Below, one piece after another: positions 1 to 64,000 of a DNA stretch of 64,000 nucleotides (positions are counted from its first letter, which is position 1; each line of letters starts with the position of its first letter). The stretch is taken from positions 1 to 64,000 of the forward strand of contig NZ_FRAS01000007.1 in assembly GCF_900142395.1 (NCBI RefSeq), given 5' to 3'. The stretch comes from Hymenobacter psychrotolerans DSM 18569. Its GTDB lineage: Bacteria; Bacteroidota; Bacteroidia; Cytophagales; Hymenobacteraceae. A model generated the notes under the pieces. That model did no database searches. It was not told where the DNA came from and was given only the letters and a program-made list of their open reading frames with translations. The position numbers and the translations under genes were made by a program.

Positions 1-35
1 TGCCGGGGCCGCTCGCGTAAGGCACGGTAATCCAT
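1..35 (-). CDS. possible 5' end of a gene running off the left edge
   Basis: On the minus strand an ATG at 35 opens a frame (M-D-Y-R-A-L-R-E-R-P-R) that leaves the window after 11 codons. A TAnnTTTG-type -7 element lies only 3 bases upstream of that ATG. Too little is visible to name a product; it could equally be chance. Confidence 0.25.
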   Translation of the reverse strand, partial: MDYRALRERPR

Positions 36-38
36 GCC

Positions 39-67
39 CAAATCTACGGCTGCTCCTCGCGGATTAA
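39..67 (-). promoter_or_regulatory. possible Bacteroidota promoter for the left-edge gene
   Basis: The minus strand reads TAGATTTG at 46-39, a full match to the -7 consensus TAnnTTTG. A TTA at 67-65 sits 18 bases upstream in place of the -33 TTG. Its distance to the ATG at 35 would give a leaderless or nearly leaderless transcript. Apart from this and the mraZ control region I see nothing in 1-316. Confidence 0.3.
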
Positions 68-316
68 CTTAGCCACCTTTTCCGAATTAGGTCTACTATT
101 TCAACCACTGTTCTGCTTTCTGCGGCGCCTGATAAACGAGCCGCTGGAACAAGCGCCTACCTTTTGGGGCGGCAGAATTCAGAGCAACACGGACCGTCTA
201 CTGGTACTACTGACATTCTGTCAAACCCTGCGGTGTTATCAAAATCGGAGAGTCTAATTGCGTTAGTATTTGCCCAAAAACTGCTTTTGCATCGCAGAAA
301 CGGCATTTTTGAATAG

Positions 317-341
317 TGGTAGAAAATGGTAAATAGTGGTT
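317..341 (+). promoter_or_regulatory. MraZ-box-like triple direct repeat upstream of mraZ
   Basis: Three TGGTW units (TGGTA, TGGTA, TGGTT) begin at 317, 327 and 337, so 5-bp repeats are separated by exactly 5 bp. The known MraZ operator in other bacteria is three or four TGGGN repeats with the same 10-bp period just upstream of mraZ. The third unit overlaps the -33 TTG of the predicted mraZ promoter, as expected for autorepression. Confidence 0.65.
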
Positions 342-369
342 GCCTTTTCTAAGGCATTGTGTACTTTTG
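340..369 (+). promoter_or_regulatory. dcw cluster promoter (PmraZ)
   Basis: TTG at 340-342, a 19-bp spacer and TACTTTTG at 362-369 match the Bacteroidota consensus TTG-N19-TAnnTTTG. The start of mraZ lies 33 bp downstream of the -7 element. This is probably the main promoter of the cluster. Confidence 0.75.
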
Positions 370-402
370 CTATCATCCCTCTCCCGTGCCCTCCCCATAT
401 CC

Positions 403-876
403 ATGAACCTGCTCTCCGGCGAATACGAATGCAAGCTGGACCCGAAAGGGCGGCTGGTGCTGCCGGCCAAGGTGAAGGGCAGTCTGCCCCAGGCCTCGGC
501 CGGGCAGCTCGTGCTGGTGCGTGGGTTTGAGCCCTGCCTCGTACTCTACCCGCTGGAGGCGTGGCGCGTGATTCATGACAAGGTGATGGCGCTGGATGAG
601 TTCAATGAGGAATACCGGCAGTTTCAGCGCAACTTTTTCCGGGGTATGACGGAGGTAGAGCTCGACAGTATCGGGCGGTTTATGCTGCCCGGTTCCATGC
701 GCCGCTATGCCGGCCTGGAGAAGGAGGCCATCATTGTAGGACTCGGCAACCGCTGCGAAATCTGGGACACGGCCCGCTACGACGAATACCTTATCAAGGA
801 CCAGCAGAGCTTCTCGAAGCTGGCCCAGAAATTCCTGACCAACGAAACCGGGCCTGGCGGCTCCCTTGCCGCATGA
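403..876 (+). CDS. mraZ: transcriptional regulator MraZ
   Basis: DNA-binding regulator that in other bacteria forms a ring-shaped oligomer and represses its own dcw operon. The 157-residue protein has two SpoVT/AbrB-like halves, each with the typical D-x-x-G-R-x-x-L/M-P signature (D13-P21 and D88-P96). I chose the ATG at 403, not an in-frame upstream ATG at 340, because 340 lies inside the promoter and the family starts with M-x-x-L-S/T-G-E-Y. Its stop overlaps the rsmH start as ATGA. The repeats at 317-341 are its probable operator. Confidence 0.95.
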   Translation: MNLLSGEYECKLDPKGRLVLPAKVKGSLPQASAGQLVLVRGFEPCLVLYPLEAWRVIHDKVMALDEFNEEYRQFQRNFFRGMTEVELDSIGRFMLPGSMRRYAGLEKEAIIVGLGNRCEIWDTARYDEYLIKDQQSFSKLAQKFLTNETGPGGSLAA

Positions 877-1820
877 GCACGACCCCAAGCAACGACTACC
901 AGAACGATACTGCCTACCACCGCCCCGTGATGCTACGCGAGTGCCTGGAGGCGCTGGACCTGCAGCCCGGCGGCCGCTACGTTGACGTGACCTTTGGTGG
1001 CGGCGGCCACTCGGCCCGGATTCTGGAGCACCTACGCGGCGAAGGCCACCTCTACAGCTTCGACCAGGACGCCGATGCCGAACAGGAGGCCGCCAAACTG
1101 GCCCGGCCGCAGTTCACGTTCATCCGGGCCAACTTCCGCGACCTGCACGCCGAGCTGCAGCACCACGGGGCCCTGCCCGTAGATGGCCTGCTGGCTGATC
1201 TGGGCGTGTCGTCGCACCAGTTTGATACGCCGGAGCGGGGCTTCAGCACCCGGTTTGATGGGCCGCTGGACATGCGCATGAACGCCGAAGACGGCCCCAC
1301 GGCCGCCGACATCATCAATGAGTATCCGGAAGCCGACCTGCACCGCATCTTTGGCATGTACGGGGAAGTAACCAACGCCCGCACGCTGGCCCAGACCGTG
1401 GCCGCCGCGCGGCGCGGGCAAACCATCCATACCATTGCCGGCCTGAAAAAGGCCATTGCCGGCTGCACGCCGCGCGGCAAGGAAAACAAATACCTGGCCC
1501 AGGTATTTCAGGCCCTGCGCATCGAGGCCAACGACGAGATGAAGGCGTTGCAGGAAATGCTGGAGCAAACGGCGCAGGTGCTGCGTCCCGGCGGGCGGCT
1601 GGTGGTCATGAGCTACCATTCGCTGGAAGACCGGCTGGTGAAGAACTTCATGGCCAAAGGCAAATTCTACGGCGAAGCCGAGAAGGACCTGTTCGGCCGC
1701 ACCAACACCCCTTTCGAGGTGCTGACCCGCAAGCCGGTGGAAGCTTCCGCCGACGAAGTAGCCCTGAACAGCCGCGCCCGCTCGGCCAAGCTGCGCGTGG
1801 CGATAAGACGACCGGAATAA
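873..1820 (+). CDS. rsmH: 16S rRNA (cytosine(1402)-N(4))-methyltransferase RsmH
   Basis: Cytoplasmic SAM-dependent enzyme (formerly MraW) that N4-methylates C1402 of 16S rRNA. The 315-residue protein has the family-typical length. The SAM-binding glycine loop VDVTFGGGGHS lies at residues 37-47, and the conserved SYHSLEDR is near residue 247. The start overlaps the mraZ stop by 4 bp, indicating translational coupling. Second gene of the dcw cluster, its usual place. Confidence 0.96.
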   Translation: MSTTPSNDYQNDTAYHRPVMLRECLEALDLQPGGRYVDVTFGGGGHSARILEHLRGEGHLYSFDQDADAEQEAAKLARPQFTFIRANFRDLHAELQHHGALPVDGLLADLGVSSHQFDTPERGFSTRFDGPLDMRMNAEDGPTAADIINEYPEADLHRIFGMYGEVTNARTLAQTVAAARRGQTIHTIAGLKKAIAGCTPRGKENKYLAQVFQALRIEANDEMKALQEMLEQTAQVLRPGGRLVVMSYHSLEDRLVKNFMAKGKFYGEAEKDLFGRTNTPFEVLTRKPVEASADEVALNSRARSAKLRVAIRRPE

Positions 1821-1864
1821 ACGCCGTTCGTCGCCCGATTATCACTCAGAAGAACTCCACGCCT

Positions 1865-2578
1865 GTGGCACTCAATACCATAAAACCCGTCGCCAGCCAG
1901 CCCCGCGCCAACGTGCCCCGTGCCGTGGAGCCGGAGCCCGTGGTGCTGCCCGAGGCCGATATGGCTCCGGAGCCCGCGCCCCGGCCGCCCAAGGCCCCGA
2001 AAGCAGCGCGTCCGGAACGGCCGGCTGCGCCGCGCAGCTCCTGGAGCGTGTTTTCGCTGCTGGAGCGCCTTACCCGCATGGACGGGCTGTTTCGGGAGGG
2101 CCTGCCGGTGCGCTACCTGCCGCACGTGCTGTTCGTGATGTTCCTGATTCTGGTTTACATCGGCAACACGCACTACGCCTCGCGCATGAACCGCAGCATC
2201 CAGAAGCTGAAAATCGAAACCGAAGACCTGCGCGCCGACTATACCACCCTGAAATCGGACTACATGGAGGCCAGCAAGCAAAGCGAAGTGGCCCGCAAGG
2301 TAGCCGCCTATGGGCTCGTGGAAAGCTCGTCGCCGCCGTTCCGGATTGAAGTGCCTGCAGGCCGCCTCGATGAAGCTGCGCTGGACCTGGTGCCTGTGCT
2401 GACCGCCGACTCTTTGGCCGCCCGCGCCCTGCGCGACTCCCTGCGCCGTGCCGGCCCTGTCGTGCCGCTCGACTCTACTACTATTGAGGTGGGCGCCCCG
2501 CCCGTACCCATCGGGACGGACGCCACCGGCGCCCCGGCCGAACCGGCGCCTCAGCCCGCTGCCACCCGTCGCCGTTGA
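1865..2578 (+). CDS. FtsL-like divisome protein
   Basis: Small bitopic membrane protein in the ftsL position between rsmH and ftsI. It has a proline/alanine/lysine-rich cytoplasmic tail (residues 1-80), one membrane segment near 85-102, a short coiled coil (about 108-142) and a Pro/Ala-rich C-terminal tail. FtsL helps recruit and activate the FtsWI septal synthase. The start is a GTG at 1865. At 237 residues it is longer than typical FtsL (about 100) because of both tails, as is common in Bacteroidota. Sequence conservation is weak, so the call rests on topology and synteny. Confidence 0.8.
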   Translation: MALNTIKPVASQPRANVPRAVEPEPVVLPEADMAPEPAPRPPKAPKAARPERPAAPRSSWSVFSLLERLTRMDGLFREGLPVRYLPHVLFVMFLILVYIGNTHYASRMNRSIQKLKIETEDLRADYTTLKSDYMEASKQSEVARKVAAYGLVESSSPPFRIEVPAGRLDEAALDLVPVLTADSLAARALRDSLRRAGPVVPLDSTTIEVGAPPVPIGTDATGAPAEPAPQPAATRRR

Positions 2579-2587
2579 TCAGTGAAG

Positions 2588-4984
2588 ATGAAAGGAAGCG
2601 TTAAAAAATCCATCGTTACCCGCGTACGGCTGGCGTTTTTGGGCGTCTGCCTGTTTTCGTGCGCAGTAGTCTGGAAGATTTCCAACATCCAGTTCAAGGA
2701 AGGGGAGCGGTGGCGCGCCCTGGAGCAGGAGCGCCGCGTGGTATACCAGCCGGTATTTGCCACGCGCGGCACCATTCTCGCCGACGACGGCCGCAGCATC
2801 ATGGCCACTTCGCTGCCCTTTTTCCGGGTGGCCTGGGACCCGAGCGTAGTCGATTCGGAAACGTTTAACAAAGGCGTTGACTCTCTGGCCATTCAACTGG
2901 CGCATTTCTTCGGTGACCGGAGCATATCGGAGTACAAGCGCAAGCTCAAGAACGCCAAGCTGGCCAAACCCTCGGTGCGCTACATTCGTCTGAATTCCCG
3001 GCAGATCAACTACCAGGAGAAGAAGGAGCTGGCGCAGTGGCCCATTTTCCGGGAAGGCAAAAACAAGGGCGGCGTCATTTTCGAGAAAGTCGATAAGCGG
3101 TTCCGGCCGTTTGGCGGGCTGGCCCAGCGCACCATCGGCTTCGTGAACGAGGATAAGAACGGCGCGGGTCTGGAGTTTACCTTCAACCGACACCTGGCCG
3201 GCAAAGACGGCGAGGCGCTGTTTGAGCGGCTGCCCGGCGGCAACAAGCCCATCTACGACGGCACCGAGGTCAAGCCGATTCCGGGCTACGACGTGCAAAC
3301 CACGCTCGATATCAACCTGCAGGACGTGGCCGAAAATGCGCTGTACAAGTCGCTGGTCGACAACAATGCCCAGTACGGCTGCGTGATTCTGATGGAAGTG
3401 CAGACCGGCGAAATCAAGGCCGTGGCCAACCTGGGCAAGGTAGCCGACGGCGTGTACCGCGAAGACTACAACTACGCCATTGCCGACCAGGGCCGGACCG
3501 AGCCGGGCTCCACGTTCAAGCTGGCCTCCATGATGGCGCTGTTCGAGGAAAATCCGAACGTCACGCTCGACGACATCGTGGACACCGGCAACGGCCGCAT
3601 GTACATCGGCGGAGCCGTGAAAACCGACTCGCACGGTTACGGCAAAATCACGGTGAAGCAGGTGTTCGAGAAGTCGTCGAACATTGGTATTGCCGTGCTG
3701 GTCGATAAGCAGTTTGGCAAGAACCCCAGCCGCTACACCGACCATCTGAAAAAGTTCGGGCTGCACAAGCCGCTGGGCTTCCAGATGGCCGGCGAAGCCC
3801 GCCCGTACGTGAAAGACCCGCAGGACCGGTCCTGGAGCCGCACCTCCCTGACCACCATGAGCATCGGCTACGAGCTGAAGCTGGCTCCTTTGCAGACGCT
3901 GGCCTTCTACAATGCCATAGCGAATGGCGGCGTGAAAGTGCAGCCCATGATTGTGCGCGAAATCAAGCAGGCCGACAAAGTGCTGGAGCGGTTTGAGCCG
4001 GTTATTCTCAATCCCAAAATCTGCTCCGATGAGACGCTGGAAAAGGTGAAAGCCATGATGGAAGGCGTCGTGAGCCAGGGCACGGCCCGTAGTATCCGGT
4101 CCGAGGACTTCACGATGGCCGGCAAAACCGGTACCGCCTGGAAATTCAAGAACGGCGCCTACACGAAGGTGTATTCCACCAGCTTCTGCGGCTATTTCCC
4201 CGCCGACAAGCCCAAGTACAGCTGCATCGTGGTGGTCGATTCGCCGAAGAAAGGCCGCATTTACGGCGCCGACGTGGCCGCGCCGGTTTTCCGCGAAGTG
4301 GCCGACAAAGCCATGGCCCGCGACGCCGCGAGCCAGCGGCCGCTGCTGGCCCGCGCCTCGCTCAACAAGGCCAAAGTGCCCTTCGTGCAGGCCGGTATGC
4401 AGGACGAGCTGCGGCTGGTGTGCGAGCAGATTGGCGTGAAAAACGAAGCCCCTTCCCCCGACGAGGATTGGGTGCGGATAGATGCCAAAAAAGACAGCGG
4501 GGCCGAAGCACTGGCGCTGCAGCCGTTGCCGGTTCGGCCCGGCCGCGTGCCCAACGTCACGGGCCTCACCCTCCGCGACGCCCTGTTCCTGCTCGAAAAC
4601 CGCGGCCTGCGCGTGCGCACTCAGGGCACGGGCCGCGTAAAGGCGCAGTCGGTGGCGGCGGGCACGGCCGTGCGGCGTGGCACGATGGTCACGTTGGCGC
4701 TGGCGCCCATCGGGCAGCGGCCCGGCGGCCCGGCGGCGCCGGTAGTGGCGCCGGCATCCAGCCAGCTGGAAGAAAACAAGCTGCTGACGCCCGTGGATAC
4801 CGACCTCGACGCCAAAGCCCGGGCGCTGGCGGCCAAAGCCAAAGCCCGGCTGGCAGCTACCAGTCCGGCGCCCGCCGCACCTCAGCCGAAGAAAAAGCCT
4901 GAGCCCAAACCCAGCGCCAAGCCGGCCAAACCTGCCAAGCAGCTAAGCCAGCAGGCCACTGGCGCCAAGCCTAAAAAGGCCTAG
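2588..4984 (+). CDS. ftsI: septal peptidoglycan transpeptidase FtsI/PBP3 with PASTA domain
   Basis: Class B penicillin-binding protein that crosslinks septal peptidoglycan in complex with FtsW. It has an N-terminal membrane anchor (about residues 8-30), then a dimerisation domain and a transpeptidase domain with all three active-site motifs: S-T-F-K (S308), S-S-N (about 363) and K-T-G-T (K513). A single C-terminal PASTA domain (about 652-707) is followed by a Lys/Pro/Ala-rich tail. I chose the ATG at 2588; an in-frame GTG two codons upstream is possible. It follows ftsL by 9 bp. Confidence 0.95.
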   Translation: MKGSVKKSIVTRVRLAFLGVCLFSCAVVWKISNIQFKEGERWRALEQERRVVYQPVFATRGTILADDGRSIMATSLPFFRVAWDPSVVDSETFNKGVDSLAIQLAHFFGDRSISEYKRKLKNAKLAKPSVRYIRLNSRQINYQEKKELAQWPIFREGKNKGGVIFEKVDKRFRPFGGLAQRTIGFVNEDKNGAGLEFTFNRHLAGKDGEALFERLPGGNKPIYDGTEVKPIPGYDVQTTLDINLQDVAENALYKSLVDNNAQYGCVILMEVQTGEIKAVANLGKVADGVYREDYNYAIADQGRTEPGSTFKLASMMALFEENPNVTLDDIVDTGNGRMYIGGAVKTDSHGYGKITVKQVFEKSSNIGIAVLVDKQFGKNPSRYTDHLKKFGLHKPLGFQMAGEARPYVKDPQDRSWSRTSLTTMSIGYELKLAPLQTLAFYNAIANGGVKVQPMIVREIKQADKVLERFEPVILNPKICSDETLEKVKAMMEGVVSQGTARSIRSEDFTMAGKTGTAWKFKNGAYTKVYSTSFCGYFPADKPKYSCIVVVDSPKKGRIYGADVAAPVFREVADKAMARDAASQRPLLARASLNKAKVPFVQAGMQDELRLVCEQIGVKNEAPSPDEDWVRIDAKKDSGAEALALQPLPVRPGRVPNVTGLTLRDALFLLENRGLRVRTQGTGRVKAQSVAAGTAVRRGTMVTLALAPIGQRPGGPAAPVVAPASSQLEENKLLTPVDTDLDAKARALAAKAKARLAATSPAPAAPQPKKKPEPKPSAKPAKPAKQLSQQATGAKPKKA

Positions 4985-5047
4985 AGCCATTCCGTCAACC
5001 GCCACGCACCTTTCTTAAGGCCTTCGCGAGAAACCTGCCCCCCGACC

Positions 5048-6535
5048 TTGTCTGAATCCAACGAAATAACGCTTCCGCTTTTTTCCCTGCTCGCCGATGT
5101 GCGCATAACGGCGCAGCATGGCCCCGCCGATGTGTCCGTGCGGGCGCTTACGCTCAACTCGCGGCAGGCCGCGCCCGGCTTTGTGTTTTTCGCATTGCGC
5201 GGTGCCGCCACCGACGGGCACCAGTTCATTGCGAAAGCCGTGGAACAGGGCGCATCTGTGGTGGTGTGTGAAGACCTGCCGGCCACGCTCAGCCCGGGCA
5301 CGGCCTATGTGCAGGTGCCCGATTCGGCGGAGGCTATGGCGCATATGGCAGCGGCTTTCTACGGGCATCCGTCGCGGAGCCTGCAGTTGATTGGCGTGAC
5401 GGGCACCAACGGCAAAACCACCTGCGCCACGCTGCTGCACAAGCTGCTGCGCGAGCTGGGCTACCATACCGGCCTGCTCAGCACGGTGCAGAACCAGATT
5501 GACGAGCTGGTGATTCCGGCCACGCATACCACGCCCGACGCCATCCGGCTGAATGAGCTGCTGGCCCGCATGGTGGAAGCCGGCTGCACGCACGCCTGCA
5601 TGGAAGTGAGCAGCCACGCCGTCGTGCAGCACCGCACCACGGCGCTGCGCTTCGCGGGCGGCATCTTCACCAACCTCACCCACGACCACCTCGACTACCA
5701 CGGCACGTTCGACAACTACCTGAAGGCCAAGAAAGGCTTCTTCGACCAGCTGCCCAAAACGGCCTTCGCCCTCTCCAACGCCGACGACAAGCGCGGCATG
5801 GTGATGCTGCAGAACACGCCCGCCCGCCGCGAAACCTACTCGCTGCGCAGTGCCGCCACGTTCCGGGCCAAGCTGATTGAAAATGCCGTGCATGGCCTGC
5901 ACCTCGAAGTAGACGGCCACGACACGCAGTTCCGCCTGATTGGCGTCTTCAATGCCTACAACTTGCTGGCCGTGTATGGCGCGGCCGTGCTGCTGGGCGA
6001 GGAGCCGCTGGAAGTGCTGACCGTGCTGTCGGGGCTGCTGTCGGCGCCGGGGCGGTTTGAGCCGGTGGTGTCGGAGAAAAGCCGCGTGACGGGCATTGTG
6101 GACTACGCGCACACGCCCGACGCGCTGGAAAACGTGCTGCAAACTATTGCCGACATCCGCCAGCCCAGCCAGCAGGTTATTACGGTGGTGGGCTGCGGCG
6201 GCAACCGCGACGGGGCTAAACGCCCCATTATGGCCGGTCTCGCCTGCCAGGGCTCCGACCGGGTCGTGCTGACGTCCGACAACCCGCGTTTTGAAGACCC
6301 CAACGATATTCTGCAGCAGATGCAGGCCGGCGTGAAGGTGCAGGACCTGGCCAAAGTCCTGACCATTCCGGACCGGCGCGAAGCCATCAAAACCGCCGTG
6401 GCGCTGGCTGGCCCCGGCGACATTGTGCTGGTAGCCGGCAAAGGCCACGAAACCTACCAGGAAATCAAAGGCGTGAAAACTGACTTCGACGATAAAAAAG
6501 TACTGACCGACATGTTTGACCTGCTGGGTAAGTAA
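5048..6535 (+). CDS. murE: UDP-N-acetylmuramoyl-L-alanyl-D-glutamate--2,6-diaminopimelate ligase MurE
   Basis: Cytoplasmic Mur ligase adding the third residue of the peptidoglycan stem peptide. The 495-residue protein shows the ATP-binding GVTGTNGKTT motif near residue 117, the conserved NLTHDHLDYHG, and a DNPR motif in the C-terminal domain. DNPR is the known marker for meso-diaminopimelate rather than lysine as substrate. The start is a TTG at 5048. No murF or ddl follows, so the ligase adding D-Ala-D-Ala must be encoded elsewhere. Confidence 0.95.
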   Translation: MSESNEITLPLFSLLADVRITAQHGPADVSVRALTLNSRQAAPGFVFFALRGAATDGHQFIAKAVEQGASVVVCEDLPATLSPGTAYVQVPDSAEAMAHMAAAFYGHPSRSLQLIGVTGTNGKTTCATLLHKLLRELGYHTGLLSTVQNQIDELVIPATHTTPDAIRLNELLARMVEAGCTHACMEVSSHAVVQHRTTALRFAGGIFTNLTHDHLDYHGTFDNYLKAKKGFFDQLPKTAFALSNADDKRGMVMLQNTPARRETYSLRSAATFRAKLIENAVHGLHLEVDGHDTQFRLIGVFNAYNLLAVYGAAVLLGEEPLEVLTVLSGLLSAPGRFEPVVSEKSRVTGIVDYAHTPDALENVLQTIADIRQPSQQVITVVGCGGNRDGAKRPIMAGLACQGSDRVVLTSDNPRFEDPNDILQQMQAGVKVQDLAKVLTIPDRREAIKTAVALAGPGDIVLVAGKGHETYQEIKGVKTDFDDKKVLTDMFDLLGK

Positions 6536-6591
6536 GACAGCCGCGCCGTGTGGGGCTTGGTTCTACACCAAAATCTGCACAAACGCAACGC

Positions 6592-6621
6592 TTGCCGAAC
6601 CCTGAAAAACCCGAACCTTTG
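6592..6621 (+). promoter_or_regulatory. possible internal promoter upstream of mraY
   Basis: TTG at 6592-6594, a 19-bp spacer and AACCTTTG at 6614-6621 match the Bacteroidota promoter with one mismatch (A for T at the first -7 position). It lies in the 129-bp gap between murE and mraY, 43 bp before the mraY ATG. It would allow mraY onward to be transcribed separately. Confidence 0.45.
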
Positions 6622-6664
6622 CAGCTTGCCTACCTTCTGACCGCAACCTGCTGAACCCGCGCCC

Positions 6665-7885
6665 ATGCTGTATTACCTCTTTAACTACTTGTATAAAGTG
6701 CACCACCTGCCGGGAACCGGGGTGATGCAGTACAGCTCGTTCCGCGCGGCTCTGGCCATCGTCACTTCGCTCATCATTGCGCAGTTTTTCGGCGCGCCCC
6801 TGATCCGGGTGCTGCAGCGCCAGCAAATCGGGGAAACCATCCGAGACCTTGGCCTGCAGGGCCAGATGGAGAAGAAAGGTACCCCCACCATGGGCGGCCT
6901 CATCATTCTGCTGGCCATTCTGGTGCCGGTGCTGCTCTTCGCCAAGCTCGACAACATCTACATTGTACTCATGATTCTGAGCACCGTGTGGCTGGGCCTG
7001 ATCGGCTTCGTGGATGACTATATTAAGGTAGTGAAGAAGGACAAGGAAGGGCTGGCCGGCCGCTTCAAGATTATGGGCCAGGTGGGCCTGGGGCTCACGG
7101 TAGGCTGGGTGCTGTTTTTCTCCAATGACGTGACCGTGCGCCAGTATCTGCTCAGCAACGGACAGTCGTCGGCGGTGGATGCCAGCACCATCTACCAGGA
7201 CGTGAAGCTGATGATTACGACCATTCCCTTCGCTAAAAACAACGAGCTCAACTACGGCGACCTGTTTGCCACGGCCGGCGACTTTTTCAACGAGTACTAC
7301 GCCTTCTTCTACATTCCCATCGTGATTCTCATCATCACGGCGGTGAGCAACGGTGCCAACATTACCGACGGCCTCGACGGACTGGCAGCGGGCACCTCGG
7401 CCATTATCGGCACTACGCTGGCCATTTTCGCTTTCGTGAGTGGCAACGCGCTGTTGGCTGACTACCTGGATATTATGTTCATTCCGAACTCCGGGGAGCT
7501 GGTAATCTTCTGTGCTGCCTTCGTGGGGGCCTGCGTGGGATTTCTGTGGTACAATAGCTACCCGGCGCAGGTGTTTATGGGCGACACCGGCTCGTTGGCC
7601 ATCGGTGGCATCATTGCGGTGCTGGCCCTCATTGTGCGCAAAGAGCTGCTGATTCCGGTGCTGTGCGGGGTGTTCCTGGTTGAAAACCTGTCGGTGATGG
7701 TGCAGGTGAGCTACTTCAAGTACACGCGCCGCAAATACGGCGAAGGCCGCCGCCTGCTGCGCATGTCGCCGCTGCACCACCACTACCAGAAGCTCGGCTA
7801 CCACGAGTCCAAAATCGTGTCGCGCTTCTGGATTGTGGGCATCATGCTGGCCGTTCTGACGCTGGTTACTCTGAAACTTCGCTAA
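6665..7885 (+). CDS. mraY: phospho-N-acetylmuramoyl-pentapeptide-transferase MraY
   Basis: Integral inner-membrane enzyme that transfers phospho-MurNAc-pentapeptide from UDP to undecaprenyl phosphate, making lipid I. The 406-residue polytopic protein has the conserved Asp pair in VDDYIK (about residue 117), the [12 protein letters not shown] motif (about 236) and the HHHYQKLG histidine motif (about 377). It is slightly longer than the E. coli enzyme because of an extra loop around 150-200, as seen in other Bacteroidota. murD follows after 10 bp. Confidence 0.96.
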
Positions 7886-7895
7886 CACTCAAGCT

Positions 7896-9257
7896 ATGCA
7901 CTACGTCATCCTCGGAGCCGCAGAAAGTGGGGTAGGGGCCGCGCTGCTGGCGCAGGCCAAAGGCCACACGGTGTTCGTGTCCGACAAAAGCCCCATTCAG
8001 CCTGTCTATAAGCAGAAGCTGACGCAGGCCGGCATCCGGTTCGAGGAGGGCACGCACACGCTGCAGGAGGTGCTGCGCGCTGATGAAGTGGTGAAAAGCC
8101 CCGGAATCCCGGAAAAAGCGCCCGTCATTCAGGCCCTGCGGGAGAAGGGTATTTCCATCATTTCGGAGATTGAGCTGGCCGGCCGCCACACCAAAGCCAA
8201 ATGCATCTGCATCACGGGCACCAACGGCAAAACCACCACCACGCTGCTCACCTATCACCTGCTGAAGGAGGCCGGCTACAGCGTGGGCCTTGCCGGGAAC
8301 GTGGGCTACTCGCTGGCCGAGCAGGTGATAGAAGACCAGTTTGAGTACTACGTGGTGGAGCTGAGCAGCTTTCAGCTCGATGACACCTACGAGTTTCAGC
8401 CCTGGGTTTCGGTGCTGCTCAACATCACGCCCGACCACCTGGACCGCTACGGCTACTCCCTGAAAGAATACGCGCTGGCCAAGCTGCGCATCATGCGCAA
8501 TCAGGACAGTTCGGGCTGGTTTATCTACAACGCCGACGACGAGAACATTCAGCGCTACTTCCAGGCGGCGCTGCGGCCCGTCAACCAGCTGCCCTTCAGC
8601 CTGCACCGCCGCCCCGATTACCAGCTAGCGGCCTACTACACGCAGGAAGAACGGCTGTGCTCCAACCTCAGCCCGGGCCTGAATCTGGCGGAGGAGGAAG
8701 TAAGCATCAGCGCCTCGCCGCTCATTGGCCAGCACAACCGTCAGAACATGCTGGCCGCCGTGCTCTGCGCGCGGGTGACCGGCCTGAGTACCGAGCAGAT
8801 TGAAACCGCGCTGGGCACCTTCCGCAACGCCGACCACCGGCTGCAGCCGGTGGGTAGCATCAACGGGGCGCGCTTCATCAACGACTCCAAGGCCACCAAC
8901 GTGGAGGCCGTGTGGTACGCGCTGGACGGCATCCGGCAGCCCATCATCTGGATTGCGGGCGGCACCGACAAAGGCAACGACTACTCGACGCTGGTGCCCC
9001 TGGCCAAGTCGCGCGTGAAGGCGCTCATCTGCCTGGGTGTTGATAATGAGAAGCTGAAAGCCAGTTTCGGGGGCGTGGTACCGCTGCTGGAGGAAACCCA
9101 AAGCGTGGAAACCGCCGTGCGGCGCGCCGCCGAACTGGCCGAAGCGGGCGACGTGGTGCTGCTCTCGCCCGCCTGCGCCAGCTTCGACCTGTTCAAAAAC
9201 TACGAAGACCGGGGCCGGCAGTTTGCTGCCGCGGTGCAGAACGTAATGAGTGACTGA
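7896..9257 (+). CDS. murD: UDP-N-acetylmuramoylalanine--D-glutamate ligase MurD
   Basis: Cytoplasmic Mur ligase adding D-Glu to UDP-MurNAc-L-Ala. The 453-residue protein has an N-terminal nucleotide-binding fold starting at HYVILGAAESG, the ATP-loop ITGTNGKTTTT near residue 106, and the NITPDHLDRY motif. Its last codons form the outer part of the left arm of the inverted repeat bridging the gap to ftsW, so the repeat overlaps coding sequence. Confidence 0.95.
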   Translation: MHYVILGAAESGVGAALLAQAKGHTVFVSDKSPIQPVYKQKLTQAGIRFEEGTHTLQEVLRADEVVKSPGIPEKAPVIQALREKGISIISEIELAGRHTKAKCICITGTNGKTTTTLLTYHLLKEAGYSVGLAGNVGYSLAEQVIEDQFEYYVVELSSFQLDDTYEFQPWVSVLLNITPDHLDRYGYSLKEYALAKLRIMRNQDSSGWFIYNADDENIQRYFQAALRPVNQLPFSLHRRPDYQLAAYYTQEERLCSNLSPGLNLAEEEVSISASPLIGQHNRQNMLAAVLCARVTGLSTEQIETALGTFRNADHRLQPVGSINGARFINDSKATNVEAVWYALDGIRQPIIWIAGGTDKGNDYSTLVPLAKSRVKALICLGVDNEKLKASFGGVVPLLEETQSVETAVRRAAELAEAGDVVLLSPACASFDLFKNYEDRGRQFAAAVQNVMSD

Positions 9258-9343
9258 GTGACTGAGTGGATGAGCGAAATGCTCATCTGCCCTGCCAGAA
9301 CGCTCAGTTACTTAGTCACTCATCCACTCATTCACTCACTCAC
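9250..9343 (+). repeat. long imperfect inverted repeat bridging murD and ftsW
   Basis: The left arm 9250-9274 pairs with 9319-9343 at 23 of 25 positions; the inner 12 bp are perfect. Both arms consist of TGAG/TGAC-like tetranucleotide words. The left arm begins inside the last codons of murD and the right arm ends 2 bp before the ftsW ATG, so the transcript would carry a hairpin with a 44-nt loop over the translation start. Confidence 0.8.
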
Positions 9344-9345
9344 CG

Positions 9346-10539
9346 ATGGAACCCGTCAAACTCTGGCTACAGCGCAACCTCAAGGGTGACCCGGTACTAT
9401 GGGGCATCGTGATTCTGTTTTCGCTTATCAGCATGGCCGTGGTGTATTCGGCTACCGGCACGCTGGCCTACAAAAACGAGCTGCGCGGCCGCTCCGGCAC
9501 CACCGAAATGATTCTGTTCAAGCACACCAGCCTCATTTTCGTGGGGCTGGCGCTGATGTGGCTGGCCCACCGCATCGACTACCGCTACTACTCGCGCCTC
9601 TCGCTGTACGCGCTGCTGCTGTCGGTGCCGCTTTTGCTGTTCACGTTCTTTATGGGCGGCACTACCCTTAACGATGCTTCGCGCTGGCTTACTATCCCGG
9701 TCATCAATCAAACCTTTCAGCCGTCCGACTTAGCCAAGCTGGCCCTGATTTCGCACCTGGCTTCCATGCTCAGCCGCCGCCAGCAGCACGTGCAGGACTT
9801 CAAAACCACGCTGCTGCCCGTGATGCTGTGGGTGGGACTGATCTGCGGTATTATCATCATGAGTAATGCCTCCACGGCGCTGCTGCTGTTTGCTACCTGC
9901 CTGCTGCTGATGTTTATCGGGCGCGTGCCGCTCAAGCAGATGGCTGTGATGGTGGCCATTGGGCTGGTGGTGGGCGGCGTGGGACTGGCTTCGGGGCAGC
10001 GCTACAAAACGGTAGTGTCGCGCATTGAAAGCTTCACCGACAAAAGCAAGCCGGTGCCGTTTCAGCTGGAGCACTCCTACATTGCCATTGCCACGGGCGG
10101 TATTACGGGAAAAGGCCCCGGCAATAGCACCGAGCGTAACATTCTGCCCCACCCGTATTCCGACTTCATCTATGCCGTAATCATCGAAGAATACGGCATG
10201 GTAGGCGGCGTAACGGTGTTATTTCTCTACCTGGCTTTCCTGTATCGAGGGCTGCTGACGGTGGTGAACAGCCACGGGGCCTTCGGCGGGCTGCTGGCGG
10301 CCGGTCTTACGTTTAGTCTGGTGCTGCAGGCCATGGTGAATATGGGCGTGGCCGTGGGGCTGGGCCCGATTACGGGGCTGCCGCTGCCGCTGCTGAGTAT
10401 GGGCGGCACCTCGCTCATTTTCACCGGTATCAGCGTGGGTATTATTCTGGCCGTGAGCCGGGGTGAGCGGGAAATCCGGCCCATGGTGGGCGAGCCCGCC
10501 GACACTGCCCGGATTCCCAAAAAAACGGCGTATGCCTAA
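9346..10539 (+). CDS. ftsW: septal peptidoglycan glycosyltransferase FtsW (SEDS family)
   Basis: Polytopic inner-membrane SEDS glycosyltransferase that polymerises lipid II at the septum together with FtsI. The 397-residue protein has about ten hydrophobic segments. The conserved C-terminal stretch GLPLPLLSMGGTSL lies near residue 344, with the usual periplasmic loop after PSDLAKLAL. Start is the ATG at 9346, immediately after the inverted repeat. Confidence 0.94.
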   Translation: MEPVKLWLQRNLKGDPVLWGIVILFSLISMAVVYSATGTLAYKNELRGRSGTTEMILFKHTSLIFVGLALMWLAHRIDYRYYSRLSLYALLLSVPLLLFTFFMGGTTLNDASRWLTIPVINQTFQPSDLAKLALISHLASMLSRRQQHVQDFKTTLLPVMLWVGLICGIIIMSNASTALLLFATCLLLMFIGRVPLKQMAVMVAIGLVVGGVGLASGQRYKTVVSRIESFTDKSKPVPFQLEHSYIAIATGGITGKGPGNSTERNILPHPYSDFIYAVIIEEYGMVGGVTVLFLYLAFLYRGLLTVVNSHGAFGGLLAAGLTFSLVLQAMVNMGVAVGLGPITGLPLPLLSMGGTSLIFTGISVGIILAVSRGEREIRPMVGEPADTARIPKKTAYA

Positions 10540-10621
10540 TGATGGCTACCTGCTGATAGTTGATTGATGCGCTATCGAAAGCGTAACTAACCAGCAATCA
10601 ACACCTAACAGTCAGCCATCA
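10540..10621 (+). repeat. imperfect inverted repeat filling the ftsW-murG gap
   Basis: The outer arms are TGATGGCT at 10540-10547 and AGCCATCA at 10614-10621, an 8-bp perfect match. An inner block TTGATTG at 10560-10566 pairs with 10595-10601, and a small CGCT/AGCG hairpin lies at the tip. The left arm starts directly after the ftsW stop codon and the right arm ends 18 bp before murG. Confidence 0.65.
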
Positions 10622-10639
10622 ATACTCAACAACCAGCAC

Positions 10640-11734
10640 ATGAAAGTTATCATCAGCGGCGGCGGTACGGGCGGGCACATCTTCCCGGCGGTGGCAATTG
10701 CCAATGAGCTGCGCCGCCGCCAGCCCGATGCCGAAATCCTGTTTGTGGGCGCCAACGGCCGCATGGAGATGACACGCGTGCCCGAAGCCGGCTACAAAAT
10801 CGTGGGCCTCGACATCAGTGGGCTGCAGCGTCGCCTCACGCCGCAGAACCTGCTGTTCCCGATTAAGGTGATGCGCGCCGTACGCAAAGCCGGCAAGCTG
10901 CTGGAAAGCTTCCGCCCCGATGCCGTGGTGGGTGTGGGCGGCTACGCGTCGGCGCCGGTGTTGCTGGCGGCCACGTCGCACGGTATTCCGTCGCTCATTC
11001 AGGAGCAGAACTCCTACGCCGGTCTCGTAAACAAGCTGCTGGCCCGCCGCGTGAATAAAATCTGCGTGGCCTATGAGGGCATGAACAAGTTTTTTCCGGC
11101 GGAGAAGCTGGTGCTCACCGGCAACCCCGTGCGCACCGAAATAGCCACCGGCGACCGGGCTGCTGCCCTGGCCTTCTTCGGCCTCGATGCCAGCCGCCCG
11201 GTGCTGCTGGTAATCGGGGGGAGCCTCGGTGCCCGCACGCTCAACCAGGCCACCGCCGCCGCCCTGCCGCGCCTGCAGGCGGCCGGGGTGCAGGTGCTCT
11301 GGCAAACCGGCAAGCTCTACTACCCGCAGGCGCAGGAGCAGGCCGCCCCCTTTGCGGCCGCAGGATTGCACGCCCTGGAATTTGTGCAGCGCATGGATCT
11401 GGCCTACGCCGCCGCCGATGTGGTTGTCAGCCGGGCCGGGGCACTGTCGGTTTCGGAGCTGTGCCTGACCGGCAAGCCCAGCATTCTGGTGCCCTCGCCC
11501 AACGTGGCCGAAGACCATCAGACTAAAAACGCCATGGCCTTGGTGAAGCACGATGCCGCACTGTTGGTGAAGGACAGCGAAGCGGCCACACGCCTCTACG
11601 ACGAGGCCCTGGCGCTGCTTCAGGACCCGGCCCGCCAGCAGCAGCTCAGCGCCAATGTGCGGCAGCTCGCTCATCCGGAGGCCACCAGCACGATTGTGGA
11701 TGAGCTGCTGAAGCTCATAAAAACACGTTCCTGA
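10640..11734 (+). CDS. murG: UDP-N-acetylglucosamine--undecaprenyl-diphospho-MurNAc-pentapeptide GlcNAc transferase MurG
   Basis: Peripheral inner-membrane GT-B glycosyltransferase converting lipid I to lipid II. The 364-residue protein starts with the glycine loop ISGGGTGGHIFPA. It carries a second glycine-rich loop VIGGSLGARTLN near residue 192 and the UDP-GlcNAc site region VVSRAGALSVSEL near 262. Length is typical. Confidence 0.96.
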   Translation: MKVIISGGGTGGHIFPAVAIANELRRRQPDAEILFVGANGRMEMTRVPEAGYKIVGLDISGLQRRLTPQNLLFPIKVMRAVRKAGKLLESFRPDAVVGVGGYASAPVLLAATSHGIPSLIQEQNSYAGLVNKLLARRVNKICVAYEGMNKFFPAEKLVLTGNPVRTEIATGDRAAALAFFGLDASRPVLLVIGGSLGARTLNQATAAALPRLQAAGVQVLWQTGKLYYPQAQEQAAPFAAAGLHALEFVQRMDLAYAAADVVVSRAGALSVSELCLTGKPSILVPSPNVAEDHQTKNAMALVKHDAALLVKDSEAATRLYDEALALLQDPARQQQLSANVRQLAHPEATSTIVDELLKLIKTRS

Positions 11735-11798
11735 TTAAGTTCTGGCAGTAAAGTGGGCAGCAGGCCTACTAATCCCTACTCTGTAATTCCTCTTTCCT

Positions 11799-13235
11799 TT
11801 GAACCCAGTCGCCGCCTTTCCTTACGTCTACTTCCTCGGTATCGGAGGCATTGGTATGTCGGCGCTGGCGCGCTGGTTCCAGGCCAATGGCCACCAGGTA
11901 TCCGGCTACGACAAAACCCGCACGCCGCTCACCGACGCGCTGGAAGCGGAAGGCATTGCGGTGCATTTCGATGATGCCGTAGACAGCATTCCGGCCGCAG
12001 TGCGCCAGCGCCGTGACCAGACACTTGTTGTGCTGACCCCGGCCATCCCCAAAGACCATCGGGAATGGGCGTGGCTGCGCGAAAACGGCTACGACATCCG
12101 CAAGCGCAGCCAGGTGCTGGGCGTACTCACGGCCGGCCACCGCACCATTGCCGTGGCCGGTACGCACGGCAAAACCACTACCAGCAGCATGGTGGCGCAC
12201 CTTCTGCACCACGCCGGGGTGCCCTGCGCGGCATTTCTGGGCGGCCTCTCCGTCAATCTGGGTTCCAATCTGCTCCTGCCGCCGACCGGTGAAGCCCACG
12301 TGCCCATCGTGGTAGAAGCCGACGAATACGACCGGAGTTTCCTGACCCTGCACCCCGAAATTGCCATTGTTACGAGCACCGATGCCGACCACCTCGACAT
12401 CTACGGTGACAAAGACGCGCTGGTAGAGTCGTTCCGGCAGTTTGTGGGCCAGATTCAGCCCGGCGGCACACTCATCATCAACCACACCGCCGACGCCAGC
12501 GTGGCAGCCGCCGTGCCGGCCGGCGTGCGGGTTATCCGCTACGGCCTCTCACCCGAGCAGGGCCCGGAACTCTACGCCGACCACATCACGGCGCAGGGCC
12601 ACGAGTTCCGGTTCGACCTGCACGGGCCGCAGGGTACGGCAGCGGAACTCGCGCTGGCCGTGCCCGGCTACCACAACGTGGAAAACATGCTGGCCGCCGC
12701 CTGCGTGGCTCAGTTGGAAGGCGTGAGCCCGGAAAAGTTACAAACGGCTGTTGCGGCCTACCGGGGCGTGAAACGCCGCTTCGAGTTCATCCTGACAGCC
12801 GGAGCAGGAGACGGGCAGAAAGTTTATGTGGATGATTATGCCCATCATCCACGCGAAATTGAGGCTTTCCTTCGTTCCCTGCGCACATTGTATCCGGGCC
12901 GCCGGCTGCGGGTGGTTTTCCAGCCGCATCTGTTCACCCGCACCCGCGACTTTGCTCCCGGATTTGCTGAGAGTCTGAGTCTTGCTGATGAAGTGGTGCT
13001 GATGGATATCTATCCGGCGCGGGAGCTGCCGCTGCCTGGTGTGACGTCCGAATTGATTTTGTCCCAAATAACTGCCCCTCGAAAATCACTGCAGAGTCGG
13101 GAGGAAATTTTCGCTAATACCGAAACCCAATCGGATTTCGACGTATTAGCCACTGTCGGCGCCGGCGACATTGACCAGCTTGTACCGCGTTTAAAGAATA
13201 TTTTACATCTTCGGTGGAATGGAACTCAAGCGTAA
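11799..13235 (+). CDS. murC: UDP-N-acetylmuramate--L-alanine ligase MurC
   Basis: Cytoplasmic Mur ligase adding the first amino acid of the stem peptide. The 478-residue protein has the GIGGIGMSALARW dinucleotide-type loop near residue 14, the ATP loop VAGTHGKTTTSSM near 119 and the YAHHPREI motif near 347. The start is a TTG at 11799, which places the conserved Y-F-L-G-I-G-G-I-G at its usual distance from the N-terminus. It overlaps ftsQ by 17 bp. Confidence 0.94.
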   Translation: MNPVAAFPYVYFLGIGGIGMSALARWFQANGHQVSGYDKTRTPLTDALEAEGIAVHFDDAVDSIPAAVRQRRDQTLVVLTPAIPKDHREWAWLRENGYDIRKRSQVLGVLTAGHRTIAVAGTHGKTTTSSMVAHLLHHAGVPCAAFLGGLSVNLGSNLLLPPTGEAHVPIVVEADEYDRSFLTLHPEIAIVTSTDADHLDIYGDKDALVESFRQFVGQIQPGGTLIINHTADASVAAAVPAGVRVIRYGLSPEQGPELYADHITAQGHEFRFDLHGPQGTAAELALAVPGYHNVENMLAAACVAQLEGVSPEKLQTAVAAYRGVKRRFEFILTAGAGDGQKVYVDDYAHHPREIEAFLRSLRTLYPGRRLRVVFQPHLFTRTRDFAPGFAESLSLADEVVLMDIYPARELPLPGVTSELILSQITAPRKSLQSREEIFANTETQSDFDVLATVGAGDIDQLVPRLKNILHLRWNGTQA

Positions 13236-13983
13236 GGTAAATAATGTGCTGTTTGCCACCGGCTGCCTCGTGCTGCTGGGTGGGCTGGCCGTGTTTGCCG
13301 GCGTAAAGCAGGCCAGCCGGCCCGTCGGGCAGGTCATCGTCACCATCGGCAACGAGTTCAACAACTACTTTATCAGCGAGCGGGAAGTCACCAGCCTGCT
13401 TACCCGCAACGGCGAGCAGCGTCTGGAGGGCAGTACGCCCGAAGAGCTCAACCTGCCGGCCCTGGAAGCCCGCCTGAAGGCCCACAGCTTTGTGAAGGAT
13501 GCGCAGGTCTACCGCGACCTGGCCGGCAACCTCCACGCCGATGTGCGCCAGAACCGTCCCATTGCCCGCCTCGTACACGCCGACACCCGCCAGGACTGCT
13601 ACCTCGACGCCGACGGCAACAAGCTGCCGCTGTCCTCGCTGTTTACGGCACGCGTGGTGCCTGTGTCGCGTCCCGGCGGGCAGCCGCTGGCAGCTTCGTT
13701 CTTCCAGGATTCTACCGGCCTGCGGTATCTGGAGTTGCTGCGCTACATTGATGAGCACTCGTTCTGGCGGGCGCAGGTAGCAGAGGTCTTCATCGGGGCC
13801 AACGGCAAGGTTTCGTTCACCCAACAAATAGGAGACCAGCAGGTAGAATTTGGCTTTCCTGAGAATATTTCAGAAAAATTTGCGAAACTGATGGTATTTT
13901 ACCGTCAAATACCTCCCGCCTTAGGCTGGGATACCTACCACCGCGTCAACGTTGAATTCAAAGATCAGATAATTTGCGAGTGA
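13219..13983 (+). CDS. ftsQ: cell division protein FtsQ
   Basis: Bitopic divisome protein between murC and ftsA. It has a short cytoplasmic N-terminus, one membrane segment (about residues 9-27) and a periplasmic part. Residues 70-115 form a POTRA/FtsQ-type region with SFVKDAQVYRDLAGNLHADV and RPIARL. FtsQ links early and late division proteins. The 254-residue length is normal for Bacteroidota. The start lies inside murC, which suggests translational coupling. Confidence 0.9.
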   Translation: MELKRKVNNVLFATGCLVLLGGLAVFAGVKQASRPVGQVIVTIGNEFNNYFISEREVTSLLTRNGEQRLEGSTPEELNLPALEARLKAHSFVKDAQVYRDLAGNLHADVRQNRPIARLVHADTRQDCYLDADGNKLPLSSLFTARVVPVSRPGGQPLAASFFQDSTGLRYLELLRYIDEHSFWRAQVAEVFIGANGKVSFTQQIGDQQVEFGFPENISEKFAKLMVFYRQIPPALGWDTYHRVNVEFKDQIICE

Positions 13984-14013
13984 GATTTTCTCGCTCCATT
14001 GGCCTGAAAAGCC

Positions 14014-14021
14014 TATTTTTG
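14014..14021 (+). promoter_or_regulatory. possible -7 element of an ftsA promoter
   Basis: TATTTTTG matches TAnnTTTG in the 96-bp gap between ftsQ and ftsA, 58 bp before the ATG. No TTG lies at the usual 19-21 bp; the nearest, at 13999, is only 12 bp upstream. The -33 half is therefore unconvincing. Confidence 0.4.
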
Positions 14022-14079
14022 CCCCTAATACACCGCCTCACACTGCCCTCGCCCGCCAGCTTAACCCGACAACCTCCCC

Positions 14080-15465
14080 ATGCAACACGATAAGATTGTA
14101 GTCGGCCTCGACATTGGAACCACCAAAATCTGTGCCCTCGTAGGCCGTAAAAACGAATTTGGCAAGCTAGAAATTCTAGGCATGGGCAAAGCCGTGTCGG
14201 AAGGAGTAGTGCGAGGCATTGTGTCCAATATCGACAAGACGGTGGACGCCATTAAGCGGGCTATCCGGCAGGCGGAGGAACAGTCGGGCATCAATATCGG
14301 CGTGGTAAACGTGGGCATTGCCGGCCAGCACATCAAGAGCCTGCAGCACAACGGCAGCATCACGCGCGCTTCCGCCGACAGCGAAATCACGCAGGAAGAC
14401 GTGGAGCGCCTCACCGGCGACATGTACCGCCTCGTGACGCCGCCCGGCTCCCAGATCATCCACGTAATGCCCCAGGACTATAAGGTGGACTACGAGGAAG
14501 GCATCATGGACCCGGTGGGTATGTCGGGCGTGCGGCTGGAAGGCAACTTCCACATCATCACGGCGCAAAGCACGGCCATCAACAACGTCAATAAGTGCGT
14601 CAACAAGGGCGGCCTCGAAATCGACAATCTGATTCTGGAGCCGCTGGCGTCCAGCCTGTCGGTGCTGTCGGATGAGGAGAAGGAGGCCGGCGTAGCCCTG
14701 ATTGATATTGGGGGCGGCACCACCGACCTGGCTATCTTCAAGGATGGCATCATCCGGCACGCAGCGGTGCTGCCGTTTGGCGGCAACATCGTCACGTCCG
14801 ACATCAAGCAGGGTTGCCAGGTGATGCAAAACCAGGCCGAGCAGCTCAAAGTGAAATTCGGCAAAGCCATTGCAGAGGAAGCTTCCGACTACGAAATCGT
14901 GAGCATCCCGGGCCTGCGCGACCGGGCTCCCAAGGAAATTTCTCTCAAGAATCTGGCTTACATTATTGAGGCCCGGATGGAGGAAATCATCGAGCTGGTG
15001 TACGCTGAGATTCAGCGCACGGGCCACGCCGACAAGCTGGCGGCCGGTATCGTGCTGACAGGCGGCGGCGCGCAGCTGCAGAACCTGGTGCAGCTCACGG
15101 AGTACGTGACGGGCCTCGACACCCGCATTGGCTACCCCAATGAGCACCTGGGCAAGAGCAAGATTGAGGCGGTGAAGTCGCCGATGTACGCTACTACGGT
15201 GGGCCTCGTGCTAGCCGGCTACCGTTCCCTGGATGAGCGCCTGAACCGCAACAACTACGAGCAGCAGGAAGAGCAGAAGCCCGCCGTAGCCCATCAGCAC
15301 ACGCCTGCGCCCATTGCGGCCTCTGCCGTGATAGTAACGCCCAAGGCAGAGCCAGCCAAAGCCCCGGAGCCCAAGAAACCCTCGTCTACCGGCGACTTTT
15401 TCCGCAACATCATCAGCAACACCAAAAAGCTGCTGATTGACGATTTTGATGACAAGCAGTACTAG
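14080..15465 (+). CDS. ftsA: cell division protein FtsA
   Basis: Actin-like ATPase that tethers FtsZ to the membrane. The 461-residue protein begins with the phosphate-1 motif VGLDIGTTKICALVG. The phosphate-2 motif LIDIGGGTTDLAIF lies near residue 207 and the adenosine motif IVLTGGGAQL near 325. A Pro/Ala/Lys-rich linker leads to the C-terminal amphipathic membrane-targeting helix (FFRNIISNTKKLLIDDF). It is longer than E. coli FtsA because of that linker. Confidence 0.96.
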   Translation: MQHDKIVVGLDIGTTKICALVGRKNEFGKLEILGMGKAVSEGVVRGIVSNIDKTVDAIKRAIRQAEEQSGINIGVVNVGIAGQHIKSLQHNGSITRASADSEITQEDVERLTGDMYRLVTPPGSQIIHVMPQDYKVDYEEGIMDPVGMSGVRLEGNFHIITAQSTAINNVNKCVNKGGLEIDNLILEPLASSLSVLSDEEKEAGVALIDIGGGTTDLAIFKDGIIRHAAVLPFGGNIVTSDIKQGCQVMQNQAEQLKVKFGKAIAEEASDYEIVSIPGLRDRAPKEISLKNLAYIIEARMEEIIELVYAEIQRTGHADKLAAGIVLTGGGAQLQNLVQLTEYVTGLDTRIGYPNEHLGKSKIEAVKSPMYATTVGLVLAGYRSLDERLNRNNYEQQEEQKPAVAHQHTPAPIAASAVIVTPKAEPAKAPEPKKPSSTGDFFRNIISNTKKLLIDDFDDKQY

Positions 15466-15590
15466 TTGATTGGAGTCTTGGGGGCGCGGAAGCCCGGCCT
15501 GAGAGTTGCGCACAGCGGAACTTTACTGGGCCGGAACGCCTGTAGCAGAAACCAAGACCCGCAGTCCCCAAGTCCCAAGACCCCAACCAA
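15466..15590 (+). repeat. imperfect inverted repeat bridging ftsA and ftsZ
   Basis: The left arm 15466-15482 pairs with 15574-15590 at 15 of 17 positions, with an 8-bp perfect core GTCTTGGG/CCCAAGAC. The left arm starts directly after the ftsA stop and the right arm ends on the A of the ftsZ ATG. The right side also repeats the CCCAAG word. Same geometry as the murD-ftsW repeat. Confidence 0.65.
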
Positions 15591-17092
15591 TGAATTATAA
15601 ATTCGACATCCCGGCGCAGTCCAAGTCCATCATCAAGGTGATTGGCGTGGGTGGGGGCGGCTCCAACGCCGTGAACCACATGTTCAGCCAGGGCATCAAG
15701 GACGTAGAATTCGTCATTTGTAACACCGATAAGCAGGCATTGGCCTCTTCTACGGTGCCCAACCGCCTGCAGATCGGGCTGGACCTGACCGAAGGCCTCG
15801 GGGCCGGCGCCAACCCTGAGCGAGGCAAGCAGGCCGCCATCGAAAGCCGCGAACAAATCCGGGAACTCCTGAGCAACGGCACCAAAATGGTGTTTATCAC
15901 GGCCGGTATGGGCGGTGGTACGGGCACGGGTGCGGCACCGGTTATTGCCAAAGTCGCCAAAGAACTCGGCATCCTCACGGTAGGTATCGTGACGGCGCCT
16001 TTCATGTTTGAAGGCAAGAAAAAGCGTCAGCAGGCTGAGCACGGCATCAAGGAGCTGAGCGAAAACTGCGACACCGTACTGGTGATTCTTAACGATAAGC
16101 TGCGCGAGATTTACGGCAACCTGCCTATCCGCTCGGCCTTCGCCAAAGCCGATAACGTGCTGAGCACCGCCGCCAAGTCCATTGCCGAAATTATTACGGT
16201 GACGGCCGACGTGAACGTGGACTTTGAAGACGTGAAAACGGTGATGAAGGACAGCGGTGCGGCCGTTATGGGCTCGAGCATCACGGAGGGCGAAAACCGC
16301 GCCCGCCGTGCGGCCGAAGAGGCACTGGCTTCTCCGCTGCTCAACAATACCGATATCCATGGGGCGCAGCGCATCCTGCTCAGCATCATGTCCGGCGACC
16401 AGGCCGAGCTGGAAATGGATGAGCTGACCGAAATTACGGAGTGCATCCAGGACAAAGCCGGCCAGAATGCGGAAGTAATCTTCGGCCACGGTATCGATTC
16501 TACTCTGGGCCAGAGCATCCGGGTGACGGTTATTGCCACTGGTTTCGCGCGGGAAGCACACACCATCACGGCTATTCCGGCGCGGGAAGAGGAGCCAGTA
16601 AGCCAGCCCGAAGCTCAGCTGAACGTCTTCAATAAGGAGCCGCTGGACGTAGCAACGGCCCCGGTAGTGCCTTCCTTCACGAGTGCACCGGTTCCGCAGC
16701 CCATGGCTCCGGCCCCGATGCCAGAGCCGCAGCCCGTGAAGTTTGACCTCGAAACTTCTCCGTATACCGGCCAGGTACCGCCCGTGGCGGCCCCATCGGC
16801 GCCGGCTCCTGAACCAGTGGTGTATCATGCTGCCCAGCCCGCCGCGCCTTTGCCTGGCCGCCCGGCTCTTGATGCCCGCGCCGAGGAGCGCCGCCGCCGC
16901 CTGCAGGAACTCAGCAACGGCCTCACCAACGACTCCATCAAGGATCAGCTGGAGACGCCTGCGTACCTGCGCCGGCAAGTGAAGCTGGAGAATGTAACGC
17001 CCTCTTCGGAGCGAAACATCAGCCGCTTCAACCTCTCCGACGACAACGAACTGCTGGGCGACAACCGTTTCCTGCACGACAACGTCGACTAG
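15590..17092 (+). CDS. ftsZ: cell division protein FtsZ
   Basis: Tubulin-like GTPase that forms the Z ring. It has the GVGGGGSNAVNHM loop near residue 18, the tubulin signature GGGTGTGAAPVIA near 107 and the synergy-loop region NVDFEDVKTVM near 207. A long Pro/Ala-rich linker (about 320-440) and an acidic C-terminal tail follow. I chose the ATG at 15590, giving 500 residues, over an upstream in-frame start at 15506. The extra residues from 15506 are unlike FtsZ and would lie inside the inverted repeat region. Confidence 0.97.
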   Translation: MNYKFDIPAQSKSIIKVIGVGGGGSNAVNHMFSQGIKDVEFVICNTDKQALASSTVPNRLQIGLDLTEGLGAGANPERGKQAAIESREQIRELLSNGTKMVFITAGMGGGTGTGAAPVIAKVAKELGILTVGIVTAPFMFEGKKKRQQAEHGIKELSENCDTVLVILNDKLREIYGNLPIRSAFAKADNVLSTAAKSIAEIITVTADVNVDFEDVKTVMKDSGAAVMGSSITEGENRARRAAEEALASPLLNNTDIHGAQRILLSIMSGDQAELEMDELTEITECIQDKAGQNAEVIFGHGIDSTLGQSIRVTVIATGFAREAHTITAIPAREEEPVSQPEAQLNVFNKEPLDVATAPVVPSFTSAPVPQPMAPAPMPEPQPVKFDLETSPYTGQVPPVAAPSAPAPEPVVYHAAQPAAPLPGRPALDARAEERRRRLQELSNGLTNDSIKDQLETPAYLRRQVKLENVTPSSERNISRFNLSDDNELLGDNRFLHDNVD

Positions 17093-17107
17093 ATTCAGGT
17101 AAAACCA

Positions 17108-17154
17108 CCTAAAGCAAAGGCCGCTGCAGTATCTGCAGCGGCCTTTGCTTTAGG
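17108..17154 (+). terminator. terminator of the dcw cluster
   Basis: A perfect 22-bp stem (17108-17129 with 17133-17154) and a 3-nt loop lie 15 bp after the ftsZ stop. The stem contains TTTGCTTT on its 3' side but no long U-tract. It also faces the converging lipoprotein gene at 17171 and probably works both ways. Confidence 0.85.
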
Positions 17155-17170
17155 TAGAAACTGATGCTTG

Positions 17171-17341
17171 TCAGCGTGGCTGGCGCTGAGGCAGTTCAAG
17201 CGAATCAGAAGCAGCAGGCTGAGTGTACCGTGGGGAGCCCGGCTCCCGGTCGGGGCTGAGGGAACGGGTGGAAGAGAGCGAAGAACAGGCGGCTAAAGGC
17301 AAAATCAGTAGCACAGCTATCCACAAGAGCGGCTTCTGCAT
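17171..17341 (-). CDS. small putative lipoprotein
   Basis: 56-residue protein with a signal peptide ending in the lipobox L-A-A-C near residue 19, followed by a Ser/Pro/Arg-rich tail. I chose the ATG at 17341 because it places the hydrophobic core directly after M-Q-K; an upstream start at 17374 is possible. It lies 33 bp after the diheme peroxidase gene in the same direction and may be the last gene of that operon. No known family recognised. Confidence 0.6.
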   Translation of the reverse strand: MQKPLLWIAVLLILPLAACSSLSSTRSLSPDREPGSPRYTQPAASDSLELPQRQPR

Positions 17342-17374
17342 CACAGAAGGAAAGAACAGGAAAGCAGACTTCAC

Positions 17375-18565
17375 TCAGAAAGGGTTGGAGAAGCGCTTAT
17401 CCTGAATGAAAGTAGAATCTGTCAGGGTTTTCAGGAAGGCAACGAGCTGCCGCTTTTCGGTAGCGGTCAGGTTAAGCGTAGTGCTGTTGCTGCCGGCCGG
17501 GCCGGGGTTGGAGAGCAGCAGAATCGGGTTTACGTTGGGGCTGTTCCGCTGAATGTGCTCGTTGTAGTGGTCCACTACTTCTTCCAGGGTCTGGAAGCGG
17601 CCATCGTGCATGTAGGGAGCCGTGAGGGCAATATTGCGCAGAGTAGGCACCCGGAACAGCCCTTTGTCGCTGGGCCGGCCCGTGATGCCAAACCGGCCGG
17701 GGTCCGCAAAGGTCATATCCAGGCCATTGTTGACAAATTCTGCCGTGCCGCCGACCGTAGCAAACGTAGCGTTGGTAAAAGTAAAGTTGTTGCCGTTGTG
17801 GCAATGGTCGCAGGAGCCGCCGCGGGCGTTGCTGTTGCCACCTTCGCCGGGATGGTTGAAGAAAAGCAGCCGGCCGGCCCGCTCGTCATCATTCAGGCGA
17901 GTCTGGCCAAGCAGCGACTGTTCGTAGCGCGTGTTGGAGGAAATAAGGGTCCGCTGGAACTGAGCCAGGGCCTTAAGCACGTTTTCTTCGGTGATAGTGC
18001 TGGAGCCGAACGCCCGGGCAAACAGCGGCGGGTACATATCGGTCTGCTGCAGCTTGCTGACGCCGGTAGCCAGCGACTGGTGCAGCTCCACCGGGTTTTC
18101 GATGGGGGTGCGGGCCTGGGTTTCAAGCGTGGTGGCCGCGCCGTCCCAGTTCAGGGTGGGCTCCCACAGCAGGTTCACCAGCGACATGGTGTTGCGCTGA
18201 TGAGCAATGCCATCGACGCCAACGGCCAGGGCCCGGCCGTCGGTGAAAGCCTTGCTTTGCTGGTGGCACGAGCCGCACGACATGGCATTGTTGCGGGAAA
18301 GCCGGGTTTCGTAGAACAGCTTACGGCCCAGGTCAATACCTTCCACCGTCAGCTGATTATTGGCCGGAATAACAACGCCTTTGGGCAGCTGCGACGGAAT
18401 TTCTAACGTGTAAGGCGTCGGCAGTGGCACTTGCGGCTCAACGGGCTGCGGCTCTTCCCGGTGGCAGGCCGCCGCCGACAGCAGGGCAGCCATGGAAAGC
18501 AGAAGCCAGGAACGCAAACGGGTACCACGTAGCAACATAAACAAGGCGGAACTGAGACGGCTCAA
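17375..18565 (-). CDS. diheme cytochrome c peroxidase (MauG/MbnH-like), lipoprotein
   Basis: Periplasmic diheme protein of the cytochrome c peroxidase/MauG superfamily, probably a lipoprotein (lipobox A-A-A-C, Cys34). Two heme c motifs are visible: CGSCH at 97-101 and CDHCH at 252-256, plus the distal RVPTLRNIALTAPYMHDG region. Members either reduce H2O2 or oxidise protein residues after translation. It is the second such gene in this cluster; its sequence differs clearly from the one at 19713. The TAPYMHDGR motif is shared by both. Confidence 0.85.
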   Translation of the reverse strand: MSRLSSALFMLLRGTRLRSWLLLSMAALLSAAACHREEPQPVEPQVPLPTPYTLEIPSQLPKGVVIPANNQLTVEGIDLGRKLFYETRLSRNNAMSCGSCHQQSKAFTDGRALAVGVDGIAHQRNTMSLVNLLWEPTLNWDGAATTLETQARTPIENPVELHQSLATGVSKLQQTDMYPPLFARAFGSSTITEENVLKALAQFQRTLISSNTRYEQSLLGQTRLNDDERAGRLLFFNHPGEGGNSNARGGSCDHCHNGNNFTFTNATFATVGGTAEFVNNGLDMTFADPGRFGITGRPSDKGLFRVPTLRNIALTAPYMHDGRFQTLEEVVDHYNEHIQRNSPNVNPILLLSNPGPAGSNSTTLNLTATEKRQLVAFLKTLTDSTFIQDKRFSNPF

Positions 18566-18585
18566 GATACTATTTCCTGAGCCAA

Positions 18586-18628
18586 CACGGAACAGGAGTA
18601 GTTCAGTTTCAACTACTCCTGTTCCGTG
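18586..18628 (-). terminator. terminator between barrel protein gene and second peroxidase gene
   Basis: A perfect 18-bp stem (18586-18603 with 18611-18628) and 7-nt loop lie 17 bp after the stop of the barrel-protein gene in its direction. It may end that transcript before the downstream peroxidase gene, so the two peroxidase genes need not be in one operon. Confidence 0.7.
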
Positions 18629-18644
18629 CCGGACGCATTGTGGC

Positions 18645-19643
18645 TTACCGGATCAGGTATTTCGTTTGGTTGAAGCTGTAGCCGACGGCCACTACCATCC
18701 GGCCGGCACTGGCCGGGTGCGCGGTGGCGGCAGTGTACACCGGAAGCTGCACACTAGCGTTCAGTGACAGGTTTTTGTAGTACACATCCAGGCCAGGGCC
18801 GAGCAGGGCATTGTTCATGGCGTGCTCACCGGTGAGCTGCCCTTCGAACAGTTCTCCCTTGGTTTTTTCGTAGAAAAACTGCGCCGATGGGTACAGCTGC
18901 CAATCGGAACCCAGCGCCACCCGGTAGAAGAGGTTGGCGAAAGCCGTTGTGCCGGGAGCAAGTCCTTCATCGAAGCGGTTGGCCATACCGCGGCGGTAGC
19001 TGGAGTTGAGGCTGAGCCCGACTCCGCGGTAGCTGCCGATGTAGTTGGCATACACAAACCCATCGGTGGTGCCGGTGCCGGGCTGCGTGAGGGTGGGGTA
19101 GCGGCGGCCGGCAGCTGTGTGGCGCCGGAAATCACCGGTAGGCAGTTTCGCGCCGCCGCCCACAATCAGGCGGCTTTGTATGCCGGCGGTTTCGATGCTG
19201 CGGATGAGGTGGTAGCCGGCAAACACCGTCACGTCGCCGAGGCCGCTCAGGTTAAGCTGCTGCCCATTGATCTGGGACGTGTTCATGACGTACGGCACGA
19301 AGGCGTTCAACTCCAGGCGCTTGGCCAGAAAGTACTTGCCGCGCAGCTCAACCACGCGAAACGCCTCAAAATCGGTCGGGTCGCCTTGGTGCGAGTGGCT
19401 GTAGCCAGGATCAGCGCCATTAAGGGGCCGGGCCAGCACAGGCCTAGCGCCGGTCGGGAAAAGCTGCGGCGACTGGCCCAGGGCGCGGTAGCCGTTGAAG
19501 ATGCGGTAGCGGTGCATCAGCGAAAAGCTGCTTTGGTTGTCGTAGGGGGTGATACCCATGAAGCAGCCGCAGATGTCGCAGGCACTGGCAGCCTGGGCCA
19601 CCAGCAGGGCCGGTAGCAGAAGCGCTAATTTGGAGAAAGACAT
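18645..19643 (-). CDS. outer-membrane beta-barrel protein with N-terminal CxxCxC motif
   Basis: 332-residue protein with a signal peptide and, straight after it, C-D-I-C-G-C (Cys22, 25, 27), a possible metal-binding site at the mature N-terminus. The rest is rich in alternating hydrophobic and aromatic strands, ending in V-A-V-G-Y-S-F-N-Q-T-K-Y-L-I-R, typical of outer-membrane barrels. Such barrels accompany MbnP and diheme peroxidase genes in Bacteroidota, so a role in copper handling or transport is inferred. No enzymatic motif is visible. Confidence 0.7.
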   Translation of the reverse strand: MSFSKLALLLPALLVAQAASACDICGCFMGITPYDNQSSFSLMHRYRIFNGYRALGQSPQLFPTGARPVLARPLNGADPGYSHSHQGDPTDFEAFRVVELRGKYFLAKRLELNAFVPYVMNTSQINGQQLNLSGLGDVTVFAGYHLIRSIETAGIQSRLIVGGGAKLPTGDFRRHTAAGRRYPTLTQPGTGTTDGFVYANYIGSYRGVGLSLNSSYRRGMANRFDEGLAPGTTAFANLFYRVALGSDWQLYPSAQFFYEKTKGELFEGQLTGEHAMNNALLGPGLDVYYKNLSLNASVQLPVYTAATAHPASAGRMVVAVGYSFNQTKYLIR

Positions 19644-19712
19644 AGGAAGCAGCGCCCGGAAGCGCTGAATTAGAGGGTGTTGCCCAAGCTGCCAGGACAG
19701 CAGCCCAGGACG

Positions 19713-20771
19713 CTATTGTTCGGCTAGCTGCGGGTTGCGCAGAAACTCCTCATCGGTGAGAGTGGCCAGAAATGACAGCAGATCCTGGCGCTCTTCCGGC
19801 GTGAGCGGAATGCCCAAACGGCCGTTGGGCTGCCGGAACTGTGGGTCGAGAGTAGGCGAGGCCACCATGCCCTGGGTGTAATGGTCGAGCACTTCTCCCA
19901 GCGTCTGGAAACGACCGTCGTGCATGTAGGGAGCCGTTAGAGCCACATTGCGCAGGCTGGGCACCTTAAACCGGCCGACATCGATGCCGCGGCTGGTGAT
20001 ATGGGCCCGCCCGGAATCCAGCGGGAAGCGGCGGTCCAGCCCGTTATTGCGAAACGACTCATCAGTGAACAATTCCCCGGCATGGCAGCTGCCACATTTC
20101 TGGCGCAGCACCTGCAGCCCCCGCTGCTCTGCTGCATCCAGCGTGCCGCCCGCTTCGTGGCGGGCATACTTGTCGTAGCGCGAGTTGGCGGAGGTGAGGG
20201 CGGCAGTGAATTGCGCCAGGGCCCGCAGAAACTGATAGGAGTCAATGGGGCCGGAGCCGCCAAACACCGCCGCAAAACGCCGCTGGTATTCCCGGTCAGC
20301 GTTCAGCTTGCGCACCACGTTGTCAATCGTTTCGTCCATCTCCACCGGATTGGTGATAGGAGCGAGGGGCATGGTTTCGATGTGGCTCGCGCCGCCATCC
20401 CAGAAGAAGGTAGGCTTCCAGCGCAGGTTCTGCAGAGCCGGCGCGTTGCGGGTTCCCAGGCGGTTCTCCACGCCGTGGCTTAGCTGGTGGCTGGCGTGCG
20501 CAAACGCCACAAACTGCTGGTGGCAGCTGCCGCACGAGACGTCGCCGGTGCGCGAAAGGCGCGGATCGTAGAAAAGCGTGCGCCCCAGCTCGAATGCAGC
20601 GCGCGTAGGCGGATTCTTCTCTACTCCGTATACCGGCGGCGGAAAATTGGCCGGCACCGATATGCCGGGCACTTCTTCCAGTGGGCGTACGTCGGCATCC
20701 GGCCGGCAACCTCCAGCGGCAAGCAGGGCCAGCAGCAGCCAGCCGTGCAAAAAAGGGAACAGCCCTTTCAT
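19713..20771 (-). CDS. MbnH-like diheme cytochrome c peroxidase, lipoprotein
   Basis: 352-residue MauG-superfamily protein with a lipoprotein signal (A-A-G-G-C, Cys22) and two heme c sites, CGSCH at 80-84 and CGSCH at 226-230. It lies 21 bp downstream of the MbnP-family gene in the same direction. In methanotrophs the diheme enzyme MbnH oxidises a tryptophan of its partner MbnP to kynurenine, which creates a copper site. The adjacency supports the same enzyme-substrate relation here. The alternative is a simple H2O2-reducing peroxidase. Confidence 0.85.
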   Translation of the reverse strand: MKGLFPFLHGWLLLALLAAGGCRPDADVRPLEEVPGISVPANFPPPVYGVEKNPPTRAAFELGRTLFYDPRLSRTGDVSCGSCHQQFVAFAHASHQLSHGVENRLGTRNAPALQNLRWKPTFFWDGGASHIETMPLAPITNPVEMDETIDNVVRKLNADREYQRRFAAVFGGSGPIDSYQFLRALAQFTAALTSANSRYDKYARHEAGGTLDAAEQRGLQVLRQKCGSCHAGELFTDESFRNNGLDRRFPLDSGRAHITSRGIDVGRFKVPSLRNVALTAPYMHDGRFQTLGEVLDHYTQGMVASPTLDPQFRQPNGRLGIPLTPEERQDLLSFLATLTDEEFLRNPQLAEQ

Positions 20772-20792
20772 CAGAGCCAGAGCATCCGCCGG

Positions 20793-21554
20793 CTAGTTGC
20801 CGTGAATGTGGTCTATGGTGAACATGCCAGCCGCCTGGTTATCAGCGATGCGAACTGCATTCGGACCACCCATCACGTTGTTGAGCTCGGAAAAGCGGAT
20901 GGTGGATTTGCCGGTGAACATCTTTAGAATGTCGGCCTTCAGATGGACCTGCGGTGTGCGCCCTTCCCGCACCTGAATAGCCTTGTTGGCTATCGGCAGC
21001 GTCACCGTGCGAATAGTGTTGTTAGGCGACTTGAACCCGCCGATGTGAAACACAAGTGGGGGAGAGGTGCTGCGGTCCGGATTGTAGCGGCCTTCCAGCT
21101 TCGTGAAAATATAGCCGGTATTCCAGGTCCAGAACATATCCGATGGAGCCAACGCGCCGGTCTGGACGCCGCTTACGTTTCGGACACTATCTACGCCAAT
21201 CGTGAAAGTGAGGCCGGTGTAGTCGCCGGCAGGTACACTGCTGATGGTGAAGGTTTTGGTGACCGGCAGGGCTTCGTCGAGCAGGTAGTAGCTTTCCGGC
21301 TGCGCATAAGAAGTGCCATCGGCCTTCTTGAACGTGATGTTTGAAATGTAGTAGCGCAGCGTAGAAACCGTGAATGTGTCGCCGGCGGCATTTTTGTAGC
21401 GCGTACTACCTAGTTGCAGCGGGGCGGTGCCCACCACATTTTCAAACTCCATAGTAACGTTGCCCTGCTCCGAATCTTCGTCTTTTTCGCAGGAAGAGAG
21501 GGAAACAGAGGCAAGCAGGGCCAGCAGGAAGGCGGCATAGTGTAGAACTTTCAT
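20793..21554 (-). CDS. MbnP-family copper-binding lipoprotein
   Basis: 253-residue lipoprotein (lipobox S-S-C, Cys22). The MbnP domain shows the order RYYISNITF (about 67-75), YYLLDE, the tryptophan-rich DMFWTWNTGYIF (W142, W144), a PLVFHIGGFKSPNNTIRTVTL block and a C-terminal FTIDHIHGN. In the characterised MbnP a Trp-to-kynurenine conversion made by MbnH is needed for Cu(I) binding; W142 and W144 are the candidate sites here. It probably sits on the periplasmic face of the outer membrane. Followed by the MbnH-like gene. Confidence 0.85.
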   Translation of the reverse strand: MKVLHYAAFLLALLASVSLSSCEKDEDSEQGNVTMEFENVVGTAPLQLGSTRYKNAAGDTFTVSTLRYYISNITFKKADGTSYAQPESYYLLDEALPVTKTFTISSVPAGDYTGLTFTIGVDSVRNVSGVQTGALAPSDMFWTWNTGYIFTKLEGRYNPDRSTSPPLVFHIGGFKSPNNTIRTVTLPIANKAIQVREGRTPQVHLKADILKMFTGKSTIRFSELNNVMGGPNAVRIADNQAAGMFTIDHIHGN

Positions 21555-21667
21555 CTTTCGGGAGCTTAAGCAGGAAGTACAAACGATGGTGCTGGGTGCC
21601 GCGCTTTGCGCGCACCTGGTAGCACTTGGTTGAAACCGAGCCTGCAGCAGGCCCGGCTAATCGAATG

Positions 21668-22048
21668 TCAGACCCGCCGCGACGGAGGATGAAAGATGCC
21701 CAGAGGCGGCGCAAAAGCGTAAAACACCGAAGCCGCCGGTGCAAAATGCAGCGGCAAAGCCCGAGCGTATAGTGGCGCGGTTACCGTGAAGCGGCAGGGC
21801 ACTACCACATCGTATTTCACCTTAGCAAAGCCGGCGGCCGGTGCTTTGCTTTCTGAGTCGGTGGCTTTACGCAGTTGCTTAGCCAGATGGCACTTGCCGT
21901 TGCAGCGCAGCTCAGGCTTCGCCTTGTTAACGCAAAAGAGCCGTGTTATGCTCTCCTTGTGCATCTGGTAGTCAAGCACCAGCACCTCCCGACTGAATGT
22001 CTGAAGGAGCACCAGAGCAGCCAGAAACAGGGCCAGAAAGCGCGACAA
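21668..22048 (-). CDS. small CNGKC-motif protein heading the copper cluster
   Basis: 126-residue protein with an N-terminal hydrophobic segment. It has a conserved-looking core: Cys39, then C-N-G-K-C (Cys49, Cys53) followed by H-L-A-K-Q-L. Similar small proteins precede MbnP and TonB genes in other Bacteroidota; function unknown, metal binding plausible. I chose the TTG at 22048. The longer frame from a TTG at 22078 would begin inside the -7 promoter element and so cannot be translated from that promoter. Confidence 0.65.
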   Translation of the reverse strand: MSRFLALFLAALVLLQTFSREVLVLDYQMHKESITRLFCVNKAKPELRCNGKCHLAKQLRKATDSESKAPAAGFAKVKYDVVVPCRFTVTAPLYARALPLHFAPAASVFYAFAPPLGIFHPPSRRV

Positions 22049-22075
22049 AGTGGTGGAAAGGCTAGTGAGACCGGG

Positions 22076-22083
22076 CAAATATA
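22076..22083 (-). promoter_or_regulatory. -7 element upstream of the copper cluster
   Basis: The minus strand reads TATATTTG (22083-22076), a full match to TAnnTTTG. The nearest TTG upstream gives a spacer of only 14 bp, so the -33 part is weak. It fixes the translation start of the following gene to a codon downstream of about 22070. Confidence 0.5.
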
Positions 22084-22124
22084 AGGCGCCCGCTCAGCAA
22101 TCCGGAGAATCTGGCGTTTTTCGC

Positions 22125-22652
22125 TTAGAACGCCACTAGTTGTGCGGCCTGTTCGCGGAGCAGCTGCTGATAAAATGCGTGCGTCAGGTCGCCCTCGGCC
22201 GTCAGGTGCTGGTCGATGAAGGGCAGGCGCACACGGGCGGGCAGCACAGCCGTTCCCAGGTACATCAGCACATCGGTGAGGTGGCTAAGAGCGAGCAGCC
22301 CGCCCTGCGCGCCCGTGCCCAGGCCAACCAATGCCGCCTTTTTGCCGCGGATGCCACCCGGGTAGGGCAGGCCGTCAATAAACGTTTTGAGCACTCCCGG
22401 ATACGAGCAATTGTATTCCGGCACCACTAACACTAGTTTGTCAGCTTCGGCAGCCAGATCGGCCAGCCGGTTGAAGCCGTCGTGGCGGCCGGTGTTGTCG
22501 TACAGGGCCGATACGCTCACATCGGCGGGCAACTCGGCCAGATCCAGAATCTGATGCGTCGCCTGCAACTCGTGCAGAATGCCCGCATAGAGGTTGGCAA
22601 TGCGCCGGGCGCGGGAGTCAGGCCGATTGGTGCCGGCAATAATGGTTATCAT
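22125..22652 (-). CDS. NADPH-dependent FMN reductase family protein
   Basis: 175-residue flavodoxin-like oxidoreductase. The N-terminal FMN phosphate loop is IIAGTNRPDSRARRIA, followed by VVPEYNCSYPGVLKTFIDG (about 78-96) and a GLGTGAQGG loop. Members reduce FMN, quinones, azo dyes or chromate with NAD(P)H in the cytoplasm; the substrate cannot be told from sequence. It appears to be a single-gene unit upstream of the SdhB terminator. Confidence 0.85.
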   Translation of the reverse strand: MITIIAGTNRPDSRARRIANLYAGILHELQATHQILDLAELPADVSVSALYDNTGRHDGFNRLADLAAEADKLVLVVPEYNCSYPGVLKTFIDGLPYPGGIRGKKAALVGLGTGAQGGLLALSHLTDVLMYLGTAVLPARVRLPFIDQHLTAEGDLTHAFYQQLLREQAAQLVAF

Positions 22653-22719
22653 CAGTCAGGTAGCAAGTTAACGGTAGGAGGGCCGTATGGCAGCTTAAGC
22701 AGCTTAGATATAGGCATCA

Positions 22720-22751
22720 AAAAAGCGAAACGGCAGGCCGTTTCGCTTTTT
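22720..22751 (-). terminator. terminator of the sdh operon
   Basis: A 15-bp perfect stem (22720-22734 with 22737-22751), 2-nt loop, with A-tract and T-tract at its feet, lies 28 bp after the sdhB stop. The symmetrical A/T ends allow termination from both sides. Confidence 0.85.
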
Positions 22752-22778
22752 GTACCTTGTATGCTATAACCGCAATAC

Positions 22779-23564
22779 CTACACGAGGTTATTGGAAGTG
22801 GCTTTAGCCGCCAGGAATTCGCGGTTCAGGATGGCAATATTTTCGAGGGAAATACCCACCGGGCACTCTGCCGCGCAAGAACCAATGTTAGTGCAGGCGC
22901 CGAACCCTTCTTTGTCCATCTGAGCTACCATGTTTTCTACGCGCGTTTTGCGCTCCACATGGCCCTGGGGCAACAGCGCCAACTGGCTTACTTTCGCCGA
23001 AACGAAGAGCATGGCAGAGGCGTTTTTGCACGATGCCACGCAGGCGCCGCAGCCAATGCAGGTAGCAGCCTCAAATGCGCGGTCAGCAATTTCCTTCGGA
23101 ATCGGAATTTCGTTGCCGTCGGGAGTGCCGCCGGTGTTCACGCTCACATAGCCGCCCGCCTGAATAATCCGGTCGAAGGCCGAGCGGTCCACGCTCAGGT
23201 CACGGTTTACGGGGAAGGCGTTGGCGCGCCAGGGCTCGATGACGATGGTGTCGCCGTCGGAGAACTTGCGCATGTGCAGCTGGCAGGTAGTCGTGCCGGT
23301 TTCAGGACCGTGAGCCCGGCCGTTGATGAACAGGTTGCACGAGCCGCAGATACCTTCGCGGCAGTCGTGGTCGAAGGCTACCGGCTCGTCGCCTTTGCGC
23401 AGCAGGTCTTCGTTGAGAACGTCCAGCATTTCCAGAAACGACATTTCGGGCGAAATGTCCTTAACCTGGTAATCCACGATTTTGCCTTCCGTGTTGCGGT
23501 TTTTCTGCCGCCACACTTTCAGCGTGAGATTCATTGGTTTGGCGTTGGGGTTGCTTCCAGCCAT
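22779..23564 (-). CDS. sdhB: succinate dehydrogenase/fumarate reductase iron-sulfur subunit
   Basis: Passes electrons from the flavoprotein to quinone. All three cluster sites are visible: the [2Fe-2S] ligands in CREGICGSC plus a later C (about 65-95), the [4Fe-4S] motif [11 protein letters not shown] (about 156), and the [3Fe-4S] motif [14 protein letters not shown] (about 217). The 261-residue form is typical of Bacteroidota three-subunit SdhCAB/FrdCAB. The start could also be the ATG at 23534 (M-N-L-T-L-K-V-W), ten codons in. Confidence 0.95.
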
Positions 23565-23626
23565 GGTTTTATAAAGTTCAAGCTCTCAGCCACAAGCCGC
23601 AAGCTTTCGTGTTAGATGAGGTGAAA

Positions 23627-23654
23627 GCCGGCCGTTGGGTGCCCAACGGCCGGC
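23627..23654 (-). repeat. hairpin between sdhA and sdhB
   Basis: A perfect 13-bp GC-rich stem (23627-23639 with 23642-23654) lies 10 bp after the sdhA stop. It has no U-tract on either strand. It probably stabilises or partially attenuates the operon mRNA between sdhA and sdhB rather than ending it. Confidence 0.6.
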
Positions 23655-23664
23655 TGCTGGCCGC

Positions 23665-25599
23665 TTACTTGTAGCTCCGCTGCGTGAGCTTCACGTTTTC
23701 AAATGTCAGCTCTTCCTTGTTCAGGATTTCGGGCTGATTATCGGCTACGTACTGCCAGGCAGCCACGTAGGCGAAGTTGTCGTCGTCGCGGAGGGCTTCG
23801 CCTTCGGGCGTCTGGTATTCCTCACGGAAGTGGCCACCGCAGCTTTCGTTGCGGTGCAGCGCATCGTCTACCATCAGCTCGCCGAGTTCGAGGAAGTCCG
23901 CCACGCGGCCGGCTTTCTCCAGCGTCTGGTTGAGCTCCGCGTCGGTACCGGACAGCTTCAGGTCGCTCCAGAAACCCTGACGCAGCTTCTGAATTTCGCC
24001 TTTAGCGTACCGTAGGCCTTCGGCCGTACGGGCCATGCCACAGTACTCCCACATAATGTGGCCGAGCTGCTTATGGAAGTCGTCGGGCGTGCGCGTGCCG
24101 TTGATGCTCATCATCTTATTGATGCGGCCGCGTACTTCCGCTTCCGCCTCTTTGAAGGCCGGATGATTGATATCAACCGGCTTGGGAGGCGTTTGGGCCA
24201 GGTAATCCCCGATGGTATAGGGAATTACGAAGTAGCCATCGGCCAGACCCTGCATCAGGGCCGAAGCGCCAAGACGGTTGGCACCGTGGTCGGAGAAGTT
24301 GCACTCGCCGGTGGCGTAGAGGCCGGGCACAGTGGTTTGCAGGTTGTAATCTACCCACAGGCCGCCCATGGTATAGTGAACGGCCGGGTAAATGCGCATG
24401 GGCTGCTTGTACGGGTCCTCGTCGGTGATTTTCTCGTACATGGCAAACAGGTTGCCATATTTCTGGCTAACTGCTTCGGCACCAATTCGCTGAATGATTT
24501 CGCTGAAATCAAGGTACACGGCCAGGCCTGACTGGCCTACGCCACGGCCTTCGTCGCACATCATTTTAGCGTTGCGCGAAGCCACGTCGCGCGGCACCAG
24601 GTTGCCGAAGGCCGGATACTTGCGCTCTAGGAAGTAGTCGCGCTCATCTTCGGGCACCTGATTCACGTGAATCTCGCCTTTCTGGAGCTTCTGCGCCATT
24701 TCCACCGTCTTGGGCACCCACACGCGGCCGTCGTTACGCAACGATTCCGACATCAGCGTCAGCTTCGACTGGTAGTCGCCGGATACGGGAATGCAGGTCG
24801 GGTGAATCTGGGTGAAGCAGGGGTTGGCGAAGTAGGCACCCTTCTTGTGCGCCCGCCACGCGGCCGTGGCGTTGGAGTACATGGCGTTGGTGCTCAGGTA
24901 GAACACGTTGCCATAGCCACCGGTAGCCAGCACTACGGCGTGCGCCGCGTGCTGTTCAATTTCGCCCGTAATCAGGTTGCGGGTGATGATGCCGCGGGCT
25001 TGCCCGTCAATCACCACCAAGTCGAGCATTTCCGAGCGGGTATACATCTTCACCTTGCCGTAGGCAATCTGGCGCGACAGGGCCGAGTAGGCACCCAGCA
25101 GCAGCTGCTGTCCGGTCTGGCCACGGGCGTAGAACGTGCGGCTTACCTGCGCACCTCCGAATGAGCGGTTGGCCAGCAGCCCGCCGTATTCGCGGGCGAA
25201 AGGCACGCCCTGGGCCACGCACTGGTCGATGATGTTGACTGATACCTGAGCCAGGCGGTACACGTTGGCTTCGCGGGCACGGTAGTCACCGCCCTTAACG
25301 GTGTCGTAGAACAGACGGAAAATAGAGTCGCCGTCGTTCTGGTAGTTTTTGGCGGCGTTGATGCCACCCTGCGCAGCAATAGAGTGGGCGCGGCGCGGGG
25401 AATCGTGGAAGGTAAAGGCTTTCACGTTGTAGCCCAGTTCGGCCAGCGAGGCTGCGGCAGCGCCGCCAGCCAGGCCGGTGCCTACCACAATCACGTCGTA
25501 CTTACGCTTGTTGGCAGGGTTAACGAGCTTAACGTTGAACTTATGCTTTTCCCACTTCTCGGCCAGCGGCCCTTCGGGAATTTTAGACTCCGGAAACAT
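23665..25599 (-). CDS. sdhA: succinate dehydrogenase/fumarate reductase flavoprotein subunit
   Basis: FAD-containing catalytic subunit oxidising succinate to fumarate. The 644-residue protein has the FAD-binding [19 protein letters not shown] (about 35-53), [15 protein letters not shown] with the FAD-linked His region, the [15 protein letters not shown] stretch and the active-site region [10 protein letters not shown]. The length and insertions match the Bacteroidota/epsilon-type enzyme rather than E. coli SdhA. Middle gene of the operon. Confidence 0.96.
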
Positions 25600-25618
25600 T
25601 GGCGGTAGAGGTTAGGGG

Positions 25619-26290
25619 TTATTTGAAAAAGTAGAAGTAGATGGGCATAGCGGCGAAGCCAGCGCACACCACAATAGAAAACACCACACCTACCAGTTTG
25701 ATAACCGGAGTATACTTGCGGTGGTTGAGGCCCAGCGTCTGGAAGGCGCTCTGGAAGCCGTGCAGCAAGTGGTAGAGCAGCGCAAACTGCGCCAGCACGT
25801 ACAGCACCACGTAGAAAATGTTGTGGAACGCATCTACAACCAGCGCGTAGGCGTTTTCGTTGCCCTGCGCATCCACCAGCGGGGTGCCGAAGCGGAGCGT
25901 GCCGAAGAAGTTGTAGAGGTGCACCACCAGGAAAAACAGGACAATGCTGCCCAGCACGGCCATATTGCGGGAATGCCAGGGGCTATTCTGCTCGATATGG
26001 TCGGAAACGTATTTGCTGCCGCGGGCGGCTTTGTTTTTGGTGGCTAGCAGCAGCCCCTCGTAGATGTGAAACCCGAAGCCCAGTACCAGCCCGATTTCCA
26101 TAATCCGGATGATGGTATTGTGGCTCATGAACTCGGAGTAGGCATTAAACGCCAGACCACCGTCGTTCTTGAATAACTGGAGGTTGCCGACTAAGTGGAC
26201 TACCAGAAAAGAGCACAAAAAGAGGCCTGTAACGGCCATAACTATTTTGCGGCCAATGCTGCTGGAAAACGTGTTACTAATCCAACTCAT
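25619..26290 (-). CDS. sdhC: succinate dehydrogenase cytochrome b subunit
   Basis: Membrane anchor carrying heme b and the quinone site. The 223-residue protein has five predicted membrane segments and conserved histidines in LVVHLVGNL (about 30), GFGFHIYEG, LVVHLYNF and LYHLLHGFQSAF, as expected for the single-subunit diheme type B anchor. First gene of the operon; sdhA follows after 19 bp. Confidence 0.94.
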   Translation of the reverse strand: MSWISNTFSSSIGRKIVMAVTGLFLCSFLVVHLVGNLQLFKNDGGLAFNAYSEFMSHNTIIRIMEIGLVLGFGFHIYEGLLLATKNKAARGSKYVSDHIEQNSPWHSRNMAVLGSIVLFFLVVHLYNFFGTLRFGTPLVDAQGNENAYALVVDAFHNIFYVVLYVLAQFALLYHLLHGFQSAFQTLGLNHRKYTPVIKLVGVVFSIVVCAGFAAMPIYFYFFK

Positions 26291-26330
26291 AGGAGCGAAT
26301 GAAAGGTTTTGGTGGGTTCGGTGAATCGGC

Positions 26331-26361
26331 CAAAGGTAAGGGCGGCCCTGCTAGGAAACAA
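26331..26361 (-). promoter_or_regulatory. sdhCAB promoter
   Basis: On the minus strand TTG at 26361-26359, a 20-bp spacer and TACCTTTG at 26338-26331 match the Bacteroidota consensus. The leader to the sdhC ATG is about 40 bp. The rest of the 255-bp gap to 26545 holds nothing else I can name. Confidence 0.7.
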
Positions 26362-26545
26362 TCCAAATAAACTATAGTACCGGAGCGTTGTCTTGCATGA
26401 ATCAATCCGCTGCCAATCCCGTTACATAAACCGGCAGCTACGTCTGGGGTAGTAACCGGAGGGGTATGGTTTTTGTTGGCTTGCTTCACGTAATTGTCTG
26501 CCTGTCGGGCTGGGGTTTTTAGTTGTCCTCTTACACACGTTTTCT

Positions 26546-29422
26546 ATGGTTCATTTCTTACTATCCCGGGTAGCACGGCGCGGGCCGCTGCTGTTGCTGC
26601 TTGCCATCCTCCTGAGTTGGTCGGGGCAGGTGCAGGCCACTCACCTGCGGGCCGGCGACATTCAGGCCAAGATTGATACCACTATCGGTCCGGGTTTCAA
26701 CCCGCGGCGGGTATTTTTCAAGATGGTGCTTTATCAAAAAACGCCTGTTGGCGTTCCGGACGAAACGAGTGTGACGATTTTTTTTGGCGACTGCACCCCG
26801 CCACAGGTGATTCCGCGGGCATCGGCGGTGGCCGTCAATAGCGAAACGCAGCGCAACATCTACTACTTCGAGCACACCTATACCGCGGCGCAGCAGTACA
26901 CCGTGCATTATATAGGAGAAAACCGCAACGCTGGTGTGCTGAACATGACGGCCTCCAGCGCCCAGTCGTTTTATATCTCCACCACCTTCACCATAGACCC
27001 CGGTTTGGGGCGCAACCGTACTCCCATCCTCACCCGGCCGTCTATCGACAACGCGGCTGTGGGGCAGGTGTTTCTGCACAACCCTTCCGCCTACGACCCC
27101 GACGGCGACTCACTGGTATTTAAGCTTCGGCCCAGCCTGCAGGTAGTGGGGGGCATCACAGGCCCTCAGCCGCCCTGCTTTCGGGTTGACTCTGTACGCG
27201 TGACCGGCTATGTGCGACCTAACCAACTAACCGGATCCAGCAATGGTACGCAGGTGCCGTACAGCGACCCGGGCAGTGGCAACCCGGATTGGGTGCCGGG
27301 CGCGGCTTCCATATTCCAGCAAAACCGGCGTACCGGCACTATCATCTGGAACTCGCCCGGCACGGTGGGCGAATATAACGTTGCGTTTGTAGTAGAGGAA
27401 TGGCGCCGTACGCCTTTCGGTCCGCGCAAGATCGGGGAAGTAATCCGCGACATGCAGATCAACGTGAAGCCTACCACCAACAACCGGCCCAGCCTGACCA
27501 TCCCGGCCGACATCTGTGTGGTAGCGGGTACGCTGGTAACGGGCACCGTAACGACTACAGACCAGGACAACAACCCGATCCGGCTGACGGCCAATAGCGG
27601 CATTCTGCCCCCGGCCACGTTTGTGCAATCCATTCAGGGGCCACCTACGGCCAGCGGCACGTTCCGCTGGACCCCGGACTGCTCTAATATTTCCGATCAG
27701 CCCATCCGGGTGAGCTTTACGGCCGAGGATGTGCCGAGTGGAACTAACCCAACGCCGCTCATTGACCAGCGTGTCTGGAACATTACGGTTCTTGGGCCGC
27801 CGCCGGAAAACGTGGTAGCCGCGCAGGCACCAGGCACGAACAACGCCATCCTGACCTGGAACCTGTATGCCTGCCAGAACGCCAGCCGCCTGCTGATTTT
27901 CCGACGGGAAAGCTCGTATAACTACACACCGGGCCCCTGCGACACCGGCCTGCCTGCCTCTGCCGGCTACACCCAGATTGCCGCCGTAACGCCCAACACC
28001 CAGTCTTACCTCGATACGAACAGCGGGGCGGGCCTGGAACGGGGCAAGTCGTACTACTACCGCATTTATGCCGAGTTCCCCCGGCCGGGTGGTGGCAAAA
28101 GCATAGTGTCGCGGGAGGTTTCCGTGACGCTGCCGGGCCGCGCTGCGCTGCTCACCAACGTAACCGTGGATGCTACTTCGGCCACAGCCGGCCGCATCAC
28201 CGTGAAATGGACCAAGCCGGGCCCCATCAATACGTTCAATGCGCCGCTCGTTTACCGCCTGCTGCGTGCTACCAACCCGTCTACCACGTTCACGGAAGTA
28301 ACCCGCATCACGGACCGCCCCAACGACACCACTTACGTGGATAATGCCCTCGACACGCAGAACCGCTCGTATGTCTACCGGCTGGAATTTATCCGCAACC
28401 AGACGGCGCAGCCCGGCTCCGCTACTGTTACTGAAACCGCGCCCACGGCTTCCAGCGTGCGGGTAGACGGTACGGCCGATGCCGTCAACAACCGGATCAG
28501 CCTGCGCTGGAGCTATGCCGTGCCCTGGGACAACACGCAGCGGCCTACCACTATCTACCGCCGCGTGGGCAACACGGGCACTTTCACGGCCATTGCTACT
28601 GTAACCGGCACTGCCACGGGCGGCACCTACGTCGACCAGGGTACCACTGCGGCGCCGCTGGTGAAGGGCCAGACGTACTGCTACTACGTGCAGACCAACG
28701 GCACCTACGGCAACCCCACTATCGTGGACCCGCTGCTCAACCTGAGCCAGCAGCAGTGCATTGCGCTCCGTACCATTCCCTGCGCGCCGGTTCTGAGCCT
28801 GAAGCGCACCAACTGCGACAGTCTGGCCAGCCGCCTCTTCGATTTGCCGACGACGCCGGTTTCGGGCCCGGTGTACACCAACCAGCTGAGCTGGAAGCTG
28901 GGCAACACGCCCGCCGACTGCAGCCGCGCTATTTCCTCCTACAACATCTACTACAGCCCCGTTGCTACCGATTCGCTGCGGTTCCTGACCTCGGTGCCGG
29001 CCAGCCAGACCAGCTACCAGCACCAGAACCTGAGCTCCGAAGCCGGCTGCTATGCCGTGGAAGCCGTGGACTCGAGCGGTACGCGTAGTGCCCGCAGCAA
29101 CGTGGAGTGCAAAGAAGATTGCCAGCTGTTCCTGCTGCCGAACGTGTTTACGCCCAACGGCGACGGCCGCAACGACGTGTTCCGCCCGAAAGTGTTTACG
29201 CCCATCCGGCGCACGCGCTTCACGGTATTCAACCGCTGGGGCGTGAAAATCTACGAAAGCGACAAGGAGCCGCTCATTAAGTGGGACGGCGGCAGCCGCG
29301 CCGAAGGCGGCTCAGGCGCTCAGACGGTGGAAGGCGTGTACTACTACCAGGCCGAAGTAGAGTTTGCCGACGTCAATAACACGAAGCGCACCTACAAAGG
29401 CTGGGTCGAAATCAGCCGGTAA
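26546..29422 (+). CDS. large secreted protein with T9SS type B sorting domain
   Basis: 958-residue protein with a signal peptide (hydrophobic segment ending near V-Q-A-T-H). The N-terminal half holds PKD/cadherin-like repeats, and several fibronectin-type-III-like repeats follow (about 420-780). The C-terminal 90 residues form the gliding-motility type sorting domain, with FTPNGDGRNDVF, FNRWGVKIYES, VYYYQ and YKGWVEI. Such proteins are exported by the type IX secretion system and stay on or leave the cell surface. Adhesion is a reasonable guess; no catalytic motif is visible. Confidence 0.85.
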   Translation: MVHFLLSRVARRGPLLLLLAILLSWSGQVQATHLRAGDIQAKIDTTIGPGFNPRRVFFKMVLYQKTPVGVPDETSVTIFFGDCTPPQVIPRASAVAVNSETQRNIYYFEHTYTAAQQYTVHYIGENRNAGVLNMTASSAQSFYISTTFTIDPGLGRNRTPILTRPSIDNAAVGQVFLHNPSAYDPDGDSLVFKLRPSLQVVGGITGPQPPCFRVDSVRVTGYVRPNQLTGSSNGTQVPYSDPGSGNPDWVPGAASIFQQNRRTGTIIWNSPGTVGEYNVAFVVEEWRRTPFGPRKIGEVIRDMQINVKPTTNNRPSLTIPADICVVAGTLVTGTVTTTDQDNNPIRLTANSGILPPATFVQSIQGPPTASGTFRWTPDCSNISDQPIRVSFTAEDVPSGTNPTPLIDQRVWNITVLGPPPENVVAAQAPGTNNAILTWNLYACQNASRLLIFRRESSYNYTPGPCDTGLPASAGYTQIAAVTPNTQSYLDTNSGAGLERGKSYYYRIYAEFPRPGGGKSIVSREVSVTLPGRAALLTNVTVDATSATAGRITVKWTKPGPINTFNAPLVYRLLRATNPSTTFTEVTRITDRPNDTTYVDNALDTQNRSYVYRLEFIRNQTAQPGSATVTETAPTASSVRVDGTADAVNNRISLRWSYAVPWDNTQRPTTIYRRVGNTGTFTAIATVTGTATGGTYVDQGTTAAPLVKGQTYCYYVQTNGTYGNPTIVDPLLNLSQQQCIALRTIPCAPVLSLKRTNCDSLASRLFDLPTTPVSGPVYTNQLSWKLGNTPADCSRAISSYNIYYSPVATDSLRFLTSVPASQTSYQHQNLSSEAGCYAVEAVDSSGTRSARSNVECKEDCQLFLLPNVFTPNGDGRNDVFRPKVFTPIRRTRFTVFNRWGVKIYESDKEPLIKWDGGSRAEGGSGAQTVEGVYYYQAEVEFADVNNTKRTYKGWVEISR

Positions 29423-29454
29423 CTCCGGGGGATATTCGCCCCTTGCAAGCCAGG

Positions 29455-29487
29455 AAAAGCCCGCTGCCATTCGGTAGCGGGCTTTTT
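29455..29487 (+). terminator. terminator after the T9SS type B protein gene
   Basis: A 14-bp stem (29455-29468 with 29473-29486, one G-T pair), a 4-nt loop and a terminal T5 run, 32 bp after the stop codon. Typical intrinsic terminator shape. Confidence 0.85.
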
Positions 29488-29538
29488 ATTTCGTTTATCT
29501 TGCCGCCCCATCCTTCGCCACTCTCTATTTTTTCTCTT

Positions 29539-30426
29539 ATGAAAGCAGTTGTTTTTCCTGGCCAGGGTAGCCAGTTCAGCGGCATGGGCCGCGACCTGTA
29601 CGAGCAGCACCCGGAAGCCAAGCGCCTGATGGACCAGGCCAACGAGTTGCTGGGCTTCTCGCTCACCGATATCATGTTCTCCGGCTCCGACGAGGACCTG
29701 CGCCGCACTGATGTCACGCAGCCGGCGATTTTTCTGCACTCGGTGGCGCTGGCCGCCGTGCTGCCCGACCTGAAGCCCGCTATGGTAGCCGGCCACTCGC
29801 TGGGGGAGTTTTCGGCGCTGGTGGCGGCCAAGGTGCTGCGCTTCGAGGATGCGCTGCTGCTGGTAGCCAAGCGTGCCCAGGCTATGCAGGCCGCCTGCCA
29901 GGAGCAGCCCGGCACCATGGCCGCCATCCTCGGCCTCGACGACGACACCACGGCCCGCATCTGCCAGGAAATCAGCGAAGCCGGCAACGTGGTAGTAGCG
30001 GCCAACTACAACTGCCCCGGCCAGCTGGTGGTGTCCGGCTCCCAGCGCGGCATCGAGCTGGCCTGCGAGCAGCTGAAAGCCGCCGGGGCCAAGCGCGCCC
30101 TGCCGCTGCCCGTAGGAGGCGCTTTCCACTCGCCCCTGATGCAGTCGGCGGAAGCGGCGCTGGCTGAGGCCATTGCCCGCACCACTTTCTCGGCCGGTAT
30201 CTGCCCCGTATACCAGAACGTGGACGCCGCCCCCCACACCGACCCCGACGAAATCCGCGAAAACCTGGTGCGCCAGCTCACAGCCCCCGTCCGCTGGACC
30301 CAGAGCGTGCAGCGCATGGTGCAGGACGGCGCCACGGAGTTTGTGGAATGCGGCCCCGGCAAGGTGCTACAGGGCCTCGTGAAGAAGATTGCGCCGGAAG
30401 CAGCTGTCAGCTCCGCTACCGTATAG
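29539..30426 (+). CDS. fabD: malonyl CoA-acyl carrier protein transacylase FabD
   Basis: Transfers malonyl from CoA to ACP for fatty acid synthesis in the cytoplasm. The 295-residue protein starts with AVVFPGQGSQFSGMG and has the nucleophile elbow GHSLGEFSAL (Ser about residue 84), the conserved GAFHSPLM with the active His, and NVDA near the C-terminus. The ATG at 29539 is correct: an upstream in-frame ATG at 29443 would run through the preceding terminator. It is alone here, without fabH or fabG. Confidence 0.95.
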   Translation: MKAVVFPGQGSQFSGMGRDLYEQHPEAKRLMDQANELLGFSLTDIMFSGSDEDLRRTDVTQPAIFLHSVALAAVLPDLKPAMVAGHSLGEFSALVAAKVLRFEDALLLVAKRAQAMQAACQEQPGTMAAILGLDDDTTARICQEISEAGNVVVAANYNCPGQLVVSGSQRGIELACEQLKAAGAKRALPLPVGGAFHSPLMQSAEAALAEAIARTTFSAGICPVYQNVDAAPHTDPDEIRENLVRQLTAPVRWTQSVQRMVQDGATEFVECGPGKVLQGLVKKIAPEAAVSSATV

Positions 30427-30449
30427 AAGGCAAGTCGCCTGACTACAAG

Positions 30450-30481
30450 AAGCGCCCTGCCGGGTTTTCGGCAGGGCGCTT
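30450..30481 (+). terminator. terminator after fabD
   Basis: A 13-bp perfect GC-rich stem (30450-30462 with 30469-30481) and a 6-nt loop lie between the convergent ends of fabD and the methyltransferase gene. It probably serves both. Confidence 0.8.
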
Positions 30482-30506
30482 TGGGGTTCTGTGCTAACCG
30501 TTTGGG

Positions 30507-31352
30507 CTATTTCGTGCCGCTCACCACCACTGTGCCATAGGGAAGGGAAGTAGTTTTGCCAGGGAGCTTCTCGTCCAGCAGCGCAAAAACTTCCTGCCGG
30601 ATTTTCTCCCTCGTGGCTTCATCGGCCTTGCTCAGCGCGAATACAACCGGGGCGGCCACCTCATTCATAAACCTCCAGTAGTCTTCGTGGGTGCCGCAGT
30701 TCAGGGTGCCGGTTACTTCCTGCTCAGCCACATTGTGCAAGCCTGCCTGCCGGAACAACCCGGCCAGAAAGCCCGGGCTGCCACAGCGGAACATGCCCGG
30801 CGCGCCGGGCGGTGGTGCCGGCAGCTGCATGTGGTGGCTGATGGTGCTCATGATGGCCGTAATCCAGAAGTTTTTCTCGGGCACGCTCCATACGGCGGCC
30901 GCCAGTTTGCCGCCAGGCTTCAGCACGCGTACCATTTCCCGAGCGGCCAGCAGCATATCCGGAAAAAACATGAAGCCGAACCGGCAGCTCACGGCGTCGA
31001 ACGAAGCATCCGCAAAAGGCAGCTCCGATACGTCGCAGACCAGGGTTTCGTAGTTGGTGATGCCCTTTTTGGCGGCGTTGTCGCGGGCTACCGCCAGCAT
31101 CTGCTCCGCGAGGTCTGTGATGACTACTTTGCCGTTCGGCACCAGCCCGGCAATGGTGAGGCCCGGCTCGCCGGTTCCGGCCGCCACATCCAGCACCACA
31201 TCAGTGGGTTGCAGGTCCAGGGCGCCGATTATTTCTTCGCCCATCGGCCGCAGCCAGTGCATCGTGAAGTCGTCCCACTTCCGCCAGCCGGCCGAAAATT
31301 TGTTCCAGGTTTCTTTTTGCTGTTCCCGAATCTGCTCCAGTTGTGCGTCCAT
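30507..31352 (-). CDS. class I SAM-dependent methyltransferase
   Basis: 281-residue Rossmann-type methyltransferase. Motif I is VVLDVAAGTGEPGLTIAG (about 52-69), the acidic motif II is KVVITDLAEQML, and CDVSELPFADASFDAVSCRFG represents motifs III-IV. The overall plan resembles UbiE/MenG-type small-molecule methyltransferases, but it stands alone, so the substrate is unknown. The 176-bp gap upstream (31353-31528) holds an AT-rich stretch and a 7-bp hairpin at 31432-31452 but no gene. Confidence 0.8.
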   Translation of the reverse strand: MDAQLEQIREQQKETWNKFSAGWRKWDDFTMHWLRPMGEEIIGALDLQPTDVVLDVAAGTGEPGLTIAGLVPNGKVVITDLAEQMLAVARDNAAKKGITNYETLVCDVSELPFADASFDAVSCRFGFMFFPDMLLAAREMVRVLKPGGKLAAAVWSVPEKNFWITAIMSTISHHMQLPAPPPGAPGMFRCGSPGFLAGLFRQAGLHNVAEQEVTGTLNCGTHEDYWRFMNEVAAPVVFALSKADEATREKIRQEVFALLDEKLPGKTTSLPYGTVVVSGTK

Positions 31353-31528
31353 GGAGGTAGCATGTAGGGTGACAAAATCTGATTAGCTCAATCAGGCCTG
31401 CTGGCCCACCTGGCTGCTTCCGGGGCAGCGCGCCCGGCAACTACGGCCGGGCATCTCCGTTCTGTGCGCCCCACTACCTCGGCGGCGTCTTCCCCATAGC
31501 AGACAGGGTGTTGTATATTCTAATATAT

Positions 31529-32011
31529 CTATTTTAATCGGCTCACTGCAAGCTTATCCGGGCAGGAGGCCAGCAGCTCTGCCACCGTGCGGCCCAGCGC
31601 CGGATGCAGCACCTGGGCCGCAATTTCAGCCAGTGGTACCAGCACGAAGCGGCGTTCCGGCAGCCGCGGGTGCGGCACGGTCAGGCGTGGGGTGGCCAGC
31701 ACATCGTCATCATAGAGCAGGATATCGACATCCAGCGTGCGGGCTCCCCAGCGCACCAGCCGCTCCCGGCCGGCTTGCTGCTCAGTGGCTTGGCAGGCGT
31801 CGAGTAGAGTCTCCGGCAACAGGGAGGTGCGCAACTGCACGGCCTGGTTGAGGAAAGCCGGCTGGTCTTCTAGGCCCCAGGCGGCGGTTTCGTATAGTCC
31901 GGAAACGGCTTCTACGGTACCGGCCATGCGCGCCAGATAGTCTACAGCTTCGCGCAGAATGAGGGCCCGGTCGCCGAGGTTAGAACCGAGCAGGAGGTAG
32001 GCGACAGGCAT
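31529..32011 (-). CDS. folK: 2-amino-4-hydroxy-6-hydroxymethyldihydropteridine diphosphokinase FolK
   Basis: Pyrophosphorylates the pterin in folate synthesis. The 160-residue protein has the typical length and all hallmarks: LLLGSNLGDR at the N-terminus, the AWG-x-x-DQPAFLNQAV block, R-W-G-A-R-T-L-D-V-D-I-L-L-Y (the Mg-binding D-x-D) and PHPRLPERRFVLVPL. It follows the hydrolase gene by 7 bp, so the two are probably co-transcribed. Confidence 0.95.
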   Translation of the reverse strand: MPVAYLLLGSNLGDRALILREAVDYLARMAGTVEAVSGLYETAAWGLEDQPAFLNQAVQLRTSLLPETLLDACQATEQQAGRERLVRWGARTLDVDILLYDDDVLATPRLTVPHPRLPERRFVLVPLAEIAAQVLHPALGRTVAELLASCPDKLAVSRLK

Positions 32012-32018
32012 GATACGC

Positions 32019-32885
32019 TTACAAAACCCGCTGCAAAAACTCCATCGTTGCCGCCGCCGCCTGTTGCGCTTCGCCCGGCAGCTCTGCCTGGGGCCACGGG
32101 TGGCTGCCGCCGAAATTGTGCGTCACGCCGGGCAGGATAACCAGCTCTGCTTTGGGCTTCCAGCTTTTCAGCTCGTGGGCGCGCTCTACGGGCACGGTTT
32201 CGTCCTGGTCGCCATGCACGATGAGCAGTGGCTGCCGGAGCTTGCGGCGTACGTTGTGCGGAATATCGAGGCGCAGCCGGTTCTGGTGGTAGTCCTCCAC
32301 AATCTGGTAGTAGAGCGGGAGCTGCTGTTTGGTACGGCTGTTTTCTACGTGGTACACCCCCTGCTGCTGCCAGTGCTGCATCAGGGCTTCGGTCCAGCCG
32401 GGGTTTACGTTGCTGATGGCGGCCCAAGTAGCTACGGCTTGCACGCGTGGGTCTTCGGCCGCTTTCAGCAGCACCAGCCCGCCGCCCCGGCTGTGCCCGA
32501 TGAGTGCCAGTCTGGAAAAATCGGCTTCAGAAGCCGGCACCACAGCACCGGGCGCGGCCAGATAGTCGAGGAGCGTGCCAATATCATCCAGCTCCAGGCT
32601 GAAGTTGTTGCGGCCGAAGGCTTCCAGATCCTCCAGGTCGCCGGAGCCGCCCACCACCAGGCCGTTGTGCGAGAGGTTGAGCTTCACGAACACAAAACCC
32701 TGCTGCGCAAACCAGTCGGCCAGCACATTGAAGTGGCCCCAGTCCTTGAAGCCCTTGAAGCCGTGCACGAATACCACCACCGGCTTACGCCGGCCATCGG
32801 GCAGGTAGCGGGCATCGGCGGTGAAGGGCCGGGAATGCCGGGGACTGGTGAGCTGGAAATCGAGGCGAACAGGGGAGGCAGACAT
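32019..32885 (-). CDS. alpha/beta hydrolase, dienelactone-hydrolase-like
   Basis: 288-residue cytoplasmic hydrolase. The oxyanion strand is VVVFVHGFKGFKDWG (about 34-48), the nucleophile elbow is IGHSRGGG (Ser about 127), the acid is in HGDQDETVPV and the catalytic His is in GVTHNFGGSHPW near the C-terminus. I chose the ATG at 32885; a longer frame from 32948 has an unlikely Arg/Pro-rich start. The substrate is unknown; co-transcription with folK does not by itself imply a folate role. Confidence 0.8.
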   Translation of the reverse strand: MSASPVRLDFQLTSPRHSRPFTADARYLPDGRRKPVVVFVHGFKGFKDWGHFNVLADWFAQQGFVFVKLNLSHNGLVVGGSGDLEDLEAFGRNNFSLELDDIGTLLDYLAAPGAVVPASEADFSRLALIGHSRGGGLVLLKAAEDPRVQAVATWAAISNVNPGWTEALMQHWQQQGVYHVENSRTKQQLPLYYQIVEDYHQNRLRLDIPHNVRRKLRQPLLIVHGDQDETVPVERAHELKSWKPKAELVILPGVTHNFGGSHPWPQAELPGEAQQAAAATMEFLQRVL

Positions 32886-33022
32886 ACAAAGGAAAAGCAA
32901 CGGTGGCCGACTACGGGCGAATGTACACGGTGCCCGCCAACCGCTCAACTTCGGGCGCGGCAGCCGGCACGTTAGGAAACCCCCGCGCGGCCCCGTATCA
33001 TTGCACCGCCCAAAATACCTGC

Positions 33023-34003
33023 ATGACCGTTACGCTGGACCAGATACAGGCGCCTATTGCCGCCGAAATGGAGGAGTTCGAGAAGAAATTCCGGGCGTCC
33101 ATGCAAACGCGGCAGCTCCTGCTCGATAAAATCATGGGCTATATCGTGAAGCGCAAGGGCAAGCAGATTCGGCCTATGTTTGTGTTCTTCACGGCCAAAA
33201 TCAGCGGCGGCGACCCACTGCCCGAAGCCACGTTCCGCGGGGCGGCCCTCATCGAGCTGCTGCACACCGCCACCCTCGTGCACGACGACGTGGTGGACGA
33301 GAGCAACTACCGGCGCGGTTTCTTCAGCATCAATGCGCTCTGGAAAAACAAGATTGCCGTGCTCGTCGGCGACTATCTGCTGAGCAAGGGCCTGCTGCTG
33401 AGTTTGGAAAACGACGACTACGAGCTGCTCAAAATTGTGAGCAACGCCGTGAAGGAGCTGAGCGAAGGCGAGCTGCTGCAGATTGAAAAAGCCCGCCGCC
33501 TCGACATCACCGAGGACGTGTACTTCGACATCATCCGCCAGAAAACCGCGTCCCTGATTGCTTCCTGCTGCGCCGTAGGAGCCGCCTCGGCCGGCGCTGA
33601 TAAGGAAACCATTGAGCGGGCCCGGCTTTTCGGCGAGAAAGTGGGCATGGCCTTCCAGATCAAAGACGACCTGTTCGACTTCGGCACGGCCGAAATTGGC
33701 AAGCCGGTGGGCATTGACATCAAGGAGAAGAAGATGACGCTGCCGCTGATTTATGCGCTGCAGCAGGCCGACTGGCTTACCAAGCGCCGCATCATCTACA
33801 ACGTGAAAAACAACGACGGCCGCAAAGACCGGGTGCAGGCCGTTATTGAGTTCGTGAAAAAAACCGGCGGCCTCGAATACGCCATCGGGGTGATGAAGAA
33901 ATACCGCGACGAAGCCCTGACCATTCTGCGCACCTTCCCCGAGTCGCCGTCGCGCGTGTCGCTGGAGCAGCTCATCAACTATACCATCGAGCGAAGCCAC
34001 TAA
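33023..34003 (+). CDS. polyprenyl diphosphate synthase
   Basis: Trans-isoprenyl diphosphate synthase elongating prenyl chains, probably for menaquinone side chains. The 326-residue protein has both Asp-rich motifs, HDDVVDE (first DDxxD, about 90) and KDDLFDFG (second, about 214), plus KGKQIRPMFV for IPP binding. The length fits hexa- to octaprenyl synthases; chain length cannot be read safely. I chose the ATG at 33023 because the extra N-terminal residues from 32903 lack family features. The start was probably preceded by a weak -7 element near 32996. Confidence 0.9.
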   Translation: MTVTLDQIQAPIAAEMEEFEKKFRASMQTRQLLLDKIMGYIVKRKGKQIRPMFVFFTAKISGGDPLPEATFRGAALIELLHTATLVHDDVVDESNYRRGFFSINALWKNKIAVLVGDYLLSKGLLLSLENDDYELLKIVSNAVKELSEGELLQIEKARRLDITEDVYFDIIRQKTASLIASCCAVGAASAGADKETIERARLFGEKVGMAFQIKDDLFDFGTAEIGKPVGIDIKEKKMTLPLIYALQQADWLTKRRIIYNVKNNDGRKDRVQAVIEFVKKTGGLEYAIGVMKKYRDEALTILRTFPESPSRVSLEQLINYTIERSH

Positions 34004-34018
34004 CGCTCAGTTCAAAAC

Positions 34019-34065
34019 ACACAGAAAGAGGCTTGCCGGACCATCCGGCAAGCCTCTTTCTGTGT
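34019..34065 (+). terminator. bidirectional terminator
   Basis: A perfect 22-bp stem (34019-34040 with 34044-34065) with a 3-nt loop lies 15 bp after the prenyl synthase stop and 43 bp after the stop of the converging zinc-ribbon gene. Purine-rich on one arm and pyrimidine-rich on the other. Confidence 0.85.
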
Positions 34066-34108
34066 ATCAGCTCGGGAAGCAGTCAGGCGGTTGGCTGCTG
34101 CAGGCCGC

Positions 34109-34408
34109 TTAGTGGTTCAGCTGGTACGACACGCTTTCGGGCTGCACTTCCGATACATCGAACGTGACGCCCTCGAAGGTGCTCTTCACCGTAATTTCGT
34201 GGGTCATGTCGCAGCCGGGGCACTTGATTTCCTCTTTTTCGTACTGGCCGTCATCTTCCGTGGAGTTGGCCAGGTGGTCGGCGGCGGGCACGCCGATAGA
34301 GTCGGTAAATACTTCGGTATGGCATTGGTTGCACTCGAATTTGAGGCCGACGGTATGGCCCTGGAGTTCATCGAGCGGGGCGGGAGTGCTTTTTTGTTGA
34401 ATCCACAT
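34109..34408 (-). CDS. small zinc-ribbon protein
   Basis: 99-residue cytoplasmic protein with two CxxC pairs: C-N-Q-C near residues 25-28 and C-P-G-C near 64-67, a spacing typical of a treble-clef or zinc-ribbon fold. I chose the ATG at 34408 (M-W-I-Q-Q-K), since the longer frame from 34510 begins with a Pro-rich stretch lying in the divergent gap. No known family recognised; nucleic-acid or protein binding is possible. Confidence 0.65.
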   Translation of the reverse strand: MWIQQKSTPAPLDELQGHTVGLKFECNQCHTEVFTDSIGVPAADHLANSTEDDGQYEKEEIKCPGCDMTHEITVKSTFEGVTFDVSEVQPESVSYQLNH

Positions 34409-34560
34409 AGGAAAAGGAAGTTGGTTTGGGAGAAAGAACGGCGGGCCGCAGGGGGCCGTTTGCTTCTGTACGGGCAGAAGTAGGGGCGGGGTTGTGTTGG
34501 CGGGTGGCAACCGAAGCTGCCGCCGCGTATCTTCCCGGTTGTATCTGCTATCCTGTTGCT

Positions 34561-35979
34561 ATGTCTGCTTCCGCTTTGCCTCCCGTTGCTTCCGGCCTGA
34601 GCACGCTGCCCCGCGTGCCGCGCTGGCGGACTTTGCTGGGCTCCCTGGCCATGGCCCGCGAGCCTATCCGCAACCTCGACCGCGCCCTCACGCACCACGG
34701 CGACACGGTAGGCCTGCATCTGGGCGGCGTGCGCCCCTGCATCGTGACGCGCGACCCGGCCCTGGCCCAGCACATTCTGCAGAAAAACCACCGCCGCTAC
34801 CTCAAGTCCGACCTTACGCACGGCCTCATCCGGTACCTGGGGCGCGGCCTGCTCACCAATGAGGGCGCCGACTGGCTCCGGCAGCGCCGCCTGATTCAGC
34901 CCGGCTTTCACCGGCAGCGCCTCACGGCCCTCACCCGCCTGATGCAGGCCGCCGCCGAGGAGTGGAGCGCTGAGCTGCGGGCCCGCCTGCGGGCTGAGCC
35001 AGGCGGCACGCTCACGGTGGATATTCACAGCGAGATGACGCGGGTGGCGTTCCACATCATCGCGCAGGCCACTTTTGGCACCAGCATGACCGATGCGGAG
35101 CGCAACCGCCTGTCCGACATCCTCACGCGCATTCAGGCCTTTTATGTGCGCACCATCCGGCAGCCTTACCTGCGGCCCTGGTTTATGGCCAGCGGCGCGT
35201 TCCGGCAGCACGATGCTCTGAGCCACGAGCTGCGGGAACTGGTACGCGGCTACATCCGGCGCCGGCAGGCCGCTGTTTCGGCTGGCCCACCACCCGACGA
35301 CCTGCTGCAAATGCTGCTCGATGCGCGCTACGAGGACACCGAAGAGGGTATGAGCGAAGAGCAGCTGCTCGATGAAGCCAATATTCTGCTGCTGGCCGGC
35401 CACGAAACCAGCGCTAACGCCCTGAGCTGGCTGTTTTATTTGCTGGCCCGGCATCCGGAGGCTGTCCGGCAGGTGCGGCAGGAACGGGCCGGCGCGGGGC
35501 TGGCCAGACGGGCACCCGAATTTGCGGAGCTGCCGCGCCTGCCGTACTCTCAGCAGGTAGTGCAGGAAACCATGCGCCTCTATCCGCCCGCCTGGATTCT
35601 GGACCGGGTGGCGCTGGAAGATGACGAGTTCCGGGGCCTGCCCATCCCGAAAGGCACGCTGTTTTCTATCTACATCTACGGCATTCACCGCCACCCGGGC
35701 CTGTGGCCCGACCCCGATGCTTTCCGGCCTGAGCGGTTTGCGCCCGGGCAGGAGCCGCCCATTCCGGCGTATGCCTATCTGCCTTTCGGGGGCGGGCCGC
35801 GCCTGTGCGTTGGCAACCATTTTGCCCTCACCGAAATCCAGCTGGTGCTGCTGGAGGCCCTGCGCCACTTCAATTTTCAGCCTGCCGGCCCCGAAGCCCC
35901 CGGCACCGACCCGCTCGTGACACTGCGCCCTAAAGGCCCACTGTGGCTGCAGGTGACCGAGGCCACAACTGTGGCGTAG
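34561..35979 (+). CDS. cytochrome P450
   Basis: 472-residue heme-thiolate monooxygenase. The I-helix oxygen-activation motif is AGHETSAN (about 279-286), the K-helix ExxR is E336-R339, the PERF motif follows, and the heme-binding loop is FGGGPRLCVGNHF with the ligand Cys416. No membrane anchor is visible, so a soluble class needing a separate ferredoxin or flavodoxin system is expected. The neighbouring prenyl synthase makes a terpenoid or carotenoid substrate conceivable but not shown. Start ATG at 34561. Confidence 0.9.
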   Translation: MSASALPPVASGLSTLPRVPRWRTLLGSLAMAREPIRNLDRALTHHGDTVGLHLGGVRPCIVTRDPALAQHILQKNHRRYLKSDLTHGLIRYLGRGLLTNEGADWLRQRRLIQPGFHRQRLTALTRLMQAAAEEWSAELRARLRAEPGGTLTVDIHSEMTRVAFHIIAQATFGTSMTDAERNRLSDILTRIQAFYVRTIRQPYLRPWFMASGAFRQHDALSHELRELVRGYIRRRQAAVSAGPPPDDLLQMLLDARYEDTEEGMSEEQLLDEANILLLAGHETSANALSWLFYLLARHPEAVRQVRQERAGAGLARRAPEFAELPRLPYSQQVVQETMRLYPPAWILDRVALEDDEFRGLPIPKGTLFSIYIYGIHRHPGLWPDPDAFRPERFAPGQEPPIPAYAYLPFGGGPRLCVGNHFALTEIQLVLLEALRHFNFQPAGPEAPGTDPLVTLRPKGPLWLQVTEATTVA

Positions 35980-36046
35980 CTACCTATGCCGGCCTACGCT
36001 GCGCCTGCAGTTCCCGAAACTCCGGCATTTCGCTATACTTGCCCGC

Positions 36047-36616
36047 ATGACCACTCTTCTCAGCCTGCTGAACGAACCCCACGAACTGGTGCCCCGGCTC
36101 GAAACGCCGGATTTGCTGGTGCGTGCCCCGCAGGTATCCGACCTGCCTGACTTCACGGCGCTGGCCAACGACCCGGCCTTTTACCGCTACCTCGGCAACA
36201 AGCCTCAGACGGAAGAGGAGGTGTGGCGCCGTATGCTGGGGCAGCTGGGGCACTGGGCACTGCTGGGTTATGGGGCATGGTCGGTGGAGGAAAAGGCCAC
36301 CGGCCGGTTCATCGGTACCGTGGGCTTCTTCGATTTTCAGCGCGACCTGACGCCTTCCCTCAAAGGCACGCTGGAAGCCGGCTGGACTATTGCGCCCCAC
36401 CTGCACGGCCGCGGCTATGCCAGCCAGGCTGTTCAGGCCGCATTAAGCTGGATTGAGCCCCGCTTTCCGGCCGCGCGCCTCACCTGCATTATCGACCCCG
36501 ATAATGTGGCCTCACTGGCGGTAGCGCGCAAATTCGGCTTCCGGGAGTTTGCGCGCACCACCTACCACAACGACCCTATTGTGCTGCTGGAGCGAACCGC
36601 GGATTCATCCGGATGA
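36047..36616 (+). CDS. GNAT-family N-acetyltransferase
   Basis: 189-residue RimJ/RimL-type acetyltransferase. It begins with LETPDLLVRAPQVSDL and has the acetyl-CoA-binding motif HLHGRGYASQAVQAALSW (about 117-134) and a C-terminal NVASLAVARKFGFREF block. Such enzymes acetylate protein N-termini, polyamines or small amines; the target is unknown. A TATACTTG element (one mismatch to TAnnTTTG) ends 5 bp before the ATG, so the mRNA may be nearly leaderless. Its stop codon lies in the left arm of an outer inverted repeat. Confidence 0.85.
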   Translation: MTTLLSLLNEPHELVPRLETPDLLVRAPQVSDLPDFTALANDPAFYRYLGNKPQTEEEVWRRMLGQLGHWALLGYGAWSVEEKATGRFIGTVGFFDFQRDLTPSLKGTLEAGWTIAPHLHGRGYASQAVQAALSWIEPRFPAARLTCIIDPDNVASLAVARKFGFREFARTTYHNDPIVLLERTADSSG

Positions 36617-36787
36617 GCCGGATTTCGTAGCCCCACATACAACCGGAAAGGCTTGCGTCAGCAAGCCTTTCCGGTTGTATGTGGGGTAGAGTTTGGGCCT
36701 TGGAGGTGCCTGGGAAATGCGGCGGAAATGCGCCGGAAGTGCACCGTCAACAAAATCCGACTCATCCGAAAAATCCGAATGAATCCG
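36600..36787 (+). repeat. outer imperfect inverted repeat around the GNAT/TlpA convergent terminator
   Basis: The left arm 36600-36626 pairs with 36752-36787. CGGATTCAT matches 9 of 9 with 36779-36787, and the 16 bp at 36611-36626 match 15 of 16 with 36752-36767; a 10-11 nt stretch is extra on the right. The left arm starts in the last codons of the acetyltransferase gene and the right arm ends 6 bp before the TlpA-like gene's stop. It encloses the perfect stem at 36631-36686. Confidence 0.65.
36631..36686 (+). terminator. 26-bp perfect bidirectional terminator stem
   Basis: 26 bp perfectly paired (36631-36656 with 36661-36686) around a 4-nt loop, between the convergent acetyltransferase and TlpA-like genes. 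No U-tract, but the stem is very stable. Confidence 0.8.
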
Positions 36788-36792
36788 TGGTC

Positions 36793-38124
36793 CTATTCGG
36801 CCAGCAGCTGGTTGATGGTCTTGTTGAATTCGGCCACTTCCTGCTCGTAGTATTTGCCGGTGCCGGGGCCCGAGAAGCCGGTGTGAATCTTGCGCACCTC
36901 GCCTTTCTTATCCAGGAAGATGGTGGTGGGGAAGGCCAGCACCTTCTGAATCTGGGGCAACGACTGGCTGGCCGCGTCCTTGTTGGCTTCGCCGGCAATG
37001 GCCAAGTCGTAGCCCACATTCAGGCGCTCCTTCATCTTCAGCATCTTCTGGGCCGCCACTTTCTGGTCGGTAGTCCGCTCGTAACCCAGCCCGATGATTT
37101 CGACGCCGCGCTGCTTGTTCTTCTCGTACCAGGGCGCCAGGAAGTTGGTTTCGTCCATGCAGTTGGGGCACCACGAGCCCAGAATCTGCACTACCACCAC
37201 TTTGCCCTTGTACTTGGGGTCGGTGGGGGAGATGCTGCCGCCTTCGTAGATGCTCGGAAATTTGAAGTCGAGGCGCTTCTGGCCGGGCTTCATGCCGGTC
37301 AGGGCGTTGGCGTCGGGCAGCTTGGCGTTGGGGTCCAGCACGGCGGTCCAGGTTTCGTGGCCGGCTTTGCCGCTGTAGAAGTGGCCGCTGATGTTGTTGA
37401 TGTCGCCGGGCTTCGCCAGCTTGCCATCGAACAGAAAACCGTGGCTGCCATCGAAGGTGGAAAGCATAATGTGCTCCCCATCGGCCTTGGAAACCAGATT
37501 GCCGGCCAGATACCGGTAGTCGCCGGTAGAGGTCAGGAATGTGCCCGTGAGCCGCTTGGGGTTCACCGAGTCCTGCGTGATGATGCCTACGGCCGGCGTA
37601 GTGCCGCCATCAGCGCCCGTAAACACAGTGCGGAACGTAGCGCCTTTCTGCAGGTCGCCGAAAACGGAAGGCGTTTTTGCGTCGCCGGCAAACAGTTCCT
37701 GCTCGCCCTTCTGCGCCGCAAATGCCACGCGGTACGGTTCCGGGGCATCATACTTCACCCAGGTGCCCGTGAGCTTGTCGGCGCCATCAGCGCGCACCAC
37801 CAAGGCGGCATCAAACACGCCCAGCCGGATGGTAGTGGAGTCGCCGGCCGAGCTGATTTCGTCGAGCTTGAGGCGCTCATCGCCGTTGCGCAGCGTCACG
37901 GTGGGCTTGCCGCCGTCCTGGGCTACATCAAACAGAAACGGAATTTCCTGGCCCTGGGCCGACAGCACACCGCGCCAGGTGCCGGCCGTGAGCGGCGAAG
38001 CGCCGGCCGTATCGGCAGCAGCACCTTGGTTTTCAGAAGTAGAGGAATTGGACTGGCAGGCAGCCGCGGCCAGCGCGAGTCCGGCCCCGGCTATGGCCTT
38101 ACGAAAGGAGAAGGCAACGGGCAT
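36793..38124 (-). CDS. TlpA-like thiol-disulfide oxidoreductase lipoprotein
   Basis: 443-residue lipoprotein (lipobox A-A-A-C near residue 23). Residues 45-280 form a beta-rich domain of unknown role resembling those of Bacteroidota TlpA proteins. The C-terminal third is a thioredoxin-like TlpA domain with the redox motif W-C-P-N-C near residue 318, cis-Pro region FPTTIF, and GEVRKIHTGFSGPGTG. It probably acts in the periplasm as a thiol reductase. A TACTTTTT element (one mismatch) lies 5 bp upstream of the ATG with a TTG 22 bp further up. Confidence 0.85.
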   Translation of the reverse strand: MPVAFSFRKAIAGAGLALAAAACQSNSSTSENQGAAADTAGASPLTAGTWRGVLSAQGQEIPFLFDVAQDGGKPTVTLRNGDERLKLDEISSAGDSTTIRLGVFDAALVVRADGADKLTGTWVKYDAPEPYRVAFAAQKGEQELFAGDAKTPSVFGDLQKGATFRTVFTGADGGTTPAVGIITQDSVNPKRLTGTFLTSTGDYRYLAGNLVSKADGEHIMLSTFDGSHGFLFDGKLAKPGDINNISGHFYSGKAGHETWTAVLDPNAKLPDANALTGMKPGQKRLDFKFPSIYEGGSISPTDPKYKGKVVVVQILGSWCPNCMDETNFLAPWYEKNKQRGVEIIGLGYERTTDQKVAAQKMLKMKERLNVGYDLAIAGEANKDAASQSLPQIQKVLAFPTTIFLDKKGEVRKIHTGFSGPGTGKYYEQEVAEFNKTINQLLAE

Positions 38125-38204
38125 AGATGAAAAAGTAAAGTTGATTCGGGGCTAAACTACAACCGGAGGCAGTTAGTTTGAAGAGTATGGGCCGCGAGCA
38201 GCGC

Positions 38205-38240
38205 TACGCCAGCCTAGCTGAGCTGTAGCTGGCTGGCGTA
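38205..38240 (+). repeat. hairpin in the divergent TlpA-aconitase gap
   Basis: TACGCCAGCC at 38205-38214 and GGCTGGCGTA at 38231-38240 are a perfect 10-bp inverted repeat around a 16-nt loop that itself has AGCT words. It lies 58 bp before the -33 of the aconitase promoter. It could be an operator or part of an upstream RNA structure. Confidence 0.45.
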
Positions 38241-38297
38241 CTTGTTCGTAGAATGATTCTAAATCCTGAGTCGCAGCACGCTCAACGCCCGTAAAAT

Positions 38298-38329
38298 TTG
38301 GGTCGCGCCCGACCCGACACCTATATTTG
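38298..38329 (+). promoter_or_regulatory. aconitase gene promoter
   Basis: TTG at 38298-38300, a 21-bp spacer and TATATTTG at 38322-38329 match the Bacteroidota consensus. The leader to the ATG at 38380 is about 45 bp. Confidence 0.75.
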
Positions 38330-38379
38330 CGTACCTGTCTTTGATAGGCATGTACTCTCCACTTTTTCCCTTTCGCATT

Positions 38380-40674
38380 ATGGCGTTTGACTTAGAAATG
38401 ATCAAGGCCGTGTACGCTGGCATGGGCTCTCGCATTGAAGCCGCCCGTACCGCCGTTGGCCGTCCGCTTACCCTGACTGAAAAAATCCTGTACGCTCACC
38501 TGTACGGCGGCACTGTTTCGCAGGCGTATGAGCGGGGCGTTTCCTACGTCGATTTCGCCCCGGACCGCGTGGCCATGCAGGATGCTACCGCCCAGATGGC
38601 GCTGCTCCAGTTCATGCAGGCCGGCAAGCCTCAGGTCGCCGTGCCCAGCACCGTACACTGCGACCACCTGATTCAGGCCAAAGAAGGCGCTACCGAAGAT
38701 TTGGCCATTGCCAACTCCGAAAACAAGGAAGTATATGACTTCCTGGCTTCGGTTTCCAATAAGTACGGCATCGGCTTCTGGAAGCCCGGCGCCGGTATCA
38801 TTCACCAGGTAGTGCTCGAAAACTACGCCTTCCCCGGCGGCATGATGATCGGCACGGACTCGCACACGCCAAACGCGGGTGGCCTGGGCATGATTGCCAT
38901 TGGTGTTGGCGGCGCCGATGCCGTGGACGTAATGGCCGGCATGGCCTGGGAACTGAAGTTCCCGAAAGTAATCGGCGTGAAGCTGACCGGCAAAATGAAC
39001 GGCTGGACTTCGGCCAAAGACGTGATTCTGAAAGTAGCCGGCATCCTGACCGTAAAAGGCGGTACCGGTGCCATTGTAGAATACTTCGGTGAAGGCGCCA
39101 ACAGCCTCTCGGCTACCGGCAAAGGCACCATCTGCAACATGGGCGCTGAAATCGGGGCTACCACTTCGGTGTTCAGCTACGACGAGAAGATGGGCGACTA
39201 CCTGCGCTCCACCGAGCGCGCCGACATTGCCGAGCTGGCTAACGGCGTTGCCGAGCACCTGCGCGCCGACGACGAGGTATACGCCAACCCGGCTGCCTTC
39301 TACGACCAGCTCATCGAAATCAACCTCTCCGAGCTGGAGCCTTACGTGAACGGTCCATTCACGCCGGACGCTGCCTGGCCGATTTCGCAGTTTGCGGCAG
39401 CCGTAAAAGAGCACGGCTGGCCCGAGAAGCTGGAAGTAGGCCTCATCGGCTCCTGCACCAACTCTTCCTACGAAGACATCACCCGTGCCGCTTCCGTTGC
39501 GAAACAGGCCGTGGACAAAGGCATGACAGTAAACGCTGAATTCACGGTGACGCCCGGCTCGGAGCTGGTACGCTACACCGTGGAGCGCGACGGTTTGCTG
39601 GACACCTTCGCTCAGATGGGCGGCGTGGTGCTGGCTAACGCCTGCGGTCCGTGCATCGGGCAGTGGGCCCGCCACACCGACGACCCCAAGCGCCGGAACT
39701 CCATCATCACCTCGTTCAACCGCAACTTCGCCAAGCGCAACGACGGCAACCCGAACACGCACGCCTTCGTGGCTTCGCCCGAAATCGTGACGGCCTTCGC
39801 CATTGCCGGCGACCTGACCTTCAACCCCCTGGTTGATACGCTGACCACCAAAGACGGCCAGCAGGTGCGCTTCGACGAGCCCCAGGGCATTGAGCTGCCG
39901 CCGGCTGGTTTCGCCGTAGAGGATGCCGGTTTCCAGGCTCCCGCCGCCGATGGCTCCGGTGTGCAGGTGCTGGTAGCGCCTACTTCCGACCGTCTGCAGC
40001 TGCTGGAGCCCTTCAAGGCGTGGGAAGGCACCGACCTGAAAGGGTTGCGTCTGCTCATCAAAGCGCAGGGCAAGTGCACCACCGACCATATTTCGATGGC
40101 CGGCCCGTGGCTGAAATATCGTGGCCACCTCGACAACATCTCCAACAACATGCTCATCGGGGCCATCAACGCTTTCAATGGCGAGGCTAACGCCGTGAAG
40201 GACGGCCTGACGCAGGGCACGCCCTACTCGTCGGTGCCTTCAGTGGCCCGCAACTACAAGGCTCAGGGCATCGGGTCGATTGTAGTAGGCGACGAAAACT
40301 ACGGTGAAGGCAGCTCGCGTGAGCATGCCGCCATGGAGCCCCGCCACCTGGGCGTGCGCGCTATTCTGGTGAAGAGCTTTGCTCGTATCCACGAAACCAA
40401 CCTCAAGAAGCAGGGCATGCTGGCCCTGACCTTCGCCAACAAGGCCGACTACGACCTGGTGGAAGAGGACGACACGTTCGACATCCTCGGCCTGACGGAG
40501 TTTGCCCCCGGCAAGCCCCTGCAGATCCGTCTGCACCACGCCGACGGCGACACCGACCTCATCACGGTGAACCACACCTACAATGAAGGCCAGATTGAGT
40601 GGTTCAAAGCCGGCTCGGCCCTGAACCTGATTCGCCTGAAAGAGGCGGGCGAGGCTCAACTGTCGCAGAAGTAA
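38380..40674 (+). CDS. aconitate hydratase
   Basis: [4Fe-4S] enzyme of the TCA cycle interconverting citrate and isocitrate. The 764-residue protein is close to the mitochondrial-type aconitases in length and plan, with ligand cysteines in [11 protein letters not shown] and [10 protein letters not shown]. The substrate-binding stretches VHCDHLI and [11 protein letters not shown] lie in domain 1-2, and the swivel domain has [20 protein letters not shown] chose the ATG at 38380; upstream in-frame codons from 38341 fall in the leader just after the promoter. Confidence 0.95.
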
Positions 40675-40695
40675 TTCCGGCTTCGGCTGCTAAGC

Positions 40696-40733
40696 AAAAC
40701 GGCCGCTTCCCGCTTGGGAGGCGGCCGTTTTTT
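40696..40733 (+). terminator. terminator after the aconitase gene
   Basis: AAAACGGCCGC at 40696-40706 pairs with GCGGCCGTTTT at 40721-40731, with further inner pairing of TTCCC/GGGAG and a T6 run at the 3' foot. It starts 22 bp after the stop codon. Confidence 0.88.
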
Positions 40734-40809
40734 GTGTTCGGATGCCCGCGGCCACACCAGTTAAACCCCCATCTTTGCAGCACTATTGCATCCGTGATTT
40801 AAAAAGCTG

Positions 40810-42798
40810 ATGAAGTACCTGTTACTCCCGTTTCCTATTCTGCTATTTAGTGCTGCTACTCATGCTCAAACCACTTCCGATACTGTGCGCGCATTGCCTG
40901 GCGTACTGGTAACGTACCAGGCTGAAAAGCTGACGCCCATTACGTTTCAGAACCTGAGCGGGGAAGCACTGCAGAAGCGCAGTGTGGGGCAGGAGCCGTC
41001 GTTTCTGCTGACGGAAATGACGCCGAACGTAACGGCTTATTCGGATGCTGGCTCCACGCAGGGCTACGCCTATTTCCGGCTGCGCGGCATCGACCAAACC
41101 CGCATCAACATCACGCTGGACGGCATGCCCCTGAACGAGCCCGAAGACCAGGGCGCGTACTTCTCCAACTACCCCGACCTGTTCAACTCGGTGAGCCGGG
41201 TGCAGGTGCAGCGCGGCGTGGGCACCAGCCAGAACGGGACGGCCAGCTACGGCGGCAGTGTGCAGCTGTTTTCGCCTGGGCTCCAGGATTCGGCCCGCAC
41301 CACGCTGGGCGGCGGCTATGGGTCGTTTAACAGCTTCCGGCTGTTTGGAGAGTACGCCAGCGGTGTGCGCAACGGCAAGGCGCTGTACGTGCGAGCCTCG
41401 CAACTGCATTCGGATGGCTACCGAAGCCGCTCGTCCAATACCTCGCGCTCTGTGTTTCTAAGCGGCGGGCTAATGCGGGACAAAACCAGCTGGAAGCTGA
41501 ACGTAGTCGCCGGGCAGCAGCGCAACCAACTGGCCTGGCTGGGCGTGCCCGACTCGGTGCTGCGCGAAAACCGCCGTGCCAACGTCAATGGCCCCGAAAA
41601 CGACCAGTTCACGCAGGGCCTCGTGCAGCTGCAAAACATCTGGCAGCCCAGTGCTACCTCCACCATTACCAGCAGTGTGTATGGCTCCGGGCTGCGCGGT
41701 GGCTATGATTTCGACCTGAACGCCTTCATTGGGCTGCCTTCCACGGCGGAGCTGTACCGGTATGATTTCCGCTCGGGCTGGCTGGGCGCCTACACCACCT
41801 ACGCGCGCCGCACCCAGCGCCTCACCTGGACCAGCGGCCTGCAAGCCAGCACCTACCGCCGCCGCCACCTGGGCAGCGAAAAAGCGTTGGGTGAGCTGTA
41901 CCGCAACACCGGCCGCAAGCAGGAAGCCAGTGCGTTCAGCAAGCTCGAATACCGGCTCCGGCGCTTCACGTTGTTTGCCGATGCGCAGGTGCGCACCACC
42001 ACCTTCGACTACAACGGCAGCGTGCCGTTTCCGGCTATCAACTGGCGGTTTTTCAACCCCAAAGCAGGCCTGAGCTTTGCCGCCGCCGACAACACCACAC
42101 TATACTACAGCATCGGGCGCACCAGCCGGGAACCCACCCGCAACGACCTGTTCGGGGGCAATGACGACCTGCTGGCCGACGACCAAGGCCGGCCCGCTTT
42201 GGCCAGCCAAACGCCTGAGTCGGTGGTGGACCAGGAGCTGGGAGTGCGCCACCAGGCGGGGCCGCTGCAACTGGAGCTGAATGCCTACTACATGGATTTT
42301 CAGAACGAAATTGTGCTGAACGGCAACTTCGGCCCGAATGGCTTGGCGCTGACCAACAAGGCGGAAAGCAGCCTGCGAACCGGCCTGGAAGCTTCGGTGC
42401 GCTACCAGCTCACGCCGCGCCTGCTGCTCACCAACAATTCGGCCGTTAACTACAGCCGCATCCGGGAGCAGCGCGAGGAGTTCAAACCCGTCCTGACGCC
42501 CGCCCTGATTCTCAATCAGGAAGCAGCTTGCCAGGCCGGGCCCTGGCTGCTGGCGGTGCAGGGACGCTACCAAAGCCGCTCCTTCATTGATTTCGCCAAC
42601 TCGGCGGCTGTAGGTGACTATGTGCTGCTGAATGCGCGCGTGCAATACGCCCGCCGCAACTGGCAGCTCACGCTGTTCGGCAACAACCTCACCAACGCCC
42701 GCTACTACACCAACGGCTACGTAGAGACCAACGGCACGCGCAAGCTCTTCGTGCAGGCTCCGGCCAATGTGTATGTTGATGTGCAGTACAGCTTTTAG
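40810..42798 (+). CDS. TonB-dependent outer-membrane receptor
   Basis: 662-residue receptor with a signal peptide cut near T-H-A-Q. The plug domain (about 25-155) has RLRGIDQTRINITLDGMPLN and VQVQRGVGTSQNGTASYGG, and a 22-strand type barrel ends in YVDVQYSF. No carboxypeptidase-like N-terminal extension is present, unlike SusC-type receptors. A NadR-like kinase gene follows after 9 bp, suggesting that the two act on the same imported compound, such as nicotinamide riboside or thiamine. The substrate is inferred from context only. Confidence 0.88.
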   Translation: MKYLLLPFPILLFSAATHAQTTSDTVRALPGVLVTYQAEKLTPITFQNLSGEALQKRSVGQEPSFLLTEMTPNVTAYSDAGSTQGYAYFRLRGIDQTRINITLDGMPLNEPEDQGAYFSNYPDLFNSVSRVQVQRGVGTSQNGTASYGGSVQLFSPGLQDSARTTLGGGYGSFNSFRLFGEYASGVRNGKALYVRASQLHSDGYRSRSSNTSRSVFLSGGLMRDKTSWKLNVVAGQQRNQLAWLGVPDSVLRENRRANVNGPENDQFTQGLVQLQNIWQPSATSTITSSVYGSGLRGGYDFDLNAFIGLPSTAELYRYDFRSGWLGAYTTYARRTQRLTWTSGLQASTYRRRHLGSEKALGELYRNTGRKQEASAFSKLEYRLRRFTLFADAQVRTTTFDYNGSVPFPAINWRFFNPKAGLSFAAADNTTLYYSIGRTSREPTRNDLFGGNDDLLADDQGRPALASQTPESVVDQELGVRHQAGPLQLELNAYYMDFQNEIVLNGNFGPNGLALTNKAESSLRTGLEASVRYQLTPRLLLTNNSAVNYSRIREQREEFKPVLTPALILNQEAACQAGPWLLAVQGRYQSRSFIDFANSAAVGDYVLLNARVQYARRNWQLTLFGNNLTNARYYTNGYVETNGTRKLFVQAPANVYVDVQYSF

Positions 42799-42807
42799 GC
42801 AGCAGCC

Positions 42808-43359
42808 ATGAGCCACACGCGCAAAGTAGTGCTGCTGGGAACCGAATCGACGGGCAAAACCACGCTGACGCAGCAATTAGCAGCGCATTTTGAGGCGCCC
42901 TGCGTGCTGGAAGCCGGCCGCGACCTGATAGCCCATTCCGGCAGCTTTACCCGCGCCGACCTGCTGGCCGTAGCTACCGAGCAGGCCCGCCGGATTGTGC
43001 AGGCGCTGAAAACCGCCGGGCCGCTGCTGCTGATTGATACCGACGTGCACATCACCCAGTCGTACGCCTGGTTTGCCTGGGGCGAAATGCTGGTTGTGCC
43101 CGCCGACGTGTACGCCCTGCACCGCGCCGACCTGTATCTGTACCTAACTGCTGACGTGCCCTACGTGCAGGACGGCACACGCCTTGCCGCCTCTGAGCGG
43201 CTGCGCCTCGACCTCTCGCACCGCCAGACGCTGGCTGCCGCTGGGGTGCCTTTCGTGGAGATTCGCGGTACCTGGGCCGAACGATTCCGGCAGGCAGCGC
43301 ACTTGGTGGAAGCGCTAGGGGAGGGTGCTAATACCGAAAAGCCGCACCCAGAAGAATAG
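42808..43359 (+). CDS. NadR/Ttd14-type AAA-domain kinase
   Basis: 183-residue P-loop protein. The Walker A motif is GTESTGKTTL (residues 11-20); LEAGRDLIAHSG and LLLIDTDVHITQSYAWF resemble the ribosylnicotinamide kinase domain of NadR. Residue signatures GTRLAASERLRLDL and a C-terminal FVEIRGTWAERF also fit that family. It lacks the nucleotidyltransferase half of full NadR. The start lies 9 bp after the TonB receptor gene, so they are co-transcribed; phosphorylation traps an imported vitamin in the cell in known systems. Confidence 0.8.
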   Translation: MSHTRKVVLLGTESTGKTTLTQQLAAHFEAPCVLEAGRDLIAHSGSFTRADLLAVATEQARRIVQALKTAGPLLLIDTDVHITQSYAWFAWGEMLVVPADVYALHRADLYLYLTADVPYVQDGTRLAASERLRLDLSHRQTLAAAGVPFVEIRGTWAERFRQAAHLVEALGEGANTEKPHPEE

Positions 43360-43442
43360 CTGAGCAGCCTGATATAGTGCTTGCTGGCACGGTAGTAAAG
43401 CCAAAACGGTCCGTCGGGAAGTAGCGGCGACGGTCCGAGCAT

Positions 43443-43853
43443 TTATAGCGTAGCTACCGGCTCCGCCCGGTTTTCGCGGGGTTTCTGCACGAGGTAGTAG
43501 TAGAGCAACACTAGCAACCCCGCAAAAAACGGCAATAGCGCCAGGTGTTTGCCCGTGACGTTGCCCCACACCCGTACCGTATCAAACCCGATGAACTCAC
43601 TGACCATCCAATAGGAGTTGGCAGAAATCCAGAGCACGATGGCCAGGTTGTGCGCCAGCTCGGCCTTGATGTCGCGGGTGCGCCACGTGATGATGAGCGC
43701 GATTATCAGGGTGGGCGCAATCATGCTCAGCCCCAATGGTTTCCACAGCATGCACCACCCGATATCCTTGAGCAGCCAGAACAGAATGTGCATGTTTTCC
43801 ATGCGGCGGTACGACGCCGGAATGGTGTAAAGCTGGTCGGTTGGCTGGGGCAT
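43443..43853 (-). CDS. small integral membrane protein
   Basis: 136-residue protein with four predicted membrane segments and the motif ASYRRMENMHILFWLLKD at the N-terminus. I chose the ATG at 43853 over an upstream one at 43940, since the upstream part overlaps the divergent promoter region. Similar short membrane proteins exist in Bacteroidota but I cannot name a family or a function. It converges on the kinase gene; the 84-bp gap holds only a 6-bp inverted repeat. Confidence 0.6.
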   Translation of the reverse strand: MPQPTDQLYTIPASYRRMENMHILFWLLKDIGWCMLWKPLGLSMIAPTLIIALIITWRTRDIKAELAHNLAIVLWISANSYWMVSEFIGFDTVRVWGNVTGKHLALLPFFAGLLVLLYYYLVQKPRENRAEPVATL

Positions 43854-43948
43854 GAGTGCAGGCAAATCTGCCAAATATAGAACCCAAGCGGCTTTTTTCG
43901 AAGGCCTGCGTATGTAGCCCTGTACCTCAACCGCACCCAAGTTGCCTC

Positions 43949-44647
43949 ATGCCCATCACACTCAAGAAAGTAGCTAAAGGCGCCGCCTACGTTGGGGGCA
44001 GCATAGTGGGCGCGCTGGTACTGTATGGTATAGCGGCCGTAGGACTTTCGGCGGTGCCGGTAGGCCAGCGCGGCCGCTCCGCACCCGATGCCATAGAAGC
44101 CTACATCCTGTCCAACGGCGTGCACACCGACATTGTAGTGCCTGTGCGTAGCACCCACATCGACTGGACCCAGCAAATCCGCTACGCCGATACCCCGGCC
44201 GCCGATTCCAGTATGCAGTACGTCGGCTTCGGCTGGGGCGACAAAGGCTTCTACCTCGATACGCCCACCTGGGCCGAGCTAAAGCCCAGCACCGCTTTCA
44301 AGGCTATGTTCTGGCTGGGCGAATCGGCCATCCATGCCACCTTCCACCACAAGCCCACCGAAGGGCCCGACTGCGTGCGGATTTACCTGTCGCCGGCTCA
44401 GTACGAGCAGCTGATAGACTTCATCAAAACGAGCTTCGACTACGATGCGAAGGGCCGCGTGGAGCACATCCGGGGGCACAGCTACGGGCAGTATGACGCC
44501 TTTTATGAAGCCAAGCGCACGTACAATCTCTTCTACACCTGCAACAGCTGGGCCAATGAAGCCCTGAAAGCGGCTGGCCAGCGGGCCGCCTTCTGGACGC
44601 CTTTTGACGCGGGCATCTTCTGGCACTACCGGGAGCGTAGGCAATAG
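43949..44647 (+). CDS. TIGR02117/DUF2459-type protein
   Basis: 232-residue protein with one N-terminal membrane segment (about 8-30) and a periplasmic domain. It carries the characteristic strings ILSNGVHTDIVVPV, FGWGDKGFYLDTPTWAEL and TYNLFYTCNSWANEALK. The conserved His, Cys-Asn and Trp residues suggest a cysteine-peptidase-like fold, but no activity is established for the family. I chose the ATG at 43949; a longer frame from 43856 overlaps the divergent gene's start. Confidence 0.8.
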   Translation: MPITLKKVAKGAAYVGGSIVGALVLYGIAAVGLSAVPVGQRGRSAPDAIEAYILSNGVHTDIVVPVRSTHIDWTQQIRYADTPAADSSMQYVGFGWGDKGFYLDTPTWAELKPSTAFKAMFWLGESAIHATFHHKPTEGPDCVRIYLSPAQYEQLIDFIKTSFDYDAKGRVEHIRGHSYGQYDAFYEAKRTYNLFYTCNSWANEALKAAGQRAAFWTPFDAGIFWHYRERRQ

Positions 44648-44687
44648 CGGGTTGCGCAAAAACTGCCCGGGCAAGCATCATCTGGAG

Positions 44688-44704
44688 TAGATACCCCGTA
44701 TCTA
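44688..44704 (+). promoter_or_regulatory. short palindrome before the carbonic anhydrase gene
   Basis: TAGATAC at 44688-44694 and GTATCTA at 44698-44704 form a perfect 7-bp inverted repeat with a 3-nt centre, 6 bp before the ATG at 44711. Candidate operator or RNA hairpin; no known motif matched. Confidence 0.35.
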
Positions 44705-44710
44705 GCTGCT

Positions 44711-45421
44711 ATGATAACGTACGACCAGATCTTCGAAAAAAACCGCCAGTGGGTAGCCAGCAACACGGCCAGCAACGCCAACTTCTTCGAGCAGCTCGCC
44801 GCTGATCAGAAGCCGGACTACCTCTACATCGGCTGCTCCGACTCGCGCGTGACGGCCGAGGAACTCATGGGTGTAGCGCCGGGGGAGGTCTTTGTGCATC
44901 GCAACATCGCCAACCTCGTCATCAACATCGACCTGAACGCCATGTCGGTGATTGAATACGCCGTGTTGCATTTGGGAGTGAAGCACATTGTGGTGTGCGG
45001 CCACTATGGCTGCGGAGGCGTGAAAGCCGCCATGCAGGCCAAGGACCTGGGCATCATGAACCCCTGGCTGCGTAACATTCGCGACGTATACCGCCTGCAC
45101 CACACCGAATTGGATGCCATTGCCGATACGTCAGCGCGCTACGACCGGCTGGTGGAGCTGAACGTGCAGGAGCAGTGCGTTAATGTGATTAAAACCGCCG
45201 TCGTGCAGCAGCAATACCTGAAAAACGGCTTTCCCACCGTGCACGGTTGGGTCTTCGACCTCAAAACGGGCTTGTTGAAAGACCTCAACCTGGACTTCGA
45301 GCACATTCTACACGATATCCAGGAAATCTACAACCTGAGCGACCAACCCATATTCGGGGGCGACCCGGCAACGCCCGCGGAGGAAATCGGGGGCGCAGCC
45401 AACACCGACACGCAACGCTAG
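44711..45421 (+). CDS. beta-class carbonic anhydrase
   Basis: Zinc enzyme hydrating CO2. The 236-residue protein has the zinc ligands Cys42 (in C-S-D-S-R), His98 and Cys101 (in GHYGCGGV) and the catalytic Asp44-Arg46 dyad, as in E. coli Can. The C-terminus YNLSDQPIFGG is also family-typical. Extended by about 15 residues at the C-terminus. Probably cytoplasmic; no signal peptide. Confidence 0.93.
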   Translation: MITYDQIFEKNRQWVASNTASNANFFEQLAADQKPDYLYIGCSDSRVTAEELMGVAPGEVFVHRNIANLVINIDLNAMSVIEYAVLHLGVKHIVVCGHYGCGGVKAAMQAKDLGIMNPWLRNIRDVYRLHHTELDAIADTSARYDRLVELNVQEQCVNVIKTAVVQQQYLKNGFPTVHGWVFDLKTGLLKDLNLDFEHILHDIQEIYNLSDQPIFGGDPATPAEEIGGAANTDTQR

Positions 45422-45446
45422 ACGGCATACTCATTCCACAAAAAAC

Positions 45447-45475
45447 GGCCTCTCCTGCAACGGGCAGGAGAGGCC
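45447..45475 (+). terminator. terminator between carbonic anhydrase gene and small unknown gene
   Basis: A 12-bp perfect stem (45447-45458 with 45464-45475), preceded by an A6 run on its 5' side, which is the U-tract for minus-strand transcripts. It lies between two convergent genes. Confidence 0.75.
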
Positions 45476-45499
45476 AAGAATGAGCGAACAGGCAATAGG

Positions 45500-45748
45500 C
45501 TAATTAAGCCAGATCTGCGCCACGTTTTCAAAGCGGTGCCGGGCGAAGGCACCGTAGGGGCGTTCGGCATAGAAGCCCAGTACATGCACCTGAGGCTGGC
45601 CGGTGCGGGCATTGCGGCACAGCTGAATCGGGTACACGCGGCCGGCTTCAGGCCAGTCGCCTACGTGGTCGGAGGGGCGGCGCGAGGCGTCAATGCAGCG
45701 AGCGTACTGCTGCACGGGAGGCGGAACGGGAAGCTTGACTTTCGACAT
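45500..45748 (-). CDS. small protein of unknown function
   Basis: 82-residue soluble protein rich in Pro, Arg and aromatic residues, with P-V-P-P-P-V-Q-Q-Y-A-R-C-I near the N-terminus and F-E-N-V-A-Q-I-W-L-N at the end. I recognise no family. I chose the ATG at 45748; the preceding TTG two codons upstream lies in the -7 element. That element is only 3 bases from the ATG, so the gene may be translated from a leaderless mRNA. Confidence 0.6.
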   Translation of the reverse strand: MSKVKLPVPPPVQQYARCIDASRRPSDHVGDWPEAGRVYPIQLCRNARTGQPQVHVLGFYAERPYGAFARHRFENVAQIWLN

Positions 45749-45751
45749 ATC

Positions 45752-45780
45752 CAAAGATAAGCATATTTCCTGTTTTCCAA
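45752..45780 (-). promoter_or_regulatory. promoter abutting the start of the 82-residue protein gene
   Basis: The minus strand has TTG at 45780-45778, an 18-bp spacer and TATCTTTG at 45759-45752, a full match to TAnnTTTG. Only 3 bases separate it from the ATG at 45748, so transcription would begin at or near the start codon. Confidence 0.6.
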
Positions 45781-45910
45781 AAATATTAGTCTTGCAATTT
45801 GCACGGCAAAATCCTGCAGTACGGCTGCTTTAATCAGATTTTAATACGTAGGCAATGCGGCTGCTCGTTCAGCCTGTGCCAAGGCAAAACACCTGCTCAG
45901 GAAAACATTT

Positions 45911-45932
45911 GCTAATTATTTTAGTAAATAGC
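45911..45932 (+). promoter_or_regulatory. candidate operator upstream of umuD
   Basis: GCTAATTA at 45911-45918 and TAAATAGC at 45925-45932 are inverted repeats with 7 of 8 matching positions, in an AT-rich stretch 34 bp before the umuD ATG. Just upstream lies AACATTTG (45904-45911), one mismatch from the -7 consensus. The position suits a damage-response repressor, but no known box was matched. Confidence 0.35.
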
Positions 45933-45966
45933 GGTGCCGGACGTTTCATCCCCGGCGCTTCCTGCC

Positions 45967-46359
45967 ATGAGTACCGCCATTCTGTATCGTATTCCGGCGC
46001 AGCAGCTGTCGCCCGCCGTGCTGCCGCTATACGCCTGCCCCGTGCCCGCCGGATTTCCGTCGCCGGCCGATGACCAGCAGGACCCGCCGCTGGACCTGAC
46101 TCAGCACCTGTTCCGCAATCCGGCTTCCACTTTTCTGGCCCGCATTGCAGGCGACTCCATGACCGGTGCCGGTATTCATCCCGGCGACCTGATTGCGGTA
46201 GACCGCGCCTTGACTGCCTGCGACGGCAGCATTGTGGTGGCGGTGATAGACGGCGAGCATACCGTGAAGCGGCTCCGGCTGCAGCGGGGCCGCGCCTGGC
46301 TGGAAGCCGAAAACGAGCGATATGCGCCCCTGGAGCTTCTGGCTAGCGCCCACTTGTAA
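45967..46359 (+). CDS. umuD: UmuD-like translesion polymerase V accessory protein
   Basis: 130-residue LexA-type self-cleaving S24 protein. A likely cleavage site Ala28-Gly29 is followed by the Ser-Lys dyad Ser64 (in A-G-D-S-M-T-G-A-G) and Lys101 (in H-T-V-K-R-L). In other bacteria RecA filaments trigger cleavage and UmuD' joins UmuC to form polymerase V. I chose the ATG at 45967; an upstream GTG gives eleven atypical residues. The frame is intact, although its partner gene downstream is decayed. Confidence 0.88.
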   Translation: MSTAILYRIPAQQLSPAVLPLYACPVPAGFPSPADDQQDPPLDLTQHLFRNPASTFLARIAGDSMTGAGIHPGDLIAVDRALTACDGSIVVAVIDGEHTVKRLRLQRGRAWLEAENERYAPLELLASAHL

Positions 46360-46392
46360 ATATGGGGCGTTGTGACCCACGTAATACATGCT

Positions 46393-47627
46393 CTGGAAGG
46401 CCGGCCGGCCGCTACTCCGCTGCTGCAGTGGCACCGCAAGCAAGCATAGCCAGTGGGACTGAAGATGGGCGAGCCGTACCACCTGGTGCGGCCTACGCTG
46501 GAGCAACACGAGGTAGCGGTGTTTTCCTCTAATTACGGCCTCTACGGCGACATGAGTCGCCGGGTAATGCAGGTGCTCAGCGGGTTTTCGCCGCAGGTCG
46601 AAGTGTACTCCATCGACGAAGCATTTCTGCACCTGCCGGGCCTGCGCTACACCGCGCCCGACCTGCGAGACTACGCGCTGCTGATTCGAGACACTGTGCA
46701 GCGCCACGTCGGCATCCCGACCTGCGTGGGTGTGGCGCCTACCAAAACGATGGCGAAGCTGGCCAACCGCCTGGCCCGCCGGCAGCCGATTGGGGAGCGG
46801 GCTGTGGTGCTGACCACTCCGGCAGAATGCGCAGTGGCTCTCTCGCAGACTGCGGTGCAGGACGTGTGGGGCATTGGACGGCGCTATGCGGCCAAGCTGC
46901 GGGAATCTGGCATCATGACGGCCGCTGACTTAGCCGCGCAGCCGGAAGGCTGGATTCGGCGGCAGCCGGGGGCATAACCGGTGTACGACTCTGGCACGAG
47001 TTGCACGGCCGCCCTTGCCTGGATTTCGACCCGCAGGCGCTGGACGAAGACGGGCACCTGCTGCCCGCTGACAGGCGCAGCCGCCGAAGTATAGTGTGCA
47101 CCCGCTCGTTCGGGCAGCCGCAGCATGAGCTTGAGGTGTTGCAGGAAGCCATTGCCGCCTTCACCTGCCGGGCCGCCGAAAAGATGCGCCAGCAGCATCT
47201 GGCAGCGCACCTCATTACCGTGATACTGGGTACGAACCGGTTTAAGGCCCGCTCCGGCCCGGCTACGGCCAGCACCACGCTTACCCTGCCGGTGGCAACC
47301 ACTGATACTGGTGAACTGCTGACTGCGGCCCGGAATGCCCTGCAGCGGCTCTGGCGCCCCGGCACTTCCTATACCCGCACCGGAGTGCTGCTTTGTGGGT
47401 TAGAGGCGGCCGATAATATCCAGGCAAGCTTGTTTGCGCAGGCACCTGAGCAGCGGAACAGAACCCAGCTTATGACCACAATAGACGCGCTGAATCGCCG
47501 GTTTGGCCGAGGGCGGGTGAGCTACGCAGCGGCCGGCGTGAACTCAGCAACGGCAGTATGGAAAGGGCGCAGCGCCATGCGGTCCGGCTTGTATACAACA
47601 AGCTGGGAAGAGCTTTGGCAAATATAG
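46393..47627 (+). pseudogene. umuC: decayed umuC (DNA polymerase V catalytic subunit)
   Basis: A Y-family polymerase gene with several lesions. Residues L-E-G-R-P-A at 46393-46410 are the remnant of the usual LEGRPVVVLSNNDG. Then the sequence is scrambled, with an in-frame TAG before G-L-K-M-G-E-P-Y-H at 46456. The palm and finger region runs in one frame to a TAA at 46975 (SIDEAF near 46609). From there the homologous continuation GGITGVRLWHELHG lies in another frame and runs to 47627. The first ~25 codons with the metal-binding D-x-N-N-F-Y are missing. Confidence 0.85.
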
Positions 47628-47686
47628 CAGGTGCCGAATGTGCGTGTTTCGCAAGGCACCGAGGCTGTGCTTCGGGTATGTAATGG

Positions 47687-50551
47687 CTACTGCGGCTGCA
47701 CCAGCAACCGCCGCACCACCGTTCCGGCCGCACCCTGCACGCGCACCAGATACAGGCCGGCCGCCAGCCCGCTCACGTCTAATGAAGTGCCCGGGCCTGT
47801 AACGACAATCTGCTGAACCACTTGCCCCAGCGAATTCAGGAGCTGCAGCCGTTGGGCTCCGAGCCTGGCAGGAACTTCTACCCGGACCTGTCCGGATGCG
47901 GGGTTTGGGTACAGGTGCCAGTCGCCGGCTGCCAGGGGTGAGCGAGTTGGTAATACCTGATTGTAGTGTGTCTGGGCGGCATCAGCGGCAGCTTGGAGCT
48001 GCGCCAGAGTGGGAGCCGCCAGTACCGCAAACGCCACCACGGCTGAATCGGTGGGGGCGAGGTGGGGCAGGGCCGCGCCGAGCACATGCGCGATGTCGGT
48101 GCCGTTGGGCAGGCCGGTAGTGCTCTGGCGGGTGCCGCTGCTGAGGGTCAGGTATTTTTCGCTCCGGCTGAAACCGTTGGACAGCTGCACGGGGCTGCCG
48201 GCCGGGGCATTCACGTTGATGGCATAGCTGGTAGCCGTGCCACCGGCCAGCCACTTCAGTCCCACGTAAGTAGTTGGGCTGCCGGCATCGTAGGCATAGC
48301 TGAGGCGGCGCACCGAGTCCCAGTCCACTACGTTGCGGCTATATTCGGGCACCACATCCCAATCCATAAACAGGCCGGCGTAGAGCGGCTTCAGTGTGTC
48401 CGGCGTGGCGTTTTTGAGCTGATACTCCAGAATCACATAGTCGCGGTGCGGGGCCTGCGCCCAGGCAAAGCCTCGCTGCCGCACCTGCACGCCCACGGTG
48501 CGGCCACGCGTGGCACTCGGCAAGGAATCCTGCAGCAGGCCGCTGGCTTCCTGGTCGGCGCGCAGCGGCTGGCGGCGCATTGCCGTTTGGCTCAGGCTGA
48601 GAAAGTCGGCGTCGGCGGCGTTCCGGTCGTTGCGCAGGCGGCTGGAGACGCGGGTAGCTCCGGTGGCCAGCAGCAGCCCGCCCTCATACAACAGCGGCGC
48701 GCCGCCCCGGTAGCTGACACTTTCGCCCAGGTCGGAGCCCAGCCTATCGTAGCCGATGCTGCCGCGGCTCGTGAGCGTGAGGGCCAGGTCGCCGGCATTC
48801 AGCACCACATAGTCAGGATTCAGCAGAACGGTAGCGTACTGGTCTTCCTCGTAGCCGGTAGCAGCATCCGAGAAATGATAGCGCAGCACGGCCCGCGTAT
48901 TCAGCGGCACACTGCCAGCTACCGCCATCCGGAACGGGGCCGCCGAGTTGGACGTGCGAGCCAGCGTGGCCAGCGCCCCCGCCGCAAACGAGCCCTGCCG
49001 CACCGTGAGGTACGGCGACAACGACGTGACGGTAAGCGTCAGGTTCTGGACCGGCAGCAGCAGATTCTCTACTTCTACGGCCAGCCGGATGGTATCGGCG
49101 GGCTGGTAGGCGCCTTTGGCCGGGGCGAAGGTGCGCTGCGTGATGCGGGCCGCCCGCTGGTTGTTAGCCAGCACGGCGCGGTACACGTTCAGGCGGCCCG
49201 TGCCAAGCTTGCCCTGATAGACCGCGTTGCCGGGCAGCTGGTCTATATTGTCGGTGGTGCGGCGCAGCTGGGCGCGCACCTGGGCGGCATTCAGCTGCGG
49301 AAAGCGCGCCCGGATCAGCCCCGCGGCCCCGGCTACCAGTGGTGCCGAAAAGGACGAGCCCGTGGCCCGGATATAGTCCGAGTCGTTGTCGCCCCAGATG
49401 GTCAGCACTCCGTCGCCGGGCGCTACCAGGTCGAGGCGGCTGCTGAAGGTGGCAAAGCCTGATTTTACGTCGGTGGCGCTGCTGGAGCCCACCGACAGCA
49501 CATGGTCGTAGGAGGCGGGGTAGAAGTCCAGCTCGGCGTTGGTGTTGCCGGCCGAAGCTACCACCACGGCGTCGCGGTTCACGGCGGCGTAGGTAATGGC
49601 ATCCTGCTCGAACTGTGACCGTCCTCCCGCCGCGCCCCAGCTCAGGTTGATAACCTGGCAGCCGTGGTCGGCGGCGTACACCACGGCCTCGAAACCGGCA
49701 AAGCTGCCGCTGGGCGTGCTGGGATATATTTTCAGGGGCAGAAATCGGCAGTTGAAGCCCACGCCCGCCAGGCCCCGGGCATTGTCGGGGCGGGCCGAGG
49801 AGCAGCCGCTGGTGTGCACCCCATGCCGGGGCTGCTGGTAGGAGTCGGAAGAAGGGTTGTTGTCGTCGTCGGCGAAGTCCCAGCCGCGAAAGTTGTCCAC
49901 GAACCCGTCGTTGTCGTTGTCGATGCCGTCGGGCGGGTCTTGGCGGTTGCGCTGCCACTGCCCCTCAATGTCCTCGTGCGAGAGCCGGAAACCGGTATCC
50001 GTGATGCCGATGACTATCGTGGTGTCGCCTTTGGCCAGGTCCCAGGCCTGGTACGCCCGAATATTTTTCAGGTGAAGCTGGCCGTTGGCGTTGGTGGAGT
50101 CGGCGAGCGGGTCGTTGGGCAGGTAGAGCGGCGCGCGGTTGTAAAGCGGCTCCACGTAGGCCAGCAGGCCGGTTTGCTGCAGGGCCAGCCGGGCTTTCGG
50201 CAGCACAGCCGAGTTGTCGAACCACACCTGATACACCAGGCGCAGGTCTACGGCTTCCGGCTTTTTGGGGTCGGGCGGCAGGGCCCTCGGGAACTTCTGG
50301 CGCAGGCGCGTGGCCCCCAGGCGGCGCAGCGTGGCTTCGAGCCGGGGCACTGCCACTTTGGTGAGGCTGGCCTGGGCCAGGTATTCGGGCCGCAGCTTGA
50401 ACACCAGCGTACCGGGCTGGGTAGTGGCCTCGGCAGTTTCCGACAGCAGCGGGCCGTAGGTAGCCTGCGCGTAACCCGGCGAAGTGGTACCCAGGGCCAT
50501 TAGGGAGCCCAGTAAAGCAGTGAGAGACAGTGCGCGTAGCCGTAGGAGCAT
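47687..50551 (-). CDS. secreted S8 (subtilisin-like) serine peptidase with T9SS type A sorting domain
   Basis: 954-residue protein with a signal peptide (cut near G-Y-A-Q-A) and a prodomain-like stretch (about 45-140). The peptidase domain has its triad Asp in IGITDTGFR (about 185), His in RHGVHTSGC (about 245) and Ser in ATGSSFSAPLVAGAAG (about 410). Beta-sandwich modules follow. The C-terminal ~75 residues (LYPNPASGQVRVEV ... GLYLVRV) are a type A sorting domain for export by the type IX system. A degradative role outside the cell is likely. Confidence 0.9.
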   Translation of the reverse strand: MLLRLRALSLTALLGSLMALGTTSPGYAQATYGPLLSETAEATTQPGTLVFKLRPEYLAQASLTKVAVPRLEATLRRLGATRLRQKFPRALPPDPKKPEAVDLRLVYQVWFDNSAVLPKARLALQQTGLLAYVEPLYNRAPLYLPNDPLADSTNANGQLHLKNIRAYQAWDLAKGDTTIVIGITDTGFRLSHEDIEGQWQRNRQDPPDGIDNDNDGFVDNFRGWDFADDDNNPSSDSYQQPRHGVHTSGCSSARPDNARGLAGVGFNCRFLPLKIYPSTPSGSFAGFEAVVYAADHGCQVINLSWGAAGGRSQFEQDAITYAAVNRDAVVVASAGNTNAELDFYPASYDHVLSVGSSSATDVKSGFATFSSRLDLVAPGDGVLTIWGDNDSDYIRATGSSFSAPLVAGAAGLIRARFPQLNAAQVRAQLRRTTDNIDQLPGNAVYQGKLGTGRLNVYRAVLANNQRAARITQRTFAPAKGAYQPADTIRLAVEVENLLLPVQNLTLTVTSLSPYLTVRQGSFAAGALATLARTSNSAAPFRMAVAGSVPLNTRAVLRYHFSDAATGYEEDQYATVLLNPDYVVLNAGDLALTLTSRGSIGYDRLGSDLGESVSYRGGAPLLYEGGLLLATGATRVSSRLRNDRNAADADFLSLSQTAMRRQPLRADQEASGLLQDSLPSATRGRTVGVQVRQRGFAWAQAPHRDYVILEYQLKNATPDTLKPLYAGLFMDWDVVPEYSRNVVDWDSVRRLSYAYDAGSPTTYVGLKWLAGGTATSYAINVNAPAGSPVQLSNGFSRSEKYLTLSSGTRQSTTGLPNGTDIAHVLGAALPHLAPTDSAVVAFAVLAAPTLAQLQAAADAAQTHYNQVLPTRSPLAAGDWHLYPNPASGQVRVEVPARLGAQRLQLLNSLGQVVQQIVVTGPGTSLDVSGLAAGLYLVRVQGAAGTVVRRLLVQPQ

Positions 50552-50747
50552 AGGAATAAGCGAAAAGGCAGATCAGATTCTGGATAAACGAATTGCCGCA
50601 GCGGTTGGATGCCGCAAAATCAGGGCAAACGCAGCAAGCCTGAATCCGTAAATTTAGCCACTTCGCCCGCTGTTCCGGCTACGCCGGCCCGCGGTTTTCG
50701 ACCAACTCCCCGAAACCCTCCCCTAAATTCCCGCTGCCACTTTCCTT

Positions 50748-52415
50748 ATGACCGAAGCTACCCGCAAGCACCAGCCCGCCATCGACGCGGCCATTCAGGC
50801 CCTGCACGGCCGCACATTCTTTGCCGCTTTCCCCGAAAATCCTTCCCCCGAAATCTATGGGGCCGACGCCGATGCCAACGGCCGCGCTGCCTTCGAGGCC
50901 CGCCGCCACCAGCGCTACACCGAGCTGCGGCAGGGCGAGCCCGCGGGCTGGGTAGGGCAGGAGGAGTCGCCGTACGAGCAGGAGCCGCTGGGCATTGAGT
51001 ACCCGTATTACGAGCCCGCCACGCTGGTGCGCCACGCTGAAGCGGCCTTCGGGCCGTGGCGCAAGCTGAAGCCGGCGCAGCGGGCAGCGCTTCTGACAGA
51101 AAGCCTGGAAGGCATCCGGCAGCGGTTTTTCGAAATTGCCTACGCCACCATGCACACCACTGGTCAGTCGTTTATGATGTCGTTTCAGGCCAGCGGGCCG
51201 CACGCCGCCGACCGGGCGCTGGAGGCCATTGCGGCCGGCTACGAAGAGCAGACCCGCTTCCCGGAGGAAACCCGCTGGGAAAAACCCATGGGCAAATACA
51301 ACCTCACGCTGCACAAAACCTGGCGCGCCGTGCCCAAGGGCGTGGGGCTGGTCATCGGCTGCTCCACGTTCCCGACCTGGAACTCGGTGCCGGGCATGTA
51401 CGCCTCGCTCGTGACCGGCAACCCGGTGCTCGTGAAGCCGCACCCGAAAGCCGTATTGCCCATTGCCATTGTGGTAGCCGAAGTACAGAAAGTGCTGGCC
51501 GACTACGGCCTCGACCCGCGTATCTGCCAGCTGGCCGTGGACGCCGCCGACCACCTCATCGGGAAGGACCTGGCCGAAAACCCGGCCGTGAAGCTCATCG
51601 ACTACACCGGCGGCGCGCAGTTTGGCGAGTACCTGGAAGGGCTGAAGGGCAAGACGGTCTTCACCGAAAAAACCGGCGTCAACAGCGTCATCCTGGACTC
51701 CTGCGACGACCTGGATAAGGTGGCGCAGAATCTGGCTTTCTCCGTGAGCTTATACTCGGGGCAGATGTGCACGGCGCCGCAGAACTTTTTTATTCCGGCC
51801 GGTGGCATGCGGGTTGGGGAGGAGCAGGTGCCCTACGAGGAAGTGGTGCAGAAGCTGGCCGCCGCCGTTACGGGGCTGGCCCAGAACCCCAAAGCCGGGC
51901 CGCACGTGCTGGGCGCCATTCAGAACCGGGATACGCACGAGCGGGTGCAGAAACTGGCCCTCGACGGGGGGCGCAGCGTGCTGGCTCACGGCTCCGTAGA
52001 ACACCCCACATTCAAGAATGCGCGCACCTGCTCGCCCTGCATTCATGAAATCGGGGCCGACCGGATAGAGCAGTATAGTCAGGAGCTGTTTGGGCCCATT
52101 ATGCTGGTTATCAAGACGCAGGATACGCAGGAAAGTATCCGGCTGGCGGCGCAGCTGGCCCGCGAGTACGGTGCCATTTCGTGCGGCGCCTACACCACCG
52201 ACAGCGCCGTGAAGGAGCAGATAATGGACGAAATGAGCCTGGCCGGCACGCCTGTCAGCTTCAACCTGACCGGCAATATCTACGTGAACCAGGCCGCCGG
52301 CTTCTCCGACTTCCACGTGACGGGCGGCAACCCGGCCGGCAATGCCAGCTTCACCAACCCCGAATTCGTGATTAAACGCTTCACCTGGGTGGGTTTCCGG
52401 GAGCCGGCAGAATAG
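50748..52415 (+). CDS. paaN: PaaN-type aldehyde dehydrogenase (phenylacetate pathway)
   Basis: 555-residue member of the aldehyde dehydrogenase superfamily. It carries FTEKTGVNSVIL around the general base region, the catalytic cysteine in YSGQMCTAPQNFF (about 342), and QELFGPIMLVI. Its N-terminal ~100-residue extension and strings such as CSTFPTWNSVPGM fit the PaaN family annotated with phenylacetate degradation. No other paa gene is nearby, so the pathway assignment rests on family resemblance. The 196-bp gap upstream holds only weak promoter-like sequence. Confidence 0.85.
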   Translation: MTEATRKHQPAIDAAIQALHGRTFFAAFPENPSPEIYGADADANGRAAFEARRHQRYTELRQGEPAGWVGQEESPYEQEPLGIEYPYYEPATLVRHAEAAFGPWRKLKPAQRAALLTESLEGIRQRFFEIAYATMHTTGQSFMMSFQASGPHAADRALEAIAAGYEEQTRFPEETRWEKPMGKYNLTLHKTWRAVPKGVGLVIGCSTFPTWNSVPGMYASLVTGNPVLVKPHPKAVLPIAIVVAEVQKVLADYGLDPRICQLAVDAADHLIGKDLAENPAVKLIDYTGGAQFGEYLEGLKGKTVFTEKTGVNSVILDSCDDLDKVAQNLAFSVSLYSGQMCTAPQNFFIPAGGMRVGEEQVPYEEVVQKLAAAVTGLAQNPKAGPHVLGAIQNRDTHERVQKLALDGGRSVLAHGSVEHPTFKNARTCSPCIHEIGADRIEQYSQELFGPIMLVIKTQDTQESIRLAAQLAREYGAISCGAYTTDSAVKEQIMDEMSLAGTPVSFNLTGNIYVNQAAGFSDFHVTGGNPAGNASFTNPEFVIKRFTWVGFREPAE

Positions 52416-52426
52416 CACTACAGGTT

Positions 52427-52479
52427 CAGCCACGAAAAAGGGCTGCCGGAACTATTCCGGCAGCCCTTTTTCGTGGCTG
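52427..52479 (+). terminator. 25-bp perfect bidirectional terminator
   Basis: 52427-52451 pairs perfectly with 52455-52479 around a 3-nt loop, with an A5/T5 block in the stem. It lies 11 bp after the paaN stop and 5 bp from the stop of the converging small lipoprotein gene. Confidence 0.88.
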
Positions 52480-52484
52480 GTAGG

Positions 52485-52748
52485 CTACCAGCCCACTTTG
52501 CTGTACTTGTATTTCTTGGGTGCTTTCACCGTTTCGTATTTGGTGGGGCTGCGCGGCGAAAGGTCGATGCCCAGGTCGATGGGGTTGCGCTCCTTGTAGT
52601 AGCGGGCCTTGTTGTTCTTGCGTTTTTCCGGCTTGACTTTCACGGTGCCGTAGCCGCGGGGGTTGGCATTTTGCGCTACCCGGTCCTGAGCGCAGGAACC
52701 GAGGCTGACAAGGGCGGCGAGGGCAAGTATGGATAGCAGATTTCTCAT
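52485..52748 (-). CDS. small Lys/Tyr-rich lipoprotein
   Basis: 87-residue protein with a lipoprotein signal peptide (L-G-S-C, Cys19). The mature part is rich in Lys, Tyr, Arg and Pro, ending KKYKYSKVGW. The charge pattern suggests an envelope protein, but no family is recognised. The product is basic, unlike most of the surrounding lipoproteins. Confidence 0.65.
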   Translation of the reverse strand: MRNLLSILALAALVSLGSCAQDRVAQNANPRGYGTVKVKPEKRKNNKARYYKERNPIDLGIDLSPRSPTKYETVKAPKKYKYSKVGW

Positions 52749-52827
52749 GGCTGCGGGGTGGTAAAGGTGAGGTAATACTCTGTGTACTACCCTCGCATGA
52801 AAAAAGATACACTGCCTCTATATTATC

Positions 52828-53583
52828 CTATAGGCTCATCAGCTCCCGGAACCGTACCGACTGCTGCCGCGAAACTTCCACCTCAGGCCCGCCCCGCAGC
52901 CGGATTTTAAGCGTATTGCTGAACCACGGCTCAATGCTCTCTATCCATTTCAGGTTGATAATCTGCTGGCGGTTTGCCCGGAAAAATACCTTGGGGTCGA
53001 GGCGCTGCTCCAGGTGCTGCAGGGTGCGCGGAATAAGCGGGCGGTGCTGCTCGAAGTAAATCCGGGTGTAGCTGCCGTTGATTTCAAACAGCCGGATATC
53101 CGAAAGCCGCACAAACCAGCACCGCTCGCCATCCTTCACAAACACCTGGTCGTGCTCGGTGAGCAGGGTGGGGGCCGGTTCATCGGGGACGGGCGAAACA
53201 GGCACGGCGGCGGTTTCGGCCAGCGCCGGGGCCAGGAGCTTGGCGCGGGCTTTTTCCAGGGCGGCGGCCAGGCGGGTTTCCTGCACCGGCTTGAGCAGGT
53301 AGTCCAGCGCATTTACCTCAAAAGCACGCAGCGCATATTCGTCGTAGGCGGTGGTGAAGATGACGTGCGGCGCGGCTTCCAGCGACGCCAGCAGCTCAAA
53401 CCCGGTTTCGCCGGGCATATGAATATCGAGCAGCAGCAGGTCGGGGCGCAGCTCCTGCAGGCGGGTGCGGGCCTCGGCGGCGTGGCGGGCCTCGCCCACC
53501 ACCGTCACATCGGGGAAGGCCTGCAACAGGTGGCGCAGCTCAGTACGGGCCAGGCGGGAATCATCAACAAGCAGAACGTTCAC
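52828..53583 (-). CDS. LytTR-family response regulator
   Basis: 251-residue regulator. The receiver domain (1-120) has the acidic pair in LLVDDSRLAR, the phospho-acceptor Asp in LLLLDIHMPGETG (about 54), Thr in FTTAYDEYA and Lys in DYLLKPV. A linker leads to a LytTR DNA-binding domain (about 145-251) with FEINGSYTRIYF and FFRANRQQIINLKWI. It is the partner of the histidine kinase 36 bp upstream. Target genes are unknown. Confidence 0.93.
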   Translation of the reverse strand: MNVLLVDDSRLARTELRHLLQAFPDVTVVGEARHAAEARTRLQELRPDLLLLDIHMPGETGFELLASLEAAPHVIFTTAYDEYALRAFEVNALDYLLKPVQETRLAAALEKARAKLLAPALAETAAVPVSPVPDEPAPTLLTEHDQVFVKDGERCWFVRLSDIRLFEINGSYTRIYFEQHRPLIPRTLQHLEQRLDPKVFFRANRQQIINLKWIESIEPWFSNTLKIRLRGGPEVEVSRQQSVRFRELMSL

Positions 53584-53619
53584 GGAAAAAGCAGTGTGAG
53601 TGAGGAAACAGGATGCCGG

Positions 53620-54738
53620 CTACGCGGCGGCCGAAGCAGCCCGCACCGGCAGGCGCAGCTGGGCCACCACCGTGTCGGATTCGGCGGGGTCGTTGTCGAT
53701 GTGCAGGTGGGCTTCGGGCCCGAACAGCAGGGCCAGCCGCTCGCGGGCGTTGCGCACGCCTACGCCTTCGTGGTTTGGCCGGGGCTGGTAGCGGCCGGTG
53801 TTGCGCACCGCCACGTGCAGCTGGCCTGCTCCGTCGAGCTGGGCCGTGAGGCGGATGAAGCCACCTTCGGGCCGGGGGGCGAGGCCGTGCTTGATGGCGT
53901 TTTCCACGAGCAGCTGCAGCGTCATGGGCGGAATAAGCACGGGCAGCGCAGCCGGGTCCACATCAATGGAATAGTCCAGCCGCTCCTCCAGCTGCAGGGC
54001 TTCCAGCTGCAGGTAGTGCTCCACTATTTCCAGCTCCCGCCCCAGCGGCACCTGCTCAGCGGAGTTCAGCTGAATGGAATAGCGCAGCAAATCCGACAAA
54101 TGCGTCATCATGTCGCGGGCGCGGGCCGGGTTTTCCGTCACCAGCGCCCGGATGTTGTTGAGGCCGTTGAAGAGGAAGTGCGGATTGATCTGGGCTTTGA
54201 TGGTGCGCATTTCGGCTTCGCGTACGGCAGCGGCCAGCTTCCACTGATCCACTTCGGCCTGCTTGTAGCGGTGGAAAAAGTGCCAGCCGAAATAGAAGCC
54301 GGCCCACAGCCACAGCACAAAATTGACGTTGAGCGAATAGCCGATAAACTGTCCCCAGCCGTATGGCTTGCCATCGGGGCTGGGACGCACCACCCAAATC
54401 AGCAGAGCCCAGATAATCACCTGGCTCAGCACCGCCAGCAGCGCATTCGTGACCAGCAGACGGCCAACAAGCGGTACTGGCGCCAGCCGTTCCCAGCCGT
54501 TGGCCCGGATGTGGTAGCGCAATAAGTGCGTCAGGAACACCAAGGGCACTACGATGGCCGTCACAATCAGCAGCAGCTCTTCCGAAAACCGCCCGAAGCC
54601 GGAAAACAGCGCCACATTAAAGCAAAAGTACAGCGACCAGCCTATCAGCTGTGCGCGCCAGTAGAAGCGGCTGGGAGCGGGCACGGAGGCGTAGGAAAAC
54701 ATAGGCAGGCCGGTTGCGGCGGTTGTAGAACCCATCAT
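53620..54738 (-). CDS. LytS/YesM-type sensor histidine kinase
   Basis: Membrane sensor kinase with four hydrophobic segments in the N-terminal ~150 residues. The His-kinase domain has its phospho-accepting His in AQINPHFLFNGLNNI, and the ATPase domain has QLLVENAIKHGLAP (N box) and GVGVRNARERLALLFG (G box). I took the ATG at 54738; the ATG at 54702 (M-F-S-Y-A-S-V-P) is an equally good start. Forms a two-component pair with the next gene. The 8-bp GGCCCGGC/GCCGGGCC hairpin just upstream (54742-54770) may separate it from the hydrolase transcript. Confidence 0.9.
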   Translation of the reverse strand: MMGSTTAATGLPMFSYASVPAPSRFYWRAQLIGWSLYFCFNVALFSGFGRFSEELLLIVTAIVVPLVFLTHLLRYHIRANGWERLAPVPLVGRLLVTNALLAVLSQVIIWALLIWVVRPSPDGKPYGWGQFIGYSLNVNFVLWLWAGFYFGWHFFHRYKQAEVDQWKLAAAVREAEMRTIKAQINPHFLFNGLNNIRALVTENPARARDMMTHLSDLLRYSIQLNSAEQVPLGRELEIVEHYLQLEALQLEERLDYSIDVDPAALPVLIPPMTLQLLVENAIKHGLAPRPEGGFIRLTAQLDGAGQLHVAVRNTGRYQPRPNHEGVGVRNARERLALLFGPEAHLHIDNDPAESDTVVAQLRLPVRAASAAA

Positions 54739-54810
54739 GCAGGCCCGGCGCCGGTAGTGCCGGCCGGGCCCGAATGACAACGAGAGCAAGATAAGCGGGC
54801 AGTTGCCGAA

Positions 54811-55758
54811 TTACTTCTTCGCCGCGTAATGCTGCTGCAGAAAGCCATCCGTCTGCTGGAAAAACCAGGCCGTGTCGTCGTACATGAGGAAGTGGCGGCC
54901 GGCCTCCGACATTTCGATGCGGTGCTGGGGCAGCTTGGCGTACTGCTGCTCGAAAATGGCGCGGGTGCTTTCCTTGGTGGAGCCAAACTGTTTGTAGGCC
55001 GCCCAGGCGCCCAGCACCAGCACCGGCTGCTGCACGCGGGCAATGTCCTGGCGCAGGTCCGTCGTGAACATATCATACATGGCCTGCGCTACGGCGGCGG
55101 GACTGGAAGCCACGCTCCAACGAGCCAGCTGCGTCATGCGGGCCGTGTCCGTGACCATGCCGGTGCTCATCTGGCGAGCCTGGGCCATTGTCATCTTGCC
55201 ACCCGCTACTTGCTGGCGCATGCCTTCGGCCATGGGCCGGGCACCTTCCACGGTTTGGGCCGGGTTCTGCACGGCGGCCATAAACGGCAGCGAGTCCACG
55301 ATAACCAGCGGGCCAACGGCCTCGGGTTGGGTGGAGCTCAGCCACAGGCCCATAAAGCCGCCCAGGCTGTGGCCTACCACTACGGGCTTATTCAGTTTCT
55401 GCGTTTTGATGTAGGTCAGCAGCTGGTCGCGCACGTTCTGCAGCAGCTTGTCGGTAGAAGCAGGAGCCGCATTGCCGCCGAACCCGGCCAGGCTGATGAT
55501 GTGGCACTGGTACTGCTTCTGGTAGCGGGCCACCGTTTCGTCCCACACTTCGCCGGGGCAGGTCAGGCCCGGAATCAGCAGCATGGGCTTGCCCTTGCCC
55601 ACTACCCGCACCGTGAAGTTGGGGTGCGCGGCCGGATTGTCGGCAGCGGCGCGGGCGGAGGCGGTGGTGGCAGCCAGCACCGGCGAAACGGTGGCAGCGG
55701 ACGCAGCTGAGAGCAGCAAAGCGGCGCAGAAGGGGCGGAGGGTAGCAGTCAGGTTCAT
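54811..55758 (-). CDS. secreted alpha/beta hydrolase
   Basis: 315-residue protein with a signal peptide (cut near V-L-A-A) followed by an alpha/beta hydrolase fold. The oxyanion strand is PMLLIPGLTCPGEVW, the nucleophile elbow is VVGHSLGGFMGLW (Ser about 141), and the C-terminal catalytic His may be in AGRHFLMYDDTAW. Probably a periplasmic esterase or lipase-like enzyme. The substrate is unknown. Confidence 0.8.
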   Translation of the reverse strand: MNLTATLRPFCAALLLSAASAATVSPVLAATTASARAAADNPAAHPNFTVRVVGKGKPMLLIPGLTCPGEVWDETVARYQKQYQCHIISLAGFGGNAAPASTDKLLQNVRDQLLTYIKTQKLNKPVVVGHSLGGFMGLWLSSTQPEAVGPLVIVDSLPFMAAVQNPAQTVEGARPMAEGMRQQVAGGKMTMAQARQMSTGMVTDTARMTQLARWSVASSPAAVAQAMYDMFTTDLRQDIARVQQPVLVLGAWAAYKQFGSTKESTRAIFEQQYAKLPQHRIEMSEAGRHFLMYDDTAWFFQQTDGFLQQHYAAKK

Positions 55759-55907
55759 GGCGGAAAGGAAAGCTAGGGGTTGTTGGATGATTCAAACCTA
55801 GCCGCTGCCTTGCCCACCTGAAACTACTTTTCCGCGAACGGTAAATCGGGCAGCCGAATGGCGCAAAACCTCGCCCGACCAGCGGCCCCGCACTTCGCCG
55901 GAAAACA

Positions 55908-55935
55908 GAAAGGCACTCCCGCAGAAGTGCCTTTC
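55908..55935 (-). terminator. terminator after the 106-residue protein gene
   Basis: A 10-bp perfect stem (55908-55917 with 55926-55935), 8-nt loop, lies 27 bp after the stop of the minus-strand gene at 55963. Modest stem length. Confidence 0.6.
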
Positions 55936-55962
55936 CGTAGCCTGAAGCGGGAGCTTCGGCGC

Positions 55963-56283
55963 TTAGATGATGTTGCGCAAATCTTCGCGCAGATTCTCGA
56001 TGCCGCGCCAGATTTCGTCCCAGGTGCTGCGCTCCGAGTCGTTGGCGGCCGTAGCGGTGTTGTTTTCGCGGGCCAGGCCCAGGCGCTCCTGCAGCTTGTG
56101 GCGCTTGGCTTCCAGGCTGGCAATGTGCTCGTGGTAGGTGTGCGTGGCCCCGGCCGTGGTGGCGTGGGCACGGTTTTGCAGCGTCCGGATTTTGCTGTCC
56201 AGCTCATCCAGCGCCTGGCGGAGCGAGGCGTCGGAGAGGTTCTGGGGCGGGCGCACGTTCTCAGGCGACGGGAGGTTCGACAT
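55963..56283 (-). CDS. small coiled-coil protein of unknown function
   Basis: 106-residue cytoplasmic protein. Residues 18-72 form heptad-like helices (L-R-Q-A-L-D-E-L-D-S-K-I ... I-A-S-L-E-A-K-R-H-K-L) compatible with a coiled coil, and the C-terminus is also helical (I-W-R-G-I-E-N-L-R-E-D-L). No family recognised. Confidence 0.65.
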   Translation of the reverse strand: MSNLPSPENVRPPQNLSDASLRQALDELDSKIRTLQNRAHATTAGATHTYHEHIASLEAKRHKLQERLGLARENNTATAANDSERSTWDEIWRGIENLREDLRNII

Positions 56284-56416
56284 AGTGGTAGAGTAGGGTG
56301 AGCGAAGTATGCCCTATAAGATACAGCTTTCGGCCACTAAAGGATACGCTTTGCGGCCCAACAGAAGCACAACGCAAGCATAACGCTGGCGTTACAGCCG
56401 GGCTTGGCGCAGCCGG

Positions 56417-56424
56417 TAGTTTTG
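56417..56424 (+). promoter_or_regulatory. -7 element upstream of the TonB C-terminal-domain gene
   Basis: TAGTTTTG matches TAnnTTTG, 28 bp before the ATG at 56453. There is no TTG at the expected spacing (a TTA lies 22 bp upstream), so the -33 part is weak. Confidence 0.4.
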
Positions 56425-56452
56425 CCGGGCCACCCGATACGTCTCTGCCGCC

Positions 56453-56905
56453 ATGCTTCGCCTGTTGTTTCTGCTTATAGTGCTGGTTGTTGTGCTTGCG
56501 AGCCGCCCGGTAGCCGCCCAGCCCGGCAGTGCCGCCCTGCTCACGCCTGGCCCCGATACCAGCACCAGCCCGCCCGCCGCTACGCCGGCCGTGTACACCA
56601 TAGCCGAGGAAATGCCCGCTTTTCCGGGCGGCGCGGCGGCTTTCCAGCGCTTCCTGCACGACAAAATCCGCTACCCCACCGAAGCGCTGCGCAAGGGCGT
56701 AGCCGGCAAAGTCTACGTCAGCTTCATCATCGACGAAGAAGGTCGTATCCGCGACGCCGCTATCCTGCGCGGCCTGGGTGCCGGCCTCGACGAAGAAGCC
56801 CTGCGCCTCGTGCGCATCATGCCCTGGTGGACGCCCGGCCGCGTGCAGGGCCAGCCCGTGCGCGTCGCCTACACGCTGCCCATCCAGTTTCGGGCGCTGA
56901 ATTAA
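56453..56905 (+). CDS. TonB C-terminal-domain protein
   Basis: 150-residue protein with an N-terminal signal sequence or anchor, a short Pro/Thr-rich linker (about 25-50) and a TonB C-terminal domain (about 55-150). The domain shows MPAFPGGAAAFQRFL, IRYPTEALRKGVAGKVYVSF and MPWWTPGRVQGQPVRV. It lacks the long periplasm-spanning linker of true TonB, so it may be a periplasmic TonB-like protein of the kind abundant in Bacteroidota. No exbB or exbD nearby. Confidence 0.85.
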   Translation: MLRLLFLLIVLVVVLASRPVAAQPGSAALLTPGPDTSTSPPAATPAVYTIAEEMPAFPGGAAAFQRFLHDKIRYPTEALRKGVAGKVYVSFIIDEEGRIRDAAILRGLGAGLDEEALRLVRIMPWWTPGRVQGQPVRVAYTLPIQFRALN

Positions 56906-56954
56906 GCCCCAATACCAACCAGTAAGCTACCCCAGCAAAAACCCGTTTCGATTC

Positions 56955-57509
56955 TTAACTCATAATTGAAACAGGCACACCCAGCTCCCGGGCCAGCGGC
57001 GCAGCTGCCGATGCGTATAGTAGCGCCAGCAACTCATTGAGGCTGGTTTCCAGCTCCACCAAATAGTCAGGATGCAGTTTAGCAACCTGCTTGAGCACGT
57101 CGGCGGTGCGGCGGGCCAGGTGCTGCAGCAGCGGCTGCGTGGGGCCGTGCAGGCGCGCTACGGCCTCGGGCTGGTGCCGGAAAATGTTGGTGAGCAGGCG
57201 CAGGGTCAGCTCGATTTCGCCCTGCGTGTCGCCCGTGATTTTGGCGTGGTACGCAAGCCGCGCCTGCAGCTGCCGCACAATATGGAGCAGGTCGTTGGGC
57301 GTCTGGTGGTAGCCGCGTACCGGGTCGTCTACCTGCGTTTGCAGGCGCTGGCGCCGGATTTCCAGCGCCTCGTCGCCTTCCAGCAGCCGAAACGCCAGCT
57401 GCTCCGTCAGCACGGCGTCCTGCGCCACGAGGCGCGCCAGAAGCTGGTCTTTTTCTCTCTCAGGCAGGGCAAACAGGGCTTTGCGAAGGTCGGGCGGAAG
57501 GGCGGGCAT
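56955..57509 (-). CDS. protein of unknown function
   Basis: 184-residue cytoplasmic, mostly helical protein. N-terminal L-P-P-D-L-R-K-A-L-F-A-L-P-E-R-E-K-D is followed by a Leu-rich middle with L-L-R-L-L-T-N-I-F-R-like helices. Similar to nothing I can name. I chose the ATG at 57509, since a TATCTTCG element (one mismatch to TAnnTTTG) with a TTG 17 bp above it ends 4 bp upstream; a longer frame from 57554 would start above the promoter. Confidence 0.6.
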   Translation of the reverse strand: MPALPPDLRKALFALPEREKDQLLARLVAQDAVLTEQLAFRLLEGDEALEIRRQRLQTQVDDPVRGYHQTPNDLLHIVRQLQARLAYHAKITGDTQGEIELTLRLLTNIFRHQPEAVARLHGPTQPLLQHLARRTADVLKQVAKLHPDYLVELETSLNELLALLYASAAAPLARELGVPVSIMS

Positions 57510-57637
57510 AGCGCGAAGATAGCAGGGCAGGAGCCAGGCAAAACTGAGGAACAAGGACGCAACAGCGTCGCGCCTTGGCTCTAAACCTACGCAGTAACGG
57601 CCGCCGCCGACTACCTTGCGTCTTTCTGCCCTACGCC

Positions 57638-58195
57638 ATGACCAAGAAAATCGAGCCCTGGAAAACGCTGAAATCGGAGCTGGTGTTTGAGCATCCGTGG
57701 TACAAGCTGCGCCGCGACCATGTGCAGCTGCCCAGCAGCCAGCAGCTCAACGACTACTTCGTGAGCGTGCGGCCCCACGTGGTTCTGGTGTTCCCACTCA
57801 CGGGCGACAACCACGTCATTTTCGTGCGCCAGTACAAGCACGCCGCCGGTCAGATTCTGCTGGAGCTGCCCGGCGGTGTGGTAGACGAAGGCGAAACATC
57901 GGTGCTGGAAGCCGCCCGCCGCGAGCTGCTGGAAGAAACCGGCTACGCCTCCGACGCCGTGGAGCCGCTGCTGGAAGTCTTCGACAACCCCACCAAAGAC
58001 ACCAACTCCCTCTCGTTCTTTCTGGCCCGCGACGTGCGCCGGATAGCCGAGCAGGACCTCGACGAAACCGAAAACATCGAAGTGGTGCCCTTGCCGCTGT
58101 CCGAAGTAGAAGGCATGGTGCTGCGCGGCGAAATCCGGGTTTCCGGCTCCGTGGCGCTGTGCCTGTTGGCCCTGCGGCGGCTACAGGTGGAGTAA
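57638..58195 (+). CDS. NUDIX hydrolase
   Basis: 185-residue enzyme with a complete Nudix box (about residues 86-108) reading G-G-V-V-D-E-G-E-T ... R-E-L-L-E-E-T-G-Y, matching GX5EX7REUXEEXGU. The plan resembles ADP-ribose pyrophosphatases, including the N-terminal E-L-V-F-E-H-P-W-Y-K-L-R-R-D strand pair. The exact substrate is unknown. I chose the ATG at 57638; the longer frame from 57575 lacks family features. Confidence 0.88.
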   Translation: MTKKIEPWKTLKSELVFEHPWYKLRRDHVQLPSSQQLNDYFVSVRPHVVLVFPLTGDNHVIFVRQYKHAAGQILLELPGGVVDEGETSVLEAARRELLEETGYASDAVEPLLEVFDNPTKDTNSLSFFLARDVRRIAEQDLDETENIEVVPLPLSEVEGMVLRGEIRVSGSVALCLLALRRLQVE

Positions 58196-58234
58196 TGGGT
58201 TGGTGGAGTGGTGGGTTGGTGAATGATGGAATAT

Positions 58235-58381
58235 CCGTCATCCTGAGCAGCGCGAAGGACCTTATCACGAAAGGCCGTCATTCCGAGCTTGTCGAGGAAT
58301 CTCGCTAGTGTAGTAACTGACTTGGTAACGTCAGCACGCGAGGTTCCTCGGCTGCGGCTCCGCCTTTGCCCGGAATGACGG
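58235..58381. repeat. composite intergenic palindromic repeat
   Basis: A first half (58235-58262) reads CCGTCATCCTGAGC... and ends GCGAAGGACC, one arm of the element seen again at 59754. A second unit starts at 58275 with CCGTCATTCCGAGC... GAGGAATCTCGC and returns inverted at 58338-58381 as GCGAGGTTCCTCG ... CCGGAATGACGG. The 218-bp gap thus consists almost entirely of repeat DNA; the 38 bp before it are TGG/GTG-rich low-complexity sequence. Confidence 0.75.
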
Positions 58382-58413
58382 GTTGATGGTGTTCTGAGGC
58401 CAGCTCCACTCGC

Positions 58414-59694
58414 TCACCCCACCGTATCCGATTCGGGCAGCACCAGCCCGGCCAGCGCGGCGCGGTTTTTCTCCTCGTCAAACGCGTTTTCGCTCTTGGC
58501 AATGACCACCGTGGCCACCGCGTTACCGATAATGTTGGTGATGGCGCGGGCCTCCGACATAAACCGGTCCACGCCCAGCAGCAGCGCCATGCCTTCAATG
58601 GGAATGACTTTGGTAGCGGCCAGCGTGGAAGCCAGCACCACGAAGCCCGAGCCCGTCACGCCGGCAGCGCCTTTGCTGGTGAGCATCAGAATGCCAATAA
58701 TAGTGAGCTGCTGGGCCAGCGTGAGCGGTACGTTGAAGGCCTGCGCCAGAAAAATACTGGCCATCGACAGATAAATCGTGGTGCCATCGAGGTTGAAGGA
58801 GTAGCCCGTGGGCACCACCAGCCCTACCACCGGCCGCGCGCAGCCGTAGGCTTCCAGCTTGTCCATCAGGCGCGGCAGCGCCGATTCCGACGACGACGTG
58901 CCCAGCACAATCAGCAGCTCTTCCTTGATGAAGCCCAGCAGCCGCCACAAACTGAACTTGTAGTAGCGCGCAATGCCGCCCAGCACCCCGAAAATGAACA
59001 GCAGCATGGTCAGGTACACCGTGCCCATGAGCTTGGCCAGCGGCAGCAGCGTGTCGAGGCCATAGGTGCCGATGGTGTAGACCATACCGCCAAACGCCCC
59101 GATGGGTGCCAGCTTCATCACCATGCCCAGCACCCCGAAAAACACGTGGCTCAGCCGCTCAAACGTGGCAATCAGCGGGGCACTCACCTTTGGGCCCACC
59201 TTCGTCAGGGCCAGCCCGAACAGCACCGCCACCAGCAGCACCTGCAGCACGTCGCCTTCGGCAAACGCCCCCACGAAGCTCTCCGGCACGATATGCGTGA
59301 AGAAACGCACCCAATCCATGTGGGCGGCCTGGTCGGCGTATTTTTGAGTTTCCCCGGCTTTGGCCGCCACGCCGCTCGTATCGATGCCCGCGCCGGGCTT
59401 GGTGAGGTTGGCCGCCGCCACGCCAATTACCAGCGCCAGCGTCGTCACGATTTCGAAGTACAGCAGCGCCTTGCCGCCCACGCGCCCCACCTTTTTCAGG
59501 TCGCCGATACTACCGATGCCCAGCACCACCGTCAGGAAAATGACGGGCCCAATGAGCATCTTAATAAGGTTGATAAACACCTTGCCCAGCGGCTCCAGCG
59601 CCTTGCCCACCCCGGGAAAAAACGTGCCCACCAGCACCCCCAGCACAATGGCCGTCAGCACCTGGAAGGTCAGATTACGCGAAAGTTTTTTCAT
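58414..59694 (-). CDS. dicarboxylate/amino acid:cation symporter (DctA/GltP family)
   Basis: 426-residue inner-membrane secondary transporter with 8 membrane helices and two hairpins. The family marks are LGTSSSESALPRLMDKLEA (serine-rich hairpin HP1), GYSFNLDGTTIYLSMASIFLAQA, KGAAGVTGSGFVVL (HP2) and DRFMSEARAITNIIGNAVATVVIAK. Takes up C4-dicarboxylates or glutamate/aspartate with protons or sodium. I chose the ATG at 59694; the longer frame from 59742 adds residues with no family match. Confidence 0.92.
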   Translation of the reverse strand: MKKLSRNLTFQVLTAIVLGVLVGTFFPGVGKALEPLGKVFINLIKMLIGPVIFLTVVLGIGSIGDLKKVGRVGGKALLYFEIVTTLALVIGVAAANLTKPGAGIDTSGVAAKAGETQKYADQAAHMDWVRFFTHIVPESFVGAFAEGDVLQVLLVAVLFGLALTKVGPKVSAPLIATFERLSHVFFGVLGMVMKLAPIGAFGGMVYTIGTYGLDTLLPLAKLMGTVYLTMLLFIFGVLGGIARYYKFSLWRLLGFIKEELLIVLGTSSSESALPRLMDKLEAYGCARPVVGLVVPTGYSFNLDGTTIYLSMASIFLAQAFNVPLTLAQQLTIIGILMLTSKGAAGVTGSGFVVLASTLAATKVIPIEGMALLLGVDRFMSEARAITNIIGNAVATVVIAKSENAFDEEKNRAALAGLVLPESDTVG

Positions 59695-59753
59695 GCCGCA
59701 GCAAGATAGGGGAGAAGGACAGTAGACAATTATAGCCTGCACTGTCCATACCC

Positions 59754-59838
59754 GTCATCCTGAGCGAAGCGAAGGACCTTACCACGTCAGAACGACTCCG
59801 CTCAACGTGGTAAGGTCCTTCGCTTCGCTCAGGATGAC
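59754..59838. repeat. 34-bp perfect inverted-repeat element
   Basis: 59754-59787 pairs perfectly with 59805-59838 around a 17-nt loop. The arm begins GTCATCCTGAGC and contains GCGAAGCGAAGGACC, the word also seen at 58237. It fills the gap between the symporter and dehydrogenase genes. There is no coding sequence in it. It looks like a REP- or MITE-type element. Confidence 0.8.
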
Positions 59839-59863
59839 AGCCAAAAATGAGGAATCAGGCGAA

Positions 59864-61090
59864 TTAGCCTCGCTTTTTCTCCTTCTTCACCGCCTTACCG
59901 CCACCCGTATACGCCACCCGGTAAATGACCCCATTATCATCGTCCGATACCAGCAGCGAGCCATCTGGTGCCTGCACGATGGCACAGGGCCGCCCAAACT
60001 CCGACTTGTCGTTTTCCACCAGCCAGCCCGTCACGAAGTCCTCGAATTGCTGCGGCTGGCCCTGCTCGTTGAAGCGCACCCGCACAATCTTGTACCCCGA
60101 AGGCTGCGCCCGATTCCAGGAGCCGTGCATGGTCACGAAGGCCGTGTTCTGGTACTCAGCGGGCAGCTGCTTGCTACGGTTGAACACCAGCCCCAGCGGC
60201 GCCGAATGCGCCTTATACAGCAACAGCGGCCGCACCGCCTTGGCATCAAACTGCTCGTAAGATTCGCCGCTCTTGGGCTTGTTGGCCGGGTAGGGTTTGC
60301 CGTCAGCAATGATGGATGGCCAGCCGTAGTGGCCGCCCTGCTTCAGCTGGTTCAACTCCTCCTGCTGGTCCTCATCCCCGAGCCAGTCAATGCCGTGGTC
60401 CATCCCGAACAGCGCCTTAGTAGTCGGGTGCCAGTCGAAGCCGATGGTGTTGCGCAGGCCCGTGGCATACACCGTGCGGCCCGAGCCATCGGTATTCACC
60501 TGCAGCAGCGTGGCGTTTTCGGGGTTGTCTTCGTCGCAGGCATTGCAGGTGCTGCCCACCGAGAGGTACAGCTTGCCATCGGGCCCGAACTGCAGCGTGC
60601 GGTTGGCGTGCTGGCCGGCGTCGGGCAGGTCTTTGTAGAGTAGTTTCGGCTCGCTGAGGCTGCCATCGGCCTGCACGTCGGCCACGTACAACTCGCGCAC
60701 CGCCGCCATGTACAGCTTGCCATCCTTCAGCGCCAGGCCGTGCAGATGCGGCTTCTGGGCCACCTGCTTCGTCAGCTCCACCTTGCCATCCTTGTTGGCA
60801 TCGCGCAGCAAAATCACGGTGCCTTTCACGCGGTTCGATACGTACAGGTCGCCGTTGGGAGCCAGCGCCAGCATACGCGGCATGTCCAGCCCCTCGGCGT
60901 AGGCACTCACCGTGAAGCCGGCCGGTGCTTTCAGGCTGGCAATCCGCTCGGGCGTAGCGGGCAGTTTCTTGGGCAGGTAGATGTTGCCCTGCATCTGAAA
61001 CGGCGTGGCTTCCGGCGGTACATTCTGAGCAGTGGCCGAGAAGCCAGCCAGCAGCGCAGTGGCAAGCAGGAGAGAAGTAGTGTTGGTCAT
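59864..61090 (-). CDS. sorbosone dehydrogenase-family (PQQ-type) beta-propeller protein
   Basis: 408-residue protein with a signal peptide (cut near S-A-T-A-Q), followed by a six-bladed propeller as in soluble sugar or sorbosone dehydrogenases. Marks are VSAYAEGLDMPRMLALAPNG, LHGLALKDGKLY, RTLQFGPDGKLYLSVGSTCNAC, GLRNTIGFDWHP and SAPLGLVF. These use PQQ in known members, but no PQQ-synthesis gene is visible and the cofactor is inferred. Periplasmic or surface location. Confidence 0.85.
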   Translation of the reverse strand: MTNTTSLLLATALLAGFSATAQNVPPEATPFQMQGNIYLPKKLPATPERIASLKAPAGFTVSAYAEGLDMPRMLALAPNGDLYVSNRVKGTVILLRDANKDGKVELTKQVAQKPHLHGLALKDGKLYMAAVRELYVADVQADGSLSEPKLLYKDLPDAGQHANRTLQFGPDGKLYLSVGSTCNACDEDNPENATLLQVNTDGSGRTVYATGLRNTIGFDWHPTTKALFGMDHGIDWLGDEDQQEELNQLKQGGHYGWPSIIADGKPYPANKPKSGESYEQFDAKAVRPLLLYKAHSAPLGLVFNRSKQLPAEYQNTAFVTMHGSWNRAQPSGYKIVRVRFNEQGQPQQFEDFVTGWLVENDKSEFGRPCAIVQAPDGSLLVSDDDNGVIYRVAYTGGGKAVKKEKKRG

Positions 61091-61155
61091 AAAAGTCGAA
61101 CGAAGTATCGGTTCCGTTCAACTCGTATTGCCGAGTTCAGGTTATGGCCCAGCTT

Positions 61156-61815
61156 TCACCCCATGCGCCACCGCCGCCCCAGCCGCACGGCGGAAACCAC
61201 CCCAATCAGCAATAGCAGCAGCGTGGAGTTGCGCCAGTCAGGCTGGAAAAACTCATTTAGTGAGCGAGGAGCGGTGGGTTCTGGTAGTTGCGTTAGGATT
61301 AAGTCACTACTGCCACAAAATTGACTGGTATCAGGCTTCGTTGTAAACGCGTACAGTGTTGTCGGTTGGTGTTGAATATCAAGCCACCATGTAGTAATGC
61401 TATTCTTATTCAACAAATCAATTGCTGCAACCAGACTCGTATAAGTCGCACCAGAATCAAATGATATTTTGAGTCCTGATCGGTAAGTTGAATCCGCGCG
61501 TAACCGTTCTGCATACAGGTTGCTTTGCTGATAACCGGCATAATCAACTAGTGGGTTTCCGGAAAACCCAGTTGATTGCCACTGTCAAAACTGTGCCAGT
61601 TGCAGCTCTGAAGAATAAACAGGAGGAAAGAACTGCCAGTACTCGGATGTATGAAGTGGACGCATCGTCACCTGCATAATCACTTGCGGCTTCTCCATCC
61701 CCCGCATCTGCGGCAGCGCCACGCACCCCAGCCACAGCAGCCACGCCAGCGCCAGCAACCCCGGCGGAAACAGCAGCGGCCGACGGCGGCGGGGCAGGTG
61801 GAGCGGTAGCAGCAT
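61156..61815 (-). pseudogene. membrane protein gene interrupted by one in-frame TGA
   Basis: One 220-codon frame runs from the ATG at 61815 to the stop at 61156 and is open except for TGA at 61587-61585 (codon 77). Both parts fit: the first has an N-terminal membrane segment (about 15-33), the second a C-terminal segment with L-L-L-L-L-I-G-V-V ahead of basic R-R-W-R-M-G. The flanking residues are A-Q-F-(stop)-Q-W-Q-S-T-G-F-S-G. A single TGG-to-TGA change explains it. Middle part is AT-richer than its neighbours. No family recognised. Confidence 0.7.
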
Positions 61816-61856
61816 AGCAGGGAGCGGAATAGAGTTGCTCTAAAATAGCACTAATT

Positions 61857-62066
61857 TCCGCTGCCTCGCCACGCTTATCCGCTGCCTCGCCACGCTTATC
61901 CGCTGCCTCGCCACAGGTTTCCGCGCCCTCGCCACCGCTTTCCGCTGCACCGCCCCGATGGTTCGCGGCCCCGCCACGCTTGTTAGCGGCCCCGCCTCAC
62001 TTGTCCGCTGCCCGGCCGCGCCTCTCCGAAGTCCGGTGTTAGTTGTTCGCGGCCCCGCCTCACCAC
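61857..62066. repeat. 21-bp degenerate tandem repeat, ten units
   Basis: Ten consecutive 21-bp units begin at 61857, 61878, 61899, 61920, 61941, 61962, 61983, 62004, 62025 and 62046. The consensus is close to TCCGCTGCCTCGCCACGCTT plus one base. The first two units are identical; later ones diverge, with unit 9 the most altered. Translation in + frames is broken by a TAG in unit 9, so it is not coding. The array fills most of the 341-bp gap before the TonB receptor; the rest (62067-62156) shows nothing further. Confidence 0.9.
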
Positions 62067-62156
62067 CGCAAGGGGTGTCTGCCTCGCTTCTTTGCCCGCC
62101 GCCCCAACCCTGATGCCGCTTTTCAGGTTAGCCACATCGACACTTATAATTACCCG

Positions 62157-64000
62157 ATGCTCCTCCGCTACGCCGCGCCGCTCCTGCTGCTGCCCGCTTC
62201 TCTCTGCGCCCAAACCATCCCCGCGCCCGATACTACCCGTACCGTGGCCCTGCCCGAAGCCACCGTCACCGGCTACGGCCAGCAGCTGCCCCTGCGCCGC
62301 ACCGCCGCCGCCGTGGGCGTGGTAGACGCCGCCACCTTCGAGCGGTTTCCCCAAAACGCCCTTACCCAGGCCGTCAACACCCTTCCCGGCGTGCGCCTCG
62401 AAGAGCGCGCCACCGCCAGCTACCGCCTCAGCGTGCGCGGCAGCACGCTCCGCTCGCCCTTCGGCGTGCGCAACGTCAAAGTCTACTACGAAGGCATCCC
62501 CTTCACCGAAGCCAGCGGCAGCACCCCCCTCAACCTCCTCGACCCCGCTCAGCTCGGCGCCCTCGAAGTCGTGAAAGGTCCGGCCGCCAGCGTCTACGGG
62601 GCCGGCACGGGCGGCGCGGTACTGCTGCGCAACCGCCGACCCGTAGCCGGTCAGGCGCGGGCCCAGGTCGGGTTTTCGGCCGGCAGCTATGGCCTCCGCC
62701 GCTACACCGTAGCCGCCGAAACGGGCAGCGCTACCGGCTACTTCCGCGCCCAGTACGCCCGCCAGACCCTCGACGGCTACCGCCAGAACAGCGCCCTCCG
62801 CCGCGACGTGCTAACCCTCGATGGCGAGCTGCAGGCTTCCGAAAAAGGCACCATCAGCCTCCACGCCCTCTATTCCGACCTCGACTATCAGCTACCCGGC
62901 AGCCTCACCCGCGCCCAGTTCGGGCAGGACCCGCGCCAGGCCCGCCCCGGCACGGCCACTGCCGCCGGCACCGTGGCCCAGCGCGCCGCCTACGCCTCGC
63001 GCACCGTGCTGCTGGGCGGCACCTACGAGCACCGCTTCTCCGACCGACTCAGCAGCCGCACCACGCTCTATGGCACCGCCAGCGCCATCAAAACTCCGTT
63101 TCTGATTGATTTCGAGCGCAACACCCAGCTCGGCACCGGCGGCCGCACCACGCTCAACTACCGCACCGCGCTGGCCGGCCGCACGCTGCGCCTGCAGGGT
63201 GGGGGCGAGCTGCAAACCAGCTTCGAAAACTCGCGCAACTACCAGAACCGCGCCGGCCAGCCCGGCCCCCTGCGCTACGACGACGAAATCCGCACCCTCA
63301 CCGGCTTTGCCTTCGCCCAGGCCGACTACGAGCTGCCGGCCGGCTTTCTGCTCACGGCCGGCGCCAGCTACAACCGCCTGCGCTACCGCATCAACCGCCT
63401 CACCGAAGCCGTAACGGCCCCCTTCGAGGCCTACCAGGTCACGCGTGATTTCCGGCCGCAGGTGTCGCCGCGGCTGGCGCTGCTCAAGGAAATAACCCCG
63501 CTGATTTCCGTGTACGGCAGCGTGAGCAGCGGTTTCTCGCCGCCCACCGAAGAGGAAATCCGACCCTCCGATGGTTCCCTGAACACGGCGTTGCAGGCCG
63601 AGCGCGGCACCAGCTATGAGGTGGGCGCCCGCGGCACCCTCCTCAACCAGCGCCTCACCTTCGATGTAGCCGCCTACGATTTCCGCCTGCGCCAGACCAT
63701 CGTCACGCGCACCGACGACCAGGGCACGCAGCTGTTCGCCAACTCCGGCAACACCCGCCAGCGCGGCCTGGAAGCGGCCCTCAGCGGCTGGCTGTGGCGC
63801 ATGGCCAGCCTTGAAAACGTGGAAGTCCCGACCCCGGCCGGCCCTGCGTACGAGATGCGAAACGTGCCCGGCAACGTGGGCCTGCGGGCCTTCGCCAGCT
63901 ACACCTACAACCACTACCGTTTCGGGCGCTACGAAAGCAACGGCACCAACTACAGTGGCAACCGCCTCACCGGCACCGCGCCCCACACCCTCACCGCCGG
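62157..64000 (+). CDS. TonB-dependent outer-membrane receptor, cut by the right edge
   Basis: An ATG at 62157 opens a frame that stays open to the last base (about 614 codons, incomplete at the C-terminus). It has a signal peptide (cut near S-L-C-A-Q) and a short linker. The plug domain (about 35-150) has ATVTGYGQQLPLRR, NTLPGVRLEERA, SVRGSTLRSPFGVRNVKVYYEGIPF and VVKGPAASVYGAGTGGAVLL. Barrel strands follow, with the conserved SSGFSPPTEEEIRPS region. No carboxypeptidase-like domain. The substrate is unknown; siderophore or vitamin import is typical. Confidence 0.9.
   Translation, partial: MLLRYAAPLLLLPASLCAQTIPAPDTTRTVALPEATVTGYGQQLPLRRTAAAVGVVDAATFERFPQNALTQAVNTLPGVRLEERATASYRLSVRGSTLRSPFGVRNVKVYYEGIPFTEASGSTPLNLLDPAQLGALEVVKGPAASVYGAGTGGAVLLRNRRPVAGQARAQVGFSAGSYGLRRYTVAAETGSATGYFRAQYARQTLDGYRQNSALRRDVLTLDGELQASEKGTISLHALYSDLDYQLPGSLTRAQFGQDPRQARPGTATAAGTVAQRAAYASRTVLLGGTYEHRFSDRLSSRTTLYGTASAIKTPFLIDFERNTQLGTGGRTTLNYRTALAGRTLRLQGGGELQTSFENSRNYQNRAGQPGPLRYDDEIRTLTGFAFAQADYELPAGFLLTAGASYNRLRYRINRLTEAVTAPFEAYQVTRDFRPQVSPRLALLKEITPLISVYGSVSSGFSPPTEEEIRPSDGSLNTALQAERGTSYEVGARGTLLNQRLTFDVAAYDFRLRQTIVTRTDDQGTQLFANSGNTRQRGLEAALSGWLWRMASLENVEVPTPAGPAYEMRNVPGNVGLRAFASYTYNHYRFGRYESNGTNYSGNRLTGTAPHTLTA

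Follow-up and report, generated by a model that had tools for sequence, protein, structure and literature searches.

We predict that the block at positions 316 to 340 of the window (the whole 64,000-nucleotide stretch of Hymenobacter psychrotolerans DNA analyzed here) is an operator of the regulator MraZ, and that MraZ bound there represses its own operon by covering the -33 element of the promoter, a combined reading to which we assign a probability of roughly 0.68. Judging from sequence, conservation and co-occurrence, it is very likely that the block is a MraZ operator; given this identity, the overlap with the -33 and analogy with other species suggest that MraZ probably represses the promoter. 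Specifically, we infer that MraZ binds 316-340 as a ring, with repression as the sign of control.

The predicted operator lies on the forward strand and reads GTGGTAGAAAATGGTAAATAGTGGT (316-340); from 316 onward the window reads GTGGTAGAAAATGGTAAATAGTGGTTGCC. It consists of three GTGG/TGG words at 10-bp spacing, and its assignment draws on sequence, conservation and co-occurrence with MraZ. Read directly from the window, TGGTA, TGGTA and TGGTT start at 317, 327 and 337 at exact 10-bp intervals, with the TGGT words at 317-320, 327-330 and 337-340 on the forward strand, and the third word (337-341) overlaps the -33 TTG (340-342). The preliminary description was correct on both of these points, and erred in speaking of an altered third base: compared with TGGG, the change is in base four. 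The block thus has the three core words at 10 bp, in the mraZ promoter region, that are expected of a MraZ operator. The E. coli-type MraZ box is defined as TGGGN, and TGGG is absent here, all three window words being TGGT.

An exact search of the window for the three-word pattern gives a single match. When up to two mismatches are allowed there are two window matches, the second of which is again this array, offset by a box; at this tolerance shuffled sequence gave a mean of 0.28 matches, and 3 of 100 shuffles reached two. Across the whole genome the loose pattern TGGTN6TGGTN6TGG has two matches versus one for a reversed-pattern control, and alone it is near chance level. The fuller 24-bp word GTGGTANNAANTGGTANANNGTGG gave one genomic match at two mismatches and none for the control. 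A TTTT run also lies about 8-11 bp before box 1 (in the 306-310 region of the window), one helical turn upstream of that box in Hymenobacter, and each of its four columns is T in 75-90 of 93 Hymenobacter loci.

The Bacteroidota promoter consensus is TTG ... TAnnTTTG. On the forward strand we identified a predicted promoter of this form, TTG-N19-TACTTTTG, ahead of mraZ and rsmH, based on the consensus only: the -33 TTG at 340-342 overlaps box 3, and the -7 element TACTTTTG (362-369) follows 19 bp after the TTG. A sigma-70 scan, of a kind that does not cover Bacteroidota promoters, returned no match at the mraZ promoter. A spacer inverted repeat (TGCC...GGCA, 340-357) was rejected as a feature, as its complementarity exceeded expectation by at most 0.06 per pair over the 75 Hymenobacter loci with spacing 25.

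The operator ends 62 bp before mraZ (403-876, forward strand; PF02381 107.7 bits, cut-off 23; TIGR00242 126.6, cut-off 98.35), the presumed operator binder, whose ATG at 403 was chosen by homology; the mechanically called open reading frame begins at TTG 340. The start of rsmH (mraW; 873-1820, forward strand; PF01795 298.5 bits; TIGR00006 289.1 bits, cut-off 154.3) overlaps the end of mraZ by 4 bp. Downstream on the same strand are an open reading frame at the place of ftsL (1865-2578), which has no family match and is named by place only, a predicted penicillin-binding transpeptidase (FtsI/SpoVD-like; 2582-4984) whose matches to several PBP models all fall short of the curated cut-offs, and murE (5048-6535; NF001126 592.9 bits, cut-off 373). 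The MraZ protein encoded in the window has two PF02381 stretches and, as is typical of the family, two AbrB-like domains with D-x-x-G-R loops. The nearest named relative is H. duratus, whose MraZ is 99% identical. The D-x-K-G-R loop is present in all 14 aligned MraZ proteins, in which D13, K15, G16 and R17 as well as D88 and R92 are invariant. MraZ structures are available in the PDB (1n0e, 9qlg, 9sx6 and 9qlr); our literature search found no paper on the newer of these among the matches listed.

The array is conserved well beyond the window. We read the upstream DNA of 92 of the 94 MraZ-bearing genus genomes (all but G022 and G070), in all of which the word directly precedes mraZ, and added one Hymenobacter from the family search. 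All 93 of these Hymenobacter loci carry TGGT, TGGT and then TGGT (87 loci) or TGGC (6 loci) at 10-bp spacing. The conserved block corresponds to 316-339/340, as boxes 1 and 3 are each preceded by a G that is likewise invariant in 93 of 93 loci. The 24-bp block has 17 invariant columns and a mean information of 1.78 bits, compared with 0.38 in the DNA upstream and 0.74 in the spacer that follows, figures to be read in the light of the lenient TGG pattern used to anchor the loci, which means that up to 9 of the 17 invariant letters aided the search and part of the contrast arises by construction. Invariant letters outside the anchor include the G before boxes 1 and 3 and the TA after boxes 1 and 2. 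In a collection of named genomes, the array was found at all 49 Hymenobacter loci, many of them from the same genomes as the genus set, and at one Solirubrum locus (TGGT in all three boxes in 48, TGGC in box 3 in two).

MraZ is present in 60 of 60 family genomes, and we read every one of the 45 that lie outside the genus. Genus and family together thus provide 138 loci, all with the array, so that the refuting outcome named at the outset, a lack of conservation in relatives, did not occur. TGG is intact in all three words in 132 of the 138; in the remaining six a single TGG letter of box 3 is changed (two loci in g2, one in g3, three in g4). Contig matching indicated that g3 holds Pontibacter, g4 Adhaeribacter, g5 Solirubrum and g6 Rufibacter. 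For the order we used the 27 best-scoring of 47 MraZ-bearing genomes outside the genus: 24 have arrays, with 12 of 12 core letters in 21 and 11 in three, and the exceptions are one locus with two boxes (L293) and two with MraZ but no array (L277, L290). The family and order loci are partly the best-scoring ones, and divergent MraZ are under-sampled. One Hymenobacter genome contains a second operator-like site with one mismatch away from mraZ (G001:C62:28679-28702), possibly a further target or a chance match.

The operator is missing together with MraZ. MraZ is encoded in 94 of 101 genus genomes, and the operator word (up to one mismatch) was found in exactly these 94; the control word matched once in the same scan (in G064). 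The seven MraZ-less genomes are 99-100% complete, all have rsmH, and all keep TACTTTTG before it, and none of the seven has an array before rsmH exceeding shuffled sequence. With up to two mismatches allowed anywhere in the genome, these seven have zero copies of the operator word and four of four MraZ-bearing genomes have one copy each, G092 also giving two control matches. In a tree of RsmH (65 rows) the seven form one clade (97/64), beside a relative with both mraZ and operator (L021), suggesting one loss event and not seven. At spacer 19 the clade has TTG in five of seven genomes, and L021, its nearest MraZ-bearing relative, has TGG there. A search of 118 genomes of the order found no MraZ in 62. 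RsmH was found in all 20 of these 62 that were searched (12 families), and none of the 20 loci has an array before rsmH exceeding its own shuffles, a weaker control given that one locus has only 45 bp upstream and that rsmH may follow unrelated promoters. Overall, mraZ seems to have been lost often in the order, including in one Hymenobacter clade.

The position of the array relative to the promoter is nearly fixed. Box 3 precedes TAnnTTTG by 24-25 bp in all 138 family loci, a spacing that was part of the search rule in that 20-30 bp were allowed; among the 93 Hymenobacter loci the distance is 25 bp in 75 and 24 bp in 18. Within the order sample (best 27 of 47) it is 25 bp in 21 of 27 loci and 26 bp in one (L300), and three more (L291, L299, L302) have arrays in another register with a box still at 24-25, so that a box at 24-26 bp occurs in 25 of 27. 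Box 3 usually runs into the TTG as GTGGTTG. A TTG with a spacer of 17-23 bp is present in 60 of 93 Hymenobacter loci and absent in 33, and of the 21 order loci spaced at 25 bp, six lack it. The 24-bp spacing occurs in 17 of the 33 TTG-less Hymenobacter loci versus 1 of the 60 with TTG: without TTG, the spacing between box and promoter mostly holds but loosens. It is this position over and upstream of the -33 that is the distinctive feature, not the TGGT spelling. The initial suggestion that a MraZ-type operator overlaps the -33 of the mraZ/dcw promoter is therefore supported by the presence of the array in 138 of 138 loci and its absence from the seven MraZ-less genomes, but the accompanying suggestion that TGGT is specific to the lineage is not supported.

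Several distant members of the phylum have the words behind or across the -10/-7. In another family of the same class (f5), MraZ-type words run through a sequence, GTGTTATTTTGT, that is shared by all six loci examined; it looks like a -7 element between boxes, which would be a third operator position in the phylum.

We also identified a DnaA-box-like element, TTATCCACA, recognizable from the DnaA box consensus, that abuts MraZ box 1 in 37 of 37 loci of g2, g3, g4 and g6 and in 0 of 101 loci of Hymenobacter and g5. Further TGTGGATAA copies lie upstream of it in most of the g2, g3, g4 and g6 loci, and TTATCCACA is present in 29 of 30 named non-Hymenobacter loci. These boxes may represent DnaA control of the division cluster that was lost in Hymenobacter and g5. 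We rejected their interpretation as a mark of the replication origin, as mraZ of G118 (at 1.28 Mb) lies within negative GC skew and not at the switch, by a coarse and noisy test of 20 sampled stretches in this one single-contig genome. A literature search with incomplete coverage of subscription journals found no paper combining 'DnaA box', 'mraZ' and 'dcw'.

For the mode of action, we propose that a MraZ ring would put neighboring subunits on the three GTGG-type words, one helical turn apart; words spaced by one turn would lie on one face of the DNA. We infer the ring shape because an octamer is mentioned for M. gallisepticum MraZ (PMC5282649). Because the third word overlaps the -33 TTG, bound MraZ would cover the sigma-factor contact at this element and most likely repress. 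This promoter would serve mraZ, rsmH and the wall and division genes behind them, and its repression would create a negative feedback loop. MraZ is reported to repress its own cluster in M. genitalium (PMC8475190) and to act as a repressor in E. coli (PMC7761207). In N. elongata dcw expression falls when mraZ is deleted (PMC9395523), and in M. gallisepticum MraZ overexpression was reportedly accompanied by more FtsZ (PMC8475190). Both of these results count against repression as a rule.

Alternatively, MraZ may bind the same operator with the opposite sign, contacting RNA polymerase from a fixed distance and activating transcription, either in support of a weak -33 contact or in its place. An activator, too, would need a nearly constant distance to the core promoter, and activation is thus a live, if rather unlikely, rival. 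The distance is largely kept in genus, family and order, also at genus and order loci where TTG is missing; however, it is looser at the TTG-less Hymenobacter loci, and shared descent alone could keep it. The TTG in five of the seven MraZ-less genomes, where L021 has TGG, speaks for activation, but most loci have a good TTG and -7 and would need no activator. Likewise, the finding that MraZ raises dcw expression in N. elongata is opposed by the repression reported for E. coli and M. genitalium. A more elaborate version, which we regard as speculative and doubtful, would see in the order a composite element, GTGGTTG-N19-TAnnTTTG, at which MraZ, as an activator, would assume the role of the -33 contact; with the shift of the operator from behind the -10 to the -33, the direction of dcw control would have been reversed compared with E. 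coli, and the mraZ-less clade would have rebuilt a plain promoter (TTG in five of seven). We favor repression through coverage of the -33.

The spelling of the words requires no new MraZ specificity. In boxes 1 and 2, TGG is always followed by T in Hymenobacter (93 loci) and g5 (8 loci), by G in 25 of 26 g6 boxes, and by mixed letters in g3, g4 and g2. TGGT in all three boxes, proposed at the outset as a lineage-specific variant, recurs in sister genera, in other families of the order and in another family of the class: it was found in 8 of 8 g5 loci, in 8 of 30 named non-Hymenobacter loci, in 6 of 27 order loci (best 27 of 47) and in L132. According to PMC5282649, the Mollicutes site (AAAGTGKN3)3 leaves the corresponding base free. 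Given this freedom and the recurrence of TGGT elsewhere, the spelling appears to be the outcome of drift at a permissive base and to have become fixed in this lineage. It is very improbable that TGGT marks a changed DNA specificity of the lineage's MraZ, matched by changed residues. The T fixed in Hymenobacter and g5 against the G of g6 might suggest such a change, but in the sister genera g3, g4 and g6 one and the same operator can contain both TGGG and TGGT. A comparison of MraZ proteins between the T and G groups flagged 19 differing positions, including position 90 inside the second D-x-x-G-R loop; however, these positions all track the phylogenetic split and so prove nothing, and none of them falls in the N-terminal loop (13-17). 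We therefore rejected a specificity switch tied to the exchange of T for G, based on the mixed operators, the recurrence in other families and the free Mollicutes base.

It is most improbable that the block has another nature than that of a MraZ site, whether as an A/T-rich element upstream of the promoter, as curved DNA or as the target of a different protein. In favor of such a reading, the A runs that separate the boxes show good conservation and helical phasing. Against it, most of the invariant letters belong to the GTGG/TGGTA words, the genus genomes that lack mraZ are exactly those that lack the array although they retain the promoter, and E. coli mraZ is preceded by an array of this kind.

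Regulation of cell division by MraZ is widespread, and the few species tested differ in its sign. Eraso and colleagues are said to have described MraZ boxes at the E. coli mraZ promoter in 2014. In E. coli K-12 MG1655 DNA we find three GTGGG words behind a -10-like TAAACT. The features shared with the window are a set of three GTGG words spaced by 10 bp immediately upstream of mraZ, a MraZ of the AbrB type, and the place of the operator as the first of the dcw cluster.

The Mollicutes MraZ site, (AAAGTGKN3)3 (Fisunov et al. 2016, as quoted in PMC5282649 and PMC8475190), resembles the window in its 10-bp unit, its three units and its GTG core. The 10-bp units of the window match it with one mismatch each, and several Hymenobacter match the unit exactly, with AAAGTGGTAG in units 2 and 3, although the Mollicutes belong to another phylum and have another promoter type. 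In N. elongata, as here, MraZ controls the dcw cluster and related lineages have also lost mraZ, but the lowered dcw expression upon deletion differs from the repression proposed here, and the accessible part of that report (PMC9395523) describes no operator. Among the titles and abstract openings listed, our literature search, with incomplete coverage of subscription literature, found none on a MraZ operator in Bacteroidota.

The near-fixed place of the operator in most order loci, together with natural lineages that have neither MraZ nor operator, makes the idea that position sets sign testable. The MraZ switch itself is very probably of a known kind; what sets the present system apart is its placement on the front half of the promoter, with GTGGT words over and upstream of the -33, in contrast to the GTGGG words behind the -10 in E. 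coli.
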